Of a DNA stretch of 64,000 nucleotides, positions 1 to 64,000 are shown one piece after another. A program made the translations under genes and the position numbers. This DNA is from Corynebacterium accolens (GTDB lineage: Bacteria; Actinomycetota; Actinomycetes; Mycobacteriales; Mycobacteriaceae): positions 1,657,438 to 1,721,437 of the forward strand of contig NZ_CP046605.1 of NCBI RefSeq assembly GCF_023520795.1, in the 5' to 3' direction. Every line of letters starts with the position of its first letter. The stretch's first letter is position 1. Below the pieces are notes generated by a model that saw only the letters and a program-made list of their open reading frames with translations, had not been told where the DNA came from and made no database searches.

Positions 1-528
1 AGCGGGCAGCCCGGCGTCTTCATCCGCTTTGGCGGCATGACCATCCCTGCGCGCGGGGCCCGCAAGCAGCACACCTCTGACCTGCGCGCTTTTGAGTCCC
101 TGCGGATCCCGGATGCCACCCCGCGGCTGCACCCGCAGCCCTTGGCGCCGCACCCGGTAGAAATCATCCCTGCCTACCCCGGCGCGGGGCGCGTGCTTGT
201 CGATGCCGCCCGCACTTCCGCCGCCGGCCTCGTCATCGAGGCCATGGGCGCGGGCAATATGAGTGGGGATATGGGCCGCGCGCTTGCCGATGCCCTCCGC
301 GATGGCCTCCCCGTCGTTATTTCCACCCGCACCCCGTACGGCGCGACCGCGTTGTCCTATGGCGGCGATGGCGGCGGGGCGAGCCTGCATAGCTTGGGCG
401 CGATCAACGCGGGTGCCTTCCGCCCCAGCCAGGCGCGTATTCTTTTGGCCGCGGTGCTGGCCACCGGCACGGACCCTGCCGAGGTATTCCGGCAAAGCCC
501 TGACCCCAAGCGCTACCGCGAAGCCTAG
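1..528 (+). CDS. ansA: L-asparaginase, C-terminal part (5' end outside the window)
   Basis: The frame is open from the first base and ends at a TAG, giving about 175 residues of the C-terminal half of a bacterial L-asparaginase, which hydrolyses L-asparagine to aspartate and ammonia. The segment FGGMTIPARGARK near the start and the late block STRTPYGATALSYGG match the C-terminal domain of the family, as does the closing helix (ARILLAAVLATG). The catalytic Thr-containing N-terminal domain lies upstream and cannot be checked. The ATG at 37 is internal, because in-frame coding continues to base 1. The gene converges on dinB and the two stop codons overlap by 2 bases. Confidence 0.85.
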   Translation, partial: SGQPGVFIRFGGMTIPARGARKQHTSDLRAFESLRIPDATPRLHPQPLAPHPVEIIPAYPGAGRVLVDAARTSAAGLVIEAMGAGNMSGDMGRALADALRDGLPVVISTRTPYGATALSYGGDGGGASLHSLGAINAGAFRPSQARILLAAVLATGTDPAEVFRQSPDPKRYREA

Positions 529-1910
529 TCTTGGGTTTCCAGCCAGTCTTGCCAATCTAAGGAATCGAGCGGATCCGCCGGCACCAAATCCCGGTCGCTG
601 GCGGCAAAGGATTTCGTGCGGCCGGGTCCGGTGGCGCGGGTTTCAAAACGCACGCTGACCACCCCGTGCCCGGTGCCCTGGATCCAACCGTGGCCAAATT
701 CCGGGTGGTAGACGTCCTGGGTGGCGTGCCACTGATCCTCCACATCGTCTTCGACTACCACGGTGGTCGGCGCCGGTGGCGGGGAGTCATCGCTCACGCC
801 CGTTTCATAGTCGCTATCCGGCAGCACAGGCCGCACGATTTCGCGGTCGAGCTCAGGAAATAGTACGTCTTGGCGCGCGGCTTCCAGCCCGGAATAGCTC
901 ACCCCCACCAGGCGGATGGGGCCCAGCTCATCCGGGTAGCGCGCCAGCTTGAAGGCGGCGGCGGTCAATACCTCCAGGTCATCGGTGGCATAGGCCAGGG
1001 TGGTCGATCGCGATTCGATGTGGAAATCCGCCATTCGCAGCTTTACCGTCACCGTGCGCGCGCCGCGGCCATCTTTAAGCAGGCGGCGGTGCGCACCCTC
1101 GGCCGCGCGGGTAATCGCCGCGTCCACATCCGGTACCGTCAGCAGGTCCTTGGGATAGGTATGCTCCGTAGAAATCTGCTTGGAAATCGCGCGCGGGGCA
1201 ACTTCCCTATCGTCGATGCCCTGCGCCAGCTGCCACAGCTGCAATCCGACGACGCTGCCGATGGAGATTTCCACCTCCTTTTGGGTCATGGCGGCCAGCG
1301 CCCCGATGGTCTCCACCCCGATGCCCTTAAGCTTGGCCTCCGTAACCGGCCCGACGCCCCACAGCTTTCCCACCGGGAGCGGATGCAGCATCTCCAGCTG
1401 CTTATCCGCTGGGATGACATAGGTGCCATCGGGCTTGGCTTCGCCGGAGCCGATCTTGGCAAATTGCTTGCCGGAGCCCGCGCCGATGGAACACGGCAGG
1501 CCCGTTTCCTCCCGGATGAGCGCGCGCAGGCCATCCGCCCACTGTTGCGCCTCATCAGCCGTCGCACCTACCAGCGCCTCTGGCTCCATAAAGGCCTCAT
1601 CGATAGATAGCTGCTCGATCACCTCCACGTGCTGGGAGATGATCTCAAATACCCGGCGCGAGGCCGCCGAATACACGGCCCGGCGCGGGCTGACCACCAC
1701 CGCGTGCAGGCCCACCAATTGCTGGGCGCGATACATCGGCATCGCCGAGTGCGCGCCGTACTCGCGCGCCTCATAGGACGCACCGGCAACAACCCCGCGG
1801 CCGCCGACCCCACCGACGAGCACCGGCCGGCCCTGCAAAGTCGGTCGGGTCAATTGCTCGACGGAGGCGAAAAACGCATCCATATCGATGTGTAAGACCC
1901 AACGTTGCAT
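525..1910 (-). CDS. dinB: DNA polymerase IV (Y-family) with C-terminal extension
   Basis: Error-prone translesion polymerase of 461 aa. The start at 1910 (MQRWVLHIDMDAFF) puts the catalytic D9-x-D at the usual distance; an open frame continues 32 codons further up but overlaps the GntR gene start and has no family match. The second active-site motif SIDEAF is present, followed by the helix-hairpin-helix and little-finger regions. A QDVLF motif near residue 347 looks like a beta-clamp binding peptide. An acidic, proline-rich linker (about 365-392) leads to a C-terminal module (about 396-448, VYHPEFGHGWIQGTG) resembling the small Tudor-like tail of actinobacterial helicases and some actinobacterial DinB proteins. 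Confidence 0.93.
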   Translation of the reverse strand: MQRWVLHIDMDAFFASVEQLTRPTLQGRPVLVGGVGGRGVVAGASYEAREYGAHSAMPMYRAQQLVGLHAVVVSPRRAVYSAASRRVFEIISQHVEVIEQLSIDEAFMEPEALVGATADEAQQWADGLRALIREETGLPCSIGAGSGKQFAKIGSGEAKPDGTYVIPADKQLEMLHPLPVGKLWGVGPVTEAKLKGIGVETIGALAAMTQKEVEISIGSVVGLQLWQLAQGIDDREVAPRAISKQISTEHTYPKDLLTVPDVDAAITRAAEGAHRRLLKDGRGARTVTVKLRMADFHIESRSTTLAYATDDLEVLTAAAFKLARYPDELGPIRLVGVSYSGLEAARQDVLFPELDREIVRPVLPDSDYETGVSDDSPPPAPTTVVVEDDVEDQWHATQDVYHPEFGHGWIQGTGHGVVSVRFETRATGPGRTKSFAASDRDLVPADPLDSLDWQDWLETQD

Positions 1911-1953
1911 GCCCTCCAGTCTAAGCCACGCCAACCCCAGAATTGGGAATAGG

Positions 1954-1990
1954 TTGACGCTTAAACTAACTTGTATGCAAGATGTATGCA
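1954..1990 (+). promoter_or_regulatory. GntR gene promoter region with an 11-bp-phased direct repeat
   Basis: The octamer TGTATGCA occurs at 1972-1979 and again at 1983-1990, the second copy running into the ATG at 1990. A TTGACG (1954-1959) could be a -35 element; no well-spaced -10 is obvious. The 11-bp period puts both repeats on the same face of the helix, so they may be the operator for the adjacent GntR protein. This is inference. Confidence 0.4.
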
Positions 1991-2634
1991 TGAGCGATAC
2001 AAGCATGCAGCCTGCCGCGGAGCGGGTTTATGAATTGGTCAAAGAAAGGATCATCGACGGCACCATCGATTCCTCGCAGATGCTGTCAGAAGCCGCACTC
2101 GCGGCCGAGGTTGGGGTCAGCCGGACCCCGGCCCACGAGGCTTTCCTGCGCCTGGAGCTCGAGGGCTTTTTGCAGCTTTATCCCAAGCGCGGCGCGCTGG
2201 TCGTGCCGATTAGCCCCCAAGAAATCCGCGAGGTCTACGAGGCGCGCCTGCTTGTCGATGCCCACAGTGCCGAAAAGATCTGCGAGCTGGGTGAGGCGGA
2301 ACGTGGGGGCATCGCCAAGCGCCTGCAAGAAAACATCGCGGCCCAAGACGCCGCCCTGGATGCCGAGGATCTCCGCGAATACACGCGCCTGGATGCGCAA
2401 TTCCACCAAATCATCATGGATAGCGCCGGCAATAGCCTGCTGGCCAACGTGGGCCACCAGCTGCGCGAGCGTCAGCAACGCTTTACCGCCACCGCCATCG
2501 GGCGCAATGTGGCGCGGGCCCGCGCGTTCGTCGATCAGCACCGCGTGCTTGCCGATGCCCTCCGCACCGCCAACCTGCCCGCCTACCTCGCCGCACTCCG
2601 TTCGCACCTGAAGAATTCGAAGGATCAACTATGA
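1990..2634 (+). CDS. GntR-family regulator, FadR/FCD type
   Basis: A 214-aa transcription factor. The N-terminal winged helix-turn-helix (about residues 10-75) has the GntR pattern LSEAALAAEVGVSRTP followed by LELEGFLQLYPKRGA. The C-terminal part (about 80-205) is the all-helical FCD ligand-binding domain, with the usual metal-site Asp/His positions (DAQFHQ and DQHR). The ATG at 1990 was chosen because the domain begins just after it; no Shine-Dalgarno sequence is visible and the longer frame to 1888 has no family character. Its stop overlaps the MFS start by 4 bases (ATGA), so it probably controls that transporter and itself. The inducer is unknown. Confidence 0.88.
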   Translation: MSDTSMQPAAERVYELVKERIIDGTIDSSQMLSEAALAAEVGVSRTPAHEAFLRLELEGFLQLYPKRGALVVPISPQEIREVYEARLLVDAHSAEKICELGEAERGGIAKRLQENIAAQDAALDAEDLREYTRLDAQFHQIIMDSAGNSLLANVGHQLRERQQRFTATAIGRNVARARAFVDQHRVLADALRTANLPAYLAALRSHLKNSKDQL

Positions 2635-3863
2635 GTCAGGACCCCGCCAATCGCGACTGGTTACCCGTCGCAGGCAGCATGGTGGCCGTTGCCTGGGGCG
2701 GCAATGAATTTACTCCCCTGCTCGTGATGTACCGCGAGCAATCCCACTTCTCGCAGGTCACCGTCAACGGCCTCCTGGCGGCCTACGTCATTGGCATCGT
2801 GCCCGCGCTGCTTATCTCCGGGCCGCTGTCGGACTATATCGGCCGCCGCCCGACGATGCTGCCCGCCGCACCGCTCTCCCTGGCCGGGTCCTTCCTGCTG
2901 TCCATCGCTCCCGAAGAACCCCTCATCATCGCCGCCGGCCGCGTGCTGTGCGGCCTGGCGCTGGGCATCGTCATGGCGGTCGGCTCCACCTGGATTTCCG
3001 AGCTCATCACCCGCTCCGGCGGCGACCCCGCCGCAGGCCCCCGAAAGGCATCGATGTGCCTTACCCTGGGCTTCCTCATCGGCGCCGCCCTAGCCTCGGT
3101 GCTGGCCCAATGGGGCCCGTGGCCCACCCACCTGGCCTACGTCCTACACATCCTGCTTACCGTCATTACCGCGGTGTGGCTATTGAAAACCCCCGAAACC
3201 CGTCCACCCCGCGGCGCGACCGTCAAAGACACGTTCCTGGATTTAAGCATCCGCGATATGCTGCACATGCTGCATATTCCTTCTGTCGCGCACCGCCGCT
3301 TTTCCCGCATCGTCCTTCCCGTAGCCCCCTGGGTATTCGGCTGCGCGGGCGCGGCCTATGCCCTTTTGCCGCAGCTGCTTTCCGATTCCGCCGGCGATGC
3401 CCCCATCGCCTTTTCCGGTCTCATGACCGTCATCACGCTAGGCTGCGGCGTTGGCATCCAAATGTTTGGCAAAGTCATCGACACCCACCGCTCCGCCCGC
3501 GCCTCCGCCTTTGCCATGGCCGTCATTACCGTCGGCACCGTCTTCGGTGCCATCGCCGCGCGCACACTCTCCCTCCCGCTCGGTATCACCAGCGCCGCTG
3601 TCATGGGAGCTGGCTACGGCCTAGCACTTGTCGCCGGCCTTTCCGAGGTCCAGCGCATCGCCGGAAAAGATGACCTCGCCGGCCTTACCGCCGTGTTCTA
3701 TTCCGTGTCCTATACCGGCTTCTTTATCCCCATGGCCTTTAGCGCGCTTGCGCCCTACATAGGCTTCACCGCACTATTCCTCATCGGCTCCCTGCTCGCC
3801 GCATGCTGCCTCATCAACGTGATTCACGGCTGGCGCGCCCACCTGCCCGGCCCCGTGCGCTAG
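2631..3863 (+). CDS. MFS transporter
   Basis: A 410-aa integral membrane protein of the major facilitator superfamily with about 12 hydrophobic segments and a central cytoplasmic loop around residues 190-215. The loop between TM2 and TM3 carries the family motif A (GPLSDYIGRRP, about residues 64-74). It is translationally coupled to the GntR gene by a 4-base overlap, so the pair is probably one induced uptake or efflux unit. The substrate cannot be told from the sequence. The ending is hydrophobic followed by a short basic tail. Confidence 0.88.
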   Translation: MSQDPANRDWLPVAGSMVAVAWGGNEFTPLLVMYREQSHFSQVTVNGLLAAYVIGIVPALLISGPLSDYIGRRPTMLPAAPLSLAGSFLLSIAPEEPLIIAAGRVLCGLALGIVMAVGSTWISELITRSGGDPAAGPRKASMCLTLGFLIGAALASVLAQWGPWPTHLAYVLHILLTVITAVWLLKTPETRPPRGATVKDTFLDLSIRDMLHMLHIPSVAHRRFSRIVLPVAPWVFGCAGAAYALLPQLLSDSAGDAPIAFSGLMTVITLGCGVGIQMFGKVIDTHRSARASAFAMAVITVGTVFGAIAARTLSLPLGITSAAVMGAGYGLALVAGLSEVQRIAGKDDLAGLTAVFYSVSYTGFFIPMAFSALAPYIGFTALFLIGSLLAACCLINVIHGWRAHLPGPVR

Positions 3864-3897
3864 GGCCAGTCCTGCAACACGTAGCCAGAAAACGCAG

Positions 3898-3932
3898 AAA
3901 CCGGAGCGCCTCCTCAAGGAGGGCTCCAGTTT
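3898..3932 (-). terminator. Hairpin downstream of secreted paralogue A, also downstream of the MFS gene
   Basis: Inverted repeat AAACCGGAGC ... GCTCCAGTTT with an inner CCTCC/GGAGG pairing. Its outer arms are nearly identical to those of the hairpins at 5881-5915 and 7287-7321, which lie at the same place (50-60 nt) after the two other paralogues. It may act in both directions. Confidence 0.7.
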
Positions 3933-3994
3933 AGTTACTACTTGGTACCTAGTCCGGGCTTCAAACAGCTGCTAATCCGCTGATTAAAGCAAGA

Positions 3995-5470
3995 TTAGAA
4001 CTTGAACAGTGAGAAGAAGTTACGCAGTGGCTGCAGGAAGCGCGCGATCCCAGAGAACTGGTTAAAGAATTTGGCAACGCCTGCCACAAAAGCAACTACA
4101 CCAGCGATTACCCCAAAAGCAGCGCCGAAGTTAGAGCTGCTCCCTCCACTGCCGTTGCCCGGAACCGAAGGCTTGCCCGGCTTTTCACTACCGTCGTTGC
4201 CCGGACCCTGCGGGTTACCCGGCTTCTCACTACCGTCGTTACCTGGAGTCTGGCCCTTACCGTTATCAGGGGTTTGCTCGGGTCGCGACTCGCTGCCCTT
4301 ATCAGCAGCCTTTACGACCACCTCTACACTATTGGATTTACCAGTTTCCGGATCCGTAACGGTAGGCACTGGAGAAACCTTTACCTTTTCACCGGCCTTT
4401 AACTGCACGCTTTCAGGAACATCGATTCCAAAGGGAACGAGCTGACTTTCAGATGCTTGGCCCTTCTTTGCAGGGTCTTTCGGTAGCTCTACGACAGTTG
4501 ACTGATGACCTCCGCCCGGGAAATAAGCCTCAATTTCCTCTTTTTGCCCTGGGAACAAACGAAGCTTTCCGGTAACTTTCTTGTCCCCCTCCTTGATGTC
4601 ATTTACTTCCGCGATAACATCAACCGGGAATTCGTCCACAGAGTCTCCAGAATCTGGGTCTTCGGGGGTTTCGGAGCCTTCGCTACCGGCACCTGATTGG
4701 TCAGATCCCCCTGGGCTTTCAGGGCCTTGGCCTTCATCTTCAGCTACATCTGCAGGTTCAACAACTACTTTAGTGGAAACTACTTTGACACCTGGCTTGG
4801 AAGGATCTTTAGACGGAGTAACGATCAGTTCTTGGCCGGCCGTTAATTGCAGGCCTCCAGGAACGGCAACTTCAAAGGGGACATATTCGCCTCGAGAGAT
4901 TTCACCTTCTCCAACAGACTTGTCCTCATGTTTTACTGTGACAGATGGCTGTAAGCCATTCGGGAAAAACACGTTGATAGTCTTCTCTTGACCTGGGAGC
5001 AAAAACACCCAGCCAGTAACATTCTTAGCGCCCGCTTTGACGGCATTCACCGTTAGAGTATCCGCAGACTGCTGTTCGCCACCAGCCCCATTGCCCTGAG
5101 TTTCGCCGGGTTCGTCGGCCTCATCAGCAGCTTTATTATTTTGCGCCTCAGAGTTGACCTGCCCAGTAGTCAACTGCTCAATCTCCTCAACGCTAATGGC
5201 GAGAGTACCGTCTGCTCTCTTCAGCTCTTTAGCCACCGACTTCAAATCTTCAATGCTGAGCTTAGAAATCTGTTCTGCGGTCAGATGGCAATTCCGCTCC
5301 AAGTGTTCCGCGACCTTGGCGTTTGCATCACCGTCAAAATCGCTTCCCGGGCGGAAGCTCTGTTCGCAGTTTACATGCGTATCATTAGCCCACGCGACTG
5401 GGGCAACAGCAGGAACAACGAGGGACACAGACATAGTTGCAGAAGCGAGAACGCGCTTATTGAGTTTCAT
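3995..5470 (-). CDS. Secreted/surface protein, paralogue A (two Ig-like repeats)
   Basis: 491 aa, not recognised as a named protein. The signal peptide MKLNKRVLASATMSVSLVVP ends near AVAWA. Residues about 30-105 form a helical domain with two cysteines (VNCEQ and RNCHL), possibly a disulfide. Two related beta-rich repeats of about 110 aa follow (VTGWVFLLPGQ and VTGKLRLFPGQ blocks), resembling bacterial Ig-like domains of adhesins. Then comes a Pro/Gly/Asn-rich linker with a 14-aa tandem repeat, and a C-terminal tail with a hydrophobic stretch (FGVIAGVVAFVAGVAKFF) and an amphipathic end (ARFLQPLRNFFSLFKF). The RBS is GGAAGG. There is no LPxTG. It has two paralogues directly upstream on the same strand. 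Confidence 0.85.
   Translation of the reverse strand: MKLNKRVLASATMSVSLVVPAVAPVAWANDTHVNCEQSFRPGSDFDGDANAKVAEHLERNCHLTAEQISKLSIEDLKSVAKELKRADGTLAISVEEIEQLTTGQVNSEAQNNKAADEADEPGETQGNGAGGEQQSADTLTVNAVKAGAKNVTGWVFLLPGQEKTINVFFPNGLQPSVTVKHEDKSVGEGEISRGEYVPFEVAVPGGLQLTAGQELIVTPSKDPSKPGVKVVSTKVVVEPADVAEDEGQGPESPGGSDQSGAGSEGSETPEDPDSGDSVDEFPVDVIAEVNDIKEGDKKVTGKLRLFPGQKEEIEAYFPGGGHQSTVVELPKDPAKKGQASESQLVPFGIDVPESVQLKAGEKVKVSPVPTVTDPETGKSNSVEVVVKAADKGSESRPEQTPDNGKGQTPGNDGSEKPGNPQGPGNDGSEKPGKPSVPGNGSGGSSSNFGAAFGVIAGVVAFVAGVAKFFNQFSGIARFLQPLRNFFSLFKF
4176..4260 (-). repeat. 42-bp tandem repeat, two copies, in paralogue A linker
   Basis: Two copies starting at 4176 and 4218, 42 bp apart, each encoding a 14-residue PGNDGSEKPG-type unit in the Pro/Gly-rich linker before the membrane-like tail. 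In-frame repeats of this kind can change copy number between strains. Confidence 0.75.
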
Positions 5471-5589
5471 ATGAACCTTCCAAGGTTACTACAAGCCACG
5501 GGTCCCATACGCCACGTTTTACTTTCAAGGAATAAAAGCATGAGCGGACACCGCAGAAAGTGGGATAACACGAACCTTATCGTGTCATT

Positions 5590-5628
5590 TACGTTTTTAA
5601 ACGTAGAATTAGTAAACCATATTGGTTT
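5590..5628 (-). promoter_or_regulatory. Paired inverted repeats upstream of paralogue A
   Basis: Two palindromes 8 bp apart: TACGTTT-TT-AAACGTA (5590-5605) and AAACCA-TAT-TGGTTT (5614-5628). Both lie about 120 bp before the start codon and are preserved in sequence and spacing upstream of paralogue B (7065-7103). They probably bind regulators or overlap the promoter; which factor is unknown. Confidence 0.6.
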
Positions 5629-5880
5629 CTCATCCAAAAGGTTCAAACCGGAAAAGTGTGCGATATCACTTGAAGGCCGCGCCTGTAGTAAAGCGTAACT
5701 TTTCCGGTAGCGAACCCCGTTTAACAGGGGCGTTGAAGGATTACTTCAGGCCCTACCACACGCGCCAGATTGATACTCAGCCTGGGCGACATACACATCG
5801 CAGATCACAAAGTGCCCCAAATAATGCGAGACTAGAACTAAACAGACAAGATCCGCTTTCCTGGCCCATTCATCAAAAGG

Positions 5881-5915
5881 AAACCGGAGCACATCCACGA
5901 AGGGGGCTCCGGTTC
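5881..5915 (-). terminator. Hairpin downstream of paralogue B
   Basis: AACCGGAGC ... GCTCCGGTT stem, followed on the minus strand by a short U-rich stretch. It is homologous to the hairpins after paralogues A and C and lies 62 nt past the stop codon. Confidence 0.7.
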
Positions 5916-5977
5916 AGTTCCTAACCCAGACACGGTCAGGACACCGGACCCGCGCTCATCCGGTAACTCAGACAGGA

Positions 5978-6943
5978 TTAGAACTTGATGTTGAACTGTG
6001 CCAAGAAGTCTCGCAGCGGCTGCAAGAAGCGAACGAGACCTGAGTTCGGGTGGAAGATTTTAGCGATACCCGCCACCACAGCAGCCAAACCAGCAAGACC
6101 AGCGACTACGCCAAAGATATTGCCAAAGTTAGAGCCGTCCTCTCCAGCACCGCCGCCTGGAGCCGGCGGCTTTGGCAGATTCTCACCACCACCCGGAGCC
6201 GGCGGCTTTTGCGGATTCTCATTACCACCTGGAACCGGCGGCTTTGACGGATTGTTGCCAGCGCCACCCCCTGGAGCTTGACCATTACCCTTGTCAGCCG
6301 CCTTAACAATGACTTTAACGGGTTTATCTTTATTGGCATCCTCTTCTGCGATATCAATAAGCCTGGAAACTGTTATTTCATCTCCGGCTTTTAGTTGCAA
6401 GTCTTCAGGAACACCGAATGTAAAGGTGACAACTTTACCTCCAGAAGGTTTACCTTCTTCACCGGACTTTTCGTCAGAGTTTAGCACTTTAGTTGCAACG
6501 GTCCGGTTTGGATAATGCGCCTGAATTATCTTCTGCTCACCTGGGAGCAAATATACAGAGCCAGTGATCACCCTATCCCCCTCTTTGACTTCATTCACCG
6601 ATAGAGGCTGCCCAGACTGCTGTTCGACATCAGCAAGATTCTCGCCGTTATCGCCGAAGGAAACGTCGCTGCCTTCTGCTCCCCCAACAACCTCAGAAGG
6701 CAATAATTGCTTGAACTCTTCTTCAACGCCAGGCTGAGAGGCTTCACCTTGACTCAACTCGCAGTTTGGCTGCAGATAATCTGCATCATTGACATTGAAT
6801 CCAGAATGAGGATCGCCCCCATCATCGGATTCCTGTGCGCAGTTGACATGGCCATCAGTAGCCCAGGCAACTGGGGGGACAACAGAAGCTACGAGAGACG
6901 TAGAGAGGGCTGCAGAAGCGAGAACACGCTTATTGAGTTTCAT
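5978..6943 (-). CDS. Secreted/surface protein, paralogue B (one Ig-like repeat)
   Basis: 321 aa from the ATG at 6943, which has the same GGAAGG ribosome site and signal peptide (MKLNKRVLASAALS) as its paralogues; an open frame reaches 6982 but adds no recognisable sequence. After the signal peptide is a short cysteine-containing region (VNCAQ, PNCELSQ) lacking most of the helical domain of A and C. One Ig-like repeat follows (about residues 100-200, ITGSVYLLPGEQK), then a PPAPGGG-rich linker with three 12-aa repeats, and the common tail FGVVAGLAGLAAVVAGI plus FLQPLRDFLAQFNIKF. Function unknown; probably cell-envelope associated. Confidence 0.83.
   Translation of the reverse strand: MKLNKRVLASAALSTSLVASVVPPVAWATDGHVNCAQESDDGGDPHSGFNVNDADYLQPNCELSQGEASQPGVEEEFKQLLPSEVVGGAEGSDVSFGDNGENLADVEQQSGQPLSVNEVKEGDRVITGSVYLLPGEQKIIQAHYPNRTVATKVLNSDEKSGEEGKPSGGKVVTFTFGVPEDLQLKAGDEITVSRLIDIAEEDANKDKPVKVIVKAADKGNGQAPGGGAGNNPSKPPVPGGNENPQKPPAPGGGENLPKPPAPGGGAGEDGSNFGNIFGVVAGLAGLAAVVAGIAKIFHPNSGLVRFLQPLRDFLAQFNIKF
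6159..6266 (-). repeat. 36-bp tandem repeat, three copies, in paralogue B linker
   Basis: Copies start at 6159, 6195 and 6231 (period 36 bp) and encode a 12-residue unit built on KPPAPGGGEN. The third copy is slightly diverged. The repeat forms the stalk between the Ig-like domain and the C-terminal tail. Confidence 0.8.
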
Positions 6944-7064
6944 ACGAACCTTCCAAGGGGAACTACAAGCTACGGGCCCCATACGCCAAGATGTGCTTTC
7001 AAGGAATGGAAAGCATGGACAGACTCCGTAGAAAGTGGGATAACACGATCTTTATGGCGCCATT

Positions 7065-7103
7065 TACGCTTTTAAACGTAAGATTAGTAAACCATATTGG
7101 TTT
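7065..7103 (-). promoter_or_regulatory. Paired inverted repeats upstream of paralogue B
   Basis: The arrangement matches 5590-5628: TACG...CGTA palindrome (7065-7080), an 8-bp gap, then AAACCATATTGGTTT (7089-7103). The same distance from the start codon is kept, so the regulatory region was duplicated with the gene. Paralogue C retains only a diverged version. Confidence 0.6.
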
Positions 7104-7286
7104 TCCATTCAAAATATCCACCACCAAAAAGTGCGCGAAATCACTCAATCGCTGCGCCTGTAGTGCAGTGAAACAATCGCCAGTAGCAAGCTCCGCTCAA
7201 TAGGGGATGATTGCTGGGTACGTGAAATAGCACGAGGCTGAAGCTAAACAACCAAAGTCCACTTCCCTGCCCCTATTAACCAAAAG

Positions 7287-7321
7287 AAACCGGAGCACCT
7301 CCGCAAAGAGAGCTCCGGTTT
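7287..7321 (-). terminator. Hairpin downstream of paralogue C
   Basis: A perfect 10-bp stem AAACCGGAGC / GCTCCGGTTT, followed on the minus strand by TTTCTTTTGG, 53 nt after the stop of paralogue C. It looks like an intrinsic terminator and is homologous to those after A and B. Confidence 0.8.
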
Positions 7322-7374
7322 AGCTATTGTCCGAATCATAGCCAAGGCATGAGCCCAAGCAAATTCAGACGGAA

Positions 7375-8265
7375 TTAGAACTTGATGTTGAACTGTGCCA
7401 AGAAGTCGCGAAGTGGCTGCAAGAAGTGAGCAAAGTCCTGGTTCTGGTTCAACCAATGGGTAGCGCCTGCAACCAAAGCGGCCAAGCCGCCAAGGCCTGC
7501 AATCACGCCAAAGACCTTACCGAATTTAGAGCTACCCACTGCATCATCAGGGGTGCTCTCTTCATTGCTGTCAGCCTCTTCAGCGGCACCAACCATGATG
7601 GTCGTGCTTTTACCGTTCGATGGAACCGTAACGAAGGAAACTTGGTCATCTGCCTTCAGCTCAACACCCTCTGGAACAGCGATAGTAAATTCCACCAATC
7701 GCAGTCCTTCTTCTAGGACAATTCCGTCTCCGAGTTCAACTGTCGCTTCCTTGCCACCTGGGAAGATGGCTTTAACCGATTGCTTTTCGGCGCCAACGAC
7801 GAATGCCTGCCCGGTTACTTCACGCTCACCGGCAGCAATGTCATTGGCCAAGATTGAAGTTTTCTTCTCAACGCTCTGCTCGTCAGAACCTTGTTCCTTT
7901 TTCGGCTTATTTGCCAAACCATCCAAATACGGCTTGACGACAAACGAATTTGGCTGCTTCACATTATTAATTTGTGCTTCAGTTAGAGCCGGCCTTCCTT
8001 TGGAGTCCTTCAGCTCTTTCGCGACGGTCTTGACTTCCTCTGGGCTCAACTTCCCAATTTCCTCAGGACTCAAGCCACAATTCTTGTTGAGGTGCGCAGC
8101 TACAATAATCTCAGGAGTACCATTGAAATCAGCGCCTTTTTGGAACCTTTGCTCACACTTCGTGTGAGTCGGCGCCTCGTCAGCCAAAGCGACTGGAGCT
8201 ACAGCAGGAGCAACGAGGGATACGGACAGAGCGGCAGAAGCAAAAATACGCTTATTGAGTTTCAT
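7375..8265 (-). CDS. Secreted/surface protein, paralogue C
   Basis: 296 aa. Signal peptide MKLNKRIFASAALSVSLVAP with likely cleavage after VALA. The two-cysteine helical domain is kept (TKCEQRF, KNCGLSPEEIGKLSPEE), then one Ig-like repeat (about 145-240, VTGQAFVVGAEKQ). It lacks the long Pro/Gly linker of A and B and goes nearly straight into the tail FGVIAGLGGLAALVAG and FLQPLRDFLAQFNIKF, whose last 16 residues equal those of B. The RBS is GGAAGA. Its upstream region is related to, but more diverged than, those of A and B, suggesting it is the oldest or least constrained copy. No function is assigned. Confidence 0.83.
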   Translation of the reverse strand: MKLNKRIFASAALSVSLVAPAVAPVALADEAPTHTKCEQRFQKGADFNGTPEIIVAAHLNKNCGLSPEEIGKLSPEEVKTVAKELKDSKGRPALTEAQINNVKQPNSFVVKPYLDGLANKPKKEQGSDEQSVEKKTSILANDIAAGEREVTGQAFVVGAEKQSVKAIFPGGKEATVELGDGIVLEEGLRLVEFTIAVPEGVELKADDQVSFVTVPSNGKSTTIMVGAAEEADSNEESTPDDAVGSSKFGKVFGVIAGLGGLAALVAGATHWLNQNQDFAHFLQPLRDFLAQFNIKF

Positions 8266-8560
8266 ACAAATCTTCCAGAGAGTTCAGACGACTTTGGGTC
8301 ATATACGCAACGATGTGGTTTCACAGTTCAAAAACACATTGCCGCAGACGCGACTTAGCACGACATTTATCATGCTATTAGCGTTATTAATCTTGACCTC
8401 AGTTAACCATAAACGCGTGTGATCCCAAAGCATTTTTCGTCGATAATTTTGCTTCCTCCCCACTGTTAGGGGTGCTCTTTTCGCTCCCAGTCACCCCCAT
8501 CCAATGGCACATCTTCAGCAGTTGATATGTTAAGTGCCCCATCCCCGCCCCAAAAGATAA
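8266..8560. other. Gene-free stretch upstream of paralogue C
   Basis: AT-rich leader and promoter region of paralogue C, with weak similarity to the upstream regions of A and B (a diverged AACCATAA near 8405, on the plus strand). Nothing else was recognised. Confidence 0.5.
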
Positions 8561-8862
8561 CTAATGCCAACTCGCGATGCGCAGGATGTAGTCTAATCCT
8601 CTGTTTCCATAGGTTTCTACGATTCCGCTAGCAATGTTCCCAAGCACTGGACCGACCTGTTCCTCAGTAACTTTCCATTCGCGTTGGGTTAGCTCAGCAA
8701 CAAGGTCTTTGGCTGGCGGTCCAATCTGCCTAGTGCCGATGCACTAAGCAATTGGCTCACCACCTCGTATTTTGTTTTCATCTTCTGGCTATTGGATGCC
8801 CTGATTCGCAAGTGCACAAAGCGACCCAGTCGAACGCTGTAGATAGCATCCGGCCGGGCCGT
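8561..8862 (-). pseudogene. Frameshifted coding remnant downstream of ileS
   Basis: On the minus strand one frame is open from 8862, includes an ATG at 8781 (MKTKYEVVSQLLSASALG) and hits a stop soon after. The neighbouring frame is open from 8743 to a TAG at 8561-8563 and reads as a protein-like C-terminus (VAELTQREWKVTEEQVG, then GLDYILRIASWH) but has no start codon at its beginning. Joining the two needs one frameshift, between about 8743 and 8690. The joined product is about 73 aa from the ATG, or about 100 aa if coding began upstream. The family is not recognised, and it could still be chance open frame. Confidence 0.4.
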
Positions 8863-8867
8863 TTAGA

Positions 8868-8880
8868 GCACGCGCCGTGC
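8868..8880 (-). terminator. Small hairpin after ileS
   Basis: GCACG-CGC-CGTGC hairpin beginning a few bases after the ileS stop codon, without a proper U tract. It is a weak candidate terminator, so read-through into the remnant is possible. Confidence 0.3.
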
Positions 8881-8884
8881 GCTT

Positions 8885-11800
8885 TTAGTTCTTCGCTACG
8901 GTGGCGGTGACGTCGCCGAGGATGTCGTGGGCATCAGCAAGTGGCTCGGTGACCACGGAGAACTCCGTAGCTAGCACCTCTCCTGCGATGGTGTCTGCGT
9001 GGCGCTGCGCCCACTCCTTCTTGTCTTCAGGCACGGCAAGAACCACGGAGATGCGGTCCGATACGTCGAAGCCGGAGTTCTTGCGGGCATCCTGCAGGCC
9101 GCGGATAACATCGGCGGCCCAACCTTCGGCCTCGAGCTCCTCGGTGACCTCGGTATCCAGAACGACAAGGCCATCCAAGCCCTCGATGCGGGCCGTGGAA
9201 TCCGGGTTCGCAGCCTGCAAACGCTCGGTATATTCCTCGGGGCTCAAGACGATGTCCCCGTCAACCACGACCTCATCGCCGCGGCGCTCGTAGTTGCCCG
9301 CCTTAAGGTTCTTGATGGCGCGCTGGACGTCCTTGCCCAAGCGCGGACCGGCAACCTTGGCGTTGCAGACCACCTGGAAGGTGCCGACGGAATCGACATC
9401 GTCAGTAAGCTCAACCTCTTTGACATTGACCTCATCGCGGATGATGTCCGCGAAGTCCGCCAGGCTCTGAGAGCCCGCGAAAGCAACGGTGAGCTTCGGC
9501 AGCGGCAGGCGGTTGCGCAGCTTATTAGCCTTGCGCACCGAAGACGCAGCCGATGCCACCGCGCGAGTGGCGTCCATGGCAGAAACCAGGTCCGCATCCG
9601 CGGGGTAGTCCTCGGCCTTCGGGAAGTCCGCCAGGTGGACGGAGCGCTCACCGGTCAGGCCGCGGTAGATGACCTCGGCGACGTGCGGCAGCAGCGGGGC
9701 CACCACGCGCGTGGTGGTCTCCAGCACGGTGTAGAGGGTATTGAAGGCCTCCGGGTTGGCATCCTCGCCGCCCCAGAAGCGATCGCGGGAGCGGCGGACG
9801 TACCAGTTGGTCAGCACATCGGCGAAAAGGCGAACCTCTTCGGTAGCGGTGGCGATATCGGTCCCCGCCAGCGCGGCATCGACATTGGCCACAAGATCGT
9901 GGGTCTTGGCCAGGATGTAGCGGTCAAGCACGTGCGTGGAACTCGTATCGAACTTAGCTTCCTGCTCGGCGTAGAGCTGCAGGAAGGTGTACGCATTCCA
10001 GATGGGAAGCAGCGCCTGGCGCACGCCCTCGCGGATGCCCTGCTCGGTGACGATGAGGTTGCCGCCGCGCAGGATGGGCGAGGACATCAGGAACCAGCGC
10101 ATGGCATCGGAGCCATCGCGGTCAAAGACCTCGTTGACGTCCGGGTAGTTGCCCTTGGACTTGGACATCTTGAGCCCGTCATTGCCCAAGACGATGCCGT
10201 GGGCCACGACCTTCTTGAACGCCGGGCGGTCAAAGAGCGCGGTGGACAGCACGTGCAGCAGGTAGAACCAGCCGCGGGTTTGCCCGGAGTACTCCACGAT
10301 GAAGTCCGCCGGCGAGTGGGTTTCAAACCACTCTTTGTTTTCAAACGGGTAGTGCTTTTGCGCAAACGGCATGGAGCCAGATTCGAACCAGCAGTCCAGC
10401 ACGTCCGGCACGCGGCGCATGGTGGACTTGCCGGTGGGATCGTCCGGGTTGGGGCGGGTCAGCTCATCGATGTGCGGGCGGTGCAGCGACTCCGGGCGCT
10501 TGCCGAAGTCCCTCTCCAGCTCATCCAAAGAGCCGTAGACGTCCATGCGCGGGTACTCGTCATTATCGGACATCCACACCGGGATGGGCGCGCCCCAGTA
10601 GCGGGTGCGGGAGATATTCCAGTCACGGGCGCCTTCCAGCCACTTACCAAATTGGCCATCGCGGATGTGCTCCGGCAGCCACTCGATCTCGTTGTGGTTA
10701 AGCTCCACCATGCGATCGCGGAATTCGGTGACCTTTACGAACCATGCGGGCAGAGCCATGTAGATAAGCGGCTCGCCCGAGCGCCAGGAGTGCGGGTAGG
10801 AGTGCTCGATGGTGACGTGGCGCACCACTCGCCCAGCGGCCTTGAGGTCTTTGATGATGGACTTATTCGCATCGAAGACCAGCTGACCCTCGTATGGCGG
10901 GACCTGGGAGGTGAACTTGCCGTCCTCATTCACTGGGACCACCAACTCGATGTCGTATTCATTGGTGGTATTCATATCGTCTTCACCAAAGGCGGGTGCC
11001 TGGTGGACAACACCCGTACCGTCTTCGGTGGTGACGTAGTCCGCCAACAGTACCTGATAAGCATTGCGCAGGTCTGGGAAGAAGCCGAAGATCGGCTCGT
11101 ACTTAAAGCCCTCGAGCTGCGCGCCGGTGAAGGTGTCCAGCACCTCCGCCTCACCCAGCTCCTTTTCCAGGGTGCCCAGCAGGTTTTCGGCCATGATGAA
11201 CGTGCGGCCGGCGAATTCGCCGTCGGTGGCCTTAAATAGTGCGTAAGAGACCTCCGGGTGAACCGCCAGCGCCTCGTTGGACGGCAGGGTCCAGGGGGTG
11301 GTGGTCCAGGCGAGGAAGGAGGCATCGGCAAGCGCGGGGTAATCCGCCAGTGTCTTCTCCGCCGCGGTGCCCTCTCGAGCGCCCGCGACCGGGAAGGTCA
11401 CCGTCAAGGTGGGATCCTGGCGCATCTTATAGGAATCATCCAAGCGCGTTTCCTGGTTGGACAAGGAGGTATGCTCCGCCCAGGAATACGGCAGGACGCG
11501 GAAGCCCTTGTAGATCAGGCCCTTGTCATAGAGCTCCTTGAACGCCCACATGACCGATTCCATGAAGTTGATATCCATGGTCTTGTAGCCATTATCAAAG
11601 TCCACCCAACGCGCCTGGCGGTTGACGTAATCTTCCCACTCATCGGTGTATTCCAGCACCGACTTGGCGCAGTACTCGTTGAACTTATCCAGGCCCATGT
11701 CCTCGATCTGGGCTTTATCGGTAATACCGAGCTGCTTTTCTGCCTCTAGCTCCGCGGGCAGGCCGTGGGTATCCCAGCCGAAGACGCGGGGGACGTAATT

Positions 11801-12049
11801 TCCGGCCATCGTGCGGTAACGCGGCACGATATCCTTGACGTAACCGGTGAGCAGGTGGCCGTAGTGCGGTAGGCCGTTGGCAAAGGGAGGGCCATCATAA
11901 AAGATGTATTCGGGGCAGTCCTTGGTCTTTTCCAAAGAAGCCTGGAACGTATCATCCTGCTTCCAGTACTTCTGGACTTCTTCTTCCATATCCGGGAAAC
12001 GGCTCGAGCCGCCGGTCATATCGACCTTGGGGTAAATCTTTTTCACCAT
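8885..12049 (-). CDS. ileS: Isoleucyl-tRNA synthetase
   Basis: 1054-aa class I aminoacyl-tRNA synthetase that charges tRNA-Ile. The HIGH signature appears as PHYGH ([12 protein letters not shown], about residue 60), the KMSKS loop as LKMSKSKGN, and the inserted editing domain contains [14 protein letters not shown]. The C-terminal anticodon-binding region is long. The overall form ([18 protein letters not shown]) is the eukaryote-like, long IleRS found in actinobacteria, a type generally associated with low mupirocin sensitivity. The start is supported by GAAGGAAG 4-11 nt upstream. Expression is probably controlled by the T-box leader just upstream. Confidence 0.97.
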
Positions 12050-12059
12050 TATCTTCCTT

Positions 12060-12234
12060 CACGCTGTAACTTGATGCAGGGACGGGCCAATGGCTCGCGG
12101 TACCACCCTGCTTGAGCTAAAAGCTCCGCTTCGTTTCGGTGAAGGAGATAACGGTCCCACCCGTTCAGTTCTACTGAGCCTTATGGCCGTTCTTCTGAAT
12201 TGCTCCCCCGGTGATGGCCGGATCATCGCATGTG
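12060..12234 (-). promoter_or_regulatory. T-box leader of ileS (translational type)
   Basis: The minus strand carries the 14-nt T-box core AGGGTGGTACCGCG at 12096-12109, which pairs with the uncharged tRNA acceptor end. Upstream, GGCCATCACCGGGGGAGC holds a likely ATC (Ile) specifier at 12213-12215 in a very short Stem I, as in the actinobacterial ileS class. No U-tract follows the T-box, and its 3' flank runs directly to the ileS ribosome site, so control of translation initiation rather than termination is inferred. Confidence 0.88.
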
Positions 12235-12240
12235 CCCGCC

Positions 12241-12270
12241 AGTATAGCGCCACAAGAACGCTGTGCACAA
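12241..12270 (-). promoter_or_regulatory. ileS promoter candidate
   Basis: On the minus strand, TTGTGC (12265-12270) and TATACT (12241-12246) are 18 bp apart. Transcription from about 12234 would start just before the T-box Stem I, which fits a complete leader. Confidence 0.6.
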
Positions 12271-12298
12271 AAGTTATCCACAGGTAGAAATTTTCCTG

Positions 12299-12334
12299 TT
12301 GTACGTGGTTGCACGCGGCCATAGATTATGAAGC
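12299..12334 (+). promoter_or_regulatory. Promoter of HNH gene (leaderless)
   Basis: TTGTAC (12299-12304), a 17-bp spacer and TAGATT (12322-12327). The ATG follows after 7 nt, so the mRNA probably starts at or next to the initiation codon; no Shine-Dalgarno sequence is present. Confidence 0.55.
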
Positions 12335-13333
12335 ATGACCGCGCTCGAGAATTACTTAGCAGCTATGGCCCCGGGGATGGATATCGTCGCCGGGTGCGCT
12401 GGCCTGTCTGAGGACGATCTGCGGGCGCATGGTGCGCCGGAGCACACGGCGCGGGAGCTTATCCTGCTCAAAGAGGCTTATTGCGGAAACACCAAATTCA
12501 CCGGCCGACGCCGGCGAGCCATGGACGGTGCCCGGCGCAATGGTCATTCCATCGTGGCGTTGTCCATCATCGAAAAGTATGCCCGCAAGATGCCCACGCT
12601 TTTCGATGCCTGGCTTCTCCGCGAGCAGCTCTGCACTACCAACGCCGGCACGGCGGACCTAGAAAAACTGGCAAAATCTAAGCTACCTGCGAAAAAGAAG
12701 AAGGTTAAGCCTGGGGTGCGCATCATTCGCCGCAAGAACGCGCCGTGGACCCTGGCCATCGATGCGCGCTCCATGCTTATTGCAGACCTTCATGCCGCGC
12801 TAAAAGAGAGCGGCAAAAAGCCGCTCGAGGCGGTGGAACAGACCTTTTTCGGTGGCGGTACCGCCGTCAAGACCACGGTGATGACCAATGTCCTGGTCAA
12901 CTTGGATGACTACGTGCGCATCATCAACGGCGATGGCGAGGAAATCCAACTCCAAATGACCAATGGCGCTACGCTTACCGGCGCCGAGTACCTCGAGCGC
13001 GCGCTTAAGGATCGCGGGTTGATTACGCTTATTAGTCCCTATGAGGGAGCGGTCAACCTGTACCGCACGGAGCGCTTTGCCAATGCGAAACAACGCCTGA
13101 TGGCCGCTGCAGAAAACCCAATCTGCCCATGGCCGCGGTGCAACAAGCCCGCAGACGAATGTCAGATTCATCATTTGGAGCCGTGGTTGCACGGTGGGTT
13201 GACCAACATAGGTAACTTATCCACAGCCTGCGCCTACCACAACGGGGTCAACGACGATGACCCCAATGCCCCGCCACTGCGCGGGCACCTCGTTCGCCGG
13301 AATGGGACGATCAGGTGGGAGCCCCCAGATTAG
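12335..13333 (+). CDS. HNH endonuclease-domain protein (DUF222-like)
   Basis: 332 aa. The C-terminal third carries an HNH nuclease module with two putative zinc-binding cysteines (CPWPRC), the IHHLEPW core with the catalytic histidine pair, and GGLTNIGNLSTACAYHN closing the beta-beta-alpha-metal fold. The N-terminal helical part (about residues 1-240) resembles the DUF222/13E12-type region common in multicopy corynebacterial and mycobacterial HNH proteins; residues 115-125 are strongly basic. Cellular role and target are unknown. It stands alone, divergent from ileS, with its own leaderless promoter. The family is often variable between strains. Confidence 0.85.
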   Translation: MTALENYLAAMAPGMDIVAGCAGLSEDDLRAHGAPEHTARELILLKEAYCGNTKFTGRRRRAMDGARRNGHSIVALSIIEKYARKMPTLFDAWLLREQLCTTNAGTADLEKLAKSKLPAKKKKVKPGVRIIRRKNAPWTLAIDARSMLIADLHAALKESGKKPLEAVEQTFFGGGTAVKTTVMTNVLVNLDDYVRIINGDGEEIQLQMTNGATLTGAEYLERALKDRGLITLISPYEGAVNLYRTERFANAKQRLMAAAENPICPWPRCNKPADECQIHHLEPWLHGGLTNIGNLSTACAYHNGVNDDDPNAPPLRGHLVRRNGTIRWEPPD

Positions 13334-13669
13334 TTAGATCTTATACGGGGGTTCGTGGCGGGTCCTCGGAGGGGACCGCCGCAGGAACGGGATTCAGGAA
13401 CCGGACGCGGGTTCCGAGGGATCCTAGGAAACCGCGATCCGGTAAACCGCAGATGGTGCGAATGATTGCGGGCGGTGCGGGCAGTTGGGGTGGTGCGGTT
13501 AGTGCGGCTGGCACTGGCGTTGGACCCCACCGGCTAGACGAGGCGCCGCCGTGCGCCTACTTTGGCATGCCGCAATGGCGGGAGCTAATAGTTCTGACGG
13601 AACATGGCCGAATCTACCCCAGCCTGACCCAGCCGGATCAAGGCTGAGCGATCCTGGACGGCTCTGGGC
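13334..13669. other. Intergenic stretch without a recognised gene
   Basis: Rich in GGTGCGG/GGTTCC-like short repeats. Open frames of 66-110 codons exist on both strands but overlap each other, lack a ribosome site and have low-complexity composition. I see no gene here. Confidence 0.5.
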
Positions 13670-13876
13670 CTAGTTCTGTTTCCAGCCTTGGGACAGGTCT
13701 TCTTCAAGGGCGTTATTATCCGCACGGTACTTGCGCGCCCAATCGATAATAAACAACACGATGCCGGAGCCCGCTGCGATAAAGACGAGGTACAACGCCC
13801 AATCGGCGGTGTTTAAGACATACATCACCAAAGCCACGAAAGCCACAAGGGCAAGGACGAGGGCAGCAACGAGCAT
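13670..13876 (-). CDS. Small two-TM membrane protein
   Basis: 68 aa: TM1 (LVAALVLALVAFVALVMYVL), a short loop with NTADW, TM2 (ALYLVFIAAGSGIVLFII) and a charged C-terminal tail (ARKYRADNN ... GWKQN). The ATG has an AGAGGA ribosome site 5-7 nt upstream. It follows wag31 on the same strand but is separated by a strong hairpin. The type is common next to actinobacterial division genes; I do not know a function. Confidence 0.75.
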   Translation of the reverse strand: MLVAALVLALVAFVALVMYVLNTADWALYLVFIAAGSGIVLFIIDWARKYRADNNALEEDLSQGWKQN

Positions 13877-13944
13877 GTCAGTTCCTCTCAGAGGGGGTAA
13901 AAGTAGCTATGGGAACAATCATAGCGAGGTGGATAAAACCACAA

Positions 13945-13975
13945 TAGCGCCCACTCCCTAGAGGCGTGGGCGCTA
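13945..13975 (-). terminator. Hairpin after wag31
   Basis: Perfect 10-bp stem TAGCGCCCAC / GTGGGCGCTA with an 11-nt loop, 40 nt past the wag31 stop, followed on the minus strand by TTGTGG. It probably ends the dcw transcripts. Confidence 0.75.
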
Positions 13976-14014
13976 CGGGTAACTATTTTGGCTTAGTTAC
14001 TGCCAACCGGCTAC

Positions 14015-15211
14015 TTAGTTCTTGCCGGCATCGCCGTTTGGTGCGGCGGTTCCGCGGGTCTCGAGCTCTTCCAGCTGGGACTCGAGGAGGGTCTTCAAGC
14101 GGGTGCGGTACTCGCGCTCGAAAGTGCGCAGCTCGGAGATGCGCGCCTCCAGGGCGGTCTGCTGCTGCTTGACCGTATTCATGACCTCGGTGTGCTTCTT
14201 CTCGGCATCGGCCTGCAGCGATGCGGCCTTCTCCTCTGCCTGACGAATCTGGGCCTCGGCGCGAGAGGAAGCATCGGACTCGGTCTGCTGAGCCTTGGAC
14301 TCTGCCTCAGAAACCAGCTTCTTGGAGCGGGCTTCTGCATCCTGCACCTGAGCGTCGTACTTCTTCTGCGCCTCGGCAAGCTGTGCCTTGGAACGAGAGT
14401 CGGCATCGGAAAGCTGCTTCTCGGCGGCGGTGCGGGCCTCGGTCAGCATGGATTCAGACTCTGCGCGTGCCTCAGAGGTCAGGCGGTCCGCCATCTCCTG
14501 GGCCAAGCCCAGCACGCGGGCTGCCTGCATGTGCGTATCCGGGGTAGCCAAGCCATCTGCGCCCTGTGCTACACCAGCACCTGCGGCGGCCGCTGCGGCG
14601 CTGGAGGCGGCCGAGTTGGAGGAACCAGCGGCGGAAGCGGACTTCTTCAGGTTCTCGTTCTCGCGCTGGGAAGACTCCAGCTTCTCCTTGGCCTGCTTGG
14701 CCTCTGCGCGAGCCTCCTCGGCTTCCTTCTTGGCCTTTGCTGCCTCGTCGCGAGCAGCCTTAAGCTCGGCAGTATTAGCGGCGGCGGTAGCACCCGCTGC
14801 GGTGGCATCGGCACCGCTTTCCTTGACCTTTGCGGCCTCGGCCTGGGCGGCCTTTACCTGCTCCTGGGCCTTCTTGGTTTCTTCCTTAGCGCGAGAGACC
14901 TCGGACTTGGAATCTGCCAACTTGGTTTCATACTCAGCACGCAGCTTGGCCTCAATCTCCTTGCGCAGAGCTTCTTCATCTGCACCAGAGGTTGCGGCGG
15001 CTGCGGCACCAGCCCCTGCTCCGCCGGCCTTGGCGCCTGAGCTAAGATCGCTCACCTGCGCCTGCAGGTCTTCGTTCTCATCCTGCAGTTGGGCAAGGGC
15101 GTCCTCAACGAGGTCGAGGAACTGATCTACCTCATCCTCGTTGTAGCCACGCTTGCCAATCGGCGGCTTGCTGAACGCGACGTTGTGTACATCAGCTGGT
15201 GACAGTGGCAT
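14015..15211 (-). CDS. wag31: Polar growth and division protein Wag31 (DivIVA)
   Basis: 398 aa, the cytoskeletal organiser of apical growth in corynebacteria, essential in relatives. The N-terminus [20 protein letters not shown] with [19 protein letters not shown] is the DivIVA membrane-binding and coiled-coil domain. A long Ala/Lys/Glu coiled coil follows (about residues 75-190), then an Ala/Ser-rich hinge (about 200-220), and a second coiled coil beginning with the conserved [19 protein letters not shown] block. The protein is longer than mycobacterial Wag31 because of the Ala-rich segment. It is the last gene of the dcw cluster and is probably also read from its own promoter in the 208-bp gap upstream. 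Confidence 0.95.
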
Positions 15212-15419
15212 GACTTGTCTTCCCCTTCGAGTTGATAGAACCCCGGAGGTTCCAGGGCCTTAGGAGCTGCGGTTCCAGTTTATCTAAACCTTCCCCACAA
15301 AGTTATATGTGGTTCATGATACGGATTATCGCATTTTATTGTAACCGAAAGTCCACAATAATGGACGTAACGCTGACTCTCAATGTCTACCACAGGTTAC
15401 GGGGTGATGCGGGGTCGTC

Positions 15420-15710
15420 CTACAAGAAAATTACCTGCAGGAAAAGCGTCAGGAACGACAGGATGAAAAACAGCACTAAGACGGAAACATCTAGCGCGAT
15501 TCCACCCATCTGCAGCGGAGGAATGACCCGGCGCAGCGCCTTGACCGGCGGATCCGTGATGGCGAAAAGAGGCTCAGCGATGATCATAAACCAGCGCGGC
15601 GGGTTGAATTGCCGCGAGAAAGATTGAATCATCTCAATAATAATCCGGGCGATCAATACCCATGTATAAACCCTCACCAAGAAGATGAGAATAATTCCAA
15701 TTTCAGTCAC
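15420..15710 (-). CDS. YggT-family membrane protein
   Basis: 96 aa with two hydrophobic regions: an N-terminal segment (GIILIFLVRVYTWVLIARII) and a C-terminal one (LDVSVLVLFFILSFLTLFLQ). Between them is the family hallmark NPPRWFMIIAEPLFAITDPP. YggT proteins are linked to osmotic tolerance and division in several bacteria but have no firm biochemical role. The start is a GTG at 15710 without a clear ribosome site. Its position between sepF and wag31 is the conserved actinobacterial arrangement. Confidence 0.9.
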   Translation of the reverse strand: MTEIGIILIFLVRVYTWVLIARIIIEMIQSFSRQFNPPRWFMIIAEPLFAITDPPVKALRRVIPPLQMGGIALDVSVLVLFFILSFLTLFLQVIFL

Positions 15711-15733
15711 GATTACTCAGCCTATCGAATAGT

Positions 15734-15767
15734 CCCCCGCACGTGCGCATTGCGCACCGTACGGGGG
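15734..15767 (-). terminator. GC-rich hairpin between sepF and yggT
   Basis: CCCCCGCACG ... CGTACGGGGG folds into a strong stem with a small loop, in the 94-bp sepF-yggT gap. There is no U run, so it could be a partial terminator or an mRNA-stabilising or processing element that separates expression of the two genes. Confidence 0.5.
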
Positions 15768-15804
15768 TTAATGGGATGTGCGTCGTTTTACCTAGCCCGC
15801 GAAC

Positions 15805-16278
15805 CTAGCGCAGACCGGCGGCGCGCTCTAGTTCAGGCTTGGCAATATCGGCGGACTTAGGCACGACGGCGAATACCTTGCGCTGGGTGTCCATGCCCTT
15901 CGACAGGTTGAGCATGCGGCCTTCCAGGCCGAAGCAGAGGCCTGCGGCGAAGTCGATGAAGCGCTTGGCGGTGCCGCGCTCGGCATCGGTAAGCTCAAAG
16001 ACCACTGCATCGCCATCGCGGAAGGGCTCGCCCACCTTGGCGGCATCGTTGAACGAGGTCAGGGAGATTGCCACGATAGTCGGAACGAACTTCTCCTCGA
16101 CGGGCGCTGGCGCTGGGGCCGGCTCGTAAGCCTGCAGGGCGCGGCGCGGGGCGTAGGCCGCAGAAGTGGCAGCTCCGTTGCCCGCGTAGCGCGGCTCGTC
16201 GTTGTAGTAGGCGTCGTCTTCTTCGAAATCCATCGGACCAAGCCCGAAGAAATTCTTCGTCCTATCAATGAATGACAT
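15805..16278 (-). CDS. sepF: Cell division protein SepF
   Basis: 157 aa. SepF binds FtsZ filaments and anchors them to the membrane. The ATG at 16278 gives the membrane-inserting amphipathic helix MSFIDRTKNFFGLGPMDFEE and has GGGAG upstream; a longer frame to 16317 is not needed. An acidic, Ala/Pro-rich linker (about 20-65) leads to the globular SepF domain (about 68-150: PTIVAISLTSFNDAAKVG, RFIDFAAGLCFGLEG). Actinobacteria lack FtsA and ZipA, which makes SepF the main Z-ring tether. Confidence 0.95.
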   Translation of the reverse strand: MSFIDRTKNFFGLGPMDFEEDDAYYNDEPRYAGNGAATSAAYAPRRALQAYEPAPAPAPVEEKFVPTIVAISLTSFNDAAKVGEPFRDGDAVVFELTDAERGTAKRFIDFAAGLCFGLEGRMLNLSKGMDTQRKVFAVVPKSADIAKPELERAAGLR

Positions 16279-16381
16279 TTTTGGGTCTCCCTCTGACCTA
16301 AATTTGTTCAAGTTCAAGCGCGCAAATGTGAATGATGTGACTCATGTGATTTACGCTGTGAAATGCGCTTTTGCGATATTT

Positions 16382-17080
16382 TTAACCTACTGGGCGCTTT
16401 CCCATGATGCTGGTTCCGACACGCACAATATCCGTCCCCGCGGCAATCGCCGCATCCATATCCGCGCTCATCCCAGCCGATAGTTTGAGCTGCCGGCCAA
16501 GGCGCTCGGACAAGCGATCCACGTCTGCGCGCACCGTAGAAAATACCTCCTGCGCATCGGCATCGAGGGGAGGAACCACCATGAGCCCGGCGAATTCTAG
16601 GTGCTCCGCCGCCTCGACGGCCTCGATGACCTCATCCAGTTCCTCGCGGACTACTCCACCGCGGGAGGTATCGCCATCGGCAGAAACCTGAATGAATATT
16701 GGGAGGTTGTTCTCTCGCTGGCCGCGTTCTTTTGCCAGGCTCACGCCGCGGTCCAGCGCGTTGGCCAGCTTCACCGAATCCACCGAATGCACACTAGTAG
16801 CCCACCGCGCGACGTGGTTGGCCTTCTTGGTTTGAATCTGGCCAATCATGTGAAAACGCAGCTGGTCTAGCTCCTGCGCCTTTGCCCGGGCTTCTTGCTC
16901 GCGGTTTTCCGCTACATCTTCCACCCCGAGCTCCGCTAGAAGGGCGATATCCTCTGCGGGGTGGAACTTGGTCACGACCAATAGCTGCGGTGATGGGCGG
17001 TCGTGCTCGGCGGCAATGGCGCTGATGTGTTCCTTCGTTGCGGCAAGATTATCTGCCAGTTCTTGTTTCCGGTTACTCAT
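16382..17080 (-). CDS. yggS: PLP homeostasis protein (YggS/PLPBP family)
   Basis: 232 aa with the alanine-racemase-like TIM-barrel fold that binds pyridoxal phosphate without known catalysis. The PLP lysine lies in LLVVTKFHP (about residue 38). ENREQEARAKAQEL and FHMIGQIQTKKANHVA are family blocks, and the phosphate-binding end reads LSAGMSADMDAAIAAGTDIV with RVGTSIMG. It overlaps the preceding pgeF gene by 8 bases, so translation is coupled. Its placement between ftsZ and sepF is conserved in actinobacteria. Confidence 0.93.
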   Translation of the reverse strand: MSNRKQELADNLAATKEHISAIAAEHDRPSPQLLVVTKFHPAEDIALLAELGVEDVAENREQEARAKAQELDQLRFHMIGQIQTKKANHVARWATSVHSVDSVKLANALDRGVSLAKERGQRENNLPIFIQVSADGDTSRGGVVREELDEVIEAVEAAEHLEFAGLMVVPPLDADAQEVFSTVRADVDRLSERLGRQLKLSAGMSADMDAAIAAGTDIVRVGTSIMGKRPVG

Positions 17081-17810
17081 GATTAGCCTCCAACCAAATC
17101 ACACCGGCCTGGCGGCCGGTGGTTCCTTCGCGGCGATAAGAAAAGAAATCCGTGTCCTCAATGGTGCAGCGCGGATCCGAATCGATATTGGTAATGCCCA
17201 GGCCCATCAATTGGCGGATAAGCCCAGCGCGCACGTCGATGCCCCACGTCCCTTTCGCGGTCCTACACTTCGAGCCGGGAAGGCGCCGTTCGACATCGTT
17301 GGCCATTTCTTCTGGCACCTCGTAGTTTTTCCCGGATGCGGCGGGTCCCATGACCACCTGGATTCGCTCCGGCTGAGCGCCAAGTTTCTGCATCTCGCGC
17401 ACGGTATTGACCACGATGCCGTTGCGGGCGCCGAGCCGGCCGGCGTGGGCGGCGGCGATGACGCCGGCGGGGACATCGACAAGCAGCACGGGAGTGCAAT
17501 CGGCGACGAGGACGCCAAGGCCAAGCCGGCGTTGCGTGGTCACCACCGCATCCGTGGCTGGAACCGGTGACTCGTGCGGGCCATCGACGACGGTGACTGT
17601 ATTGGTGTGGAGCTGTTCCATCCATACGATGTTCTCGAGCCCGGTCACGCGCAAGAGGCGCTCGCGGTTGGCCGCGACGTTGGCTGGCTCGTCGCCGACG
17701 TGGCCGCCAAGATTGAAAGACTCATAGGGATATGCAGACGCCCCGCCTGCACGGCTAGTAAAAACCATGCGGACGGGGCGGCTGGTGCGATGTTCCTCGT
17801 TTACTGGCAT
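17073..17810 (-). CDS. pgeF: Peptidoglycan editing factor / purine nucleoside phosphorylase, YfiH family
   Basis: 245 aa from the ATG at 17810; a GTG two codons upstream (17816) is equally possible, and neither has a clear ribosome site. The family features are the metal-binding His/Cys set in WMEQLHTNTV, VLVADCTPVLLVD and AAAHAGRLGARNGIV. Members act as purine nucleoside phosphorylases/adenosine deaminases, and in E. coli PgeF prevents wrong amino acids in peptidoglycan. The gene lies right after ftsZ in the usual actinobacterial order. Confidence 0.9.
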   Translation of the reverse strand: MPVNEEHRTSRPVRMVFTSRAGGASAYPYESFNLGGHVGDEPANVAANRERLLRVTGLENIVWMEQLHTNTVTVVDGPHESPVPATDAVVTTQRRLGLGVLVADCTPVLLVDVPAGVIAAAHAGRLGARNGIVVNTVREMQKLGAQPERIQVVMGPAASGKNYEVPEEMANDVERRLPGSKCRTAKGTWGIDVRAGLIRQLMGLGITNIDSDPRCTIEDTDFFSYRREGTTGRQAGVIWLEANHE

Positions 17811-17834
17811 GCACACCAGCGTAGCGGTTTGCGC

Positions 17835-19184
17835 TTAACGCATGAAGGACGGCACATCGAGATCATCATCGCCATCATCATCGCGGCGCTGGCTTGGCCG
17901 GGACAGGCGGTAGTCTTCGCGGCGCTCCTCGCGGAAGCGATCGGAGTTGGTAAACAGGCCGGTGGACTCGCTGCGGCGCTCCTCGGGGCGGCGTTCTTCC
18001 ACGCGGCGGTCGTCGTACCGGCGATCGTCTACGCGGCGCTCATCAGCGCGGCGGTCCTCCACGCCACCCTGGCCGGCGCGCGGCTCATAGGAGTGGCGCG
18101 GTGCGTAGTCATCGGCAGCGGGCTGGGCAGGTGCCGGGGTGGCGGAGTTGCCGGACTCGCGGTCGCGGTTATCAAAGAGCGAGCCGGGCTTGCGCTGCTC
18201 GGGGGCGCGCTGTGCGGAAGCTGCCTGGGCGGCATTGGCCTCGGCGTCGAAACCGGTGGCGATGATGGTGATGCGGATTTCATCGCCCAAGGTGTCATCG
18301 ATGATGGTGCCGAAGATGAGGTTGACGTCTTCATCGGCGCGCTCCTCGACCATGGAGGCCGCGGAGTTAACCTCGTGCAGGCCCAGGTCGGAGCCGCCGG
18401 CGATGGACAGCAGCACGCCCTTGGCGCCTTCCATCGTGGATTCCAATAGCGGCGAATTGATGGCCTGCTCGGCGGCGGTCATGGCGCGGTTATCGCCCCG
18501 TGCGGAGCCGATGCCCATCAGGGCGGAGCCGGCGTCAGACATGACGGAGCGAACGTCAGCAAAGTCGACGTTAATCATGCCCGGGATGGTGATCAGGTTG
18601 GTAATACCCTGGACACCATTGTGCAAAACCTCATCGGCCGCGCGGAAGGCTTCCACGATGGAAAGCTCTTCCCCACCGAGCTGCATCAGGCGGTCATTTG
18701 GAATAACGATGAGGGTATCGCAGACCTCGCGCAGCTCCTCGATGCCGGCCATGGCCTGGCGGGTACGCCGCGCACCCTCGAACTTGAAGGGGCGGGTGAC
18801 AACGCCCACGGTCAGCGCACCCATCTTCTTCGCGATGGAAGCGACTACAGGTGCGGCACCCGTACCGGTGCCGCCGCCCTCGCCGGCGGTAACGAAGACC
18901 ATATCGGAGCCCTGCAGGGCGTCCTCGATTTCGGACTTGTGGTCTTCCGCGGAGGTCTTGCCCACCTCAGGGTTAGCGCCTGCGCCCAACCCGCGGGTGG
19001 CCTCGCGGCCGATGTCGAGCTTGGTATCGGCATCAGAGAAAATCAGCGCCTGGGAGTCGGTGTTGATGGCGACGAATTGGACGCCCTTTAAGCCTTCTTC
19101 GATCATGCGGTTCACGGCGTTGACGCCGCCGCCGCCGACGCCGACGACCTTGATATCCGCGAGATTGTTGTTGGAAGAGATCAT
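17835..19184 (-). CDS. ftsZ: Cell division GTPase FtsZ
   Basis: 449 aa, the tubulin homologue that forms the Z ring. The ATG at 19184 gives [20 protein letters not shown], matching other corynebacteria; an AAAGGTGAG ribosome site lies upstream, and a GTG at 19199 is less likely. The tubulin signature [13 protein letters not shown] and the T7-loop region ([13 protein letters not shown]) are intact. The variable linker (about 320-435) includes a charged stretch at 375-407 made of repeated D/E-D/E-R-R-x units. The conserved C-terminal peptide ([11 protein letters not shown]) that contacts SepF is present. A terminator-like hairpin upstream suggests ftsZ has its own promoters. Confidence 0.97.
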
Positions 19185-19404
19185 GTGAGCAGGTCTCACC
19201 TTTCGCTACTTTAAGTCTGCACGTGCATTAAACGAGGATTGTATGCGCTTCACGAGCGTGAATCGCGTTCCCCTCCATCTTTAACGACACACCTGTAATT
19301 TTCATGCTCATTTTACGCGTGTCGGGACTCTCAAGTACCACTTTAGGGTTGCTGGCCTGCGGTTTTGTCCGCCACTTCCGCACCATTGACACCACCTAAA
19401 AGAG

Positions 19405-19453
19405 AAAATAAAAGACCCTGCAGCGCATACGCTTCGGGCGCGGCGCGGCAGGG
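19405..19453 (-). terminator. Terminator-like hairpin between ftsQ and ftsZ
   Basis: On the minus strand CCCTGCCGCGCC ... GCGCTGCAGGG forms a stem followed by TCTTTTATTTTC. It lies 45 nt after the ftsQ stop. The remaining 220 bp before ftsZ, including a TAAAAT near 19315, would then hold the ftsZ promoters. Confidence 0.65.
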
Positions 19454-19494
19454 AAACTTTCGGGTCTATCGAGGCCTCCACCGAGGTATCTACC

Positions 19495-20166
19495 CTATCC
19501 GCGGGTAGTGACCAATTCGGGGTTAGAAATATTCCATTCTCGGCCCTCCATCTTCAGCACGGTGGCGAAGGCGCGGGCCTTATCATCGTTATTTTTATCG
19601 CTCGCACCCCAGAAAATGCGGCGATCATCCTTGGTAGTGAACTGCAAGGAGTAGGAATCGGTGACCTCGAGGGTGGCGACTTGGTGGCGCACGTCATCAG
19701 ACAGTGCGGCAATGGCAGCCACCGCGTCTTGGGCCTCGGAGGAGCCACTGTCGATGTCCCCGGTAAGTTCTACCGCACCTTCAGGCGGCTCTGCGGAAGT
19801 AAATTCCTCGCCCTTGTCATCGATGAGGTAGGTGGTGTCGTCTCGCTTCACGAAGGCGACGGGTTTATGTTCCTGCACGGAAATGGTCAAGGTCGAGGGC
19901 AGATCGCGCGAGACCGTCACCGAATCCGCCCAGTCCAGGCTCGCAACGCCACTGGCGGCCTCGTGCGCGTCCACCCGCAAGAGGTTTTCGCCCTCGGGCA
20001 CGCCCGCGGCCTCCTGTACCTGGGCGGCATCGAGCTGGTGCACGCCCTCCACCTCAAAGTTTTTCACCTTGAAGATGGGCAGTGCCCATACCGCGGCGCC
20101 CACCACCAGCACGAGGGCGAGCAGGCCGCCGATGATGCCGAAAATGAGTTTCTTCGACACCCGCAC
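19495..20166 (-). CDS. ftsQ: Cell division protein FtsQ
   Basis: 223 aa, bitopic. A short basic N-terminus (MRVSKK) is followed by one TM (LIFGIIGGLLALVLVVGAAV), the POTRA domain (FEVEGVHQLDAAQVQEAAGV, about 37-105) and the FtsQ beta domain. The cytoplasmic part is much shorter than in E. coli. It links FtsL/FtsB-type proteins to the septal synthase. The GTG start at 20166 overlaps the murC stop (TAGTG), giving coupled translation. Confidence 0.93.
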   Translation of the reverse strand: MRVSKKLIFGIIGGLLALVLVVGAAVWALPIFKVKNFEVEGVHQLDAAQVQEAAGVPEGENLLRVDAHEAASGVASLDWADSVTVSRDLPSTLTISVQEHKPVAFVKRDDTTYLIDDKGEEFTSAEPPEGAVELTGDIDSGSSEAQDAVAAIAALSDDVRHQVATLEVTDSYSLQFTTKDDRRIFWGASDKNNDDKARAFATVLKMEGREWNISNPELVTTRG

Positions 20167-21629
20167 TAGTGGGCTCGCAATTCATCGAGGATTTCCGCGG
20201 CCACGAGGGTGATGGAACCGGCGCCAATAGTCAAGATGATATCGCCCGGCTGCGCGATGGAGACCACGTCCTTGGCTGCGGCGGAAAAGTCTGGCTCGAA
20301 GATAACCTCCATCTCTTCTGGCATCTTATTGGTGATAATGCGCGAGGTAATGCCTTCCACGGGTTGCTCGCGGGCGCCGTAGATGTCGAGTACAACGGCG
20401 GCATCGGCAAGCGCAAGCGCCTGGGCAAACTCAGCGTCGAATTCCATGGTGCGCGAGTACAGGTGAGGCTGGAAGCAGGCGATGACGCGCCCGCCATTGC
20501 CCTCGGCCGCGACCTTGGCGCGCGCGGCCCGCAGCACCGCGGCGACCTCGGTGGGATGGTGGGCATAATCGTCAAAGACGCGGACGCTGCCGCCCTGCCA
20601 ATCCACGCTGCCCCGGTATTCAAAGCGGCGGCGCACGCCGCTGAAATCCGCAAGCCCCTCCGCGATGGTGCTGGGCTCGCCACCGGATAGCACGCCGGCG
20701 ATCAGCGCCGCCATGGAGTTGAGCACCATGTGGTGGCCGGGGATCTGCAGCTGGTAGCTCACGGATTGCTCCACGCCGGGCAGGGAAAGCTGCACGGTGC
20801 ACGCCATGCCGGCGGCGGTGGTCTCCTCCGCGGTCAGCGTCGCGGCAAGCGGAACGGAGGTGGTGCGGGCCTTTTCCGCGCCGCCATAGCCGATGACGTT
20901 GATGCCGCGGCTAAGTGCCTGCTCACCTATCTCGGCGGCATGCTCGTCCTCCGCGCAGACGACGAGGTAACCGGTATCCGGGGTGACCAGGTCCGCGAAG
21001 TCCGCAAAGACCTTGAAGTAGGCGTCCGCGGAGTGGAAGTAATCGAGGTGGTCCGGCTCCGCGTTGGTGATGACGGCGATATCGGGGCTATAGCGCAAGA
21101 GCGAGGCATCGGACTCATCGGCCTCGGCAACGAAGGCCTCGCCGGTGCCGCCGTGCGCGTTGGTGCCGGCGCGGTTGAGCTGGCCGCCGATGGCAAATGA
21201 GGGATCCAGGCCCGCGTGCTGCATGGCGCTGACGGCCATCGAGGTTGTCGAGGTCTTGCCGTGCGTGCCGGCCAATAGCACCTGGGTGTGGCCCTCCATC
21301 AGTGCGGCGAGCAGATCCGAGCGGCGAATGAGCGGGATATTATTACCCCGCGCTGCGACGAGCTCCGGGTTATCCTGCGGAATCGCCGCGAAGGAGGTAA
21401 CGACGGTGGTGGGCAGCTCGCCAGAAAGCTTGAGGTTGTCCGCAGCGTGGCCGATGGCTACCTTGGCGCCCATCGAGCGCAATACCTCCACCGGGGTGGA
21501 GTCCTTCACATCGGAGCCGGTCACGACGGCGCCGCGGGCGGCGAGGATGCGGGCAAGACCCGACATGCCGGAACCACCAATGCCGATGAGGTGGACGCGG
21601 CTGAGATCGTACTGTGCGGGATCGGTCAT
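20166..21629 (-). CDS. murC: UDP-N-acetylmuramate-L-alanine ligase
   Basis: 487 aa. Adds L-Ala to UDP-MurNAc in the cytoplasm. The N-terminal Rossmann domain shows [17 protein letters not shown], the ATP loop is [14 protein letters not shown] (about residue 118), and the C-terminal domain contains [15 protein letters not shown]. Length is typical. The start has GAAGGATAAG upstream and directly follows the murG stop. It is part of the uninterrupted mur/fts run. Confidence 0.97.
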
Positions 21630-22739
21630 TTACTTATCCTTCTTTCCTGCCTGCAGTTCTGCGTCCTGCACGCGGGTGGCGATGCGGTCAGCGATGATAT
21701 TCGCCGCATCCCCCGCCTTAGACTGGGCGGCGGCCTGCGTCATGGATTTCAGGCGCTCTGGATCATCGAGGATGGCGCGGACCTCTTCGATGAGGCGATC
21801 GGCGCCCAATTCGGCATCGGCAATCTGCACCGCAGCGCCGGCTTCTACCAATTCGCGCGAGTTCAGCGCTTGCTCGCCATTGCCGTGTGGCAGCGGGACG
21901 TAGATGGCGGGAAGGCCCGCGGCAGAGACCTCTGCCACCGTCATCGCGCCCGAACGGCACACCACAAGGTCCGCCGCAGCGAGCGCACCGGCCATGTCAT
22001 CGATGTACGGCAATGCGGCGTAGTTCGGGTGCGGCTTAGGCGGATCGTTTTTCTTGCCATAGGCGTGCAGCAGCTGGAAGTCCTTGGTGAGGTCCTCTGC
22101 TGCGCCCGCCACGGCGCCATTGATGCTGGCCGCACCCTGGGAACCGCCGGTAATGAGGATGGTGGGCAACTGCGCCAAGTCCCACTTCGTGCGGGCATCC
22201 GCGGCGGTATTCCCGTCCTTATCCGCGGCAGACGCGGCCAGGCTGGGGCGCACCGGGATGCCGATGACCTCGCCCTCCATGCCCGAATTGGCGTGGGCAT
22301 TAAGGCCAATGCCGCCGAGCTTGACGCCCAGCTTATTGGCCATGCCTGCCAGGGCGTTGGTCTCGAGGACATAGAAGGGAATGCCTAAGGTCTTTGCAGC
22401 GATATAGGCCGGCCCGGAGACATAACCACCGGTACCAAAGACGACATCGGCCTCGACGTCCTTTAAGACCTTGCGCGCCTGGCGGACGGACCGCGCAAGC
22501 TTGACGGGGAGCTTGGCCAGGTTGGTGCTCACCTTGCGGGGAATCGGCACGGGGGTAATCAGGCGCAGGTCCACGCCGCGGGCGGGAATAATATCGCTTT
22601 CCAGCCCCTTTTCGGTCCCTAATGCCGTAATCCGGGCGCCGTAGCGCTCGCGCAAAGCTTCACCGACGGCAAGGGCGGGCTCAATATGTCCTGCAGTGCC
22701 GCCACCTGCAAGGACGACGGAAATTGGCGTGGAATTCAT
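21630..22739 (-). CDS. murG: Lipid II synthase MurG
   Basis: 369-aa GT28 glycosyltransferase that adds GlcNAc to lipid I on the inner membrane face. The N-terminal VVLAGGGTAGHIEPALAVG glycine-rich loop and the C-terminal UDP-GlcNAc site (RSGAMTVAEVSAAGLPAIYV, PLPHGNGEQALNSREL) are intact. The start is preceded only by a weak TTTAGG. It sits 20 bp after ftsW, and its stop abuts the murC start. Confidence 0.97.
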   Translation of the reverse strand: MNSTPISVVLAGGGTAGHIEPALAVGEALRERYGARITALGTEKGLESDIIPARGVDLRLITPVPIPRKVSTNLAKLPVKLARSVRQARKVLKDVEADVVFGTGGYVSGPAYIAAKTLGIPFYVLETNALAGMANKLGVKLGGIGLNAHANSGMEGEVIGIPVRPSLAASAADKDGNTAADARTKWDLAQLPTILITGGSQGAASINGAVAGAAEDLTKDFQLLHAYGKKNDPPKPHPNYAALPYIDDMAGALAAADLVVCRSGAMTVAEVSAAGLPAIYVPLPHGNGEQALNSRELVEAGAAVQIADAELGADRLIEEVRAILDDPERLKSMTQAAAQSKAGDAANIIADRIATRVQDAELQAGKKDK

Positions 22740-22759
22740 AGCCTAAAGGCTACCAGCGC

Positions 22760-24160
22760 CTACCGCCTCGGGCGGTGCTCGGCGCGCGGATACCTCCGCC
22801 CGCTTCCGGTCACCGGCCGGCCGTAGCGCTCGTCGCGCACCCGCGGACGGGGACCCTGCGGCTGGGAGTGACGGCCCCGCGATTTCTTCTTCGCCGCCGG
22901 CGGCTCCGGCTCGCCGATGAAAAAGAGGCGATCAAATAGCGGGCGCCCGAAGTTCTGCATGGCAGAAATCTGCATCGGCTCATGGCGGGCCACGTTGCAC
23001 AAGATGCCCATCGAGCCGATCGTAATAATCGCGGCCGTACCACCCGCGGAAATCATCGGCAGCTGAATACCGGTCACCGGCAGCAAGCCGACGACATAGG
23101 CGATATTGATAAACGCCTGGGTCACCACGCCGATGGTCAGCGTCGCAGCCAGCAGGGATTGGTATTGGTTCTGCGCGCGGGTGGCGGTGCGCAGCCCCAC
23201 GTATCCCAAAGCGGCGAAGAGGAGGATCACCAGCGCGCCGCCCCACAGGCCGAGCTCCTCGCCCACGATGGCGAAGATGAAGTCATTCTTGGCTTCTGGC
23301 AGGTAGAACCACTTGGCGCGGGATTGGCCGAGGCCAACGCCCCAGAAGCCGCCATCGGCAAGCGAGAGAAAGCCCTGGTAAGACTGGAAACCCGTGCCCT
23401 GGGTATCGGAGATATTGCCAAAGAGGGCATCGAAATAGGTGTGGAAACGGTGGGAGCGGAAGCCGCCGATGAGGAAGACGGCGACCAGGCCCAGCACACA
23501 GAGGATGCCGATGATGATGGGCACCCGCCTGTTGACGCCGGCGAAAAAGAGCGTGAAGACCACAACGAGGGCGAAGGACAAGGCCATGCCCAAGTCGCCC
23601 TGCCCCACGATGAGCAGGAACATGAGGCCCGCGATGAGCGAGTACATCATGAACGGGTCCGAGAGCTTGAGGGAATGGTGTTCCTTATCCGCGAGCACCG
23701 AGGCGCCAAACATGCCCACCGTGATGCGCGCCAGCTCGGAGGGCTGCAGGGAAATCGGGCCAATGTAGATCCACGACTGGGAGCCCACCTCCTCGCGGCC
23801 GGTACCGATGCCCGGGATAAGCACCGCGATGAGCAGCAAAATGGAAAGGGCCAATAGCCACGGGATAAATTTACGCAGCGTATGCGGGGAAACCTTCAGG
23901 CCGAGCCAAAACGCGCCCAAGCCGATGATAACCATGGCGGTTTGGCGCAGGGCCTGGTTCCACACGCCGCCATCTTCTGTCAGCGACGTGGCCATGGACG
24001 AGGAAAAGACCATGACCACGCCGATGCCAATGAGCGAGAAGATAATCAGGCGCAAAAGCAGATAATCCAGGCCGGGATGCTGGCGGGCTTGTTCGCGCAC
24101 GTCATTAATCCGCTCGCGCGTGCTCTTTGCGCGGGGGCGCTGCGGGGAGGTGGCCGTCAT
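22760..24160 (-). CDS. ftsW: SEDS peptidoglycan polymerase FtsW
   Basis: 466 aa with about 10 TM helices. SEDS markers include GQGDLGMALSFALVV, the ATLTIGVVTQAFINIAYVVG loop and the late block LPVTGIQLPMISAGGTA. With PBP3/FtsI it polymerises septal glycan. It has a long basic disordered C-terminal tail (about 405-466, rich in Arg/Pro) typical of actinobacterial FtsW. The RBS TTAGGAGAC is well placed before the ATG at 24160. Confidence 0.95.
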   Translation of the reverse strand: MTATSPQRPRAKSTRERINDVREQARQHPGLDYLLLRLIIFSLIGIGVVMVFSSSMATSLTEDGGVWNQALRQTAMVIIGLGAFWLGLKVSPHTLRKFIPWLLALSILLLIAVLIPGIGTGREEVGSQSWIYIGPISLQPSELARITVGMFGASVLADKEHHSLKLSDPFMMYSLIAGLMFLLIVGQGDLGMALSFALVVVFTLFFAGVNRRVPIIIGILCVLGLVAVFLIGGFRSHRFHTYFDALFGNISDTQGTGFQSYQGFLSLADGGFWGVGLGQSRAKWFYLPEAKNDFIFAIVGEELGLWGGALVILLFAALGYVGLRTATRAQNQYQSLLAATLTIGVVTQAFINIAYVVGLLPVTGIQLPMISAGGTAAIITIGSMGILCNVARHEPMQISAMQNFGRPLFDRLFFIGEPEPPAAKKKSRGRHSQPQGPRPRVRDERYGRPVTGSGRRYPRAEHRPRR

Positions 24161-24185
24161 GAAGTCTCCTAATTATGAAAAAGGT

Positions 24186-25583
24186 CTAATGCGCGCGGGC
24201 GATATCCCGCGCCGCCGCGGCGAAAAGGTCGCCACGTTGGGCCATTCCGGTGTACATATCCAACGATGCCGCAGCCGGCGCCAAGAGGACGGTATCGCCA
24301 GCCTCGGCGTGTTGCTCGGCGGCGCCCACGGCAGCATTCATTGCCGCCTGCGGATCGGTATCCTCGATGAGCTCAACCGGGGTTTGCGGGGCGCGGCGGG
24401 CCAGGGCTTCGGCGATGATGCTCTTGTCGATGCCCACCAGCACCGCCGCCTTCAACCGCGCGGCGTGGGTAGCGATGAGCTCATCTACATCCGCGCCCTT
24501 GAGCTGGCCGCCGGCGACCCAGACCACCGAATTGAAGCCTTCTAGGGCGGCATCGGCCGCATGCGGGTTGGTGGCCTTGGAGTTATCGATATAGGCCACC
24601 CCGCCGTGCTCGTGCACCACTGCGCCGCGGTGACCGGCCACCGCGTAAGCTGCTAGGCCTTCCTGGATGGCGGCGGGGCTAGCGCCTGCCAAGCGGGCCA
24701 CGCTCGCGGCCGCCGCCGCGTCGAGGACACCCGCAAGGCCCGCCGGCTCGATGCCCTCGGCGGAGGCGAGATCTATGGCGTCCTCGCCGTCTAGCCTGGA
24801 GACCAAGCGCCCGGCGCTCACCCCTACCTCACCAGTGGCCGGCTCGCCGGCTGTAAAGCCGTATACGCCGTCGATTCCAGCGGCATAGCGGCCCGCCGCG
24901 GCATCGTCTTTGCCCACCACGGCGCGGGTGCCGCGCAGGGCCTTGGCTTTGGCGCTCGCATAGGCATCAAAGGAACCGTGCCAATCTAGGTGGTCTTCGG
25001 CCACGTTGAGCAGCACGCCGACATCTGGGCGAAGCTCGTTGGACCAGTGCAATTGGAAGGACGAAAGCTCGGCGCACAGGATGTCGACCCGCGGGGAGGC
25101 GGTCAGGGCATCAAAAAGCGAGACGCCAATATTGCCCACGGCTTGCGCGCGCAGCCCGCTGCGAGCGGTATCGGCCTGCATGATTTTGGTCAGCATTCCC
25201 GTGGTGGTGGTCTTGCCGTTCGTGCCGGTGACAACCAGCCAAGTGCGAGGTGGGCCGAAGACCTCGGCGCGGTCGAGGCGGTAGGCCAGCTCGACATCGC
25301 CGATGACCTCCACGCCGGCGGCCTGGAAGGAATCTAAGAGGGCGGAATCGGGCCGCCATCCCGGCGAGGTCACCACCAGGTCATACTCACCCGGTGCTGG
25401 GGCGTCGGTCGATACCGTAGCCACGCCAAACTCTTCCGCCAGGGCCGCTAGGGCAGCGGCATTGGAATCGGCGACGGTGGTATCCACGCCGAGGCGCGCG
25501 AGCATCGCCACGCACCCGCGGCCAGAGACGCCGGCTCCTGCGACGAGGACGCGCCCGCGCAGAAAAGGTGGTAGCTCAGCCAT
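24186..25583 (-). CDS. murD: UDP-N-acetylmuramoylalanine-D-glutamate ligase
   Basis: 465 aa. Adds D-Glu to UDP-MurNAc-L-Ala. The N-terminal domain begins GRVLVAGAGVSGRGCVAML, the ATP loop is VTGTNGKTTTTGML (about residue 118), and the C-terminal domain has YIDNSKATNPHAADAAL. The ribosome site TTGAGG is 8-13 nt before the ATG. It is followed by ftsW after 25 bp. Confidence 0.97.
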   Translation of the reverse strand: MAELPPFLRGRVLVAGAGVSGRGCVAMLARLGVDTTVADSNAAALAALAEEFGVATVSTDAPAPGEYDLVVTSPGWRPDSALLDSFQAAGVEVIGDVELAYRLDRAEVFGPPRTWLVVTGTNGKTTTTGMLTKIMQADTARSGLRAQAVGNIGVSLFDALTASPRVDILCAELSSFQLHWSNELRPDVGVLLNVAEDHLDWHGSFDAYASAKAKALRGTRAVVGKDDAAAGRYAAGIDGVYGFTAGEPATGEVGVSAGRLVSRLDGEDAIDLASAEGIEPAGLAGVLDAAAAASVARLAGASPAAIQEGLAAYAVAGHRGAVVHEHGGVAYIDNSKATNPHAADAALEGFNSVVWVAGGQLKGADVDELIATHAARLKAAVLVGIDKSIIAEALARRAPQTPVELIEDTDPQAAMNAAVGAAEQHAEAGDTVLLAPAAASLDMYTGMAQRGDLFAAAARDIARAH

Positions 25584-25622
25584 GATGAGTGCCTCAATCC
25601 TTAAGTATCTAGTGCCAAAACT

Positions 25623-26735
25623 TTATTGCAGGTTTCCAAAGCTGACTGCAGAGAGCCAATCGCCGTAGAAGATGCAGATGCCCGCCATCGCGGCCATCGC
25701 GCTTAATAGCCAGAAACGCGTGACAACCGCAGTCTCTGCCCAGCCACCATTTTCAAAGTGATGGTGGATGGGCGCCATGCGGAAAAAGCGCTTGCCTGTC
25801 GTACGGAAGACCACGATCTGGATGACCACGGAGACCGTCTCGATGACGAAGATGGCGCCGATGATGATCATCAGCAGCTCGGTGCGGGTGGTCACAGAAA
25901 GGCCGGCGACGAGGCCGCCGAGCGCGAGCGAACCGGTATCGCCCATGAAGATTTTCGCCGGTGCGGCATTCCACCACAGGAAGCCGAGGCAACCGCCTAG
26001 GCCCGCGGCCGCGAGAACCGCGAGGTCAAGAGGATCGCGGACCTCGTAGCAGCCGGCGGCCGGGGAAATCGAGCACGAGTTGCGGAACTGCCAGAAGCTA
26101 ATCAGCGTATAGGCACCCATCACCATGGCAGTGGTACCGGCGGCGAGGCCGTCCAGCCCATCGGTCAGGTTGACCGCATTCGACCACGCGGCGATGAGCA
26201 GGTACAAAAAGACCAAGAAAATGATGGTGCCAATAACGGCGCCGCCGACGGCGATATCGAAGGTATCGAAGTCGCGGACGAAGGACAGGTTGGTCGAGGC
26301 AGGGGTTAGCCCATTGGCATCCGGGAATTGTAGGGCGAGGATGCCGAAGATGAGCGCGATGGCCAGCTGGCCTACCAGCTTGGCGGTTTTATTGAGGCCG
26401 AGGTTGCGCTTTTTGAACAGCTTGATGAAGTCATCGGCAAAACCCAGGCCGCCGAGTCCCATGGTCAAGAAGTAGACCAATAACCCCGAGGGGCTAAATC
26501 CACCGTTGCCGGTTGCGCGGGCATAGATTCCCACGATGAGGTAGGCCACCGTGATGGCCAGCAAGATCGCCAGACCGCCCATCGTCGGGGTGCCCCGCTT
26601 GCGCAGGTGGAGCTGCGGGCCGTCTTCGCGGATTTCTTGGCCTTTTCCGACGCCAGAAAAATACCGAACCAAAACTGGGGTGGTAAAAATCGCGACGAGG
26701 AAACTAACGACGCCCGCGATAATGATCTGAGTCAT
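25623..26735 (-). CDS. mraY: Phospho-N-acetylmuramoyl-pentapeptide transferase
   Basis: 370-aa polytopic enzyme (about 10 TM) that transfers phospho-MurNAc-pentapeptide to decaprenyl/undecaprenyl phosphate, giving lipid I. Family markers are [36 protein letters not shown] (the DDxxK site), [17 protein letters not shown] and the late [15 protein letters not shown]. The start has an AAGGAG a little far upstream (about 14 nt). Confidence 0.97.
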
Positions 26736-26765
26736 TGCTAGAGATCTTTCTCCTTGAGATAGGGA

Positions 26766-28295
26766 CTAACGGCGATTGAGCTGTTCTGCCACGCGCCACA
26801 GGCGCTGGGCATTCGAAGATTTCACGAGGACGACGTCCTTGGCCGCGCGCGCGGACCAGTCCTCCACCCCGGCAGGGGCTACCCGGAGGATATTTTCTAC
26901 GGCCGCCGTGGCGGCCTCAATATCGGGGCAGAGTTCGGTCTGGATGCCGTGCGCGTGCGCGGCCTCCACCATGGCTACGGTATGCGCTCCCTCTCCTACC
27001 GCAACGAGGTGATTCACGTGGTACTTAGAGAGCACCGATCCTAGGATGCGGTGGGCTTCGACGGCCTCGCCGCCGAGCTCGCCCATCTCCCCCAGCACCG
27101 CGATGGAGCGGGCATCCGGGCGGGCCGCGGAGGTATAGGCCAAAGCGGCAATCGCCGCGTGCATCGAATCCGGGTTGGCATTATAGGAGTCATCGATGAC
27201 GGTGACGCCATCGCGGCGGGTGCGCACGTCCATGCGGTGCGCCGAGCTCGTCTGGTGTCCGCTGAGCGCCCGCGCGGCAACTGTGGGTTCCACGCCCGAT
27301 TCGATGGCCGCCGCGGCCGCGGCCAGGGCGTTGGAGACCTGGTGCTTGCCAAAGACCTGCAGCTTAATGCTCATCGGCTCCACGCCGGGGGCGTGGAAGG
27401 TAAAGGACGGGCGAGCGACATCGTCAAGCTCGATGTCTGTTGCGTAGTACTGCGCATCCGCGGCTTGCGGGCGATTGGCGGAATAATAGACCACCTTGGC
27501 CTGCGTGCGCGGTGCCATCGAGGCGACGAAGGGATCGTCCGCATTCAGGACCGCTACCCCGCCGTCTGCCGCGGCTGGCAGGGCCTCAATGAGCTCGCCC
27601 TTGGCCTGGGCGATATTTTCACGCGAACCAAACTCACCCAGGTGCGCGGTGCCCACGTTGAGCACCACGCCCACCGTCGGGGCCGTGATCTCGGTCAGAT
27701 GGCGAATATGGCCAATCCCGCGCGCGGACATTTCCGCCACGAGGAAGCGCGTGTGCTCATCGCAGCGCAGGGCGGTATAGGGAAGGCCCACCTCGTTATT
27801 GAAGGAGCCGGGTGGGGCGACGGTTTCGCCCTCGGCGCGGAAGATGGTAGCCAGCAAATCCTTGGTGGAGGTCTTGCCCGCGGAGCCGGTAACGCCGACG
27901 ATATCCAAGCCCTGTTCCGCGGCGAGGCGGGAGGTCACCTCGCGCGCGAGATTGGATAATGCCCCAATCACAGCGGCGGCGGAGCCATCCTCATCATTGG
28001 CATAAATATCGGCATTGGCGGCATCCCCGGTCACGCGGCCTTGGGGCTTGACGATGATCGCTGGTACCCCCACCGGCCGAGCGGCCAGCACGGCTACGGC
28101 GCCCTGCTCTATGGCTTTTTCGGCAAAATCATGGCCATCGACGCGGGCACCGGGTAGGGCTACGAACAAGCTGCCGCTGGTGACCTTGCGCGAATCAAAC
28201 TCCACGAAGCCGGTCACGCGCTCATCGGGATCATCAACGCTATCCAGGCTACCGCCGGTTATCGCGGCGATATCTCCAATAGAAAGTGGAATCAT
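26766..28295 (-). CDS. murF: UDP-MurNAc-tripeptide-D-Ala-D-Ala ligase
   Basis: 509 aa. Adds the D-Ala-D-Ala dipeptide. The ATP loop is GVTGSAGKTSTKDLLA (about residue 138), and the C-terminal domain contains VTVIDDSYNANPDSMHAA. The start has AAGGAG 8-13 nt upstream and begins 2 bp after the murE stop, so the two are coupled. Confidence 0.97.
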   Translation of the reverse strand: MIPLSIGDIAAITGGSLDSVDDPDERVTGFVEFDSRKVTSGSLFVALPGARVDGHDFAEKAIEQGAVAVLAARPVGVPAIIVKPQGRVTGDAANADIYANDEDGSAAAVIGALSNLAREVTSRLAAEQGLDIVGVTGSAGKTSTKDLLATIFRAEGETVAPPGSFNNEVGLPYTALRCDEHTRFLVAEMSARGIGHIRHLTEITAPTVGVVLNVGTAHLGEFGSRENIAQAKGELIEALPAAADGGVAVLNADDPFVASMAPRTQAKVVYYSANRPQAADAQYYATDIELDDVARPSFTFHAPGVEPMSIKLQVFGKHQVSNALAAAAAAIESGVEPTVAARALSGHQTSSAHRMDVRTRRDGVTVIDDSYNANPDSMHAAIAALAYTSAARPDARSIAVLGEMGELGGEAVEAHRILGSVLSKYHVNHLVAVGEGAHTVAMVEAAHAHGIQTELCPDIEAATAAVENILRVAPAGVEDWSARAAKDVVLVKSSNAQRLWRVAEQLNRR

Positions 28296-28297
28296 TA

Positions 28298-29833
28298 CTA
28301 CTCCTTCGTATCCCTAAGAGTATCGCGATGCGCCGTTCCCGCCAGCTTTTCCTCAATGGCGCGCGCCATTTCCTCTCGGTCATCAAAGTGCAGGGTGCGC
28401 TCGCCCACGAGCTGGCCTACCTCGTGGCCCTTGCCGACGACGATGATGGCATCGCCCGGCTGCGCCCAATCCACCACTTCATCGATGGCGCGTGCGCGCG
28501 AGCCCTGCTCCCGAATATCGGCATCCGGCGCAGCCCGGCGAGCGCCTTCAATGACCGCCGCGCGGATTGCGGCTGGGTCCTCGGTGCGCGGATTATCATC
28601 GGTCACCACCGTAAGATCCGCCCGGGTGGCCGCAGCCTCTCCCATAATCGGGCGCTTGGTGCTATCGCGATCACCGCCGGCGCCCACGACGACGCCCACG
28701 CGCCCGGAGGTGCCCTCCAATTGCAGGCGCAGGGTATCGAGCACCGCCGCGATGGCTGCGGGCTTGTGGGCATAATCCACCACGGCCACGAAGTCTTGTC
28801 CGCGGTCGATCCTTTCCATGCGCCCGGGAACGGCGACGTTTTCCACGCCGGTCAAAAAGACCTGTGGGTCTTCGCCCACCGCAGTAGCCATCCCTAGGGC
28901 GAGCGCGGCATTGGCGATATTGAATTCGCCGGGCAGCGGCAGCCGGAAGGAATAGTCGGTGCCATCTAGGTTGAGGTCAACCTCCTGTGCACCGGTAGCC
29001 TCAGTAGCCGTCTGCCGGGCGGAGATCGTGGCATCGCCTGTACGCGTTGCCACCGTCGTTACCGGGGCGCCCGCATCTTTCACCATTCCGCGCAGGCGCT
29101 CGCCCCACTCATCATCAACGCAGATGACCGCGCGCTGGGCGGCCTGCTCTCCCAAAAATAGCCGGGACTTGGCCGAAAAGTACTCTTCCATCGTGGGATG
29201 GAAATCCAAGTGGTCTTGGCTAAGGTTGCTGAAGCCAGCCACGGCAAAGTTGGTTCCGCGCACGCGGCCGAGCTCCAAGGCGTGGGAGGAGACCTCCATG
29301 ACCACGTGGGTCACGCCCTCTTCCTTCATGCGGGCGAAAAGCTCTTGCAGCCGTGGGGCTTCCGGCGTGGTCAAGGAGGTAGGCACCGGCGTGCGATTGA
29401 TGCGGGTGCCGGTGGTGCCGATAAGGCCTACGGAGTGCCCGGCCTGCAATAGACCAGCTTCGAGGAGGTAGCTAGTCGTGGTCTTGCCGGAGGTGCCGGT
29501 AATACCCAAGACCGTGAGATCGCGGGTGGGGTGTCCGTAGATTTCTGCCGCAATCGGGCCTAAGACGGCGCGGATATCGTCTACCACGATGATCGGGCGG
29601 GTCTCGTTGGCCTGGCGGAGGTGGTCGAGCCCGGGGGCATCGGTAAGCACCGCGCCCGCCTTGGTATCCCCGACGAACTGCGCGCCATGCACGCGCGTGC
29701 CGGGAAGGGCCGCAAATAACGCGCCTTCGGGGAGGCTGGCGGAATCCAAGCCGCACGCGCTGACCTCAACGGTACCATCACCGATGACGCGTCCGTGCGA
29801 AAGCTGCGCAAGTTTTTCTAAGGAAACAGACAT
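28298..29833 (-). CDS. murE: UDP-MurNAc-L-Ala-D-Glu-meso-diaminopimelate ligase
   Basis: 511 aa. Adds the third amino acid of the stem peptide. The ATP loop is GITGTSGKTTTSYLL (about residue 115). The substrate-selecting motif TDDNPRTEDP contains DNPR, the marker for meso-diaminopimelate, which agrees with corynebacterial peptidoglycan. The RBS AGGAGC is before the ATG at 29833, 9 bp after the pbpB stop. Confidence 0.97.
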   Translation of the reverse strand: MSVSLEKLAQLSHGRVIGDGTVEVSACGLDSASLPEGALFAALPGTRVHGAQFVGDTKAGAVLTDAPGLDHLRQANETRPIIVVDDIRAVLGPIAAEIYGHPTRDLTVLGITGTSGKTTTSYLLEAGLLQAGHSVGLIGTTGTRINRTPVPTSLTTPEAPRLQELFARMKEEGVTHVVMEVSSHALELGRVRGTNFAVAGFSNLSQDHLDFHPTMEEYFSAKSRLFLGEQAAQRAVICVDDEWGERLRGMVKDAGAPVTTVATRTGDATISARQTATEATGAQEVDLNLDGTDYSFRLPLPGEFNIANAALALGMATAVGEDPQVFLTGVENVAVPGRMERIDRGQDFVAVVDYAHKPAAIAAVLDTLRLQLEGTSGRVGVVVGAGGDRDSTKRPIMGEAAATRADLTVVTDDNPRTEDPAAIRAAVIEGARRAAPDADIREQGSRARAIDEVVDWAQPGDAIIVVGKGHEVGQLVGERTLHFDDREEMARAIEEKLAGTAHRDTLRDTKE

Positions 29834-29842
29834 TTCAAGCTC

Positions 29843-31795
29843 CTATTGTTCCCGCAGGGTCATCCGCGGCGCTGGTTTCGAGGTGGGAATATTATCGCGA
29901 TTGAGCAGCCAGGAAGAGATATCCCGGAAGATGGGAGCCGCGGACTGGCCGCCGCCATTGTCTTCCACGCCGGACTTGGGCTCATCGAGCATGACTGCGA
30001 CGACGAATCGTGGGTCATCGGCAGGCGCAATGCCCGCAAAGGTGATCCAGTAGGCGGAATTAGAATACGCCCCGGAATTGGGATCCACCTTTTGGGCGGT
30101 GCCGGTCTTGCCGGAGAGCTGGTAGCCGTCCAATTGGGCATTCGCAGCCGTACCGTTTTGCACGCCAGCATCGTCATCTTGGAAGACGGCGCGGAACATA
30201 TCCACCGCAGTCTTGGCGGTTTCCTTGTCCACTACCTGGGTCTTTTTTGGCTCAGGTAGCTTTTCCGTCTCGCCGTCGGGATCTTTGATCTCGTCAATGA
30301 TGCGCGGTTCGATGCGCTCGCCGCCGTTGGCCAATGCTTGGTACACACTCGCCATCTGTAGCGTCGTCCACGCCTGGCCCTGGCCGATGGGCAGGTTGGC
30401 AAAGGTACCACCCGACCACTGCTCTTGATCTGGCACCGTGCCGGCGGATTCATTGGGCAACTCAACGCCCGTGGTCGCGCCCAAGCCGAACTTCTTCAAG
30501 TACTCCGCATACTTCTCGGGCCCAAGCTTATCCGCGATCATCAAGGTGCCCACGTTGGAGGATTTACCAAAGATGCCGGTGGTGGTATACGGCTCGGTGC
30601 CGTGAGGCCAGGCATCGTTGACGGTCACGCCAGCCATGTCGATGGAGCCTGGAACCTGGTGCACCTCATCCGGCGTGGTAATGCCCTCTTGCAGAGCTGC
30701 CGCCGCCGTCACTATCTTGGCCACGGAACCCGGCTCATACGGGTGGGAAATGCTGCGGTTCTCGAAGTCCTTGCCCTCCTTGAGCTGGTCTTCGATATTC
30801 TTATTCGGATCCACCGTATCGGTATTAGCCATAGCGAGCACCTGGCCCGTCGCGGCATCAAGCACCACGGCCTCGGCACCCTCTGCCTGGGAATTGGCCT
30901 TGGCCTTTTCCAGCTTTTGCTGGACGTAGGTCTGCAGATCCAAATCCAGGGTGAGGGTGACATCGCGGCCATCGACGGCATCCACGACATCGCGTAGGGT
31001 GCCGGGGATAACCTGCCCGTCGGTGGAGACATCCTCCGTGGACTGCCCATCGATGCCGGTTAATTCGGTATCGCGGGCCGCCTCAAAGCCGAATTGGCCG
31101 TGGCCATCCATAGAGACCTTGCCCACGACGTTTTCTGCAATCGCCCCGTTTGGGTACTGGCGGATATCTTGCCGGTCCGCCGCCACACCGTGGTACTTAT
31201 TGGAAATCTCTACGGCGACATCCGGGTCCACATTGCGGACCAGGACCTCGTACTGCGTATCGGCCTTGAGCTTGTTTTTAATATCGCTCGCATCGACCTT
31301 GGAGGCAGAGGCACCCGAATCCTCAATCATCTTCGGGATGCCCTCAGCCATCTCCTTGAGCTTGTCCTCCATTTGTTTGGTGAGGTACTCATCTTTTTTG
31401 CTCTCATCCATGCCCTCGAGTTTTCCCTCGGATGTGGCTTCCATCTTCGCCTGCTCTTTGAGTTCATCGCGCAGGCGCGTGGGAGAGACAGTCAAGGAAC
31501 GAGACTTCATTGTATAGGCCAAACGCTGGCCATCCCGGTCCAATATCTCTCCCCTGCGGGCCGGGTCAATATAGACACGTTCGCGCTGAGTGACGGCTTT
31601 TGCCGCAAGGTCCGGACCCCAGACCAATTGCACCCACGCAAGGCGGCCGCCCAAAGCGACGGTGGCGACGACAACACAGGTCAAAATGATGCGCAGGCGC
31701 TGGCGCATGATCGCTTTTTGGGGCACAACAGAGCTAGCAGCACGGCGTGGCCGCGGACGGTACCCACGGTTGCCACCATTATTCGGTGCAGTCAC
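29843..31795 (-). CDS. pbpB: Septal class B penicillin-binding protein (PBP3/FtsI)
   Basis: 650-aa transpeptidase of the divisome. A basic N-terminus and one TM (LRIILTCVVVATVALGGRL, about 32-50) are followed by the dimerisation domain (about 70-270) and the transpeptidase domain with SxxK (EPGSVAKIVTAAAAL), SxN (GKSSNVGTLM) and KTG (LSGKTGTAQK). No PASTA domains are present, unlike some actinobacterial PBPs. The residues between SVAK and SSN contain the conserved TPDEV region. The start is a GTG at 31795 after GAAGGTGAC. It works with FtsW in septal synthesis and is the beta-lactam target. Confidence 0.96.
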   Translation of the reverse strand: MTAPNNGGNRGYRPRPRRAASSVVPQKAIMRQRLRIILTCVVVATVALGGRLAWVQLVWGPDLAAKAVTQRERVYIDPARRGEILDRDGQRLAYTMKSRSLTVSPTRLRDELKEQAKMEATSEGKLEGMDESKKDEYLTKQMEDKLKEMAEGIPKMIEDSGASASKVDASDIKNKLKADTQYEVLVRNVDPDVAVEISNKYHGVAADRQDIRQYPNGAIAENVVGKVSMDGHGQFGFEAARDTELTGIDGQSTEDVSTDGQVIPGTLRDVVDAVDGRDVTLTLDLDLQTYVQQKLEKAKANSQAEGAEAVVLDAATGQVLAMANTDTVDPNKNIEDQLKEGKDFENRSISHPYEPGSVAKIVTAAAALQEGITTPDEVHQVPGSIDMAGVTVNDAWPHGTEPYTTTGIFGKSSNVGTLMIADKLGPEKYAEYLKKFGLGATTGVELPNESAGTVPDQEQWSGGTFANLPIGQGQAWTTLQMASVYQALANGGERIEPRIIDEIKDPDGETEKLPEPKKTQVVDKETAKTAVDMFRAVFQDDDAGVQNGTAANAQLDGYQLSGKTGTAQKVDPNSGAYSNSAYWITFAGIAPADDPRFVVAVMLDEPKSGVEDNGGGQSAAPIFRDISSWLLNRDNIPTSKPAPRMTLREQ

Positions 31796-31919
31796 GGTGC
31801 TCAGTCACCTTCCCTTCGCCGCCACAGGTTCTTGCGTGTATCGATTGTGCCCTACAAGATGGGCAATGCCCGCGCTACCACGCGCGAGCACAGAGAATTT
31901 CACCACTTATTCTGTCCGT

Positions 31920-32750
31920 TTAATCAGCCTGGCTGGTGTACGGCGCGCGGGCGGGAAGGTTGGGGCGATTATCGTCTGCGCTATCGCGATTATCGGCGTC
32001 ATCGCCTCCGCGTTGCTCATCCCGGTTTTCGTCCGCATCGTTGCCGCGGGCATGTTGCTGCTGTCCGCGCGGCACGGCGTTGAGGGAATCAGACATCCCC
32101 TCCGTATCCTTCGGGTCGCTCGAGGCTTGGCCCGGGCGGATGGGTTCACCGTTGACATCGATAAGCTTTTCCGTATCCGGGGTGCCTTCGCGCTTGGCGA
32201 TGATCTCACCATCCCCGCCGACCTCCGTCACGCCGGGTTGCTTGGGCACGGCCATGCCCAATTCATCCGCGCGGCGGGCAATATCCGCCGAGGAGCTTAA
32301 GTTTTCTGCGTCTCGGTTGAGCGACTCGATCTGGTTATCCAACTGCGATTCCTGCACCGTCAGCTGCTGAATTTTAAACGTCTGCGAGGTGGACAAACCA
32401 GATAGCCACATGGCCAGCGCTACCCCGCCGATGACCAAGGTAACGGCCAAGACTGCAACGCGGGTAAAAGCATTATTCTGCTTCGTCTGCTGTTGCACCC
32501 GCCGTCCGCGGAAGCTGACGACCTGCTTCGAGCCAAGCCGCTTCGCCCCGCGGTGCGGAACCCGGGTACGGCTAGGAGCCGTCCGCCGCGCCGTGTTCCC
32601 GGTAGCCCTAGTGGCGGTGCGCTCGCGCACAGCGGTAGGCGCTCCTGTGTCGATTCCGGTGGTGAAGTCTCGGCTGGCGCCCATGCTGCGAGTGGCCTCT
32701 CTGTCGCGGCTGTCCGTTATGTGCTGGTTTCGGCGTGGGATGGTGCTCAT
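31920..32750 (-). CDS. ftsL: FtsL-like divisome membrane protein
   Basis: 276 aa. A long Arg/Thr-rich disordered cytoplasmic region (about 1-90) precedes one TM ([19 protein letters not shown], about 96-114), a short coiled coil ([18 protein letters not shown]) and a hydrophilic tail rich in Asp/Arg/Asn (about 195-276). The position between rsmH and pbpB and the short coiled coil directly after the TM identify it as the FtsL position; sequence similarity across phyla is low. The start codon overlaps the rsmH stop by 4 bases. Confidence 0.85.
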
Positions 32751-33787
32751 TTCTTGCCTCCCGGTGGTAAAAATTCTGGCGTGCCTTCAAGACGTTCAAG
32801 GGCACGCACGCGCACCGACGCGGCGCGGGAATTTTCTTCTACCTCCGCCGCGGATGCCTTTTCGGCTCCGCGGGTGACCGTGGCGAATTCCGGTGCGGTG
32901 CCCGGCAGGTCCATCGGCAAGCCAGCAGGCGTGGTGGACGTAGAAAGGTCCTTGAATGCTGCCTTTACGAGGCGGTCTTCTAAAGACTGGTAGCTCATAA
33001 AAACCGCGCGCGCCCCAATGGAAAGCGCACTGGTGATTACGGGAAGCACATTTTCAATGGCCTCCAACTCGCGGTTGACCTCTACCCGCAGCGCCTGGAA
33101 CGTGCGCTTTGCCGGGTGTCCACCCGTGCGTCGCGTTGCCGCCGGGATGGTCGAGTAAAGAAGCTCCACCAGGCGGCCCGAGGTGCTAAACGGTTCCTTC
33201 TCGCGCTCCTTGAGCACGGCGGAGGCAATCTTTCCCGCGAAACGCTCGTCACCATAGGTCTTGAGAATCCGCGCCAAGTCCCCGTGCGAATACGTATTGA
33301 GCACATCAGCGGCGGTAAGTCCATGGCTCGGATCCATCCGCATATCCAGCGGTGCGTCCGTCTTATAGGCAAAGCCGCGCTCTGCCTGATCCAGCTGCAT
33401 GGAAGAAACGCCCAAATCGAAGAGGGCTCCCGCAATACCGTGGGCGCGGGCAGCATCAAAGATATCGCCCTCGCCCTGGGCAATCGCGGTACCCAGCTCA
33501 TCGAAGCGTGCATTGACCGCGCAAAAACGCGGGCTGAAGGGCTCTAGCCTCGCCGAAGCATTCTGCAATGCCTGCTCATCGCGGTCCACACCGATAACGC
33601 GTGCCTGCGGAAAGGTCTGGAGGAAGTACTCGCTGTGGCCGCCGGCACCTAAGGTGGCATCGACAAGCACAGCCTGCGAGCCCGCAGCCTCTACCCCGGG
33701 GCGCAGGAGCTCCGCCATGCGCTCGCGCATGACCGGCACATGGCCGTGGTTATCCGCCACATCGTAATTAAGGTTAGTTGTAGCCAT
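32747..33787 (-). CDS. rsmH: 16S rRNA (cytosine-N4) methyltransferase RsmH
   Basis: 346 aa from the ATG at 33787 with GGGGAG upstream; the open frame reaches 33940 but the extra 51 residues are not family-like. It methylates C1402 of 16S rRNA. The SAM-binding motif is [16 protein letters not shown] with [49 protein letters not shown] and [20 protein letters not shown] are family blocks. Confidence 0.96.
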
Positions 33788-33866
33788 GTCTCCCCGCGTC
33801 CCCCTTTCTGATTTCCGCTGTGCAGGACTTCCTATCGTGGAAAGCACGACGAGTGCATATAGGGCC

Positions 33867-33925
33867 CTGTCCGAGGCAGGTTTCTGATATCGGGGAAGTA
33901 CACCAGAATCATCCGCCTCGGACAG
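33867..33925 (-). repeat. 11-bp perfect inverted repeat in the mraZ-rsmH interval
   Basis: CTGTCCGAGGC (33867-33877) and GCCTCGGACAG (33915-33925) are separated by 37 nt in the 168-bp stretch between mraZ and rsmH. In RNA they would form a long-looped stem just after mraZ, about 80 nt before the rsmH start. It has no U tract, so it is more likely a processing, pausing or regulatory structure than a terminator. Confidence 0.6.
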
Positions 33926-33955
33926 AGTCCTTACACGCACTCGAGATGCGGGCGC

Positions 33956-34390
33956 TTACAGCAAGCCCGCAAGTACGTCATCGGCATCTGCTGCCGAATA
34001 AGCATCTTCAGTTTGCGATTGATACTCAGCCCACGCGGCTGCATCCCAAATTTCGAGGAAATCTACCGAGCCAACCACCACGCACTCTTTGGACAAACCC
34101 GCGTACTCACGGTGGCCTGCGGACAAGGTGATGCGACCATGCCCGTCGGGCCGCTGTTCGTCCGCACTTGCAGCCAAGTTACGAATGAAAGCGCGCGCTT
34201 CCGGATTGGTTCGAGAAACCGCCGCAGCCTTCCGTGCGCGTTCGGCGAACTCTTCGCGCGGGTACACGGCCAAAGAATGGTCCTGCCCCTTGGTAACCAT
34301 CAGGCCACCGGCGAGCTCGTCGCGAAATTTTGCAGGAAGCGTTAAGCGCCCTTTGTCATCAAGTTTCGGAGTGTAGGTTCCGAGAAACAT
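33956..34390 (-). CDS. mraZ: Transcriptional regulator MraZ
   Basis: 144 aa. Contains the two AbrB-like SpoVT half-domains: [20 protein letters not shown] with [12 protein letters not shown]-type text in the first, and [18 protein letters not shown] in the second. The ATG at 34390 has GAGGAAGG upstream. MraZ forms rings that bind tandem TGGG-containing boxes upstream of its own operon; such boxes are abundant here. It is the first gene of the dcw cluster. Confidence 0.95.
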
Positions 34391-34777
34391 CCCGGCGTCC
34401 ACCTTCCTCACTCGACAACTCCGGATTCCCTCACGTCAGAAGAGAGTTTTTCAACCCCATTCCTCCGCTGCGCCCCACTCTACCCCACTTTCCCCCACAT
34501 GCCCCACTTAAATCGCCATATTCTCAGCAACACAAAAAGTATGCGCAGTTAAAAGGGTGTTTTTCCGGTGGGAAGAAATCCCGCGCCCCACCTTGACAAC
34601 CCCGAAAATCCACCCCTTTAGCCCCACTTACAACATCAAGATCGCCCCACCTCATACATCACTTACAGCGCAATGCCTGCATATTGGACCTGCTACTGTC
34701 CTCTACCACCCACAATCCCCCACCGCGCCGCGGTTTTGGTCAGAAGGTGGGGCAAAGTGGGGAATTTTGGTAAGGCG
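34391..34777 (-). promoter_or_regulatory. dcw operon control region with GTGGGG boxes (MraZ sites)
   Basis: On the minus strand four GTGGGG hexamers (complement at 34473-34478, 34483-34488, 34493-34498, 34502-34507) follow one another with periods of 10, 10 and 9 bp, about 85-115 bp before the mraZ start. Further copies lie at 34586, 34622 and 34645 (same orientation) and at 34747 and 34757 (opposite orientation, 10 bp apart). This is the form of MraZ operators (TGGGN repeats at helical spacing). The core promoter was not located with confidence. Confidence 0.7.
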
Positions 34778-34814
34778 TAAAAAATCCCCAGCCACCCTTC
34801 CTGGTGACTGGGGA
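34778..34814 (-). terminator. Terminator of the DUF3040 gene
   Basis: On the minus strand CCCCAGTCACC ... GGGTGGCTGGGG followed by ATTTTTT, about 20 nt after the stop at 34831. A typical intrinsic terminator. Confidence 0.88.
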
Positions 34815-34830
34815 AATGGAAAGTTCGCGG

Positions 34831-35232
34831 CTAGCTTTCTTCAAAGCGCCGACGGAAGTTTTCTTCCAGCTTGCTGCCTACCCCACTATTACGAGACGAG
34901 GCTGCCTTCTTTGACCGCCCATTGGTGGACTTTTTCTTTCCGCCACCAGCAGGCCGATCGCCCCGGAGCATCCACACGCCGGAAGCGAACATGACTAAGA
35001 ACCCGGCGATGGACAACGCAATAAACCACAAGCTTTGCTGCGCCAAGGCCACGCCGCCAACAAGCATGCACAGACCAACCACGATGAGCGCAATCCCACG
35101 CAGCGTAACTGCGCCGCCGGAACCGCCGATCGAGGTAGATTCAGACACAGAAGCGCCAAATTTAGGATCGTCCGCTAATAACGATTCCTCTATTTCACGG
35201 AGCGTGCGTTGCTCCTGCTCAGAAAGAGACAC
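34831..35232 (-). CDS. DUF3040 membrane protein
   Basis: 133 aa using the GTG at 35232, preceded by GGAGGAATA; this gives the family start VSLSEQEQRTLREIEESLLAD. The open frame runs to 35334 without a better start. After the soluble N-terminal helix and a Gly/Ser-rich stretch come two TMs (IALIVVGLCMLVGGVAL and SLWFIALSIAGFLVMFASG), then a basic tail. The role is unknown. Conserved position just upstream of mraZ in mycobacteria and corynebacteria. Confidence 0.88.
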   Translation of the reverse strand: MSLSEQEQRTLREIEESLLADDPKFGASVSESTSIGGSGGAVTLRGIALIVVGLCMLVGGVALAQQSLWFIALSIAGFLVMFASGVWMLRGDRPAGGGKKKSTNGRSKKAASSRNSGVGSKLEENFRRRFEES

Positions 35233-35362
35233 TATTCCTCCAACTAGGGACTGGGCTTCGGCCGATATATCTTCTACCAATACTAACGTCCAGAGTAACC
35301 AGTATGTTCCCCAAAAGGTAGTTATTCCCCTCAACAGTGATTATGGCGCCGCTATGCTGCTG

Positions 35363-35806
35363 CTATGCCGCAAAGGATCCCAGAATCGTCTCGGCTTCAC
35401 TCTCATCTAAAAATTGCGCCGCCTGCTGCATTAACCCGTAGACATATTCCTCATCCGGCGTTGCATCCAAGCCAGACGCCACCCGGGCACGGGTACGAGA
35501 GTAGGACTTAAAAGCCTCGGCCCACTGCTTTTCCTCGGCCCCCACCAAAGCCAAGCGGTCCCACGCGCTCGTTGGCAGACGCCGGCGGCGAGAGACCACC
35601 GATACAGCTACTCGCGCACCCGCCGTACGCAATGCGGACTGATAAGCCACCTCCAGCGCCTGGTCAAAGCGACCATCCGCCGCATATCCCCTCGCCCGAT
35701 CCAGAAGCTCGCGAGCCTGGAAAAGAAAGTGGGCCCGCTTCGCGCCCTGCTTGCCAGCAAAGCGACCGGTAGAGCGGGACTGCGTTGCCGAAATAATCTG
35801 TGCCAT
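35363..35806 (-). CDS. SAV_6107-family HEPN-domain protein
   Basis: 147 aa, all-helical. The N-terminal LFQARELLDRARGYAADGRF followed by QALEVAYQSALRTAGARVAV is the SAV_6107 HEPN pattern, conserved in actinobacteria at this position. HEPN folds often occur in RNases and toxin systems, but the usual catalytic R-x4-6-H motif is not evident here, so a nuclease activity should not be assumed. The RBS AGGAG is 8 nt before the ATG. Three TGTTCGA heptamers lie in its upstream region. Confidence 0.82.
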   Translation of the reverse strand: MAQIISATQSRSTGRFAGKQGAKRAHFLFQARELLDRARGYAADGRFDQALEVAYQSALRTAGARVAVSVVSRRRRLPTSAWDRLALVGAEEKQWAEAFKSYSRTRARVASGLDATPDEEYVYGLMQQAAQFLDESEAETILGSFAA

Positions 35807-35840
35807 TGTTTTTCTCCTGTACTGCGCTAATAACTAACCG

Positions 35841-35961
35841 TGTTCGATTGCCGCTCACTTTAAGCAGCCAACCGGACATCCACCCCCTAGTCTAGTTCAC
35901 CTGTTCGAATTACTCAAGAGTTTTACCAGTCATAACTGCCTACAAATCGAACACAGTTCGA
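35841..35961 (-). promoter_or_regulatory. LexA-like half-site cluster
   Basis: TGTTCGA occurs at 35841-35847 and 35902-35908 on the plus strand and at 35947-35953 on the minus strand. The last belongs to TCGAAC-ACA-GTTCGA (35947-35961), a perfect inverted repeat resembling an actinobacterial SOS box but with a 3-nt rather than the usual 4-nt centre. It lies between the divergent HEPN and GNAT genes. Confidence 0.45.
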
Positions 35962-36041
35962 AATCCCTTAGGGCTCGATGGAATAACCCCGCCCCCACCC
36001 TTGTCCGCCGGTGGACATGCGTATCTGGTGTGATAGATACC

Positions 36042-36596
36042 GTGAGTTTCGAAATCCGCCGCTTAACCCCGCAAGAGTTCTCTATGCTGGCTCCCCAACT
36101 CGTGGAGATCTACATCGAGGCCATGGGATATGACCCGGTCACGTTTTCGCGCAGCGTGGACAATTGGCGGGCGGATTCCATGCGGCCCGGGTTTACAGCG
36201 CTTATTGCTGCGCATGACAACGGCGTCGTGGGAGTGGCCTATGGATTTTTGGGCTCACCAGATACTTGGTGGGATTCCGAGCTGCGCCGCGCCCTGCGCC
36301 GCAACGGCGGGCCAACTGAGTCCGAATGGGGCATGCTGCGCAGCTATTTTGAGGTGGCTGAAGTGCACGTGCTGCCGTCTTTTCAAGGCCACGGTTTAGG
36401 TAAGCAGCTACTCGAAGGGCTCTTATGGAATATCCCTGCCCGATTTGCCTTATTGTCAACGCCGGAAGCACCACAGGAAGCCAACGGGGCTTTTCGCCTC
36501 TACCGGTCTGTGGGCTTCTTTGATGTCGTGCGCCACCATCGCTACCCCGCGGATCCCCGACCCTTTGCCATTTTGGGAGTGGTCCTGCCGCTATAA
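36042..36596 (+). CDS. GNAT-family N-acetyltransferase
   Basis: 184 aa from GTG 36042 (VSFEIRRLTPQEF); a GTG at 36030 is an alternative, and neither has a ribosome site, so a leaderless start is likely. The acetyl-CoA pocket is seen as VAEVHVLPSFQGHGLGKQLL (Q/R-x-x-G-x-G/A motif). The C-terminal strand is FRLYRSVGFFDVVRHHRYPA. The substrate is unknown. Mycobacteria have a GNAT gene at the same place. Confidence 0.85.
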   Translation: MSFEIRRLTPQEFSMLAPQLVEIYIEAMGYDPVTFSRSVDNWRADSMRPGFTALIAAHDNGVVGVAYGFLGSPDTWWDSELRRALRRNGGPTESEWGMLRSYFEVAEVHVLPSFQGHGLGKQLLEGLLWNIPARFALLSTPEAPQEANGAFRLYRSVGFFDVVRHHRYPADPRPFAILGVVLPL

Positions 36597-36647
36597 ACCT
36601 GTGTTATTTCTTCTCGGCCCAAGGCGGTATCGTGTGGAGGTGTGACT

Positions 36648-37727
36648 ATGACGAATATTCCTGAGCTTGCGGATATCCCCGGCGCGGTGCGCGAAAAACT
36701 GGCCATCTTCTTGGACCAGCGCCGGGATCACGTGGCAGAAATCGGCGCCCCGGTCAGTACCGCTATGAGCTTTTTGGAATCATTCGTCCTCGATGGCGGG
36801 AAAAGGGTGCGCCCCATGTATGCGTGGGCGGGCTACCTCGCCGCCGGCCGTGGTTCGGAATCCCCAGAGGCGATGCTGCGCGCGGCATCCTCGCTGGAGT
36901 TCATCCAAGCCTGCGCGCTTATCCACGATGACATCATTGACGCGTCGAATACGAGGCGTGGGAAACCGACGGTGCATCGGGAAGCAGAGCGCCTTCACCG
37001 GGAATCCGATTTCTTAGGGGATCCGGAATTCTTTGGCACGTCCGTGGCCATCTTGGTGGGCGATTTTGCGCTGGTCTACGCCGAGGATATGTTTCAGGAT
37101 TCTGGGCTCAGCCCAGAGGCTTTGCAGCGTGCGCGCGATCCCTGGCGGGGAATGCGCACCGAGGTCTTGGGCGGCCAATTGCTCGATATTTCCCTCGAGG
37201 CAGCCGGTTCGGAATCGGTGGCGCTGAGCAATTCCGTCAACCGCTATAAAACCGCCGCCTATACCATCGAACGGCCCCTGCATTTGGGCGCTGCCATCGC
37301 GGGGGCAAGCGATCAACTAATCTCGGCTTTCCGCGGCTATGGGCACGATATCGGCATCGCGTATCAGCTCCGCGATGACCAACTGGGGGTCTTTGGGGAT
37401 CCCGAAATTACGGGCAAGCCCGCCGGCGACGATCTGCGAGAGGGCAAGCGCACGGAGCTTCTTGCCTTAGCGCTACAGCGCGCCGATGAACGCGACCCCA
37501 GCGCCGCCGCTACTCTGCGGAAATTCATCGGCCGCACCTCCGATACGCAGGACTTGCTGCGCCTGTCCCAAATCATTGCGGATTCCGGCGCCCCTGATGA
37601 GATTGAGCGCCGCATTACCGCGTTGACGGAATCCGGGTTGGCCCATCTGCGTGCGGCGAATGTGGATCCGCAGATCACCGAAACGCTAGAACACCTAGCC
37701 ATTCAGGCGACGACGCGCCAAAAGTAG
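36648..37727 (+). CDS. idsA: Polyprenyl (geranylgeranyl-type) diphosphate synthase
   Basis: 359 aa. All-trans prenyl chain elongation from IPP, supplying isoprenoids for decaprenyl phosphate, quinones or carotenoids. The first aspartate-rich motif is HDDIIDASNTRRGKPT (DDxxD), the second is YQLRDDQLGVFGDPE (DDxxx). The ATG at 36648 has GGAGG at a 7-nt distance; the GTG at 36642 is too close. Product length cannot be fixed from sequence alone. It starts an idsA-mptA operon, 8 bp apart. Confidence 0.92.
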   Translation: MTNIPELADIPGAVREKLAIFLDQRRDHVAEIGAPVSTAMSFLESFVLDGGKRVRPMYAWAGYLAAGRGSESPEAMLRAASSLEFIQACALIHDDIIDASNTRRGKPTVHREAERLHRESDFLGDPEFFGTSVAILVGDFALVYAEDMFQDSGLSPEALQRARDPWRGMRTEVLGGQLLDISLEAAGSESVALSNSVNRYKTAAYTIERPLHLGAAIAGASDQLISAFRGYGHDIGIAYQLRDDQLGVFGDPEITGKPAGDDLREGKRTELLALALQRADERDPSAAATLRKFIGRTSDTQDLLRLSQIIADSGAPDEIERRITALTESGLAHLRAANVDPQITETLEHLAIQATTRQK

Positions 37728-37735
37728 GTATCACC

Positions 37736-39259
37736 GTGGCCAAAACCTACTCCTTGCCAGTCCCCCGCGCACTCCCGCTGGGCCTCGTGGCCTCGTGCGT
37801 GCTCCTTTTCTCGTCTTTTTCTGGCGGCTCAACCCGCAACCGCGGCGGCGTGCTCGAAGCGCTCAATATCGGATTCTTATCGTATGGTCACGGGCGCAAC
37901 CTCGGGTTGGTGCTGTATTGGGTGGGCATTTTCCTCCTCGCCGCCGCCTGGGTGCTTGCCGGGCGCATGATTATTCGCAAGCAGCTTAAACACCCGCGCC
38001 CGGAGGGAGGGGTACGCGAGTTACAACGCATCCTTATCGCATGGGTCACCCCACTGCTATTCGCCGGCCCTATGGCTTCCAGGGACGTGTATTCCTACCT
38101 CATGCAGGGCGCCATGGTCCGCGATGGATTCGACCCCTATACCGAGGGCGCCGCCGTCAACCCCGGGCCCTTCCTGCTCGAGGTCTCACAAGACTGGCGC
38201 AATACCACCACCCCGTATGGACCGCTGCACCTGTGGATTGGCAAAATCGTCACCACCGTCGTGGGCGATAATGTCACCGTCGGCATCATCATCTATAAGC
38301 TGCTTTCGCTATCAGGCTTTGTCCTTATTGCGTGGACGGTCCCGCGGATCGCCCGAAAGCTCGGCGCGGATCCGGCGGTCGCGCTGTGGATCGGCGTTGC
38401 CAACCCAGTCATCATCTTGCACCTTATCGGTGGCATGCACAATGAATCCCTCATGGTCGGCCTGGTGTCGTTGGGGCTTTTGGCCGCGCTGCACCAGCGC
38501 TTCCACGCCGCGCTGCTGCTAGTCGGCACGGCGGTGGCGATGAAGGCTACCGCGATTTTTGCCGCCCCCTTCATCGTCTGGCTGATGCTGCACCGCTACG
38601 CGCCCAAGGGTTCTACCGCGGCGCGCACCGCGGTGGTTTTCGTCTGCTCAGGGCTCATCGCTGCCGTGGAAATCATCGCGTCCGTGGCGCTTATCACCTG
38701 GGCCTCCGGCACCTCATGGGGCTGGCTATCCCAGGTCAGCGGCAATTCTAAGGTGATTAACCCCTTGGCGGGCCCGACATTGGCCGCGGACATCATCGTC
38801 CCGGCGGTCCACATTTTTGACCCGGAGGCATCCTATAACGCCATCCTGGGCGTCCTGCGCACAATCGCGATGGTGTGCATGCTCATCGGGTTGGTCATCG
38901 TGTGGTGGCTAAGCCGGCACACGGCCCGCGATGCCATTATGGGCACCGCGGCGGCCTACCAGGTTGCCTTCGTCTTCAACTCGGTGACCCTGCCGTGGTA
39001 CTACGCCTCCATCTTCACGCTCATGGGCACCTTCCGCCCGCCGTTGTGGCTGCTGAAGTTTACCTCCGGCGTAGCGCTATTTATCAGCTTGAGCTTTTCC
39101 GGCGACGGCAACCACCAGCTCTATAACTGGTTCTGGGTCATTGGCCTCATCGTTGTGTCCTGGTCCGCAACGCAATGGATGTTCGATGGCGTGAGCCAAA
39201 AAGGCCCTCAACTCCCCAAGCGCTGGGTTAAAAAGCAGACGCCTGCGCCCGCCGAATAA
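37736..39259 (+). CDS. mptA: Alpha-1,6-mannopyranosyltransferase MptA
   Basis: 507-aa GT-C membrane glycosyltransferase with about 12 TMs. The first large extracellular loop holds the catalytic-type acidic residue in MASRDVYSYLMQGAMVRDG. MptA elongates the alpha-1,6-mannan core of lipomannan/LAM using polyprenyl-phosphate mannose. Identity as MptA rather than MptB rests on neighbours: idsA upstream and pknL with its DNA-binding partner downstream, as in M. tuberculosis. The last 32 bp overlap the convergent gene. Confidence 0.9.
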   Translation: MAKTYSLPVPRALPLGLVASCVLLFSSFSGGSTRNRGGVLEALNIGFLSYGHGRNLGLVLYWVGIFLLAAAWVLAGRMIIRKQLKHPRPEGGVRELQRILIAWVTPLLFAGPMASRDVYSYLMQGAMVRDGFDPYTEGAAVNPGPFLLEVSQDWRNTTTPYGPLHLWIGKIVTTVVGDNVTVGIIIYKLLSLSGFVLIAWTVPRIARKLGADPAVALWIGVANPVIILHLIGGMHNESLMVGLVSLGLLAALHQRFHAALLLVGTAVAMKATAIFAAPFIVWLMLHRYAPKGSTAARTAVVFVCSGLIAAVEIIASVALITWASGTSWGWLSQVSGNSKVINPLAGPTLAADIIVPAVHIFDPEASYNAILGVLRTIAMVCMLIGLVIVWWLSRHTARDAIMGTAAAYQVAFVFNSVTLPWYYASIFTLMGTFRPPLWLLKFTSGVALFISLSFSGDGNHQLYNWFWVIGLIVVSWSATQWMFDGVSQKGPQLPKRWVKKQTPAPAE

Positions 39260-39596
39260 CCTCGCGCGCCAGGTGCCCGTGCAGGGCGTCGATGGGCCGG
39301 CCAGGCAGGGAGTCATCTGCGGTAAATAGGTGGCGCAGGATCTCTTCGTCGTCATAGCCGCCATCGGTAAGCACGGTGATAACGCCCGTGACGTGCTTGG
39401 CAATGCTCCCCTTGTCATTGAAGAATGCCAGCGGCACGCGCTTGCCTTCGGGCGAGTCCCAGACAATGAATTTGCGGTCCTGGAGCAAGTCATAGGCGCG
39501 GGTGATGGGAAGGCCCAGCTTGTCTGCCACCTGCTGCATGCTGAGCAGCTCTTCGCCGGCCAATAAGGAATTCAGGGAGTTTTCTGCGTTAGTCAC
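39228..39596 (-). CDS. Rv2175c-like DNA-binding protein
   Basis: 122 aa from GTG 39596 (VTNAENSLNSLLAGEELLS); an AGGTGG ribosome-type site lies before it. The N-terminal half is a winged helix-turn-helix (SMQQVADKLGLPITRAYDLL), the C-terminal half (GVITVLTDGGYDDEEILRHL) is helical. Its M. tuberculosis counterpart binds DNA and is phosphorylated by PknL, the divergent neighbour here. The target genes are unknown. Confidence 0.88.
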   Translation of the reverse strand: MTNAENSLNSLLAGEELLSMQQVADKLGLPITRAYDLLQDRKFIVWDSPEGKRVPLAFFNDKGSIAKHVTGVITVLTDGGYDDEEILRHLFTADDSLPGRPIDALHGHLAREVIRRAQASAF

Positions 39597-39642
39597 GCCA
39601 CCTACTTTAACGCGACCTAGGGGATCGGCCATACTGGGAGGT

Positions 39643-40998
39643 ATGACTAGGTTGGAAATTGGTGACGTGTTGGAAGACCGTTACCGCATCGATCGCCCCA
39701 TCGCCCGCGGCGGTATGTCTACCGTCTATCGCTGCGTGGATATGCGCTTGGGCCGCCAAGTGGCCGCAAAGGTCATGGATGAGCGCTATGACGATGACCC
39801 GATTTTTATCAAGCGCTTTTCCCGCGAGGCCCGCGCGATGGCGCGGTTGCAGCACCCCAACCTCGTGGCCATTCATGATTTTTCCGCTGACGGCGAGCCC
39901 ATTTACCTCATCATGGAGCTCATCGATGGCGGCACCTTGCGCGAGCTGCTTGCCGAAGGCGGCCCCCTTACCGTCCCTGCCGCTTTATCGACGCTGCGCA
40001 GCGTGCTCCAGGGCTTGACCGAGGTGCACTCCACGGGGCTTATCCACCGCGATATTAAGCCCGATAACGTGCTCATTACCTCTCATCACCGGGTGAAATT
40101 GGGCGATTTCGGCTTGGTACGTGCGACGAATGCGCAAGCCACCTCAAATATGATCGTCGGCACCGTCTCGTACTTGGCACCGGAACAGGTCACCGGCGAG
40201 GATATAACCCCCGCTACCGACGTGTATTCGGCCGGCATCGTGCTCTTTGAGCTCCTGACCGGAACCGTGCCATTTTCCGGGGATACTCCGATCGCGCACG
40301 CCACCGCGCGCCTCTACGATGATGTTCCCGCCCCATCCACGCGCGCTGAGGGCGTGCCCAAGCTTGTCGATGCCCTCGTGGCCACCGCCACCGCCCGCGA
40401 TCCCCGCGAGCGCTTTGCCGATGCCGGGGAGTTTTTGGATGCCATCGAGGATATTTGCCGGGAATTGGATCTGCCCACGGTGACCATCCCGGTTCCCCGC
40501 AATGCGGCCGCCGCGCGCACCGCACAAACGCCGACGGATTATTCCGGCATCGGCGCTACGGATGTATTTGAGCCCACGCGGACCATCCCGCAAGGCGCTA
40601 CCGAGCATTTAGACGGCGGGCCCACCGAGGTCATTCCCCCTGAGCCCGAGCCGGATCCGCCGCAGCCAGACTTTGAAACGCGCCTCGATGTCCCCCAAGC
40701 GCCCGTCGACGATTCCCCCGAGCCGCCGCTGGCACCTGCTCCAGCACCGTCCCCGGCCCCGGCTCCTGTCCCCGACCCAGCACCCGCTGCGGGCGTGGGA
40801 GCAGCAGCGCAGTCTGCTGCGCAGCCGCCGGCACAGGCGGCAGAAGAAGAACCCGCCGAGCGGCCCCTGACCAATCGCCATCCCGCCTCACTGCTGGTTT
40901 TTCTCCTCGCAGTGGCGGTGGCAACCGGCGCGGTCGCTATCAGCGGGTGGTGGTTTGGTTCCTCCTATTACGAAGGAACCCCGTCCCTCTGGGTCTAG
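39643..40998 (+). CDS. pknL: Serine/threonine protein kinase PknL
   Basis: 451 aa from the ATG at 39643 with GGGAGG upstream. Complete Hanks kinase: glycine loop (ARGGMSTVYR), ATP lysine (QVAAKVMDERY), catalytic loop (IHRDIKPDNVLI), DFGLV and activation segment (IVGTVSYLAPEQV). After about residue 280 comes a Pro/Ala/Glu-rich disordered linker, then one TM near the C-terminus (SLLVFLLAVAVATGAVAISG) and about 16 outer residues. It has no PASTA sensor. It probably phosphorylates the DNA-binding protein encoded divergently, 46 bp away. Confidence 0.93.
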   Translation: MTRLEIGDVLEDRYRIDRPIARGGMSTVYRCVDMRLGRQVAAKVMDERYDDDPIFIKRFSREARAMARLQHPNLVAIHDFSADGEPIYLIMELIDGGTLRELLAEGGPLTVPAALSTLRSVLQGLTEVHSTGLIHRDIKPDNVLITSHHRVKLGDFGLVRATNAQATSNMIVGTVSYLAPEQVTGEDITPATDVYSAGIVLFELLTGTVPFSGDTPIAHATARLYDDVPAPSTRAEGVPKLVDALVATATARDPRERFADAGEFLDAIEDICRELDLPTVTIPVPRNAAAARTAQTPTDYSGIGATDVFEPTRTIPQGATEHLDGGPTEVIPPEPEPDPPQPDFETRLDVPQAPVDDSPEPPLAPAPAPSPAPAPVPDPAPAAGVGAAAQSAAQPPAQAAEEEPAERPLTNRHPASLLVFLLAVAVATGAVAISGWWFGSSYYEGTPSLWV

Positions 40999-41006
40999 GT
41001 GGCGCC

Positions 41007-42949
<1,943 letters not shown>

Positions 42950-42988
42950 GTTGTACAAGCCTAGCGCTGCGGCGACGGGCGCGGGAAA

Positions 42989-43024
42989 TTGGCCCCACGA
43001 TCGCGCCGCTGTAAAATTTTGCAG
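42989..43024 (+). promoter_or_regulatory. mptC promoter (leaderless)
   Basis: TTGGCC (42989-42994), 17-bp spacer, TAAAAT (43012-43017), then 7 nt to the GTG at 43025. Good sigma-A-type spacing and no ribosome site, so a leaderless transcript is inferred. Confidence 0.65.
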
Positions 43025-44212
43025 GTGAGCCGAACCGATAATAAATCCCTGTGGACCACCGCCCTTCCCCTAATCCTGTCAGCGCTTGCCGCCCTGTGGT
43101 GGATTATCGATATTCCTGCCTTATTCGCCGGTGATTTTCGCGCCTTTTACCACATTGACCTCGATGTGTACCGCGAAGGCGGGGCCGGATTCGGCAGCGA
43201 CCTTTATAATCGCGACTATTTCGTAGGCACCGACCGCAACGTCTCTCTCCCCTTTACCTACCCACCGTTTGCGGCCCTGCTCTTCGCCCCGCTCCAGTGG
43301 ATTCCCCTCACCGCTGCCGCCGTGGTGATCACGGTCCTCTCCGTGCTCGCCTTGTGGGTCTGTATTGCGCTGGTATTGCGCACCCTCAACTGCCAACAAT
43401 GGGCGGCCTGGGGGCTTTTTGCCGCCATGCTGGCCGAGCCAATTACGCAGACCTTTAGCTTCGGCCAGATCAATATCCTGCTCACCGCACTCGTGGTCAT
43501 TGATTTACTGTGGGTGAAAAAGGCCCGCGGCATCCTGACCGGCATCGCCATCGCCATCAAGCTCACCCCGGCGGTCTTTTTGGCTGTCTTCTTCGTCCGC
43601 CGCGAGTGGAAGGCCTTCTTTACCACCCTGGGTTCTTTCGTGGCCGCCGGCCTTATCGCCTTTGCCGCCAATTCGCATAGCTCGATTGAGTATTGGACCT
43701 CTACCCTACGCGATTCCGAGCGCATCGGTGGCCTAGCCTATAGCGCCAACCAATCCTTGCGCGGGCTATTTACCCGCTTAAGCCCCGATAACGCAGAAAC
43801 CCTGTGGCTCGTTGGCGTCTTCGTCGTCATCGCGATCGTCTGGTTTGCCATGGAACGCCTGTCCCGCGGTAACCAGGTTGTGCTCATGCTGCTGGCGGCC
43901 TCCGTATCGCTGCTGTGCTCCCCCGTATCGTGGTCGCACCACTTTACCTGGCTGGTATTAGCGGGCATCTACCTGGTGGCCAGCCGCCGCTGGGTCCTCG
44001 CCGGGCTCACCTGGCTGGCGCTTTTCGCCCGCGGCCACTGGCAGGTTCCGCATACCGAGGACCAGGAGTTGGATTGGACGTGGTGGCAGCACATCGTTGG
44101 CAATGACTACGTCATCATCACCGTGTTGTTGGTTGTTTGTTCGCTACCATTGGCTCTACGGCGGGGCGGCGTCGATCGATCCGCGGCGGAACCAGCGTCC
44201 AGCCAAGGATAG
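43025..44212 (+). CDS. mptC: Alpha-1,2-mannopyranosyltransferase MptC (GT-C, DUF2029-type)
   Basis: 395-aa polytopic membrane protein starting at GTG 43025 (VSRTDNKSLWTT). GT-C features: first periplasmic loop with FYHIDLDVYREGGAGFGSDL containing the acidic catalytic-type residue, then YPPFAALLFAPLQ. Such enzymes add alpha-1,2-mannose branches to lipomannan/LAM. Assignment as MptC relies on synteny with Rv2181 (between exoribonuclease AS and plsC). Its last 95 bp overlap the convergent acyltransferase gene. Confidence 0.85.
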   Translation: MSRTDNKSLWTTALPLILSALAALWWIIDIPALFAGDFRAFYHIDLDVYREGGAGFGSDLYNRDYFVGTDRNVSLPFTYPPFAALLFAPLQWIPLTAAAVVITVLSVLALWVCIALVLRTLNCQQWAAWGLFAAMLAEPITQTFSFGQINILLTALVVIDLLWVKKARGILTGIAIAIKLTPAVFLAVFFVRREWKAFFTTLGSFVAAGLIAFAANSHSSIEYWTSTLRDSERIGGLAYSANQSLRGLFTRLSPDNAETLWLVGVFVVIAIVWFAMERLSRGNQVVLMLLAASVSLLCSPVSWSHHFTWLVLAGIYLVASRRWVLAGLTWLALFARGHWQVPHTEDQELDWTWWQHIVGNDYVIITVLLVVCSLPLALRRGGVDRSAAEPASSQG

Positions 44213-45269
44213 GAACCTTTCCCAGCGCCCACAGCGCCAGGGAGGAAATGGCCGTAAAGATAAAGCACATGGCGATCCAGAACCACGTGTTTTCCAGCGG
44301 CCACGACCCAGCCAAAGAGATGACATAGTCATGATGCGCCATGTAGTACCCATAGCCCACGGTCAGGCCGATGGGGTGCGAGAGGTAAATCGGCAGCGTG
44401 TGCCGGCCGACGAACTTCACGCCTTCTGCAATCCACGGAATGTGGCTAATGAGCACGGCCCCAACGATTCCCGCGGGCACCTCTAGCACCTGTTCCGCGA
44501 AGCGCACTAACAGGTTGATATCTCCCCATTCCAAAAAGTCCGCGCCCAATAGGGGCCAGTTAAAAGCAATGTCTTCTTCGTTGCCGTCCCACGCGTGGCG
44601 CAATGCCAGGCCAACACAGTACGTGCCGATGGCCGCGGCATATGCCCCAACGCTGCGCGCCGTCCACGAGCCGTGGAATACCTCTTCTGCCGCGGCGGCA
44701 AAACGGGTAATCGGTTCCCGCAGGTAGGCTGCACCGACGAAGATGGGCAGGAACATGATGGCCTTGCTAATAAACTGAAACTGTTCCTGCCATGCAATAA
44801 AAATAACGGGGGTAAAGCTCAGCCCGATGCCCGCCCACGCAGGCAATTTGCGCACGCACCACAGAAATAGGTTGAACAAAATGAGCGCATGGATAAACCA
44901 CGCCATGGTATGGCCGAGCAAGAGGTTATACACCATGTCGGTCATGCCCCAGGAAGAGTCACCGAAAACCCACTGGTACTCCAGCTGTTTGGTCAAGTGC
45001 TCTACGGACATCCACACCAGATAAGGGATGAGGAAGAACCAGAGGCGGCGGGTGAATAACTCCGCGAAATTGTAACGAAAGACTTTATAAGAGAAGTAGC
45101 CGGAGACCAGAAAGAACAGGGGAAGGCGCAGGGGATCGAGAAAGGTATTGAGAGTTGCAAGCCACGTTTGTTCGGCTCCTGGCACCTTCAGCGTGATGTG
45201 TAGGAGCACCACGCCGATGATAGAAATTCCTTTTGCGGTATCCGGCCACGCTAAGCGGGCCTGAGGAAT
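44118..45269 (-). CDS. Acyltransferase-3-type membrane protein with a probable AUU start
   Basis: 383 aa if translation begins at ATT 45269, 8 nt after GGGAGG. The in-frame N-terminus (RLAWPDTAKGISIIGVVLLH) is the conserved first TM of acyltransferase-3/OpgC-like proteins. The only ordinary starts, GTGs at 45212 and 45209, lie inside this helix and lack a ribosome site. About 10 TMs follow (for example PLRLPLFFLVSGYFSYKVF, the family's second motif). Substrate unknown; it may acylate an envelope glycan. It begins 5 bp after plsC and overlaps mptC by 95 bp at the 3' end. Confidence 0.8.
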   Translation of the reverse strand: MPQARLAWPDTAKGISIIGVVLLHITLKVPGAEQTWLATLNTFLDPLRLPLFFLVSGYFSYKVFRYNFAELFTRRLWFFLIPYLVWMSVEHLTKQLEYQWVFGDSSWGMTDMVYNLLLGHTMAWFIHALILFNLFLWCVRKLPAWAGIGLSFTPVIFIAWQEQFQFISKAIMFLPIFVGAAYLREPITRFAAAAEEVFHGSWTARSVGAYAAAIGTYCVGLALRHAWDGNEEDIAFNWPLLGADFLEWGDINLLVRFAEQVLEVPAGIVGAVLISHIPWIAEGVKFVGRHTLPIYLSHPIGLTVGYGYYMAHHDYVISLAGSWPLENTWFWIAMCFIFTAISSLALWALGKVPILGWTLVPPRIDRRRPAVEPMVANKQPTTR

Positions 45270-45274
45270 TGTAA

Positions 45275-46015
45275 TTACCTCCCTTTAATCTCCGCACCGG
45301 CGGGGTACCCGTGGCCGGCCTTTAATGATTCCTTCACATCAGCCGCATAGACATCCACATAGGGATTGCCGGAGAGCTCGGCTAAGGTCTTCATGACCAT
45401 ATCCGTAAAAGCACGGATGGTCTCGTGCTCCTGTGGATCCATGCCGTGTTCGCGCGCCCAATCGTGCGGGTAGATGGGGTCTCCCACGCGCACGCCCACC
45501 TTGGCGGGGCGGACAATCCACGATCCGATCGGGTTGGCCTTGCGGGAATTGATCATGGCGATGGGATAGACCGGCTGATTGGTCTCCATCGCGATGCGCC
45601 CCATTCCGGTACGACCCTTATACACACGCCCATCTGGGGAACGTGTGCCCTCTGGATAGATGCCAAAGAGATCATCGCGCCCCAAAATCTTCCGTGCGGT
45701 TTCGAGCATGGCTTGGCTGGCTGATTCATGGTCGCGCTCAATGGGGACCTGCCCGACGGAGCTAAAGAACCACTTCTGCATGCCGCCCACGAGCCCAGGG
45801 GTGGTGAAGTACTCGGCCTTGGCCAAGAACGTAATTTGGCGCGGGCACAGCAAGGGGAAGAAGAAGGAATCCATCACCGCTTGGTGGTTGGATGCCAAAA
45901 TCGCGGGGCCCTCAGCAGGGATTTTTTCCATTCCTTCTGACCAAGGGCGGTTCCATACACGCAGGGCGGGACCGAAAAAGATATGCTTAAACGCCCAGTA
46001 CCACTTGTTTTTCAT
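45275..46015 (-). CDS. plsC: 1-acyl-sn-glycerol-3-phosphate acyltransferase family
   Basis: 246 aa. The catalytic block NHQAVMDSFFFPLL (HX4D), the LAKAEYFTTPGLVGGMQKWF region and the glycerophosphate motif YPEGTRSPDGRVYKGRTG identify the PlsC superfamily, which acylates lysophosphatidate or related lipids at the inner membrane. The gene is in the position of Rv2182c, between mannosyltransferases and glucokinase, so a role linked to phosphatidylinositol mannoside acylation cannot be excluded. Confidence 0.9.
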   Translation of the reverse strand: MKNKWYWAFKHIFFGPALRVWNRPWSEGMEKIPAEGPAILASNHQAVMDSFFFPLLCPRQITFLAKAEYFTTPGLVGGMQKWFFSSVGQVPIERDHESASQAMLETARKILGRDDLFGIYPEGTRSPDGRVYKGRTGMGRIAMETNQPVYPIAMINSRKANPIGSWIVRPAKVGVRVGDPIYPHDWAREHGMDPQEHETIRAFTDMVMKTLAELSGNPYVDVYAADVKESLKAGHGYPAGAEIKGR

Positions 46016-46038
46016 CTCCAGCTCGTCCTTCGCTCGTT

Positions 46039-46971
46039 CTAGTGGCCGCGGCGGGCCAAGTCAGCTACGCCAATCATACCTGCTGCCGAGCCCAATTCCG
46101 CGGTTGCAACGCGAGCAAGGGGGCGATGCCCAGCGCCGACTATATCCCGGCCCATGGCAGCGGTGGCTTCCTCTAAGTACATATCCGCATCTTGGGACAC
46201 GCCGCCGCCAATGACAATGAGCTCCGGATCGAGCACATCGGCGACGATGGATAGGCCTTGGCCCAACCACTGACCGAAGTTCTCCATTACCGCAATGCCG
46301 AGTGGGTCTCCCCCACGGGCCGCGCGTGCGACCTGCTCGCCGGTGGGGTAAGGCGGCAAGGTGGTCTCATAGTCTGGCCGCAGCTCTCGCGCGGTATCCG
46401 GCAGCGCCGTGCCAGAGGCGTAGCGCTCTAGGCATCCTCGCTTGCCGCACGAGCACTGCCTGCCATTCGGCACCACCACGATATGGCCGAATTCCGGGGC
46501 CGTTCCAAACGCGCCGCGGTAGATGGTGTCATGGGTCATCAAGGTCGCGCCGATGCCGGTGCCGACGGCAAAAAATACCCAATCCTTCGCGCCGCGCCCT
46601 GCGCCAAAGCGCCATTCACCCCAAGCAGCGGAGTTGGCATCGTGCTCCAGCCGGACGTGCAGCCCCAAGCGCTCCGCGAGGTTTCTCCGGACGGGCGCAT
46701 TCCGCCACGGCAGGTGCGGGGCGAAGCGGACGGTTTCGCACTCTGGGTCCAAAAATCCCGCCACGGCAAGGCCCACCGCGCCCACGGGATAGTCCGCGCG
46801 CAGCTCTTCGACAATCGCTACCAGGTCATCGTCAAGCTGGCGCGGATCCCCCGACGTTGGCATGGTGCGACTCGCAAGGATTTCCCCGTCTCGAGTGATT
46901 ACTCCACCGCGCACATTGGTGCCACCGACATCGAAGCCGATAGTAAGATCGGCGGAGTTGTTTTCAAGCAT
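46039..46971 (-). CDS. glk: Glucokinase, ROK family
   Basis: 310 aa. Phosphorylates glucose to glucose-6-phosphate. ATP loop IGFDVGGTNVRGGVI (about 12-26), sugar site with EHDANSAAWGEWRFGAG, catalytic-Asp region, and the ROK zinc motif CSCGKRGCLERYASG (about 182). No N-terminal DNA-binding domain, so it is an enzyme rather than a ROK repressor. It may use ATP or polyphosphate; sequence alone does not decide. Located 23 bp upstream of plsC. Confidence 0.9.
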   Translation of the reverse strand: MLENNSADLTIGFDVGGTNVRGGVITRDGEILASRTMPTSGDPRQLDDDLVAIVEELRADYPVGAVGLAVAGFLDPECETVRFAPHLPWRNAPVRRNLAERLGLHVRLEHDANSAAWGEWRFGAGRGAKDWVFFAVGTGIGATLMTHDTIYRGAFGTAPEFGHIVVVPNGRQCSCGKRGCLERYASGTALPDTARELRPDYETTLPPYPTGEQVARAARGGDPLGIAVMENFGQWLGQGLSIVADVLDPELIVIGGGVSQDADMYLEEATAAMGRDIVGAGHRPLARVATAELGSAAGMIGVADLARRGH

Positions 46972-47009
46972 GGATATCAGAATATACCGACAACCGGGCC
47001 AGGGTCACA

Positions 47010-48113
47010 TCAAGCCATAAGCTTTCTCAGCCGCTGCCCCATGATCTCCCAGCTCCAGTGCTGTTCAACATGTCCGCGCCCCGCCTGCCCCATACGATCA
47101 CGCAGTTCTGGCGAGCGCAAGAGCGCCTTCAAGGCCTCCACGAGCTCATCGACGGACGCGCCCTTGACGACGATCCCCGTCTCCCCCGTAATGGTCTCCG
47201 GTGCTCCCCCAGAATCACCGGCAACGACCGGCAGCCCGCAGGCTTGTGCTTCCAGATAGACGATGCCCAGGCCTTCCACGTCCAAGCCGCCGCCCCGGGT
47301 GCGGGCCGGCATGGCAAAAACATCGGCGGCGTGGAGGGCGGTCTCAATGCTGGGGGCCGGCTGAATCACCGCATCGGGGCAGTATATCTCTGCCAATTCT
47401 TGCAGTACGTCGTGGTAGCGCCCGCGACCAATCAACATTAGCTGCGCATTGGGGAATTCTTCCCTGATCTGTGGCATCGCCCGCAATAATTGGTCTTGCC
47501 CCTTGCGCGGGACCAACCGGGAAATGCAGACGATGGTTGGCCCATTTACCCCAAACTCCGCCTTTGCCGCAGCGCGCTGGGCAGGGGTTGCGGGGGAAAG
47601 TGAATCTAGGCTGACGCCGGAAGGCAGGTGCGCCCACTCGGGGCGCGGGCCAAACGCTCCACGCAGGCGACGCTGAGTGTAGTCCGAAATATAGGTAATG
47701 ACATCGGCGTTATTGCCAATCAACCGCAGGCACTGGCGGGCCAGCGGAACCATGGACCAGCCCACCTCGTGGCCATGCGTGGTCGCCACCACGCGGCGCG
47801 CCCCCGCCTGTCGCGCGGCCCTGCCCATCAGCGCCAGTGGTGCGGCCGCGCCGAACCATACGACGTCAATGGATTCTTGCCGGATGATCTCCTGCATGCG
47901 GCGCATGGTTGCCGGGGTGGGCAGCATCACGCGATGTGGCCACCGAATGACTTTGTAGGCGACGGAGGCGTCATAGTCCTCCGGCGGCTCTTGGGTCGAA
48001 GCGAATACTACGACATCGTCTGGGTTGAGCGCTTCTAGGTAGTCCCGCAGGTAGGACTGGATTCCTCCGACTTTGGGAGGAAAGTCATTCGTTACCAGCA
48101 GTATGCGGGACAC
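47010..48113 (-). CDS. pimB: GDP-mannose-dependent PI-monomannoside alpha-1,6-mannosyltransferase
   Basis: 367-aa GT-B, family GT4 enzyme. N-terminal VTNDFPPKVGGIQSYLRDYL acceptor loop, central VCISRLVPRKGQDQLLRAM, and the nucleotide-sugar motif EGLGIVYLEAQACGLPVV (E-x7-E). Synteny with Rv2188c/corynebacterial PimB' supports the second mannosylation of phosphatidylinositol mannosides on the cytoplasmic face. Its start follows the NlpC/P60 gene stop directly. Confidence 0.92.
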   Translation of the reverse strand: MSRILLVTNDFPPKVGGIQSYLRDYLEALNPDDVVVFASTQEPPEDYDASVAYKVIRWPHRVMLPTPATMRRMQEIIRQESIDVVWFGAAAPLALMGRAARQAGARRVVATTHGHEVGWSMVPLARQCLRLIGNNADVITYISDYTQRRLRGAFGPRPEWAHLPSGVSLDSLSPATPAQRAAAKAEFGVNGPTIVCISRLVPRKGQDQLLRAMPQIREEFPNAQLMLIGRGRYHDVLQELAEIYCPDAVIQPAPSIETALHAADVFAMPARTRGGGLDVEGLGIVYLEAQACGLPVVAGDSGGAPETITGETGIVVKGASVDELVEALKALLRSPELRDRMGQAGRGHVEQHWSWEIMGQRLRKLMA

Positions 48114-49157
48114 TTAGAACCGTGCAGTCCCCGAAATAGGCATCGAGTTAAGCGGCACGACCTGAACCGGCACACCATAGGTCGAGGCGTGTACAACCTG
48201 GCCGTTGCCAATGTACATTCCGACGTGGGTAACTCCTGGGTAGTAGCCCACGATATCGCCAGGCTGCAACTGGTCAACCGGCACGGACGTGCCACCAGCG
48301 ATTTGCGCCTGCGAGGTGCGCGGAATGGTCTTACCAATCTGCTGGTAGGCCCAGTACATCAGGCCGGAGCAGTCGAACTGATTCGGGCCGGCAGAGCCCC
48401 AACCATAGGGCGAGCCCAGCTTGGACAGAGCCGCAGAGCTAGCACCATCGGCGATCTCACCCAAGTCGATGTCCAGCTTATCCGTGCCGCCGAATTGTCC
48501 CTCCCAGGCTTCACGCTGCTCATCGCTGAGCGCATCCACCTGCGCCTCGATATCGGCCTGCTGCTCTTCCAGCGCCTCCTTTTGCTTTACCAGCTCATCG
48601 CGCTGCTTTTCGAGATCCTTCTTTTCCTTTCGGACCTTTTTCGCAGCCTCAGCGGCTTCCTGCTGAACCGCTTCGGCCGTCGAGGCGGCATCAGCCTTGG
48701 CATCGAGGGTGCGCTGCGCCTTGCGCGAGAGCGCGCCCAAGTAGCCCATGCGCTCTACGGCGTCTGCGGGGTCTTCTGCTGCCAAAGCGCCCGAGACGGC
48801 AGAACGGGAGTCGCCGCGGTAGCGAGACTGTGCCAGATCGTCCACGCGGCCTTGCTGCGTGAAGACATCGCCCTGCGCGTCGTGTACGCGTTCCTGGGCC
48901 TTGGCGGCGCCTTCCTCCGCCTGAGCGACCTCTTCTTCCTTGGCCGCGAGCTTATCTTCTAGCTCTTTGACTTCCTCGTTCTTAGCAGAGACCTTGCGGG
49001 CGACCTCGCCGACGCGATCCACCAGATCGTCAACATTTTCAGTGGCAGATTCTTGGTTCGGTTCCGCCTCTTGCGCGATAACTTGCGGGAGACCAGAAAG
49101 AGTAGTGACAGCGAGGACTGCAGTTAGTGCAGCGGCTGGGAGCACACGTTTAGACAC
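48114..49157 (-). CDS. NlpC/P60 peptidoglycan endopeptidase with coiled coil (RipC-like)
   Basis: 347 aa, exported: signal peptide VSKRVLPAAALTAVLAVTT, start GTG 49157. A long coiled coil (about 45-215, rich in Glu/Lys/Ala) precedes a short linker and the C-terminal NlpC/P60 domain (about 235-347) with catalytic Cys in FDCSGLMYWAYQQIG and His in THVGMYIGNGQVVHAS. The coiled-coil arrangement is that of hydrolases held inactive until released by FtsEX. It is the counterpart of Rv2190c and ends in ...GTARF, similar to the next gene's ...NAVRF. Confidence 0.9.
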   Translation of the reverse strand: MSKRVLPAAALTAVLAVTTLSGLPQVIAQEAEPNQESATENVDDLVDRVGEVARKVSAKNEEVKELEDKLAAKEEEVAQAEEGAAKAQERVHDAQGDVFTQQGRVDDLAQSRYRGDSRSAVSGALAAEDPADAVERMGYLGALSRKAQRTLDAKADAASTAEAVQQEAAEAAKKVRKEKKDLEKQRDELVKQKEALEEQQADIEAQVDALSDEQREAWEGQFGGTDKLDIDLGEIADGASSAALSKLGSPYGWGSAGPNQFDCSGLMYWAYQQIGKTIPRTSQAQIAGGTSVPVDQLQPGDIVGYYPGVTHVGMYIGNGQVVHASTYGVPVQVVPLNSMPISGTARF

Positions 49158-49228
49158 GAGAAGACCTTCAACTCAAAATTTTCAAAAATCGAATTTACTA
49201 TAGCGGGTTTTGGCCGCTGTTGCACAAC

Positions 49229-49256
49229 AAAACCCTTCCCTTTGCAAAGGGAAGGG
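49229..49256 (-). terminator. Terminator of the second NlpC/P60 gene
   Basis: Perfect palindrome CCCTTCCCTTT-GC-AAAGGGAAGGG (49233-49256), followed on the minus strand by TTTTGTTG, about 20 nt past the stop at 49276. Confidence 0.9.
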
Positions 49257-49275
49257 CATGTCATTTCACTGCCAA

Positions 49276-49905
49276 TTAGAAACGCACAGCGTTGTGGATC
49301 GGCATGTAGTTCAAGTCGCGCTCCTGCACAGGGGTGCCGGAGTTGAGCGCGTCAATGATGGTGCCGTTGCCGGTGTAGATACCGACGTGGGAAGCGCCAC
49401 CGTAGTAGGAAATGATGTCACCAGGCTGCAGTTGGTCCAAGGAAACCGGGGTACCGCCAGCGGCCTGAGCCTGGGAGGTGCGCGGAATCTGAACGCCAGC
49501 CTGGGAGTATGCCCAGCTAGTCAGGCCGGAGCAGTCGAATGCGCTCGGGCCGGCAGCGCCGTAAACGTACGGCGAGCCAAGGACGGAGCGTGCAGCTTCC
49601 AGAGCCTTCTGGCCAACGGTGGACGGTGCCGGAGCAGCCTGCTGCTCAGCAGCAGCAACGAAGTTGTCGCCACCCTGGTTGGAAACCTGACCCAAGGACG
49701 GGACGTACTTGTCAATGTTCGGTACCTGGTCAATGTTCGGAACGTTTTCCAGACCGGCAACCTCGAAACGGTAGTCGGTATTAGGAACAACGACCTCAGC
49801 AGCCTGAGCGACGCCTGGGGCGGCGACAGCTGCGGTTGCAGCGATAGCTGCAGTAGATGCGATACGACGGGTATTTACAGTGCCCTGACGACGGTGCTTT
49901 GCCAC
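49276..49905 (-). CDS. nlpC: Secreted NlpC/P60 peptidase
   Basis: 209 aa from GTG 49905 (GGAG 8 nt upstream). Signal peptide with VNTRRIASTAAIAATAAVAA ending at AQA. A short spacer rich in Pro/Val/Asn (about 40-95) leads to the NlpC/P60 domain (about 100-209) with Cys in FDCSGLTSWAYSQAGVQIP and His in ASHVGIYTGNGTIIDALNS. It lacks the coiled coil of its neighbour, so its activity must be limited in another way; the leader suggests control by cyclic di-AMP. Confidence 0.9.
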   Translation of the reverse strand: MAKHRRQGTVNTRRIASTAAIAATAAVAAPGVAQAAEVVVPNTDYRFEVAGLENVPNIDQVPNIDKYVPSLGQVSNQGGDNFVAAAEQQAAPAPSTVGQKALEAARSVLGSPYVYGAAGPSAFDCSGLTSWAYSQAGVQIPRTSQAQAAGGTPVSLDQLQPGDIISYYGGASHVGIYTGNGTIIDALNSGTPVQERDLNYMPIHNAVRF

Positions 49906-49929
49906 GAGAAAAACTCCAAATCTTCCTAC

Positions 49930-50045
49930 GCGTCTACTTTCCCTTGTAGAAAAGCTCTGACCCTGGGGCCTAGTGTTCATTGGAGGGCCGTTCCTTTAGG
50001 CCTTCCTCCACTCGGCCCCTCACTAGGAGGAGCCAGATGCGACGC
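49930..50045 (-). promoter_or_regulatory. Probable ydaO/c-di-AMP riboswitch before nlpC
   Basis: The minus-strand leader begins GCGTCGCATCTGGCTCC, close to the actinobacterial ydaO 5' consensus (GTCGC...CCGGCTCC), continues with a GGAGGAA-GGCC ... GGCC-CTCCAATGAAC helix like the GGGGAA...GGGUGAAC core, and ends GTAGACGC, so GCGTC (50041-50045) and GACGC (49930-49934) close P1. In relatives this riboswitch precedes rpf/nlpC wall-hydrolase genes. The match is by eye and some positions differ from consensus. Confidence 0.6.
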
Positions 50046-50109
50046 TATAAATTTTCATTTCGTATTGAGCACCTTTTCGGGCGGTAACTCAATGTCTCGA
50101 ATAGGTTAC

Positions 50110-51457
50110 GAAATCATCACAATCAATGTCCATTCACTGCCCCGGATCTAGCTTTGTTACACGTTCGTTATCTTATTTTGACCAAGCCGAGACAAACCCG
50201 GCATATCGAAGATTCAATAAAGCTATTACTGATTTTTAAGGGCCCTACACTGGGACAATAGCCAAGGCTTACCCCGCCTCCGGCAGTTAGCTCTTCCACG
50301 AACGAGGGCTTCAACAAGGTCAAAAATTATTATTTGTGACTTTCAACACACACTATGCGTAACAATCACTTTCGTACCATCAGCCTCGTCCTTTAACGCC
50401 TTCCGATCGCGTAAAACCGGCCGCCCTATCCAGCGTTATCCCTCCGAATTCTACTGAGCCCGCGAGCCAATTGCGCGCTGACCCCAAGGGGCCACCCCGT
50501 GGCTTGTTGCCAAGCACTGGGGCCGGTTCGGTAACGCCGCTTCCACTACCCACCGGGCGAGTAAGGATTGGTCCAGCCCAGTCCCCCGCTTGTACGGCGT
50601 CAGTCCCCATAAAAAGGCCTTGGTCCGCCTAGTCTCTGCAGCGGCCGGCAATGCTTGCTTAAAGGCCTAGCCCGAACGAAAACCTCACTGCTGGATCTAA
50701 GGGCGGAGAATAACGCCTATATCTCGCGCCTCGAGGAACGCTCTCGTTGTTGGATTGGGTGATTCCCAATCCAAATGTCTGTACAAAGCACAGCGCCCTG
50801 AATTTAACCCAGGCGAAATGGCGAAGCCGATACAAACGTGGATCCTGCGACTGCTCTTGGAGACGATACACTCGAAGAGTTTTAGCATTAGTGGAAAGCT
50901 GCGACGACGGCCCCAGATGAGGCTCACGCTTCTAGTGGTGATGACTACAGCAGAAAAGCTGCAATTAAGAACTGTGCTAACTGTGTCCAAGAAAGTGGAG
51001 CAAAGGGAAAAGAACATATTAGGGCTGGAGGGTGTGCAATAGCTATTCCGAAGCCCTGTAGACCACGCTTAAAGACAAATACCGACTATGGGGCTCGCTC
51101 AAAGGCCCATACGCGGAAATCATCCATCCCAGGTTCAGTGGCAAAAGCATGCTCCTAGGACGGCTACCCTACTGCTAACTAACAGGGCTGGCGCTATTCC
51201 CTACCGCTAGACAAGGCGTTTCCGCGTGAGCCGGCGTTTGTCGGTACTTCCATTCCTGTATACGGAGGGCGACGAGCTTCTTACTGCCTCGGTAGACCGC
51301 TGGCGTGTGCGAGGCGCTCTGCTAAGACTTAGGCAATTATTCGATTTTCGCCTAAAAGAGACGGTCCCAGGTTGCCTGTATTATGTGCCGACTCCTCACT
51401 CAATAGCCCAGCAAAAGTAACCCGGGACTCCTTAAGAAAGCAACGGTCCCAAAACTG
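50110..51457. other. 1.3-kb region without a recognisable gene
   Basis: Between the nlpC leader and the qcrB terminator. The first 250 bp are AT-rich; the rest has mixed composition. Open stretches of 35-105 codons occur in several frames on both strands (for example 50697-51017 minus, 50755-51042 plus, 51226-51420 plus), but none has a family signature or a convincing ribosome site. Adjacent frames at 51040-51460 read on past each other's stops, as decayed coding DNA would, or by chance. Confidence 0.5.
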
Positions 51458-51505
51458 AAACGAGCCCGCTTACCACCAGGTATTGGTGGCTTAGCGGGCT
51501 CGTTT
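51458..51505 (-). terminator. Terminator after qcrB
   Basis: Long stem AAACGAGCCCGCT...CCACC / GGTGG...AGCGGGCTCGTTT, 34 nt past the qcrB stop. On the minus strand the right arm ends in TTTCAGTTTTGGG. A strong intrinsic terminator, probably usable in both directions. Confidence 0.88.
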
Positions 51506-51538
51506 AGTGAGCGTGTATCGAGCTAACCCAAGGAAAGG

Positions 51539-53161
51539 TTAGATGCGACCGTTTTCCTCGTCATCACGGCGGTTGGCCTCGTTGAGGCGGCGGAACATCT
51601 CCGCTTCCTCTTCGTGGTTCTCCTCGTGAATCTCGTGAACGCGGCGCATGAGTTCCGGATCGTCCGGGCTGAAGGTGCCCTGAATCTCGGAGTCAGCGTA
51701 ACCGAGGTGGTTAAGTTGCTTCGGCACCTGAGCGCCTGCGTACTCAAGCGGTACTGCGTGGCCGTGCTCATCAACCGGGCCGAGGGGCTGGTGAACCTCA
51801 ATGAAGGCACCGTTAGGCAGCTGCTTGATGACACCGGTAGCGATACCGTGCTCGAGCACCTCGCGGTCAGAGCGCTGGAGACCAACGCAAATGCGGTAGG
51901 TCATGAAGTAAGCAATCGGCGGCAGGACAATCAGGCCGATGCGTCCGACCCAGGTCATCGCATTCAACGAAATCTGGAAGAAGTGCGCAACGTGGTCGTT
52001 ACCACCGGAGAGAGTAACCAGGAGGAAGAACACGATTGCTGCGGCACCGATCGCGGAACGCGTAGGAACGTCACGTGGACGCTGCAGAAGGTTGTGGTGC
52101 GCATCGTCACCAGTGAACTTCTTCTCCAGGAACGGGTAGGTGATAAGCAGTACAACCATCAGGCCACACAACAGCGCAACCCAGAAGGCGGAAGGAATCG
52201 TGTAGTTACCCAGGTACAGCTCCCAAGCGGGCATGACACGCGCCACACCGTCAGTCCAGAGCATGTAGATATCGGGCTGGGAACCCGCAGACACCTGTGA
52301 CGGGTTGTACGGACCAAGCAGCCAGATGGCGTTGATGGTCAGCACACCGGACATCAAAGCCAGCACGCCAGCGACCATCATGCCCATACCAATCGCCTTG
52401 GTGGCGAAGACCGGCATAATACGGACGCCAACCACGTTGTTCTCTGCGCGACCCGGTCCAGGGAACTGGGTGTGCTTCTGGAACCACACCATGATCAGGT
52501 GGGCCGCGATGAGGCCCAGGATGATGCCAGGGATGACCAGAACGTGCAGGATGTAGAAGCGGTCCAGCATCAAGTCGGACGGGAAGTCGCCGTTGAAGAT
52601 GGCCCAGTGCAGCCAGGTACCAATGATCGGCAGACCCAGGATGATGGCGGACATAATGCGCAGACCAACACCGGAAAGCAGGTCGTCCGGCAGGGAGTAA
52701 CCGAGGAAGCCCTCGATCATGCCCAACAGGATAAGGGTGCAACCAATAATCCAGTTAGCTTCGCGGGGACGACGGAATGCACCGGTGAAGAAGATGCGCA
52801 GCATGTGCGCAACCATCGACATCATGAACAGCAGTGCTGCCCAGTGGTGCATCTGGCGAACGAAGAGGCCACCACGGACCTCGAAGGAAATATCGAGTGC
52901 GGTTGCATAGGCGCGCGACATCTCAACGCCGTTCAGCGGTGCGTAGGTGCCGTCGTAGATGACCTTCGTAATGGAAGGGTCAAAGAATAGCGCCAGGTAT
53001 GTACCGGTTAGTAGAAGAATGATGAAGCTGTACAGCGCCATCTCACCGAGCATGAAGGACCAGTGGGTCGGAAAGACCTTGTTCAGCTGCGTCCTTAGCA
53101 CGCCGGCGGCGCTGTAGCGCTCGTCCATGTTGTTGCCCATTTGGGCGAGTTTATTGCTCAT
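51539..53161 (-). CDS. qcrB: Cytochrome bc1 complex, cytochrome b subunit
   Basis: 540 aa, integral membrane, about 8-9 TMs and a C-terminal extension of about 130 residues typical of actinobacteria. Haem-ligating histidines lie in [20 protein letters not shown] and in the [20 protein letters not shown] helix; the quinol-site PEW-type motif reads PAWELY. It oxidises menaquinol and is the known site of imidazopyridine-type inhibitors in relatives. Its start overlaps the qcrA stop by 1 base. Confidence 0.97.
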
Positions 53162-54381
53162 TATGACTTACGCTCCCAGAATGCCGGACCGACAGGCTCA
53201 ATGAAGTTGCCTTCTGCAACAAGGTAGCCCTCATCGTCCACCGTGATGGGCAGCTGTGGCAGAGCACGGGCGGCCGGGCCGAAGACCGGCTTACCGTAGT
53301 GCAATGCGTCGAACTGCGACTGGTGGCAGGGGCACAGGATTCGGTTGGTCTGTGCCTCGTACAACGACGTTGGGCAACCAATGTGAGTACAAATCTTGGA
53401 GTAGGCGTAGTAATCGCCGTGGTGGAAGTTTTCCTGACCCTCACGTTCGATCGCCTTCTGCGCATCGGAGTGGCGCAGACGAATCAACATCACCGCGTTG
53501 CGGTTGCCGTGGATGGAGTGCATGTGGTGCTCGTATACGTCGCGCTTAGCGTCGTACTGGTCACCGTCGTTGACGTCTTCTTCCGCAAGCGGGAAGACGG
53601 TTTCCATGCCGCCGGCAGCCAAGTCCTCGGGGCGAACGCGCACCAGGCGGGTAACGCCTTCGGTGGTGTAGTGTTCGCCGGACTCGCCGGAGTGCTTCTC
53701 AGCGATGGTGCCGGTGTCACGAGCGAGGTAAAGCTTGACGCCCTTTTCGTGCATCGTCCAGCCGGAGGTCCACAGCGTGCCGTCACCGGCGTAGTTCAGC
53801 TCGTGGCGAACCTTCCATGGATTGCGGATTGCGCCGCCAAGCGGTGCGATAACCGTCAGGCCGAAGAGAACGCCTGCACCACCGAGCAGACCTTGGATGG
53901 TCTTGCGGCGGCCGAGAGTGGAGGTCTTCCAAGAATCGTTCAAGAGAGCGGTAAGAGTACGGCGGTCAACTTCTTCGGAAGGACCATCGTGGCGACGTTG
54001 CACGGAGATTTCTTCCGGCAGGATCTTCTTCACGTACTGAACGATGGCGAAGCCGAGTCCAAAAATGGACAATGCAGCGGTAATACCAAGCAGCGGGGTG
54101 TAGAGAGTGTGCCAGACAAGGCCGTCCTCCCCTAGCTGCTTGTACTGCCAAGGCCAGAAGAGGTAGACGCCCAAGAAAGCCAATCCGCCGATAACGGAGA
54201 GTGCGAGCCAAATGGCGACATTGCGACCCGCGCGCTTTTCCGCGGGGTCACCTTCAACCGGGAAACGCTCCTTGCGGAACGCTACGGTGACATCATCGAG
54301 CTCGGTACCAAGTGCAGCAAGTTCATCATTGCTCATCTTATCGAGCTCTGCGTCAGTGTAATTCTTTTTCACATTGCTCAT
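53161..54381 (-). CDS. qcrA: Cytochrome bc1 complex, Rieske iron-sulfur subunit
   Basis: 406 aa from ATG 54381, which overlaps the qcrC stop by 4 bases; the frame open to 54438 is not used. Three TMs in the N-terminal half (about 73-215), as in actinobacterial QcrA, then the Rieske domain with the [2Fe-2S] ligands [11 protein letters not shown] and CPCHQSQFD and the [11 protein letters not shown] loop. Passes electrons from menaquinol to the c haems of QcrC. Confidence 0.97.
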
Positions 54382-55265
54382 GAGCGCGATCCAATCCACA
54401 TAGCAGCGGCGCACAGTGCGCTGATACCAATAATCCACATTGCCAGGCCTTCAGCCACTGGGCCGAGACCGCCAAGGTCCCAACCGGCAGGAGACGGAGT
54501 CTCTTCTGCAGACTTCAAGTAGGCGATGATGTCCTTCTTTTCATCTGCAGTCAGCTGACGGTCAGAGAACTTTGGCATGTTCTGCGGACCGGTCAACATT
54601 GCCTGGTAGATTTCCTGCTCGTTAGCAGGTGCCAGCTCCGGGGCGTACTTACCGGAGGACAGCGCGCCACCCTGACCGGTGAAGTTGTGGCAGGATGCGC
54701 AGTTCATGCGGAAAAGCTCAGAGCCCTTGGCAACGTCTTCGGCCTGAATTTGGCCGTTGTAGTTGGCGCCGCGAAGGGATTCTTGGGCGATGCTTCCATC
54801 GTCGTTGTAGACAATGTCTGCGCCGCCACCGTTAGCAGCGACATAAGCGGCCAGCGCCAAGGTCTGCTGCTCGGTGTAACGAGGAGCCTTGCGCTCTGCC
54901 TGTGCGTCGTTGGACATCATCGGCATGCGGCCGGAGTGAACCTGGAAGTACACAGAGCCGGCGCCGATACCTACGAGAGAGGGGCCACGGCCTTCGATGC
55001 CCTGCAGATTGGCACCGTGGCAGGTGATACAAGCGGTGTCGTAGATGTCCTTACCCTCTTGCACGAGGGCTTGATCATCTTTTTCCGCCGTAGCGACCTG
55101 AGCGTCAGGCGTCAAGGCAGAGGCCAAGATGCCAGCGCCGGTCAAACCGATGGCCAAAGCAAAGCCACCTGCAAGGGTACGCTTCGCCTTGCGGCGACGG
55201 CGGGTCTTCTTAGCCGAGGCAGTGGTCTGCTCCACTGCCGCGGACTGCGAATTGTTATCCATCAT
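54378..55265 (-). CDS. qcrC: Cytochrome bc1 complex, dihaem cytochrome c subunit
   Basis: 295 aa. N-terminal signal anchor ([21 protein letters not shown]), two cytochrome c domains each with one haem site ([12 protein letters not shown] and [12 protein letters not shown]), and a C-terminal TM ([18 protein letters not shown]). The two covalent haems replace a soluble cytochrome c and wire bc1 directly to the aa3 oxidase in a supercomplex. Start ATG at 55265 with AAAGGAAA upstream. Confidence 0.97.
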
Positions 55266-55321
55266 TTTCCTTTAGATAACTCGAACACGGGAGGACTGTT
55301 TTGGGGAGAGGGTCGCCGACA

Positions 55322-55933
55322 CTACTGAATCAAGTAGATAACGGTGAACACACCGATCCACACAACGTCAACGAAGTGCCAGTAGTAGGACACTGCCATC
55401 GCGGCGGTGGCCTGTGCCGGCGTGAATTTAGACTTAGCGATACGCGCCAGGATGATTGCAAAGGAAATCAAACCGGCGGTTACGTGCGCAGCGTGGAAGC
55501 CGGTGATGATGTAGAACACCGAACCAAAGACGCTGGACTGTACCGTCACGCCTGCGTGAATCAACTCAGCCCACTCAAACGCCATGATGCCCAGGAAGAC
55601 AACACCCAATACCAGCGTGATGGTGTACCAGAGTCGAAGCTTGTAAACGTCACCCCTTTCTGCGGCAAACACGCCGAACTGCGAGGTCACGGAGGAAGAA
55701 ATCAACACTGCAGTAATGAGAAAGCCCATTGGCAGGTTGATATGGGCAGTGTGCTCTGCCCAATCGCCTTCCTGGCCGTTCGCTCGCGAGGTGAACCACA
55801 TCGCGAACAGTCCGGCAAAGAACATCAATTCCTGAGACAGGAACACGATGGTGCCCACGCTGACCATATTGGGTCGGTTCAGCGAGGCAACACGTGGTGC
55901 TGTCATACCTTGGTTAGAAACTACGCTCGTCAC
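55322..55933 (-). CDS. ctaE: Cytochrome c oxidase subunit III
   Basis: 203 aa from GTG 55933 (VTSVVSNQGMTAPRVASLNR), which matches the N-terminus of the corynebacterial protein; the open frame continues to 56218 without family sequence, and an internal ATG lies at 55906. Five TMs; MVSVGTIVFLSQELMFFAGL is the conserved first helix. A promoter with 7 nt to the GTG suggests a leaderless mRNA for ctaE-qcrCAB. Confidence 0.95.
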   Translation of the reverse strand: MTSVVSNQGMTAPRVASLNRPNMVSVGTIVFLSQELMFFAGLFAMWFTSRANGQEGDWAEHTAHINLPMGFLITAVLISSSVTSQFGVFAAERGDVYKLRLWYTITLVLGVVFLGIMAFEWAELIHAGVTVQSSVFGSVFYIITGFHAAHVTAGLISFAIILARIAKSKFTPAQATAAMAVSYYWHFVDVVWIGVFTVIYLIQ

Positions 55934-55969
55934 AGTGGTAATTATGGCCGTTCTGGATCCTAAAGTCAC
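55934..55969 (-). promoter_or_regulatory. Promoter of ctaE-qcrCAB (leaderless)
   Basis: On the minus strand GTGACT (55964-55969), 17-bp spacer, CATAAT (55941-55946), then 7 nt to the GTG at 55933. No ribosome site precedes the start. Confidence 0.5.
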
Positions 55970-56405
55970 TTCAATTCCCCCCGCTTTCTCTATTCGGATT
56001 TCACCAAATTGCCAGCTACCAATAAGGAAACGAACGAGATCCGTCAACAATAAATACCTGGGAACTTTTTGTATTCTTATCCGACGAGACATCAACGCAG
56101 GTGACACACTTAAACTCCGGCTATAGCCGCAATTCCTACGACTCGACCTAGCCGATGCACGATGATCTGCCCTTCGTCCGCAACCGGTTTCGGCAAGTTT
56201 CTTAGAGAGATAAATCACACGGTGCTTTTCGGGGAAAATGGCCGCTTTGCAACTTTCGGTTGACCCCCGCAGAAATAGCCGTTTACGTGCTGGGATGCGC
56301 TTTTGCTGCCCACTTAAAACCTGGACGCAACTCCTCTCCCCCTCCTCTAAAAAAATTTAGGAACCGCGGGAACTTTACCCGTCGATTTCCGACGCAGATC
56401 GCCAA
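55970..56405. other. Upstream region of ctaE, no gene seen
   Basis: About 435 bp between the ctaE promoter and the ctaF terminator. Minus-strand frames are open in part (the extension of ctaE) but have no family signature. I see no further gene or strong repeat. Confidence 0.5.
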
Positions 56406-56438
56406 AGCCCTCCCCACCGAGGAATGGTGAGGAGGGCT
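56406..56438 (-). terminator. Terminator after ctaF
   Basis: AGCCCTCC(T)CACC ... GGTG(G)GGAGGGCT stem with a 7-nt loop, about 35 nt past the ctaF stop, followed by TTGG on the minus strand. Confidence 0.75.
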
Positions 56439-56473
56439 GAGAAGTTTAGGCAGTGGCTGCGACTAGATAATTT

Positions 56474-56905
56474 CTAGTGCTTTTCCTTAGGCAGACCGTA
56501 TTGCAAGGACAGGCCGGTGCAGGCAGCAATCAAGCACACGGCGCCCAAAGCGATGAGCCAGTAGTACAGGAAGATGACGCCCAGGCCCAAGAAGCCGATG
56601 GCACCGGCCATGGCCAGCGGCCAGATGGAGCTTGGAGAGAAGAAGCCCAAGATACCAGCGGAGTCTTCGGTCTCTGCTTCTTCCCAGTCTTCCGGCAGAA
56701 CGTCGCTGCGGTTATCGGTGAAGTGCAGGTAGCCGCCCAGCATGAGGCAGAGCACGACGGAGAGGAACATGCCCACGATGCCAACCCACTCGGCACCGTA
56801 GAGGTAACCATCATCCTTCACGAGGGTGACGCCAAAGATATAAACAATCAGCGAGACGAAAAGGTAGGTCGCGATTGAGTAAAAGACTTTCGATGTAGCA
56901 CGCAT
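56474..56905 (-). CDS. ctaF: Cytochrome c oxidase subunit IV (actinobacterial CtaF)
   Basis: 143 aa with four TMs (about 8-28, 40-60, 93-113, 116-136). The N-terminal [19 protein letters not shown] and the cytoplasmic loop [20 protein letters not shown] are characteristic of the small actinobacterial subunit. It lies 19 bp after ctaC in the same operon. Confidence 0.95.
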
Positions 56906-56924
56906 TGTGTAATGTCCTTATCTC

Positions 56925-57998
56925 TTATGCCGCGGTCTTAACGTAGTTGTCACCATCGGCGGTGTCGCGCTCGCCGGAGAACGGGTGGGTGGTAACTGCG
57001 TACGGATCCTGGCCGATTTCCTTCAACGCCTCGGCGTTGGTGGCGTTCGGGTTCTTCTCGCGGAAGTCCATGTAGGCATTGAAGTCCTCTGGAGACACAA
57101 CGCGAATCTCGAAGTTCATCATGGAGTGGTAGGTACCGCACATCTCAGCACAGCGGCCAACAAAGGCACCTTGCTTATCAATCGATTCGATCTGGAAGCT
57201 GCGCTCCTGGGCGTTGGCCTCAGGGTGCGCGTATACGTCGCGCTTGAACAAGAACTCCGGTACCCAGAACGCGTGAGAAACGTCAGCGGAAGCCAGACGG
57301 AACTCGATGGCGGTATCGGAAGGAAGTACCAGAACCGGAACCTCTTCGGTGGAGCCTACGGTCTCAATCTTGTTGTAGTTGAGGTAGGAAAGGTCACCCT
57401 TGGACTTACCGTGAATTGGGTTGGGGTTGTCCACACCCTCAGGGTCATGGGCGGTCTTTTCTGCTTCAGCCTGACGCGCTTCGTCCGCACCGTTGTAGTT
57501 CTCACCGTTGACGCGGTTCTCGGCGTAGCCGAACTTCCAGTTCCACTGGAATGCTGTGACGTCAACGGTGACCTTTGGATCCTTATCCAATGCGGTGACC
57601 TTCTGCTGGGTCTGCACCGTGAAGAAGAACAAGGTCATGATGATCAGGATTGGAACGATGGTCAGCACCATCTCCAATGGCACGTTGTACTGCGTCTGGC
57701 GCGGGAATTCACCCTTGCCATCGCGCTTTGCCTTCTTCGCGCTCCAGCGGAAGATCGCAGTAAGGAAAAGGCCCCACATTACGAAGCCGACGATCCAAGC
57801 TGCAACCCAGACCCAGATCCAGAAGTTATACATTGCTTCAGCCTCAGGGGTCACACCCTTTGGCCAACCGAATCCCAGGAGGTTCTCTACAGCAGTTGGC
57901 GCCTGAACGTCACAACCAGCCAGGGCGAGACCGCCTAGGGCAAGTGCGCCAGCTACGCCCGCCTTACGGGCGAAGGTGCGCTTATTACGCTGTCCCAC
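56925..57998 (-). CDS. ctaC: Cytochrome c oxidase subunit II (CuA), lipoprotein
   Basis: 357 aa from GTG 57998. The signal peptide ends in a lipobox (ALALGGLALAGC), so the mature protein is lipid-anchored, as in C. glutamicum. Two TMs (about 54-75 and 100-125) are followed by the cupredoxin domain with CuA ligands in DVSHAFWVPEF and CAEMCGTYHSMMNF. An insertion of charged residues (about 165-210) is typical of actinobacteria and may dock the QcrC haem domain. Divergent from ltsA. Confidence 0.96.
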   Translation of the reverse strand: MGQRNKRTFARKAGVAGALALGGLALAGCDVQAPTAVENLLGFGWPKGVTPEAEAMYNFWIWVWVAAWIVGFVMWGLFLTAIFRWSAKKAKRDGKGEFPRQTQYNVPLEMVLTIVPILIIMTLFFFTVQTQQKVTALDKDPKVTVDVTAFQWNWKFGYAENRVNGENYNGADEARQAEAEKTAHDPEGVDNPNPIHGKSKGDLSYLNYNKIETVGSTEEVPVLVLPSDTAIEFRLASADVSHAFWVPEFLFKRDVYAHPEANAQERSFQIESIDKQGAFVGRCAEMCGTYHSMMNFEIRVVSPEDFNAYMDFREKNPNATNAEALKEIGQDPYAVTTHPFSGERDTADGDNYVKTAA

Positions 57999-58386
57999 GT
58001 GTGTTCTGCCTTTCTGTCCACACAAACTTCTCGAATACTCACAGAGCACCCTTACCCAATCAGAATAATGGATAAATGCTTGGTTCCCAGCCTTTTTGAA
58101 GCTTTAAAGGAGACCCAGCGCGCTCAATTAATATCCACGAATCAGTAGGTTACCGCCCCACCTGCACAATGTTCCAACCGTACCCCCAGTCTGCGCCTTC
58201 GCCATGTGCCTTAACTCACAGGGAACAATTCCGGCCATCATCCGAAAGTTCGCACCCTTACGGGGAAGCTGAATTTAAGCTTTTCCGCAGCTTCTTCCAA
58301 GCCGTGGCGCTTTCTGGTTTCCACCCCATGCACCGTAAAGTAGGACACCGAGCACTAGTCGCTTAATTAAAAGGAGCTATCTTTAC
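57999..58386. other. ctaC-ltsA divergent promoter region
   Basis: About 390 bp. It must hold the promoters of both ctaCF and ltsA. I could not assign the hexamers with confidence and see no gene; a short frame at 58169-58366 has no signature. Confidence 0.5.
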
Positions 58387-60309
58387 ATGTGCGGACTTCT
58401 TGGCATGCTCGCGGCCACCGGTGACGTGGACAAATATGTCGACGCGCTGGAGCGGTCGCTTCCTTGCATGCACCACCGCGGACCGGACGCAGCCGGTACT
58501 TGGCATGATGGCGACGCCGCCTTCGGCTTTAACCGCCTGTCCATTATCGACCTGGAACATTCCCACCAGCCCCTGCGCTGGGGCCCTGAGGATGAACCAG
58601 AGCGGTATGCCCTTACCTTTAACGGCGAGATCTACAACTACGTTGAGCTCCGCGAAGAACTCAAGGCCTTGGGCTATACCTTCTATACGGAAGGCGATGG
58701 CGAACCCATTGCGGTGGGCTACCACCACTGGGGCAAGGATGTCGTCGAGCACCTCCGCGGCATGTTTGGCATCGTCATTTGGGATACCAAGACCAAGACC
58801 ATGTTTGCCGCGCGCGACCAGTTTGGCATCAAGCCGCTTTACTATGCCACTACGGACGCCGGCACGGTCTTTGCCTCCGAGATGAAGTGCATCCTGGACA
58901 TGGCCGAGGACATTGGTCTAGAACTCAACCTTGACCGCCGCGCCATCGAGCACTACGTCGACCTGCAATACGTGCCGGAACCGGAATCTTTGCACGCCAA
59001 TATTCGCCGCGTGGAATCCGGCTGCACGGTGACCTTGAAGCCGGGTGACGAGGTCGTATCCGAGCGCTACTTCATGCCGCGTTTTCCGGTCCAGCAGGTT
59101 CCAGAAGGCGAAGAACAACAGCTCTTTGACCGGATTGCAGAAGCGCTGGAGGATTCCGTCGCTAAGCACATGCGTGCCGATGTCACCGTGGGTTCCTTCC
59201 TGTCTGGCGGCATCGACTCCACCGCCATCGCTACCCTGGCCAAGCGCCATAACCCGGATCTGCTGACGTTTACCACTGGTTTCGAGCGCGAAGGCTATTC
59301 CGAGGTGGACGTGGCCGCAGAATCGGCGGCAGCTATCGGCGTAGAGCACATCGTCAAGATCGTCTCGCCGGAAGAATATGCTGAGTCGATCCCTAAGATC
59401 ATGTGGTACCTGGATAATCCGGTGGCCGATCCTTCCCTCGTACCGCTCTTCTTCGTGGCCCAAGAGGCCCGCAAGCACGTCAAGGTGGTCCTCTCCGGTG
59501 AGGGCGCCGACGAGCTCTTCGGCGGCTACACCATCTATAAGGAACCGCTGTCCCTCGCGCCATTTGAGAAGATCCCCTCTCCCCTGCGCCAGGGCCTGGG
59601 CAAGCTCTCCCGCGTACTGCCTGATGGCATGAAGGGCAAGTCCCTACTTAACCGCGGCTCCATGACCATGGAGGAGCGATACTACGGCAATGCGCGGTCC
59701 TTTAACTTTGAGGAGATGCAGCGCGTTATCCCATGGGCCAAGCGCGAATGGGATCACCGCGAGGTCACCGCACCCATCTATGCGCAATCGGAAGACTTTG
59801 ACCCGGTAGCCCGCATGCAGCACCTTGATCTGTTTACCTGGATGCGCGGTGACATTTTGGTCAAAGCCGATAAGATCAACATGGCCAACTCCTTGGAGCT
59901 GCGCGTGCCATTCCTGGATAAGGAAGTATTCAAGGTCGCAGAATCCATTCCGCACGATCTGAAGATTTCCCACGGCACCACCAAGTATGCCCTGCGTAAG
60001 GCCATGGAGCAGATCGTTCCCGCGCACGTCCTCAACCGCAAGAAGCTGGGCTTTCCTGTACCCATGCGCCACTGGCTGGCTGGCGACGAGCTCTACGGCT
60101 GGGCACAAGACACCATCAACGATTCCCAGACGGAGGACATCTTCAATAAGAAGGAAGTTCTGGAGATGCTCAAGGAGCACCGCGATGGCGTTTCCGATCA
60201 CTCTCGCCGCCTGTGGACCGTGCTGTCCTTTATGATCTGGCACGGTATCTTTGTGGAAAAGCGCATCGACCCGCAGATCGAGCAGCGCGAGTACCCGGTC
60301 AAGCTTTAA
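58387..60309 (+). CDS. ltsA: Glutamine-dependent asparagine synthetase-like protein LtsA
   Basis: 640 aa. N-terminal class II glutaminase domain with the catalytic Cys2 (MCGLLGMLAATGDVD), and the synthetase domain with the ATP PP-loop SFLSGGIDSTAIAT (about residue 274) and SGEGADELFGGY. In C. glutamicum the protein amidates an envelope component and its loss causes lysozyme sensitivity; by family it may also make asparagine. The RBS AAAAGGAG is well placed. A strong terminator follows. Confidence 0.95.
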   Translation: MCGLLGMLAATGDVDKYVDALERSLPCMHHRGPDAAGTWHDGDAAFGFNRLSIIDLEHSHQPLRWGPEDEPERYALTFNGEIYNYVELREELKALGYTFYTEGDGEPIAVGYHHWGKDVVEHLRGMFGIVIWDTKTKTMFAARDQFGIKPLYYATTDAGTVFASEMKCILDMAEDIGLELNLDRRAIEHYVDLQYVPEPESLHANIRRVESGCTVTLKPGDEVVSERYFMPRFPVQQVPEGEEQQLFDRIAEALEDSVAKHMRADVTVGSFLSGGIDSTAIATLAKRHNPDLLTFTTGFEREGYSEVDVAAESAAAIGVEHIVKIVSPEEYAESIPKIMWYLDNPVADPSLVPLFFVAQEARKHVKVVLSGEGADELFGGYTIYKEPLSLAPFEKIPSPLRQGLGKLSRVLPDGMKGKSLLNRGSMTMEERYYGNARSFNFEEMQRVIPWAKREWDHREVTAPIYAQSEDFDPVARMQHLDLFTWMRGDILVKADKINMANSLELRVPFLDKEVFKVAESIPHDLKISHGTTKYALRKAMEQIVPAHVLNRKKLGFPVPMRHWLAGDELYGWAQDTINDSQTEDIFNKKEVLEMLKEHRDGVSDHSRRLWTVLSFMIWHGIFVEKRIDPQIEQREYPVKL

Positions 60310-60351
60310 GCCGCACTGGGTAAAGCTCCACGCAGAGCTTTAAAGACATAA

Positions 60352-60390
60352 AAAGAGGGTGAGCGCCGCGAAGCACTCACCCTTTTTCTT
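60352..60390 (+). terminator. Bidirectional terminator between ltsA and erpA
   Basis: AGGGTGAG ... CTCACCCT stem with TTTTTCTTT on the plus strand and AAAAAGAGGG on the other side, serving both convergent genes. Confidence 0.9.
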
Positions 60391-60401
60391 TATCCCTCTG
60401 T

Positions 60402-60746
60402 TTAGTTGAAGGAATCGCCACACGCGCAGGAGCCGGTGGCATTCGGGTTATCGATGGTAAATCCCTGGGACTCGATGGTGTCAGCAAAGTCGATCTTGGC
60501 GCCGGTAAGGTACGGCACGGACATCTTGTCCACGACGAGCTTGTTGCCACCCACCTCGTCGACCTTGTCGCCATCAAGGCTGCGGTCATCGAAGTAGAGC
60601 TGGTAGCGCAGGCCAGCGCAGCCGCCGGGCTGTACTGCGATGCGCAGGGAGAGATCGTCGCGGCCTTCCTGATCAAGCAGGCCCTTTGCCTTTGCGGCTG
60701 CGGCCTCGGTCAGAATGACGCCGGTTTCGGAAACTGGAGCGGTCAT
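60402..60746 (-). CDS. erpA: Iron-sulfur cluster insertion protein (ErpA/HesB type)
   Basis: 114 aa. A-type carrier with the three cluster cysteines: GGCAGLRYQLYFDD (about residue 43) and the C-terminal CACGDSF pair. Delivers [Fe-S] clusters to target enzymes. The ATG at 60746 has GAGGAG upstream; a GTG just before it is possible. The conserved neighbour of ltsA in corynebacteria and mycobacteria. Confidence 0.93.
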   Translation of the reverse strand: MTAPVSETGVILTEAAAAKAKGLLDQEGRDDLSLRIAVQPGGCAGLRYQLYFDDRSLDGDKVDEVGGNKLVVDKMSVPYLTGAKIDFADTIESQGFTIDNPNATGSCACGDSFN

Positions 60747-60888
60747 CACTTCTCCTCAAATGTGTCTTGGTTGCGTAGCCACTACCCTACCCGCATCTAC
60801 AAGGAGGGAAAAGGTAGCCCATAGTAATAACAACGCCGTGGGCGGGCCTATTCCCCTCTTGGGGTCGAAACCTTGTAGTCTGATCAGC

Positions 60889-61569
60889 GTGAAACTTCCG
60901 TGGCAAAAAGATGACAAGACCTCCCCTGAACCCGCTCCCGTGCAGGAAGAAGTTCAGGAAGAAACCCACCGCAAGGGGTATACCCCGCCGAAGGGTCGTC
61001 CCACGCCAAAGCGCCAGGAACAAGAAATCGCGCGCGGCGTGAAGCGCGATCCACATGGGGTATCCGATGCGCAGCGCTATAAGCGCCGCAAGGAACTCAA
61101 AAAGTCCATGAGCAAGGACGAGTGGAAAGAATATAAAAAACAGGAGCGCAAGGAGCGCAACCAGCGCAATCGCGAAAGCCAGGAGCGCATGGCCGAAGGC
61201 GATCCGCGCTTCCTCCCAGCCCGCGATCAGGGCGAAGAGCGCGCCTACGTGCGCGATTGGATCGATGCCCGCCGCACGCTTTCGGAATGGGTAATGCCGA
61301 TGGCGCTTGCCCTTATCGTTGTGGTCTTTGTGACTTATGCGGCCCCCAGCATCGCCGGCCTCATCAATGCGATTGCTATGGTGGTCATCCTCATCTTCGC
61401 CATCGACGGCATCTGGCTGGGCCGCCGTGCTAATAATGCGGTTCGCAAGAAGTTCCCCGGCACCACCGCCACCGGCTTTGGACTGGGATTCTACGCATTT
61501 TCCCGCGCCAGCCAGCCCCGCAAGTGGCGCATTCCTCGCCCGCGCGTCGAGCGCGGTGCCGACGTTTAA
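60889..61569 (+). CDS. DUF3043 membrane protein
   Basis: 226 aa from GTG 60889 (VKLPWQKDDK), with a TAGTCT -10-like element 7 nt before it and no ribosome site, so probably leaderless; upstream codons to 60715 are not family-like. A highly charged cytoplasmic N-terminal half (about 1-120, many Lys/Arg/Glu, predicted coiled) is followed by two TMs (WVMPMALALIVVVFVTYAA, GLINAIAMVVILIFAIDGI) and a basic tail. DUF3043 is actinobacterial; the function is unknown. Confidence 0.88.
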   Translation: MKLPWQKDDKTSPEPAPVQEEVQEETHRKGYTPPKGRPTPKRQEQEIARGVKRDPHGVSDAQRYKRRKELKKSMSKDEWKEYKKQERKERNQRNRESQERMAEGDPRFLPARDQGEERAYVRDWIDARRTLSEWVMPMALALIVVVFVTYAAPSIAGLINAIAMVVILIFAIDGIWLGRRANNAVRKKFPGTTATGFGLGFYAFSRASQPRKWRIPRPRVERGADV

Positions 61570-61581
61570 GGAAGCACGCTC

Positions 61582-62358
61582 ATGGCTGATTCCCCGCAGC
61601 TTTATCCCTACGGCAGGCTAAGCGATGCCGCACAGTGGCTCGCCGCCTGCCAAGATCGATCCCCCGCTTCCGAGCCACAGCGGGTGCGGGCCGTAATTTT
61701 CGCCGAGGACGGTGAAGGGATCCCCCAGGCCACGGAGACCGCGGCGCGGCGGGTCGGGGCCAGCATTATTTCTGTCACGGTGACGGATTGCTCCACGGCC
61801 TATGACTTAGGCGTGCAGGCGGCGGATGCGGAAATCGATGGCGGTGCGGATCTGCTCATTCCGGGCGGCATCGACACCACGCAGGTTGCCGCGGCCGCCA
61901 TGGGGGTGATGGCGCAGGAGGAGCCGGTGGTGGTCGTCGGCAAGCAGCCGAGCGTCGAGGACTGGAAGGCCGAGGTTGCGGCCATTCGCGATTCCATGTT
62001 TCGGATGCGCGGCCTGACTGGGCGGGAGCTCATAAAGGCCTGTGGCTCCCCCGTATTGGCCGCGCTGGTGGGATTTATGTCCCAGGCGGCTAGGCGTCGC
62101 ACGCCCCTGCTTGTCGATGCCCCCTTGACCGCCACCGCCGCCGCATGCGCCGCTACCGACACGCGGATCCACGACTGGCTTCTTGCCACCAATATCGCGC
62201 CGCAGCCGGCTCACCGGCTGGCTTTAAAGAAGCTGCGGCTAGAGCCCCTGCTGGATTTACAGATGGAACCGGTACCGGCACTCGGCGCCTTGGCTGCCCT
62301 ACCCCTATTATTGCTAGGCGTAGAAGTTACTGCGGACACAACGCAGGCAGAGGCCTAA
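61582..62358 (+). CDS. CobT-like protein (degenerate phosphoribosyltransferase family)
   Basis: 258 aa, shorter than typical CobT (about 350 aa). The middle and C-terminal blocks match the family (ACGSPVLAALVGFMSQAARR, RTPLLVDAPLTATAAACA, PAHRLALKKLRLEPLLDL), but the usual catalytic-Glu region, normally G-E-G-x-G-A, reads QMEPVPALGAL here, and the glycine-rich middle section is short. The cobU and cobS partners seen next to cobT in relatives are missing. It may be inactive or repurposed. The start is 12 bp after the DUF3043 gene, which suggests co-transcription. Confidence 0.75.
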   Translation: MADSPQLYPYGRLSDAAQWLAACQDRSPASEPQRVRAVIFAEDGEGIPQATETAARRVGASIISVTVTDCSTAYDLGVQAADAEIDGGADLLIPGGIDTTQVAAAAMGVMAQEEPVVVVGKQPSVEDWKAEVAAIRDSMFRMRGLTGRELIKACGSPVLAALVGFMSQAARRRTPLLVDAPLTATAAACAATDTRIHDWLLATNIAPQPAHRLALKKLRLEPLLDLQMEPVPALGALAALPLLLLGVEVTADTTQAEA

Positions 62359-62379
62359 CTGCGCGGCGCAGGTCCGCCT

Positions 62380-62403
62380 CACGCCGCGTTTCACTGTGGC
62401 GTG
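62380..62403. terminator. Weak hairpin between the CobT-like gene and ilvE
   Basis: CACGCC ... GGCGTG stem with a 12-nt loop ending right at the ilvE stop. No U tract on either strand. Confidence 0.35.
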
Positions 62404-63504
62404 CTAGACCAAAGTGTGCAACCAGCCGTGGGCATCATCCACGGCGCCGCGCTGGATACCGGTTAGGCGCTCGCGCAAAGCCATGGAAACCTCGCCGGCC
62501 TCATTATTATTGACGCTGAAATCGGTGTCCTCACCAAGCACGCGTCCCACCGGCGTGATGACGGCGGCGGTACCGCAGGCAAAGGCCTCGGTCATCTCGC
62601 CCGATTCCACATCGCGCTGCCATTCTTCGGCGGTGATGCGCCGCTCGGTTACCTTGTAGCCCATGTCTTCGGCGACCTGCAGCAGGGATTGGCGGGTAAT
62701 GCCGGGCAGCAGAGATCCGGAAAGGGCTGGGGTGACAATCTCGGCGTCGCTGCCGGTACCGTAGACGAACATGAGGTTCATCCCGCCCATTTCCTCGATA
62801 TACCGGCGTTCGATGGCATCCAGCCAGACCACTTGATCGCAGCCCTTTTCTTCGGCTTGTGCTTGCGCTAACAAGGAACCGGCGTAATTGCCGGCGAATT
62901 TCGCGGCACCGGTTCCGCCCGGCGCGGAGCGGACAAAGTCGGTAGATAACCACACCGAAACAGGCTTGATGCCGCCGCTGAAATACGCACCGGCGGGCGA
63001 GGCCAAGAGGATGAAGCGATACGCATTGGCCGGGTGCACGCCCAGCGATACCTCGGTCGAAATCATAAAGGGTCGCAGGTAGAGCGATGCTTCCCCGCCT
63101 GCCTCTGGAACCCAGCTCTTATCGATGTCCACCAGCTGGCGCAGCGCCTCGATGAACTCTTCTTGCGGTAGCTCGGGCATCGCCAAGCGCTGCGCCGAAT
63201 TGATAAAACGCTGCGCGTTTTGCTCGGGGCGGAAGGTAACGATGGAATCATCGGGCTGCCGGTAGGCCTTAATGCCCTCGAAGACGGCCTGGCCGTAGTG
63301 GAAGACGTTGCTCGCTGGATCCATCGTCAGCGGGCCGTAGGGGCGGACCTGCGCGTCGTGCCAGCCCTTGTCCGTGGACCAATCGATGGTAACCATGTGG
63401 TCCGTAAAGTGCTGGCCAAAGCCGGGATTGGCCAGGATTTTATCTAAATCTGCTGCCGCCGTTGGTTGATTCGTACGGGTGATCGTGTAATCAAGCATGC
63501 CCAC
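62404..63504 (-). CDS. ilvE: Branched-chain amino acid aminotransferase
   Basis: 366 aa, fold-type IV PLP enzyme for the last step of Leu/Ile/Val synthesis. The PLP lysine lies in GGTGAAKFAGNYAGSLLAQA; FHYGQAVFEGIKAYR, GCDQVVWLDAIERRYIEEMG and GTAAVITPVGRV are family blocks and read closely like C. glutamicum IlvE. The start is GTG 63504 with AAAGGAG at 6 nt; an ATG at 63498 is an alternative. Confidence 0.96.
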   Translation of the reverse strand: MGMLDYTITRTNQPTAAADLDKILANPGFGQHFTDHMVTIDWSTDKGWHDAQVRPYGPLTMDPASNVFHYGQAVFEGIKAYRQPDDSIVTFRPEQNAQRFINSAQRLAMPELPQEEFIEALRQLVDIDKSWVPEAGGEASLYLRPFMISTEVSLGVHPANAYRFILLASPAGAYFSGGIKPVSVWLSTDFVRSAPGGTGAAKFAGNYAGSLLAQAQAEEKGCDQVVWLDAIERRYIEEMGGMNLMFVYGTGSDAEIVTPALSGSLLPGITRQSLLQVAEDMGYKVTERRITAEEWQRDVESGEMTEAFACGTAAVITPVGRVLGEDTDFSVNNNEAGEVSMALRERLTGIQRGAVDDAHGWLHTLV

Positions 63505-63603
63505 AATCTACTCCTTTTATCTATAGCCGGGTAGGAATATGTTCACTCTAGCGCGGTATCATGGGCAGAAGTTTCATTAGTACCAATTAAAAAGGAGGAC
63601 TTT

Positions 63604-64000
63604 ATGTCTCAGCACACTGGACCCGCACGTGGGGCATTTCCGGAGCTTAAGCTAGAAAAGAAGGCCCCGAAGAACGCGCAGGCCCTACTCATCGCCGCAT
63701 TTAAGGGCGAGGAGGGCATTGAGCTTCCGGGCACCTCGCTGCTCAAGTCGGCCGCGCTGCGCGAAGCATACGAGTCCCTTATCGCCGTGGGAGCAACCGG
63801 CAAGGCCAATGAGGTCACCCGCATCCCAGCGCCTAAGAAGGCAGAGGTCGATTCCATCATCGCCGTCGGCCTTGGCGATGCCGAGGACCTCGATGCAGAA
63901 ACCTTGCGCCGCGCCGCCGGCAGCGCCGCACGCTCGATTTCCAAGGTGGAAGAGGTAGCCACTTCCTTGGGCGATTTCGGAATCGCTCCCACGGTAGAAG
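63604..64000 (+). CDS. pepA: Leucyl aminopeptidase, N-terminal part (3' end outside the window)
   Basis: 132 codons open to the window edge. AAAAAGGAGG is placed ideally before the ATG. The visible part is the N-terminal macro-like domain of M17 aminopeptidases (LIAVGATGKANEVTRIPAP, IIAVGLGDAEDLDAETLRRA); the metal-binding catalytic domain lies beyond. Divergent from ilvE, as in related genomes. Confidence 0.85.
   Translation, partial: MSQHTGPARGAFPELKLEKKAPKNAQALLIAAFKGEEGIELPGTSLLKSAALREAYESLIAVGATGKANEVTRIPAPKKAEVDSIIAVGLGDAEDLDAETLRRAAGSAARSISKVEEVATSLGDFGIAPTVE

Follow-up and report, generated by a model that had tools for sequence, protein, structure and literature searches.

Between ileS and an MFS gene lie three tandem genes, A, B and C, which in our reading encode hypervariable, predicted secreted proteins that carry Bap-like Ig modules and are anchored in the mycomembrane by a PS2-like C-terminal tail, so that the modules would point outward as an adhesin-like coat. 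We put the probability of this reading at roughly two in three.

Three cassettes between ileS and an MFS gene

The features of the island are given below in coordinates of the window, i.e. the whole stretch of 64,000 nucleotides that was analysed.

3900..3932 (-), terminator-like hairpin behind A, -24.7 kcal/mol
3995..5470 (-), paralogue A, 491 aa (ORF, sequence, relatives, A/B alignment)
3998..4153 (-), tail module of A with hydrophobic stretch and amphipathic end (tail alignments A1 and A3, own-genome search)
5473..5689 (-), leader of A, resembling the leader of B and five copies in four related genomes
5568..5607 (-), within the leader of A, inverted repeat ACACGA...TCGTGT (5568-5585) and palindrome around TACGTTTAAAAACGTA (5590-5607)
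5884..5912 (-), terminator-like CCGGAGC hairpin behind B, -18.2 kcal/mol
5978..6943 (-), paralogue B, 321 aa (ORF, sequence, A/B alignment)
5981..6142 (-), tail module of B (tail alignments A1 and A3, own-genome search)
6946..7164 (-), leader of B (leader alignments, own-genome search)
7063..7080 (-), palindrome TTTACGCTTTTAAACGTA (as on the + strand) in the leader of B, differing from that of A at one position
7290..7318 (-), terminator-like CCGGAGC hairpin behind C, -21.8 kcal/mol, also in the terminator scan
7375..8265 (-), paralogue C, 296 aa (ORF, sequence, B/C alignment, AlphaFold2 model)
7378..7539 (-), tail module of C (tail alignments A1 and A3, own-genome search, AlphaFold2 model)
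8266..8440 (-), diverged leader of C (blocks common with the other leaders in a multiple alignment)
8358..8375 (-), GCATGATAAATGTCGTGC in the leader of C, inverted-repeat counterpart with one G-T pair (sequence, multiple alignment)

The sizes of the three reading frames, all on the minus strand, agreed with the original prediction, and pairwise protein alignment bore out the claimed homology of A with B and of B with C. For B, a longer ORF of 334 aa starting at an earlier ATG is also possible. The island was indeed AT-rich, its GC content being 0.47-0.58 (3751-8750) compared with 0.61-0.71 upstream (1-3750) and 0.59-0.65 downstream (8751-11500), all in 500-nt windows. Protein A is composed of a signal peptide, a helical N-domain with two Cys, a first Ig-like module, a linker, a second Ig-like module, a Pro/Gly-rich linker and a tail ending in FSLFKF. 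B consists of a signal peptide, an N-domain, a single Ig-like module, a Pro/Gly-rich linker and a tail ending in FNIKF, and C has the same order with one module, a short linker and the same FNIKF end. The chains thus terminate in FKF (A) or IKF (B and C); a terminal F is found in 1 of the 46 other gene models of the window.

Each cassette had been proposed to possess its own leader, with homology of about 120 nt between those of A and B. These two leaders were 81% identical over 220 columns, exceeding the claimed length, and scored 227 compared with 25 for the best of 300 shuffles. Searched against its own genome at E up to 1, the A leader was recovered before A and B alone. The C leader scored at shuffle level against A and B (25 and 27 vs best shuffles of 23 and 25; in a second run 25 and 27 vs shuffles of 26-30 and 23-26) and slightly above shuffles against the sister-species copies (36 vs 23, 35 vs 23 and 35 vs 26). 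The claim holds for A and B, whose leaders are alike, while that of C resembles the others weakly, in blocks of the multiple alignment. The inverted repeat and palindrome in the A leader may be operator-like or form a 5'-UTR hairpin. A promoter scan returned two sites vs 3.0 expected, and Rfam gave no match within 3800-8900 at E up to 0.1.

A similar stem stands behind all three genes as had been proposed. Behind B and C it is the exact CCGGAGC...GCTCCGG hairpin, these being its two occurrences in the 64 kb vs 0.01 expected, and the stem behind A departs from it at a single position. A general terminator scan reported 10 sites vs 6.3 expected. Because the T-runs of the cassette hairpins are short and the scan detected only the hairpin behind C among the three, termination at these sites is a prediction.

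A variable family with a Bap-like module

The three proteins had been described as an undescribed family. This stands with regard to Pfam and NCBIfam and falls for two of their parts, the Ig-like module, which matches the Bap-C type in fold and in the sequence of the repeat, and the tail, which is present in many proteins of the genus. A literature search on tail-type signals and the A-B-C family led to PS2-like anchors as the nearest relatives and to no paper on the family. Databases call relatives 'intracellular motility protein A' or BimA, apparently on account of the Pro-rich linker: the NCBIfam BimA model reached 17.5 bits vs a cut-off of 800 and matched in the linker of B only, so that we rejected BimA identity.

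A search (E up to 1e-8) detected the A-B-C family in 7 of 242 Corynebacterium genomes. Between sister species the cassette proteins are about 50-57% identical, compared with 97-99% for the adjoining IleS and MFS proteins, which agrees with the original suggestion that the family is variable. B and a protein of Corynebacterium accolens share 93% identity; in C. accolens there is also a protein that diverges from A beyond residue 270. Across genomes, leaders and tails are conserved and the middle parts have diverged; one relative bears GA modules. Broken or partial copies were found in five related genomes (G104, G575, G586, G571 and G030). Duplication followed by re-modelling, as first proposed, is supported by the leader shared by A and B, the common hairpin and tail, the unequal domain number, the mosaic identity patterns and the tandem or broken copies in related genomes. 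Transfer of cassettes between species is something we infer, because the identity comparison took in no core gene of C. diphtheriae.

The C-terminal tail and what it may do

The tail comprises a Ser motif (GSS), a hydrophobic stretch and an amphipathic end. The segment before it is likely disordered, with pLDDT < 50 from residue 232 on in the AlphaFold2 model of C (296 aa) and Pro/Gly-rich linkers in A and B. The model of C places helices at 260-274 (pLDDT about 43-51) and at 282-290 (60-69), the hydrophobic helix lying mostly below 50. Many otherwise unrelated Corynebacterium proteins with various enzymes and binding domains share this tail; the tail profile matched nucleotidases, HtaA, choice-of-anchor I, Rib/YPDG and some S-layer proteins. 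The tail count was 68/151 with model A3 and 17/151 with the earlier model A1. A terminal F is missing from 34 of the 56 non-redundant tails, and a rule-based call found no signal peptide in 17 of 61 inspected matches. Enrichment of the Ser motif is partly circular as the tail model itself includes the motif. Two candidate carriers were rejected: the 159-aa gene behind choice-of-anchor I (L009 2367-2846), which was in A1 and was dropped from A3 because it failed a separate test (3.9 bits vs 5.9 for the best shuffle), and L054 of the own genome (E 0.25), which failed as well.

According to the mechanism we favor, the proteins would be exported by Sec through their predicted MKLNKR-type signal peptide. 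A likely disordered linker, Pro/Gly-rich in A and B, would hold out the helical N-domain together with the Ig-like modules, one or two in number, and the exposed part, whose surface location is a prediction, might bind a host or bacterial ligand, in keeping with the GA modules of one relative. The tail with its Ser motif, hydrophobic and amphipathic stretch and KF end would insert in the mycomembrane, as its PS2-like architecture and the many proteins of the genus that carry it suggest. Identity patterns further suggest that cassettes may duplicate, recombine, pass between species and decay.

A plain stop-transfer anchor at the C-terminus, lodged in the inner (plasma) membrane with the proteins facing periplasm or cell wall, would also account for a single hydrophobic stretch near the C-terminus. 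The C. diphtheriae protein ZnuE, which has a C-terminal transmembrane region, is found in the membrane fraction (PMC12445094), and the best PDB matches of the tail model are generic transmembrane helices. Against the reading we favor, none of the eight PDB matches of A3 is a PS2 chain, and as ordinary transmembrane helices reach E 0.07, weak matches of this model mean little. We regard a stop-transfer anchor as unlikely: none of the 56 non-redundant tails has two K/R among the first six residues past the hydrophobic stretch, which is followed by a mean of 19 residues, whereas the C-termini of ZnuE and ZnuF are positively charged (PMC12445094), and matches outside Corynebacterium, in outgroup draws, were few and weak, which is unexpected for a generic anchor. 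It is considerably less probable still that the tails, much like PorA and PorH, are small segments that act on membranes or form channels, with the upstream modules as carriers, e.g. for killing competitors. Corynebacterial porins are small, channel-forming and partly helical proteins (PMC11927696), but the tail follows a wide range of enzymes and binding domains, which is easier to reconcile with an anchor than with an effector.

The tail architecture is the same as that of PS2, in which C-terminal helices hold the hexamers together (PMC12337289), and a search of the own genome with the PS2 model came up empty at E up to 1e-5. A, B and C might be S-layer-like lattice or coat proteins, their tails oligomerizing as in PS2 and their Ig modules forming an array rather than binding a ligand. 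We consider this improbable: none of the three proteins matched the PS2 model NF038023 at E up to 1, and neither the unequal domain number within one genome nor the 50-57% identity between sister species sits well with a lattice. That the island merely holds decaying, near-neutral paralogues, which vary through lost constraint and not through selection for diversity, would suit the broken copies, the C. accolens protein diverging from A and the sparse distribution of the family; yet A, B and C are all open reading frames and conserved leaders and tails stand beside the diverged middles, and we hold decay to be very improbable.

Beyond the mycomembrane-anchored coat, we tentatively consider a wider proposal, which we hold to be rather more probably wrong than right. 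The tail (GSS, hydrophobic helix, amphipathic end, last Phe) might direct proteins to the mycomembrane's outer face as a sorting signal peculiar to Corynebacterium, read by dedicated machinery, possibly with a mycolate on the GSS Ser, and used by dozens of unrelated enzymes, receptors and S-layer proteins; the A-B-C island would then be its most variable cargo, a recombining antigen or adhesin cassette. The way in which proteins get to the mycomembrane and remain there is in large part an open question, and the tail profile makes this question testable by simple fusions. The ileS-MFS island also represents a natural allele set for studying surface variation in commensal corynebacteria.

Comparison with known anchors and modules

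The Ig module of A, B and C has a known counterpart in the Bap-C region repeats (PDB 7dm0, 6m3a) of the staphylococcal biofilm-associated protein. Unlike Bap, the three proteins have one or two diverged modules, another N-domain and another anchor. That a single C-terminal tail recurs across unrelated proteins, a choice-of-anchor family among them, recalls LPXTG sortase substrates and PEP-CTERM-type signals. In contrast to these, no LPXTG-like motif is present in the tails of A, B and C or in any of the 56 non-redundant tails of other proteins, and no K/R run directly follows the hydrophobic stretch in the 56 tails. O-mycoloylated proteins carry a mycolate on Ser in a MytC-dependent manner, and their published sites lie in flexible Ser/Gly-rich stretches with no strict motif (PMC11066868). 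A rough comparison by approximate gene number and Ser position found no match between the tail proteins of the presumed C. glutamicum genome and Table 1 of that source; hydrophobic C-terminal peptides may evade detection in mycoloylation data.

The closest likeness is to PS2 (CspB) of Corynebacterium glutamicum, which shares with the A/B/C tails the C-terminal position, a flexible segment before it, the hydrophobic stretch, the short amphipathic end and a final F preceded by K; the GSS motif is also present in PS2 chain 9hpn. The A-B-C family profile aligned the tail with PS2 445-498, weakly (E 0.7). A3 detected the tail in three of five PS2-model loci, L123 (E 3.1e-4), L120 (0.018) and L116 (domain 0.0068, whole sequence 0.49), and not in L118 and L122. 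The PS2-model relatives L117 and L118 have no tail at the stop as read, and the last residue of L116 is R. Several C. glutamicum surface proteins, among them an ExeM/NucH nuclease, a lamin-tail and a metallophosphoesterase protein, are described in section 9 of PMC12021427 as having a PS2-like C-terminal hydrophobic anchor after a disordered segment, with F, P or K as the last residue; what the end residues of PS2 and mycoloylation contribute is named there as an open question. In the presumed C. glutamicum genome our tail model matched, among others, an Exo_endo_phos, a lamin-tail, a 5'-nucleotidase and a PAP2 protein. These carriers express the same idea as the anchors of PMC12021427, to which they were likened by protein type and not by accession. 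Whereas a few C. glutamicum proteins are treated in that section, the present analysis adds a sequence profile, a genus-wide count, outgroup draws, the Ser element and a hypervariable family.

The island between ileS and the MFS gene

The window covers 1657438-1721437 of a 2.47-Mb Corynebacterium chromosome. Two genes, both named by sequence, flank the island:

Window 2631-3863: MFS gene, on the opposite side from ileS
Window 8885-12049: ileS

The interval holds three paralogues, A, B and C, all on the minus strand. Each begins with MKLNKR and a signal peptide, followed by an N-terminal domain with two Cys, Ig-like modules (two in A, one each in B and C), a linker and a tail carrying an LQPLR(D/N)F motif and ending in KF. 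This layout confirmed the claimed head-to-tail paralogues with common signal peptide, Ig-like module and tail, and the island proved, as noted, AT-richer than its flanks on both sides. No Pfam or NCBIfam family reached cut-off when A, B and C were scanned, in agreement with the claim of an undescribed family. B is 93% identical to a deposited C. accolens protein, and a second one matches residues 1-270 of A at 91% identity, which suggests that the species is C. accolens or a close neighbour.

Between C and ileS, window 8480-8880 is AT-rich, lacks a gene-like ORF and is possibly a remnant of another cassette (leader, gene and terminator-like hairpin). Elsewhere, the 5' ends of a dinP-like and a GntR-like frame, which lie on opposite strands, overlap (1888-2006), and two secreted NlpC/P60-like hydrolases are adjacent (48114-49980), all named by sequence.

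Homology of about 120 nt had been claimed for leaders A and B; it stands but was underestimated in length, as identity is 81% over 220 columns. Used as query on its own genome, leader A matched before A and B only. In other genomes, five leaders (one each in G104, G574 and G586, two in G575) match those of A and B with 76-85% identity across 201-252 columns. Shuffles were not clearly exceeded by the leader of the degraded first G104 copy, nor by the six tested leaders of G030 and G571. Pairwise similarity of leader C to leaders A and B is at shuffle level. It is slightly above shuffles against sister-species copies, and an eight-sequence alignment reveals blocks in common with the others; judged by sequence, leader C is diverged. 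An inverted repeat, CACGATAnnnnTCGTG, and a palindrome resembling TACGTTTAAAAACGTA recur in leaders, as candidate operators or RNA elements. The similar hairpins claimed behind the genes were found 3' of each of A, B and C; the CCGGAGC motif lies 3' of all four copies tested in G104, G574, G575 and G586 and is absent 3' of both copies tested in G030.

Distribution and variability of the family

A database of 5.8 billion proteins contained 52 relatives of A, B and C, and the named ones were all from Corynebacterium (C. accolens, C. diphtheriae, C. propinquum or unnamed species). Counted at E <= 1e-8, the family profile is present in 7 of 242 Corynebacterium genomes. In G104, G574, G575 and G586 the family occupies the same genomic place as in the window. 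Identity of the flanking products to those of the window is 98.7-98.9% for IleS (compared in G574, G575 and G586), 97-98% for the MFS protein (compared in G104, G574 and G575) and 95-98% for the GntR and dinP products. The best matches of A at the syntenic island reach 51-54% (tblastn) and three intact syntenic proteins 55-57% (global alignment). Set against 97-98.9% for IleS and the MFS protein, these values bear out the predicted variability. Two C. diphtheriae proteins, at 59% and 63%, resemble A more than the syntenic copies do.

Comparison of G574 with G575 gave identities of 1.00 for Ig module 2 and linker, 0.98 for the tail, 0.73 for the N-domain and only 0.41 for linker 1. Copy number differs between genomes, and broken or partial copies occur in G104, G575, G586, G571 and G030. 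Taken together, we infer from these patterns that members of the family duplicate, exchange segments in mosaic fashion, pass from species to species and decay, which points the same way as the original prediction of duplication followed by re-modelling. Two copies (L038 9651-10268 and L137 8281-8892) end just after Ser-rich SSSSSNLFG or SSSSSNLFS, are without the hydrophobic anchor and are perhaps released forms.

One relative in G030 lies outside the ileS island:

L141 4667-7033: 789 aa, doubled N-domain, Ig module, GA modules, tail

Its GA modules (PF01468, E 2.8e-23, four stretches) precede a tail of the same kind. Two other genes with signal-peptide-like starts adjoin it. GA-type domains of other bacteria bind albumin (PMC3962080).

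The tail as a genus-wide module

Used alone as query, C matched not only A and B but also the C-terminus of another protein of its own genome (E 3.6e-6):

L009 367-2301 (1644866-1646800), 11 kb outside the window: choice-of-anchor I protein (NF038117, E 1.5e-146)

An eight-tail family-only model confirmed this tail and rejected the end of the next gene (L009 2367-2846). The product of that gene, small (159 aa), predicted to be secreted and hydrophobic at its C-terminus, was thereby ruled out as a tail carrier. The choice-of-anchor I family is named for varied anchors, and this member ends in the A/B/C tail; close to it is a gene that by sequence is dnaE-like. Among further C-termini tested against their own shuffles, 15 of 16 beat all. 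Scanning ten of these proteins identified choice-of-anchor I, Rib/YPDG (three), 5'-nucleotidase (three), HtaA and alkaline phosphatase; the tenth had no family above cut-off. A predicted secreted 5'-nucleotidase of the same genome (L055 1463-3514) has an end, GSS-hydrophobic-PLRAIFDDLRKTFHI, that resembles the tail and scores weakly (E 2.16; 13.6 bits, best shuffle 10.1).

A second profile, A3, built from 18 tails, had matches at E <= 1e-3 in at least 68 of 151 genomes, a count that includes the own and model-source genomes. We inspected 61 of the 150 matches listed: numbers 32-84 minus one model member, numbers 11, 17, 26 and 30, and five lower ones from two large genomes. The remainder of the top 31 consisted of tails used to build the model and orthologues of these, of members of the family, and of matches previously seen. 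In 59 of the 61 the match started at most 75 residues from the stop (even placement predicts 11.7); the two exceptions are presumably excalibur-type proteins. By a rough rule 44 of the 61 have a signal peptide, and several others are truncated or mis-started frames.

After removal of three failures (L054, L096 and L113), 74 tails of other proteins reduced to 56 non-redundant ones. SS or G(S/T)S precedes the hydrophobic stretch in 55 of these, partly by model construction, and the last residue is F in 22. Two K/R within six residues after the hydrophobic stretch occur in none of the 56, nor does an LPXTG-like motif. In a family-level draw, tail matches occurred in 8 of 201 genomes (five Corynebacterium, the rest from two genera), and in a class-level draw in 3 of 197, one being the own genome. 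Pfam and NCBIfam gave no convincing coverage of the tails by any model. Against PDB, the tail model matched ordinary transmembrane helices with E as low as 0.07, so its weak PDB matches mean little.

Comparison with PS2 and other known systems

In G548, which we take to be C. glutamicum ATCC 13032, A3 gave 13 matches at E <= 10, two of them at E <= 1e-3. Five are membrane or other proteins, and eight are C-terminal tails of the A/B/C layout, on these proteins:

5'-nucleotidase
PAP2
HtaA-domain
Exo_endo_phos
lamin-tail
NEW3-domain
two without Pfam match, one taken as the prenyltransferase-repeat protein of PMC12021427

The tails of the window thus lead to protein kinds named in PMC12021427, where similar ends are noted for a few C. 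glutamicum surface proteins. A tail of this kind ends seven of nine PS2-model loci (L116, with R as last residue, and L119-L124); L117 and L118 have none at their ends as read. The tail of the family profile aligns weakly to PS2 445-498 (E 0.7). According to PMC12337289, the last 27 residues of PS2 keep it in the mycomembrane. PMC12021427 describes this anchor as a hydrophobic and a short amphipathic helix behind a disordered segment, with an invariant last F and a penultimate P or K. In sequence, the ends of A, B and C agree with that description.

A, B and C would be exported by Sec, with the linker predicted to display the Ig-like module and N-domain. Its likeness to the PS2 anchor and its being nearly confined to the genus suggest that the tail inserts in the mycomembrane, and the Bap and GA relatives suggest that the family may bind ligands. 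The GSS serines may be mycoloylated; a comparison with the published data in part of PMC11066868 gave no match. The Bap-like Ig module and the PS2-like anchor are of known kinds. What is new is the A/B/C family with its hypervariable island, and the tail as a module that can be counted across the genus.
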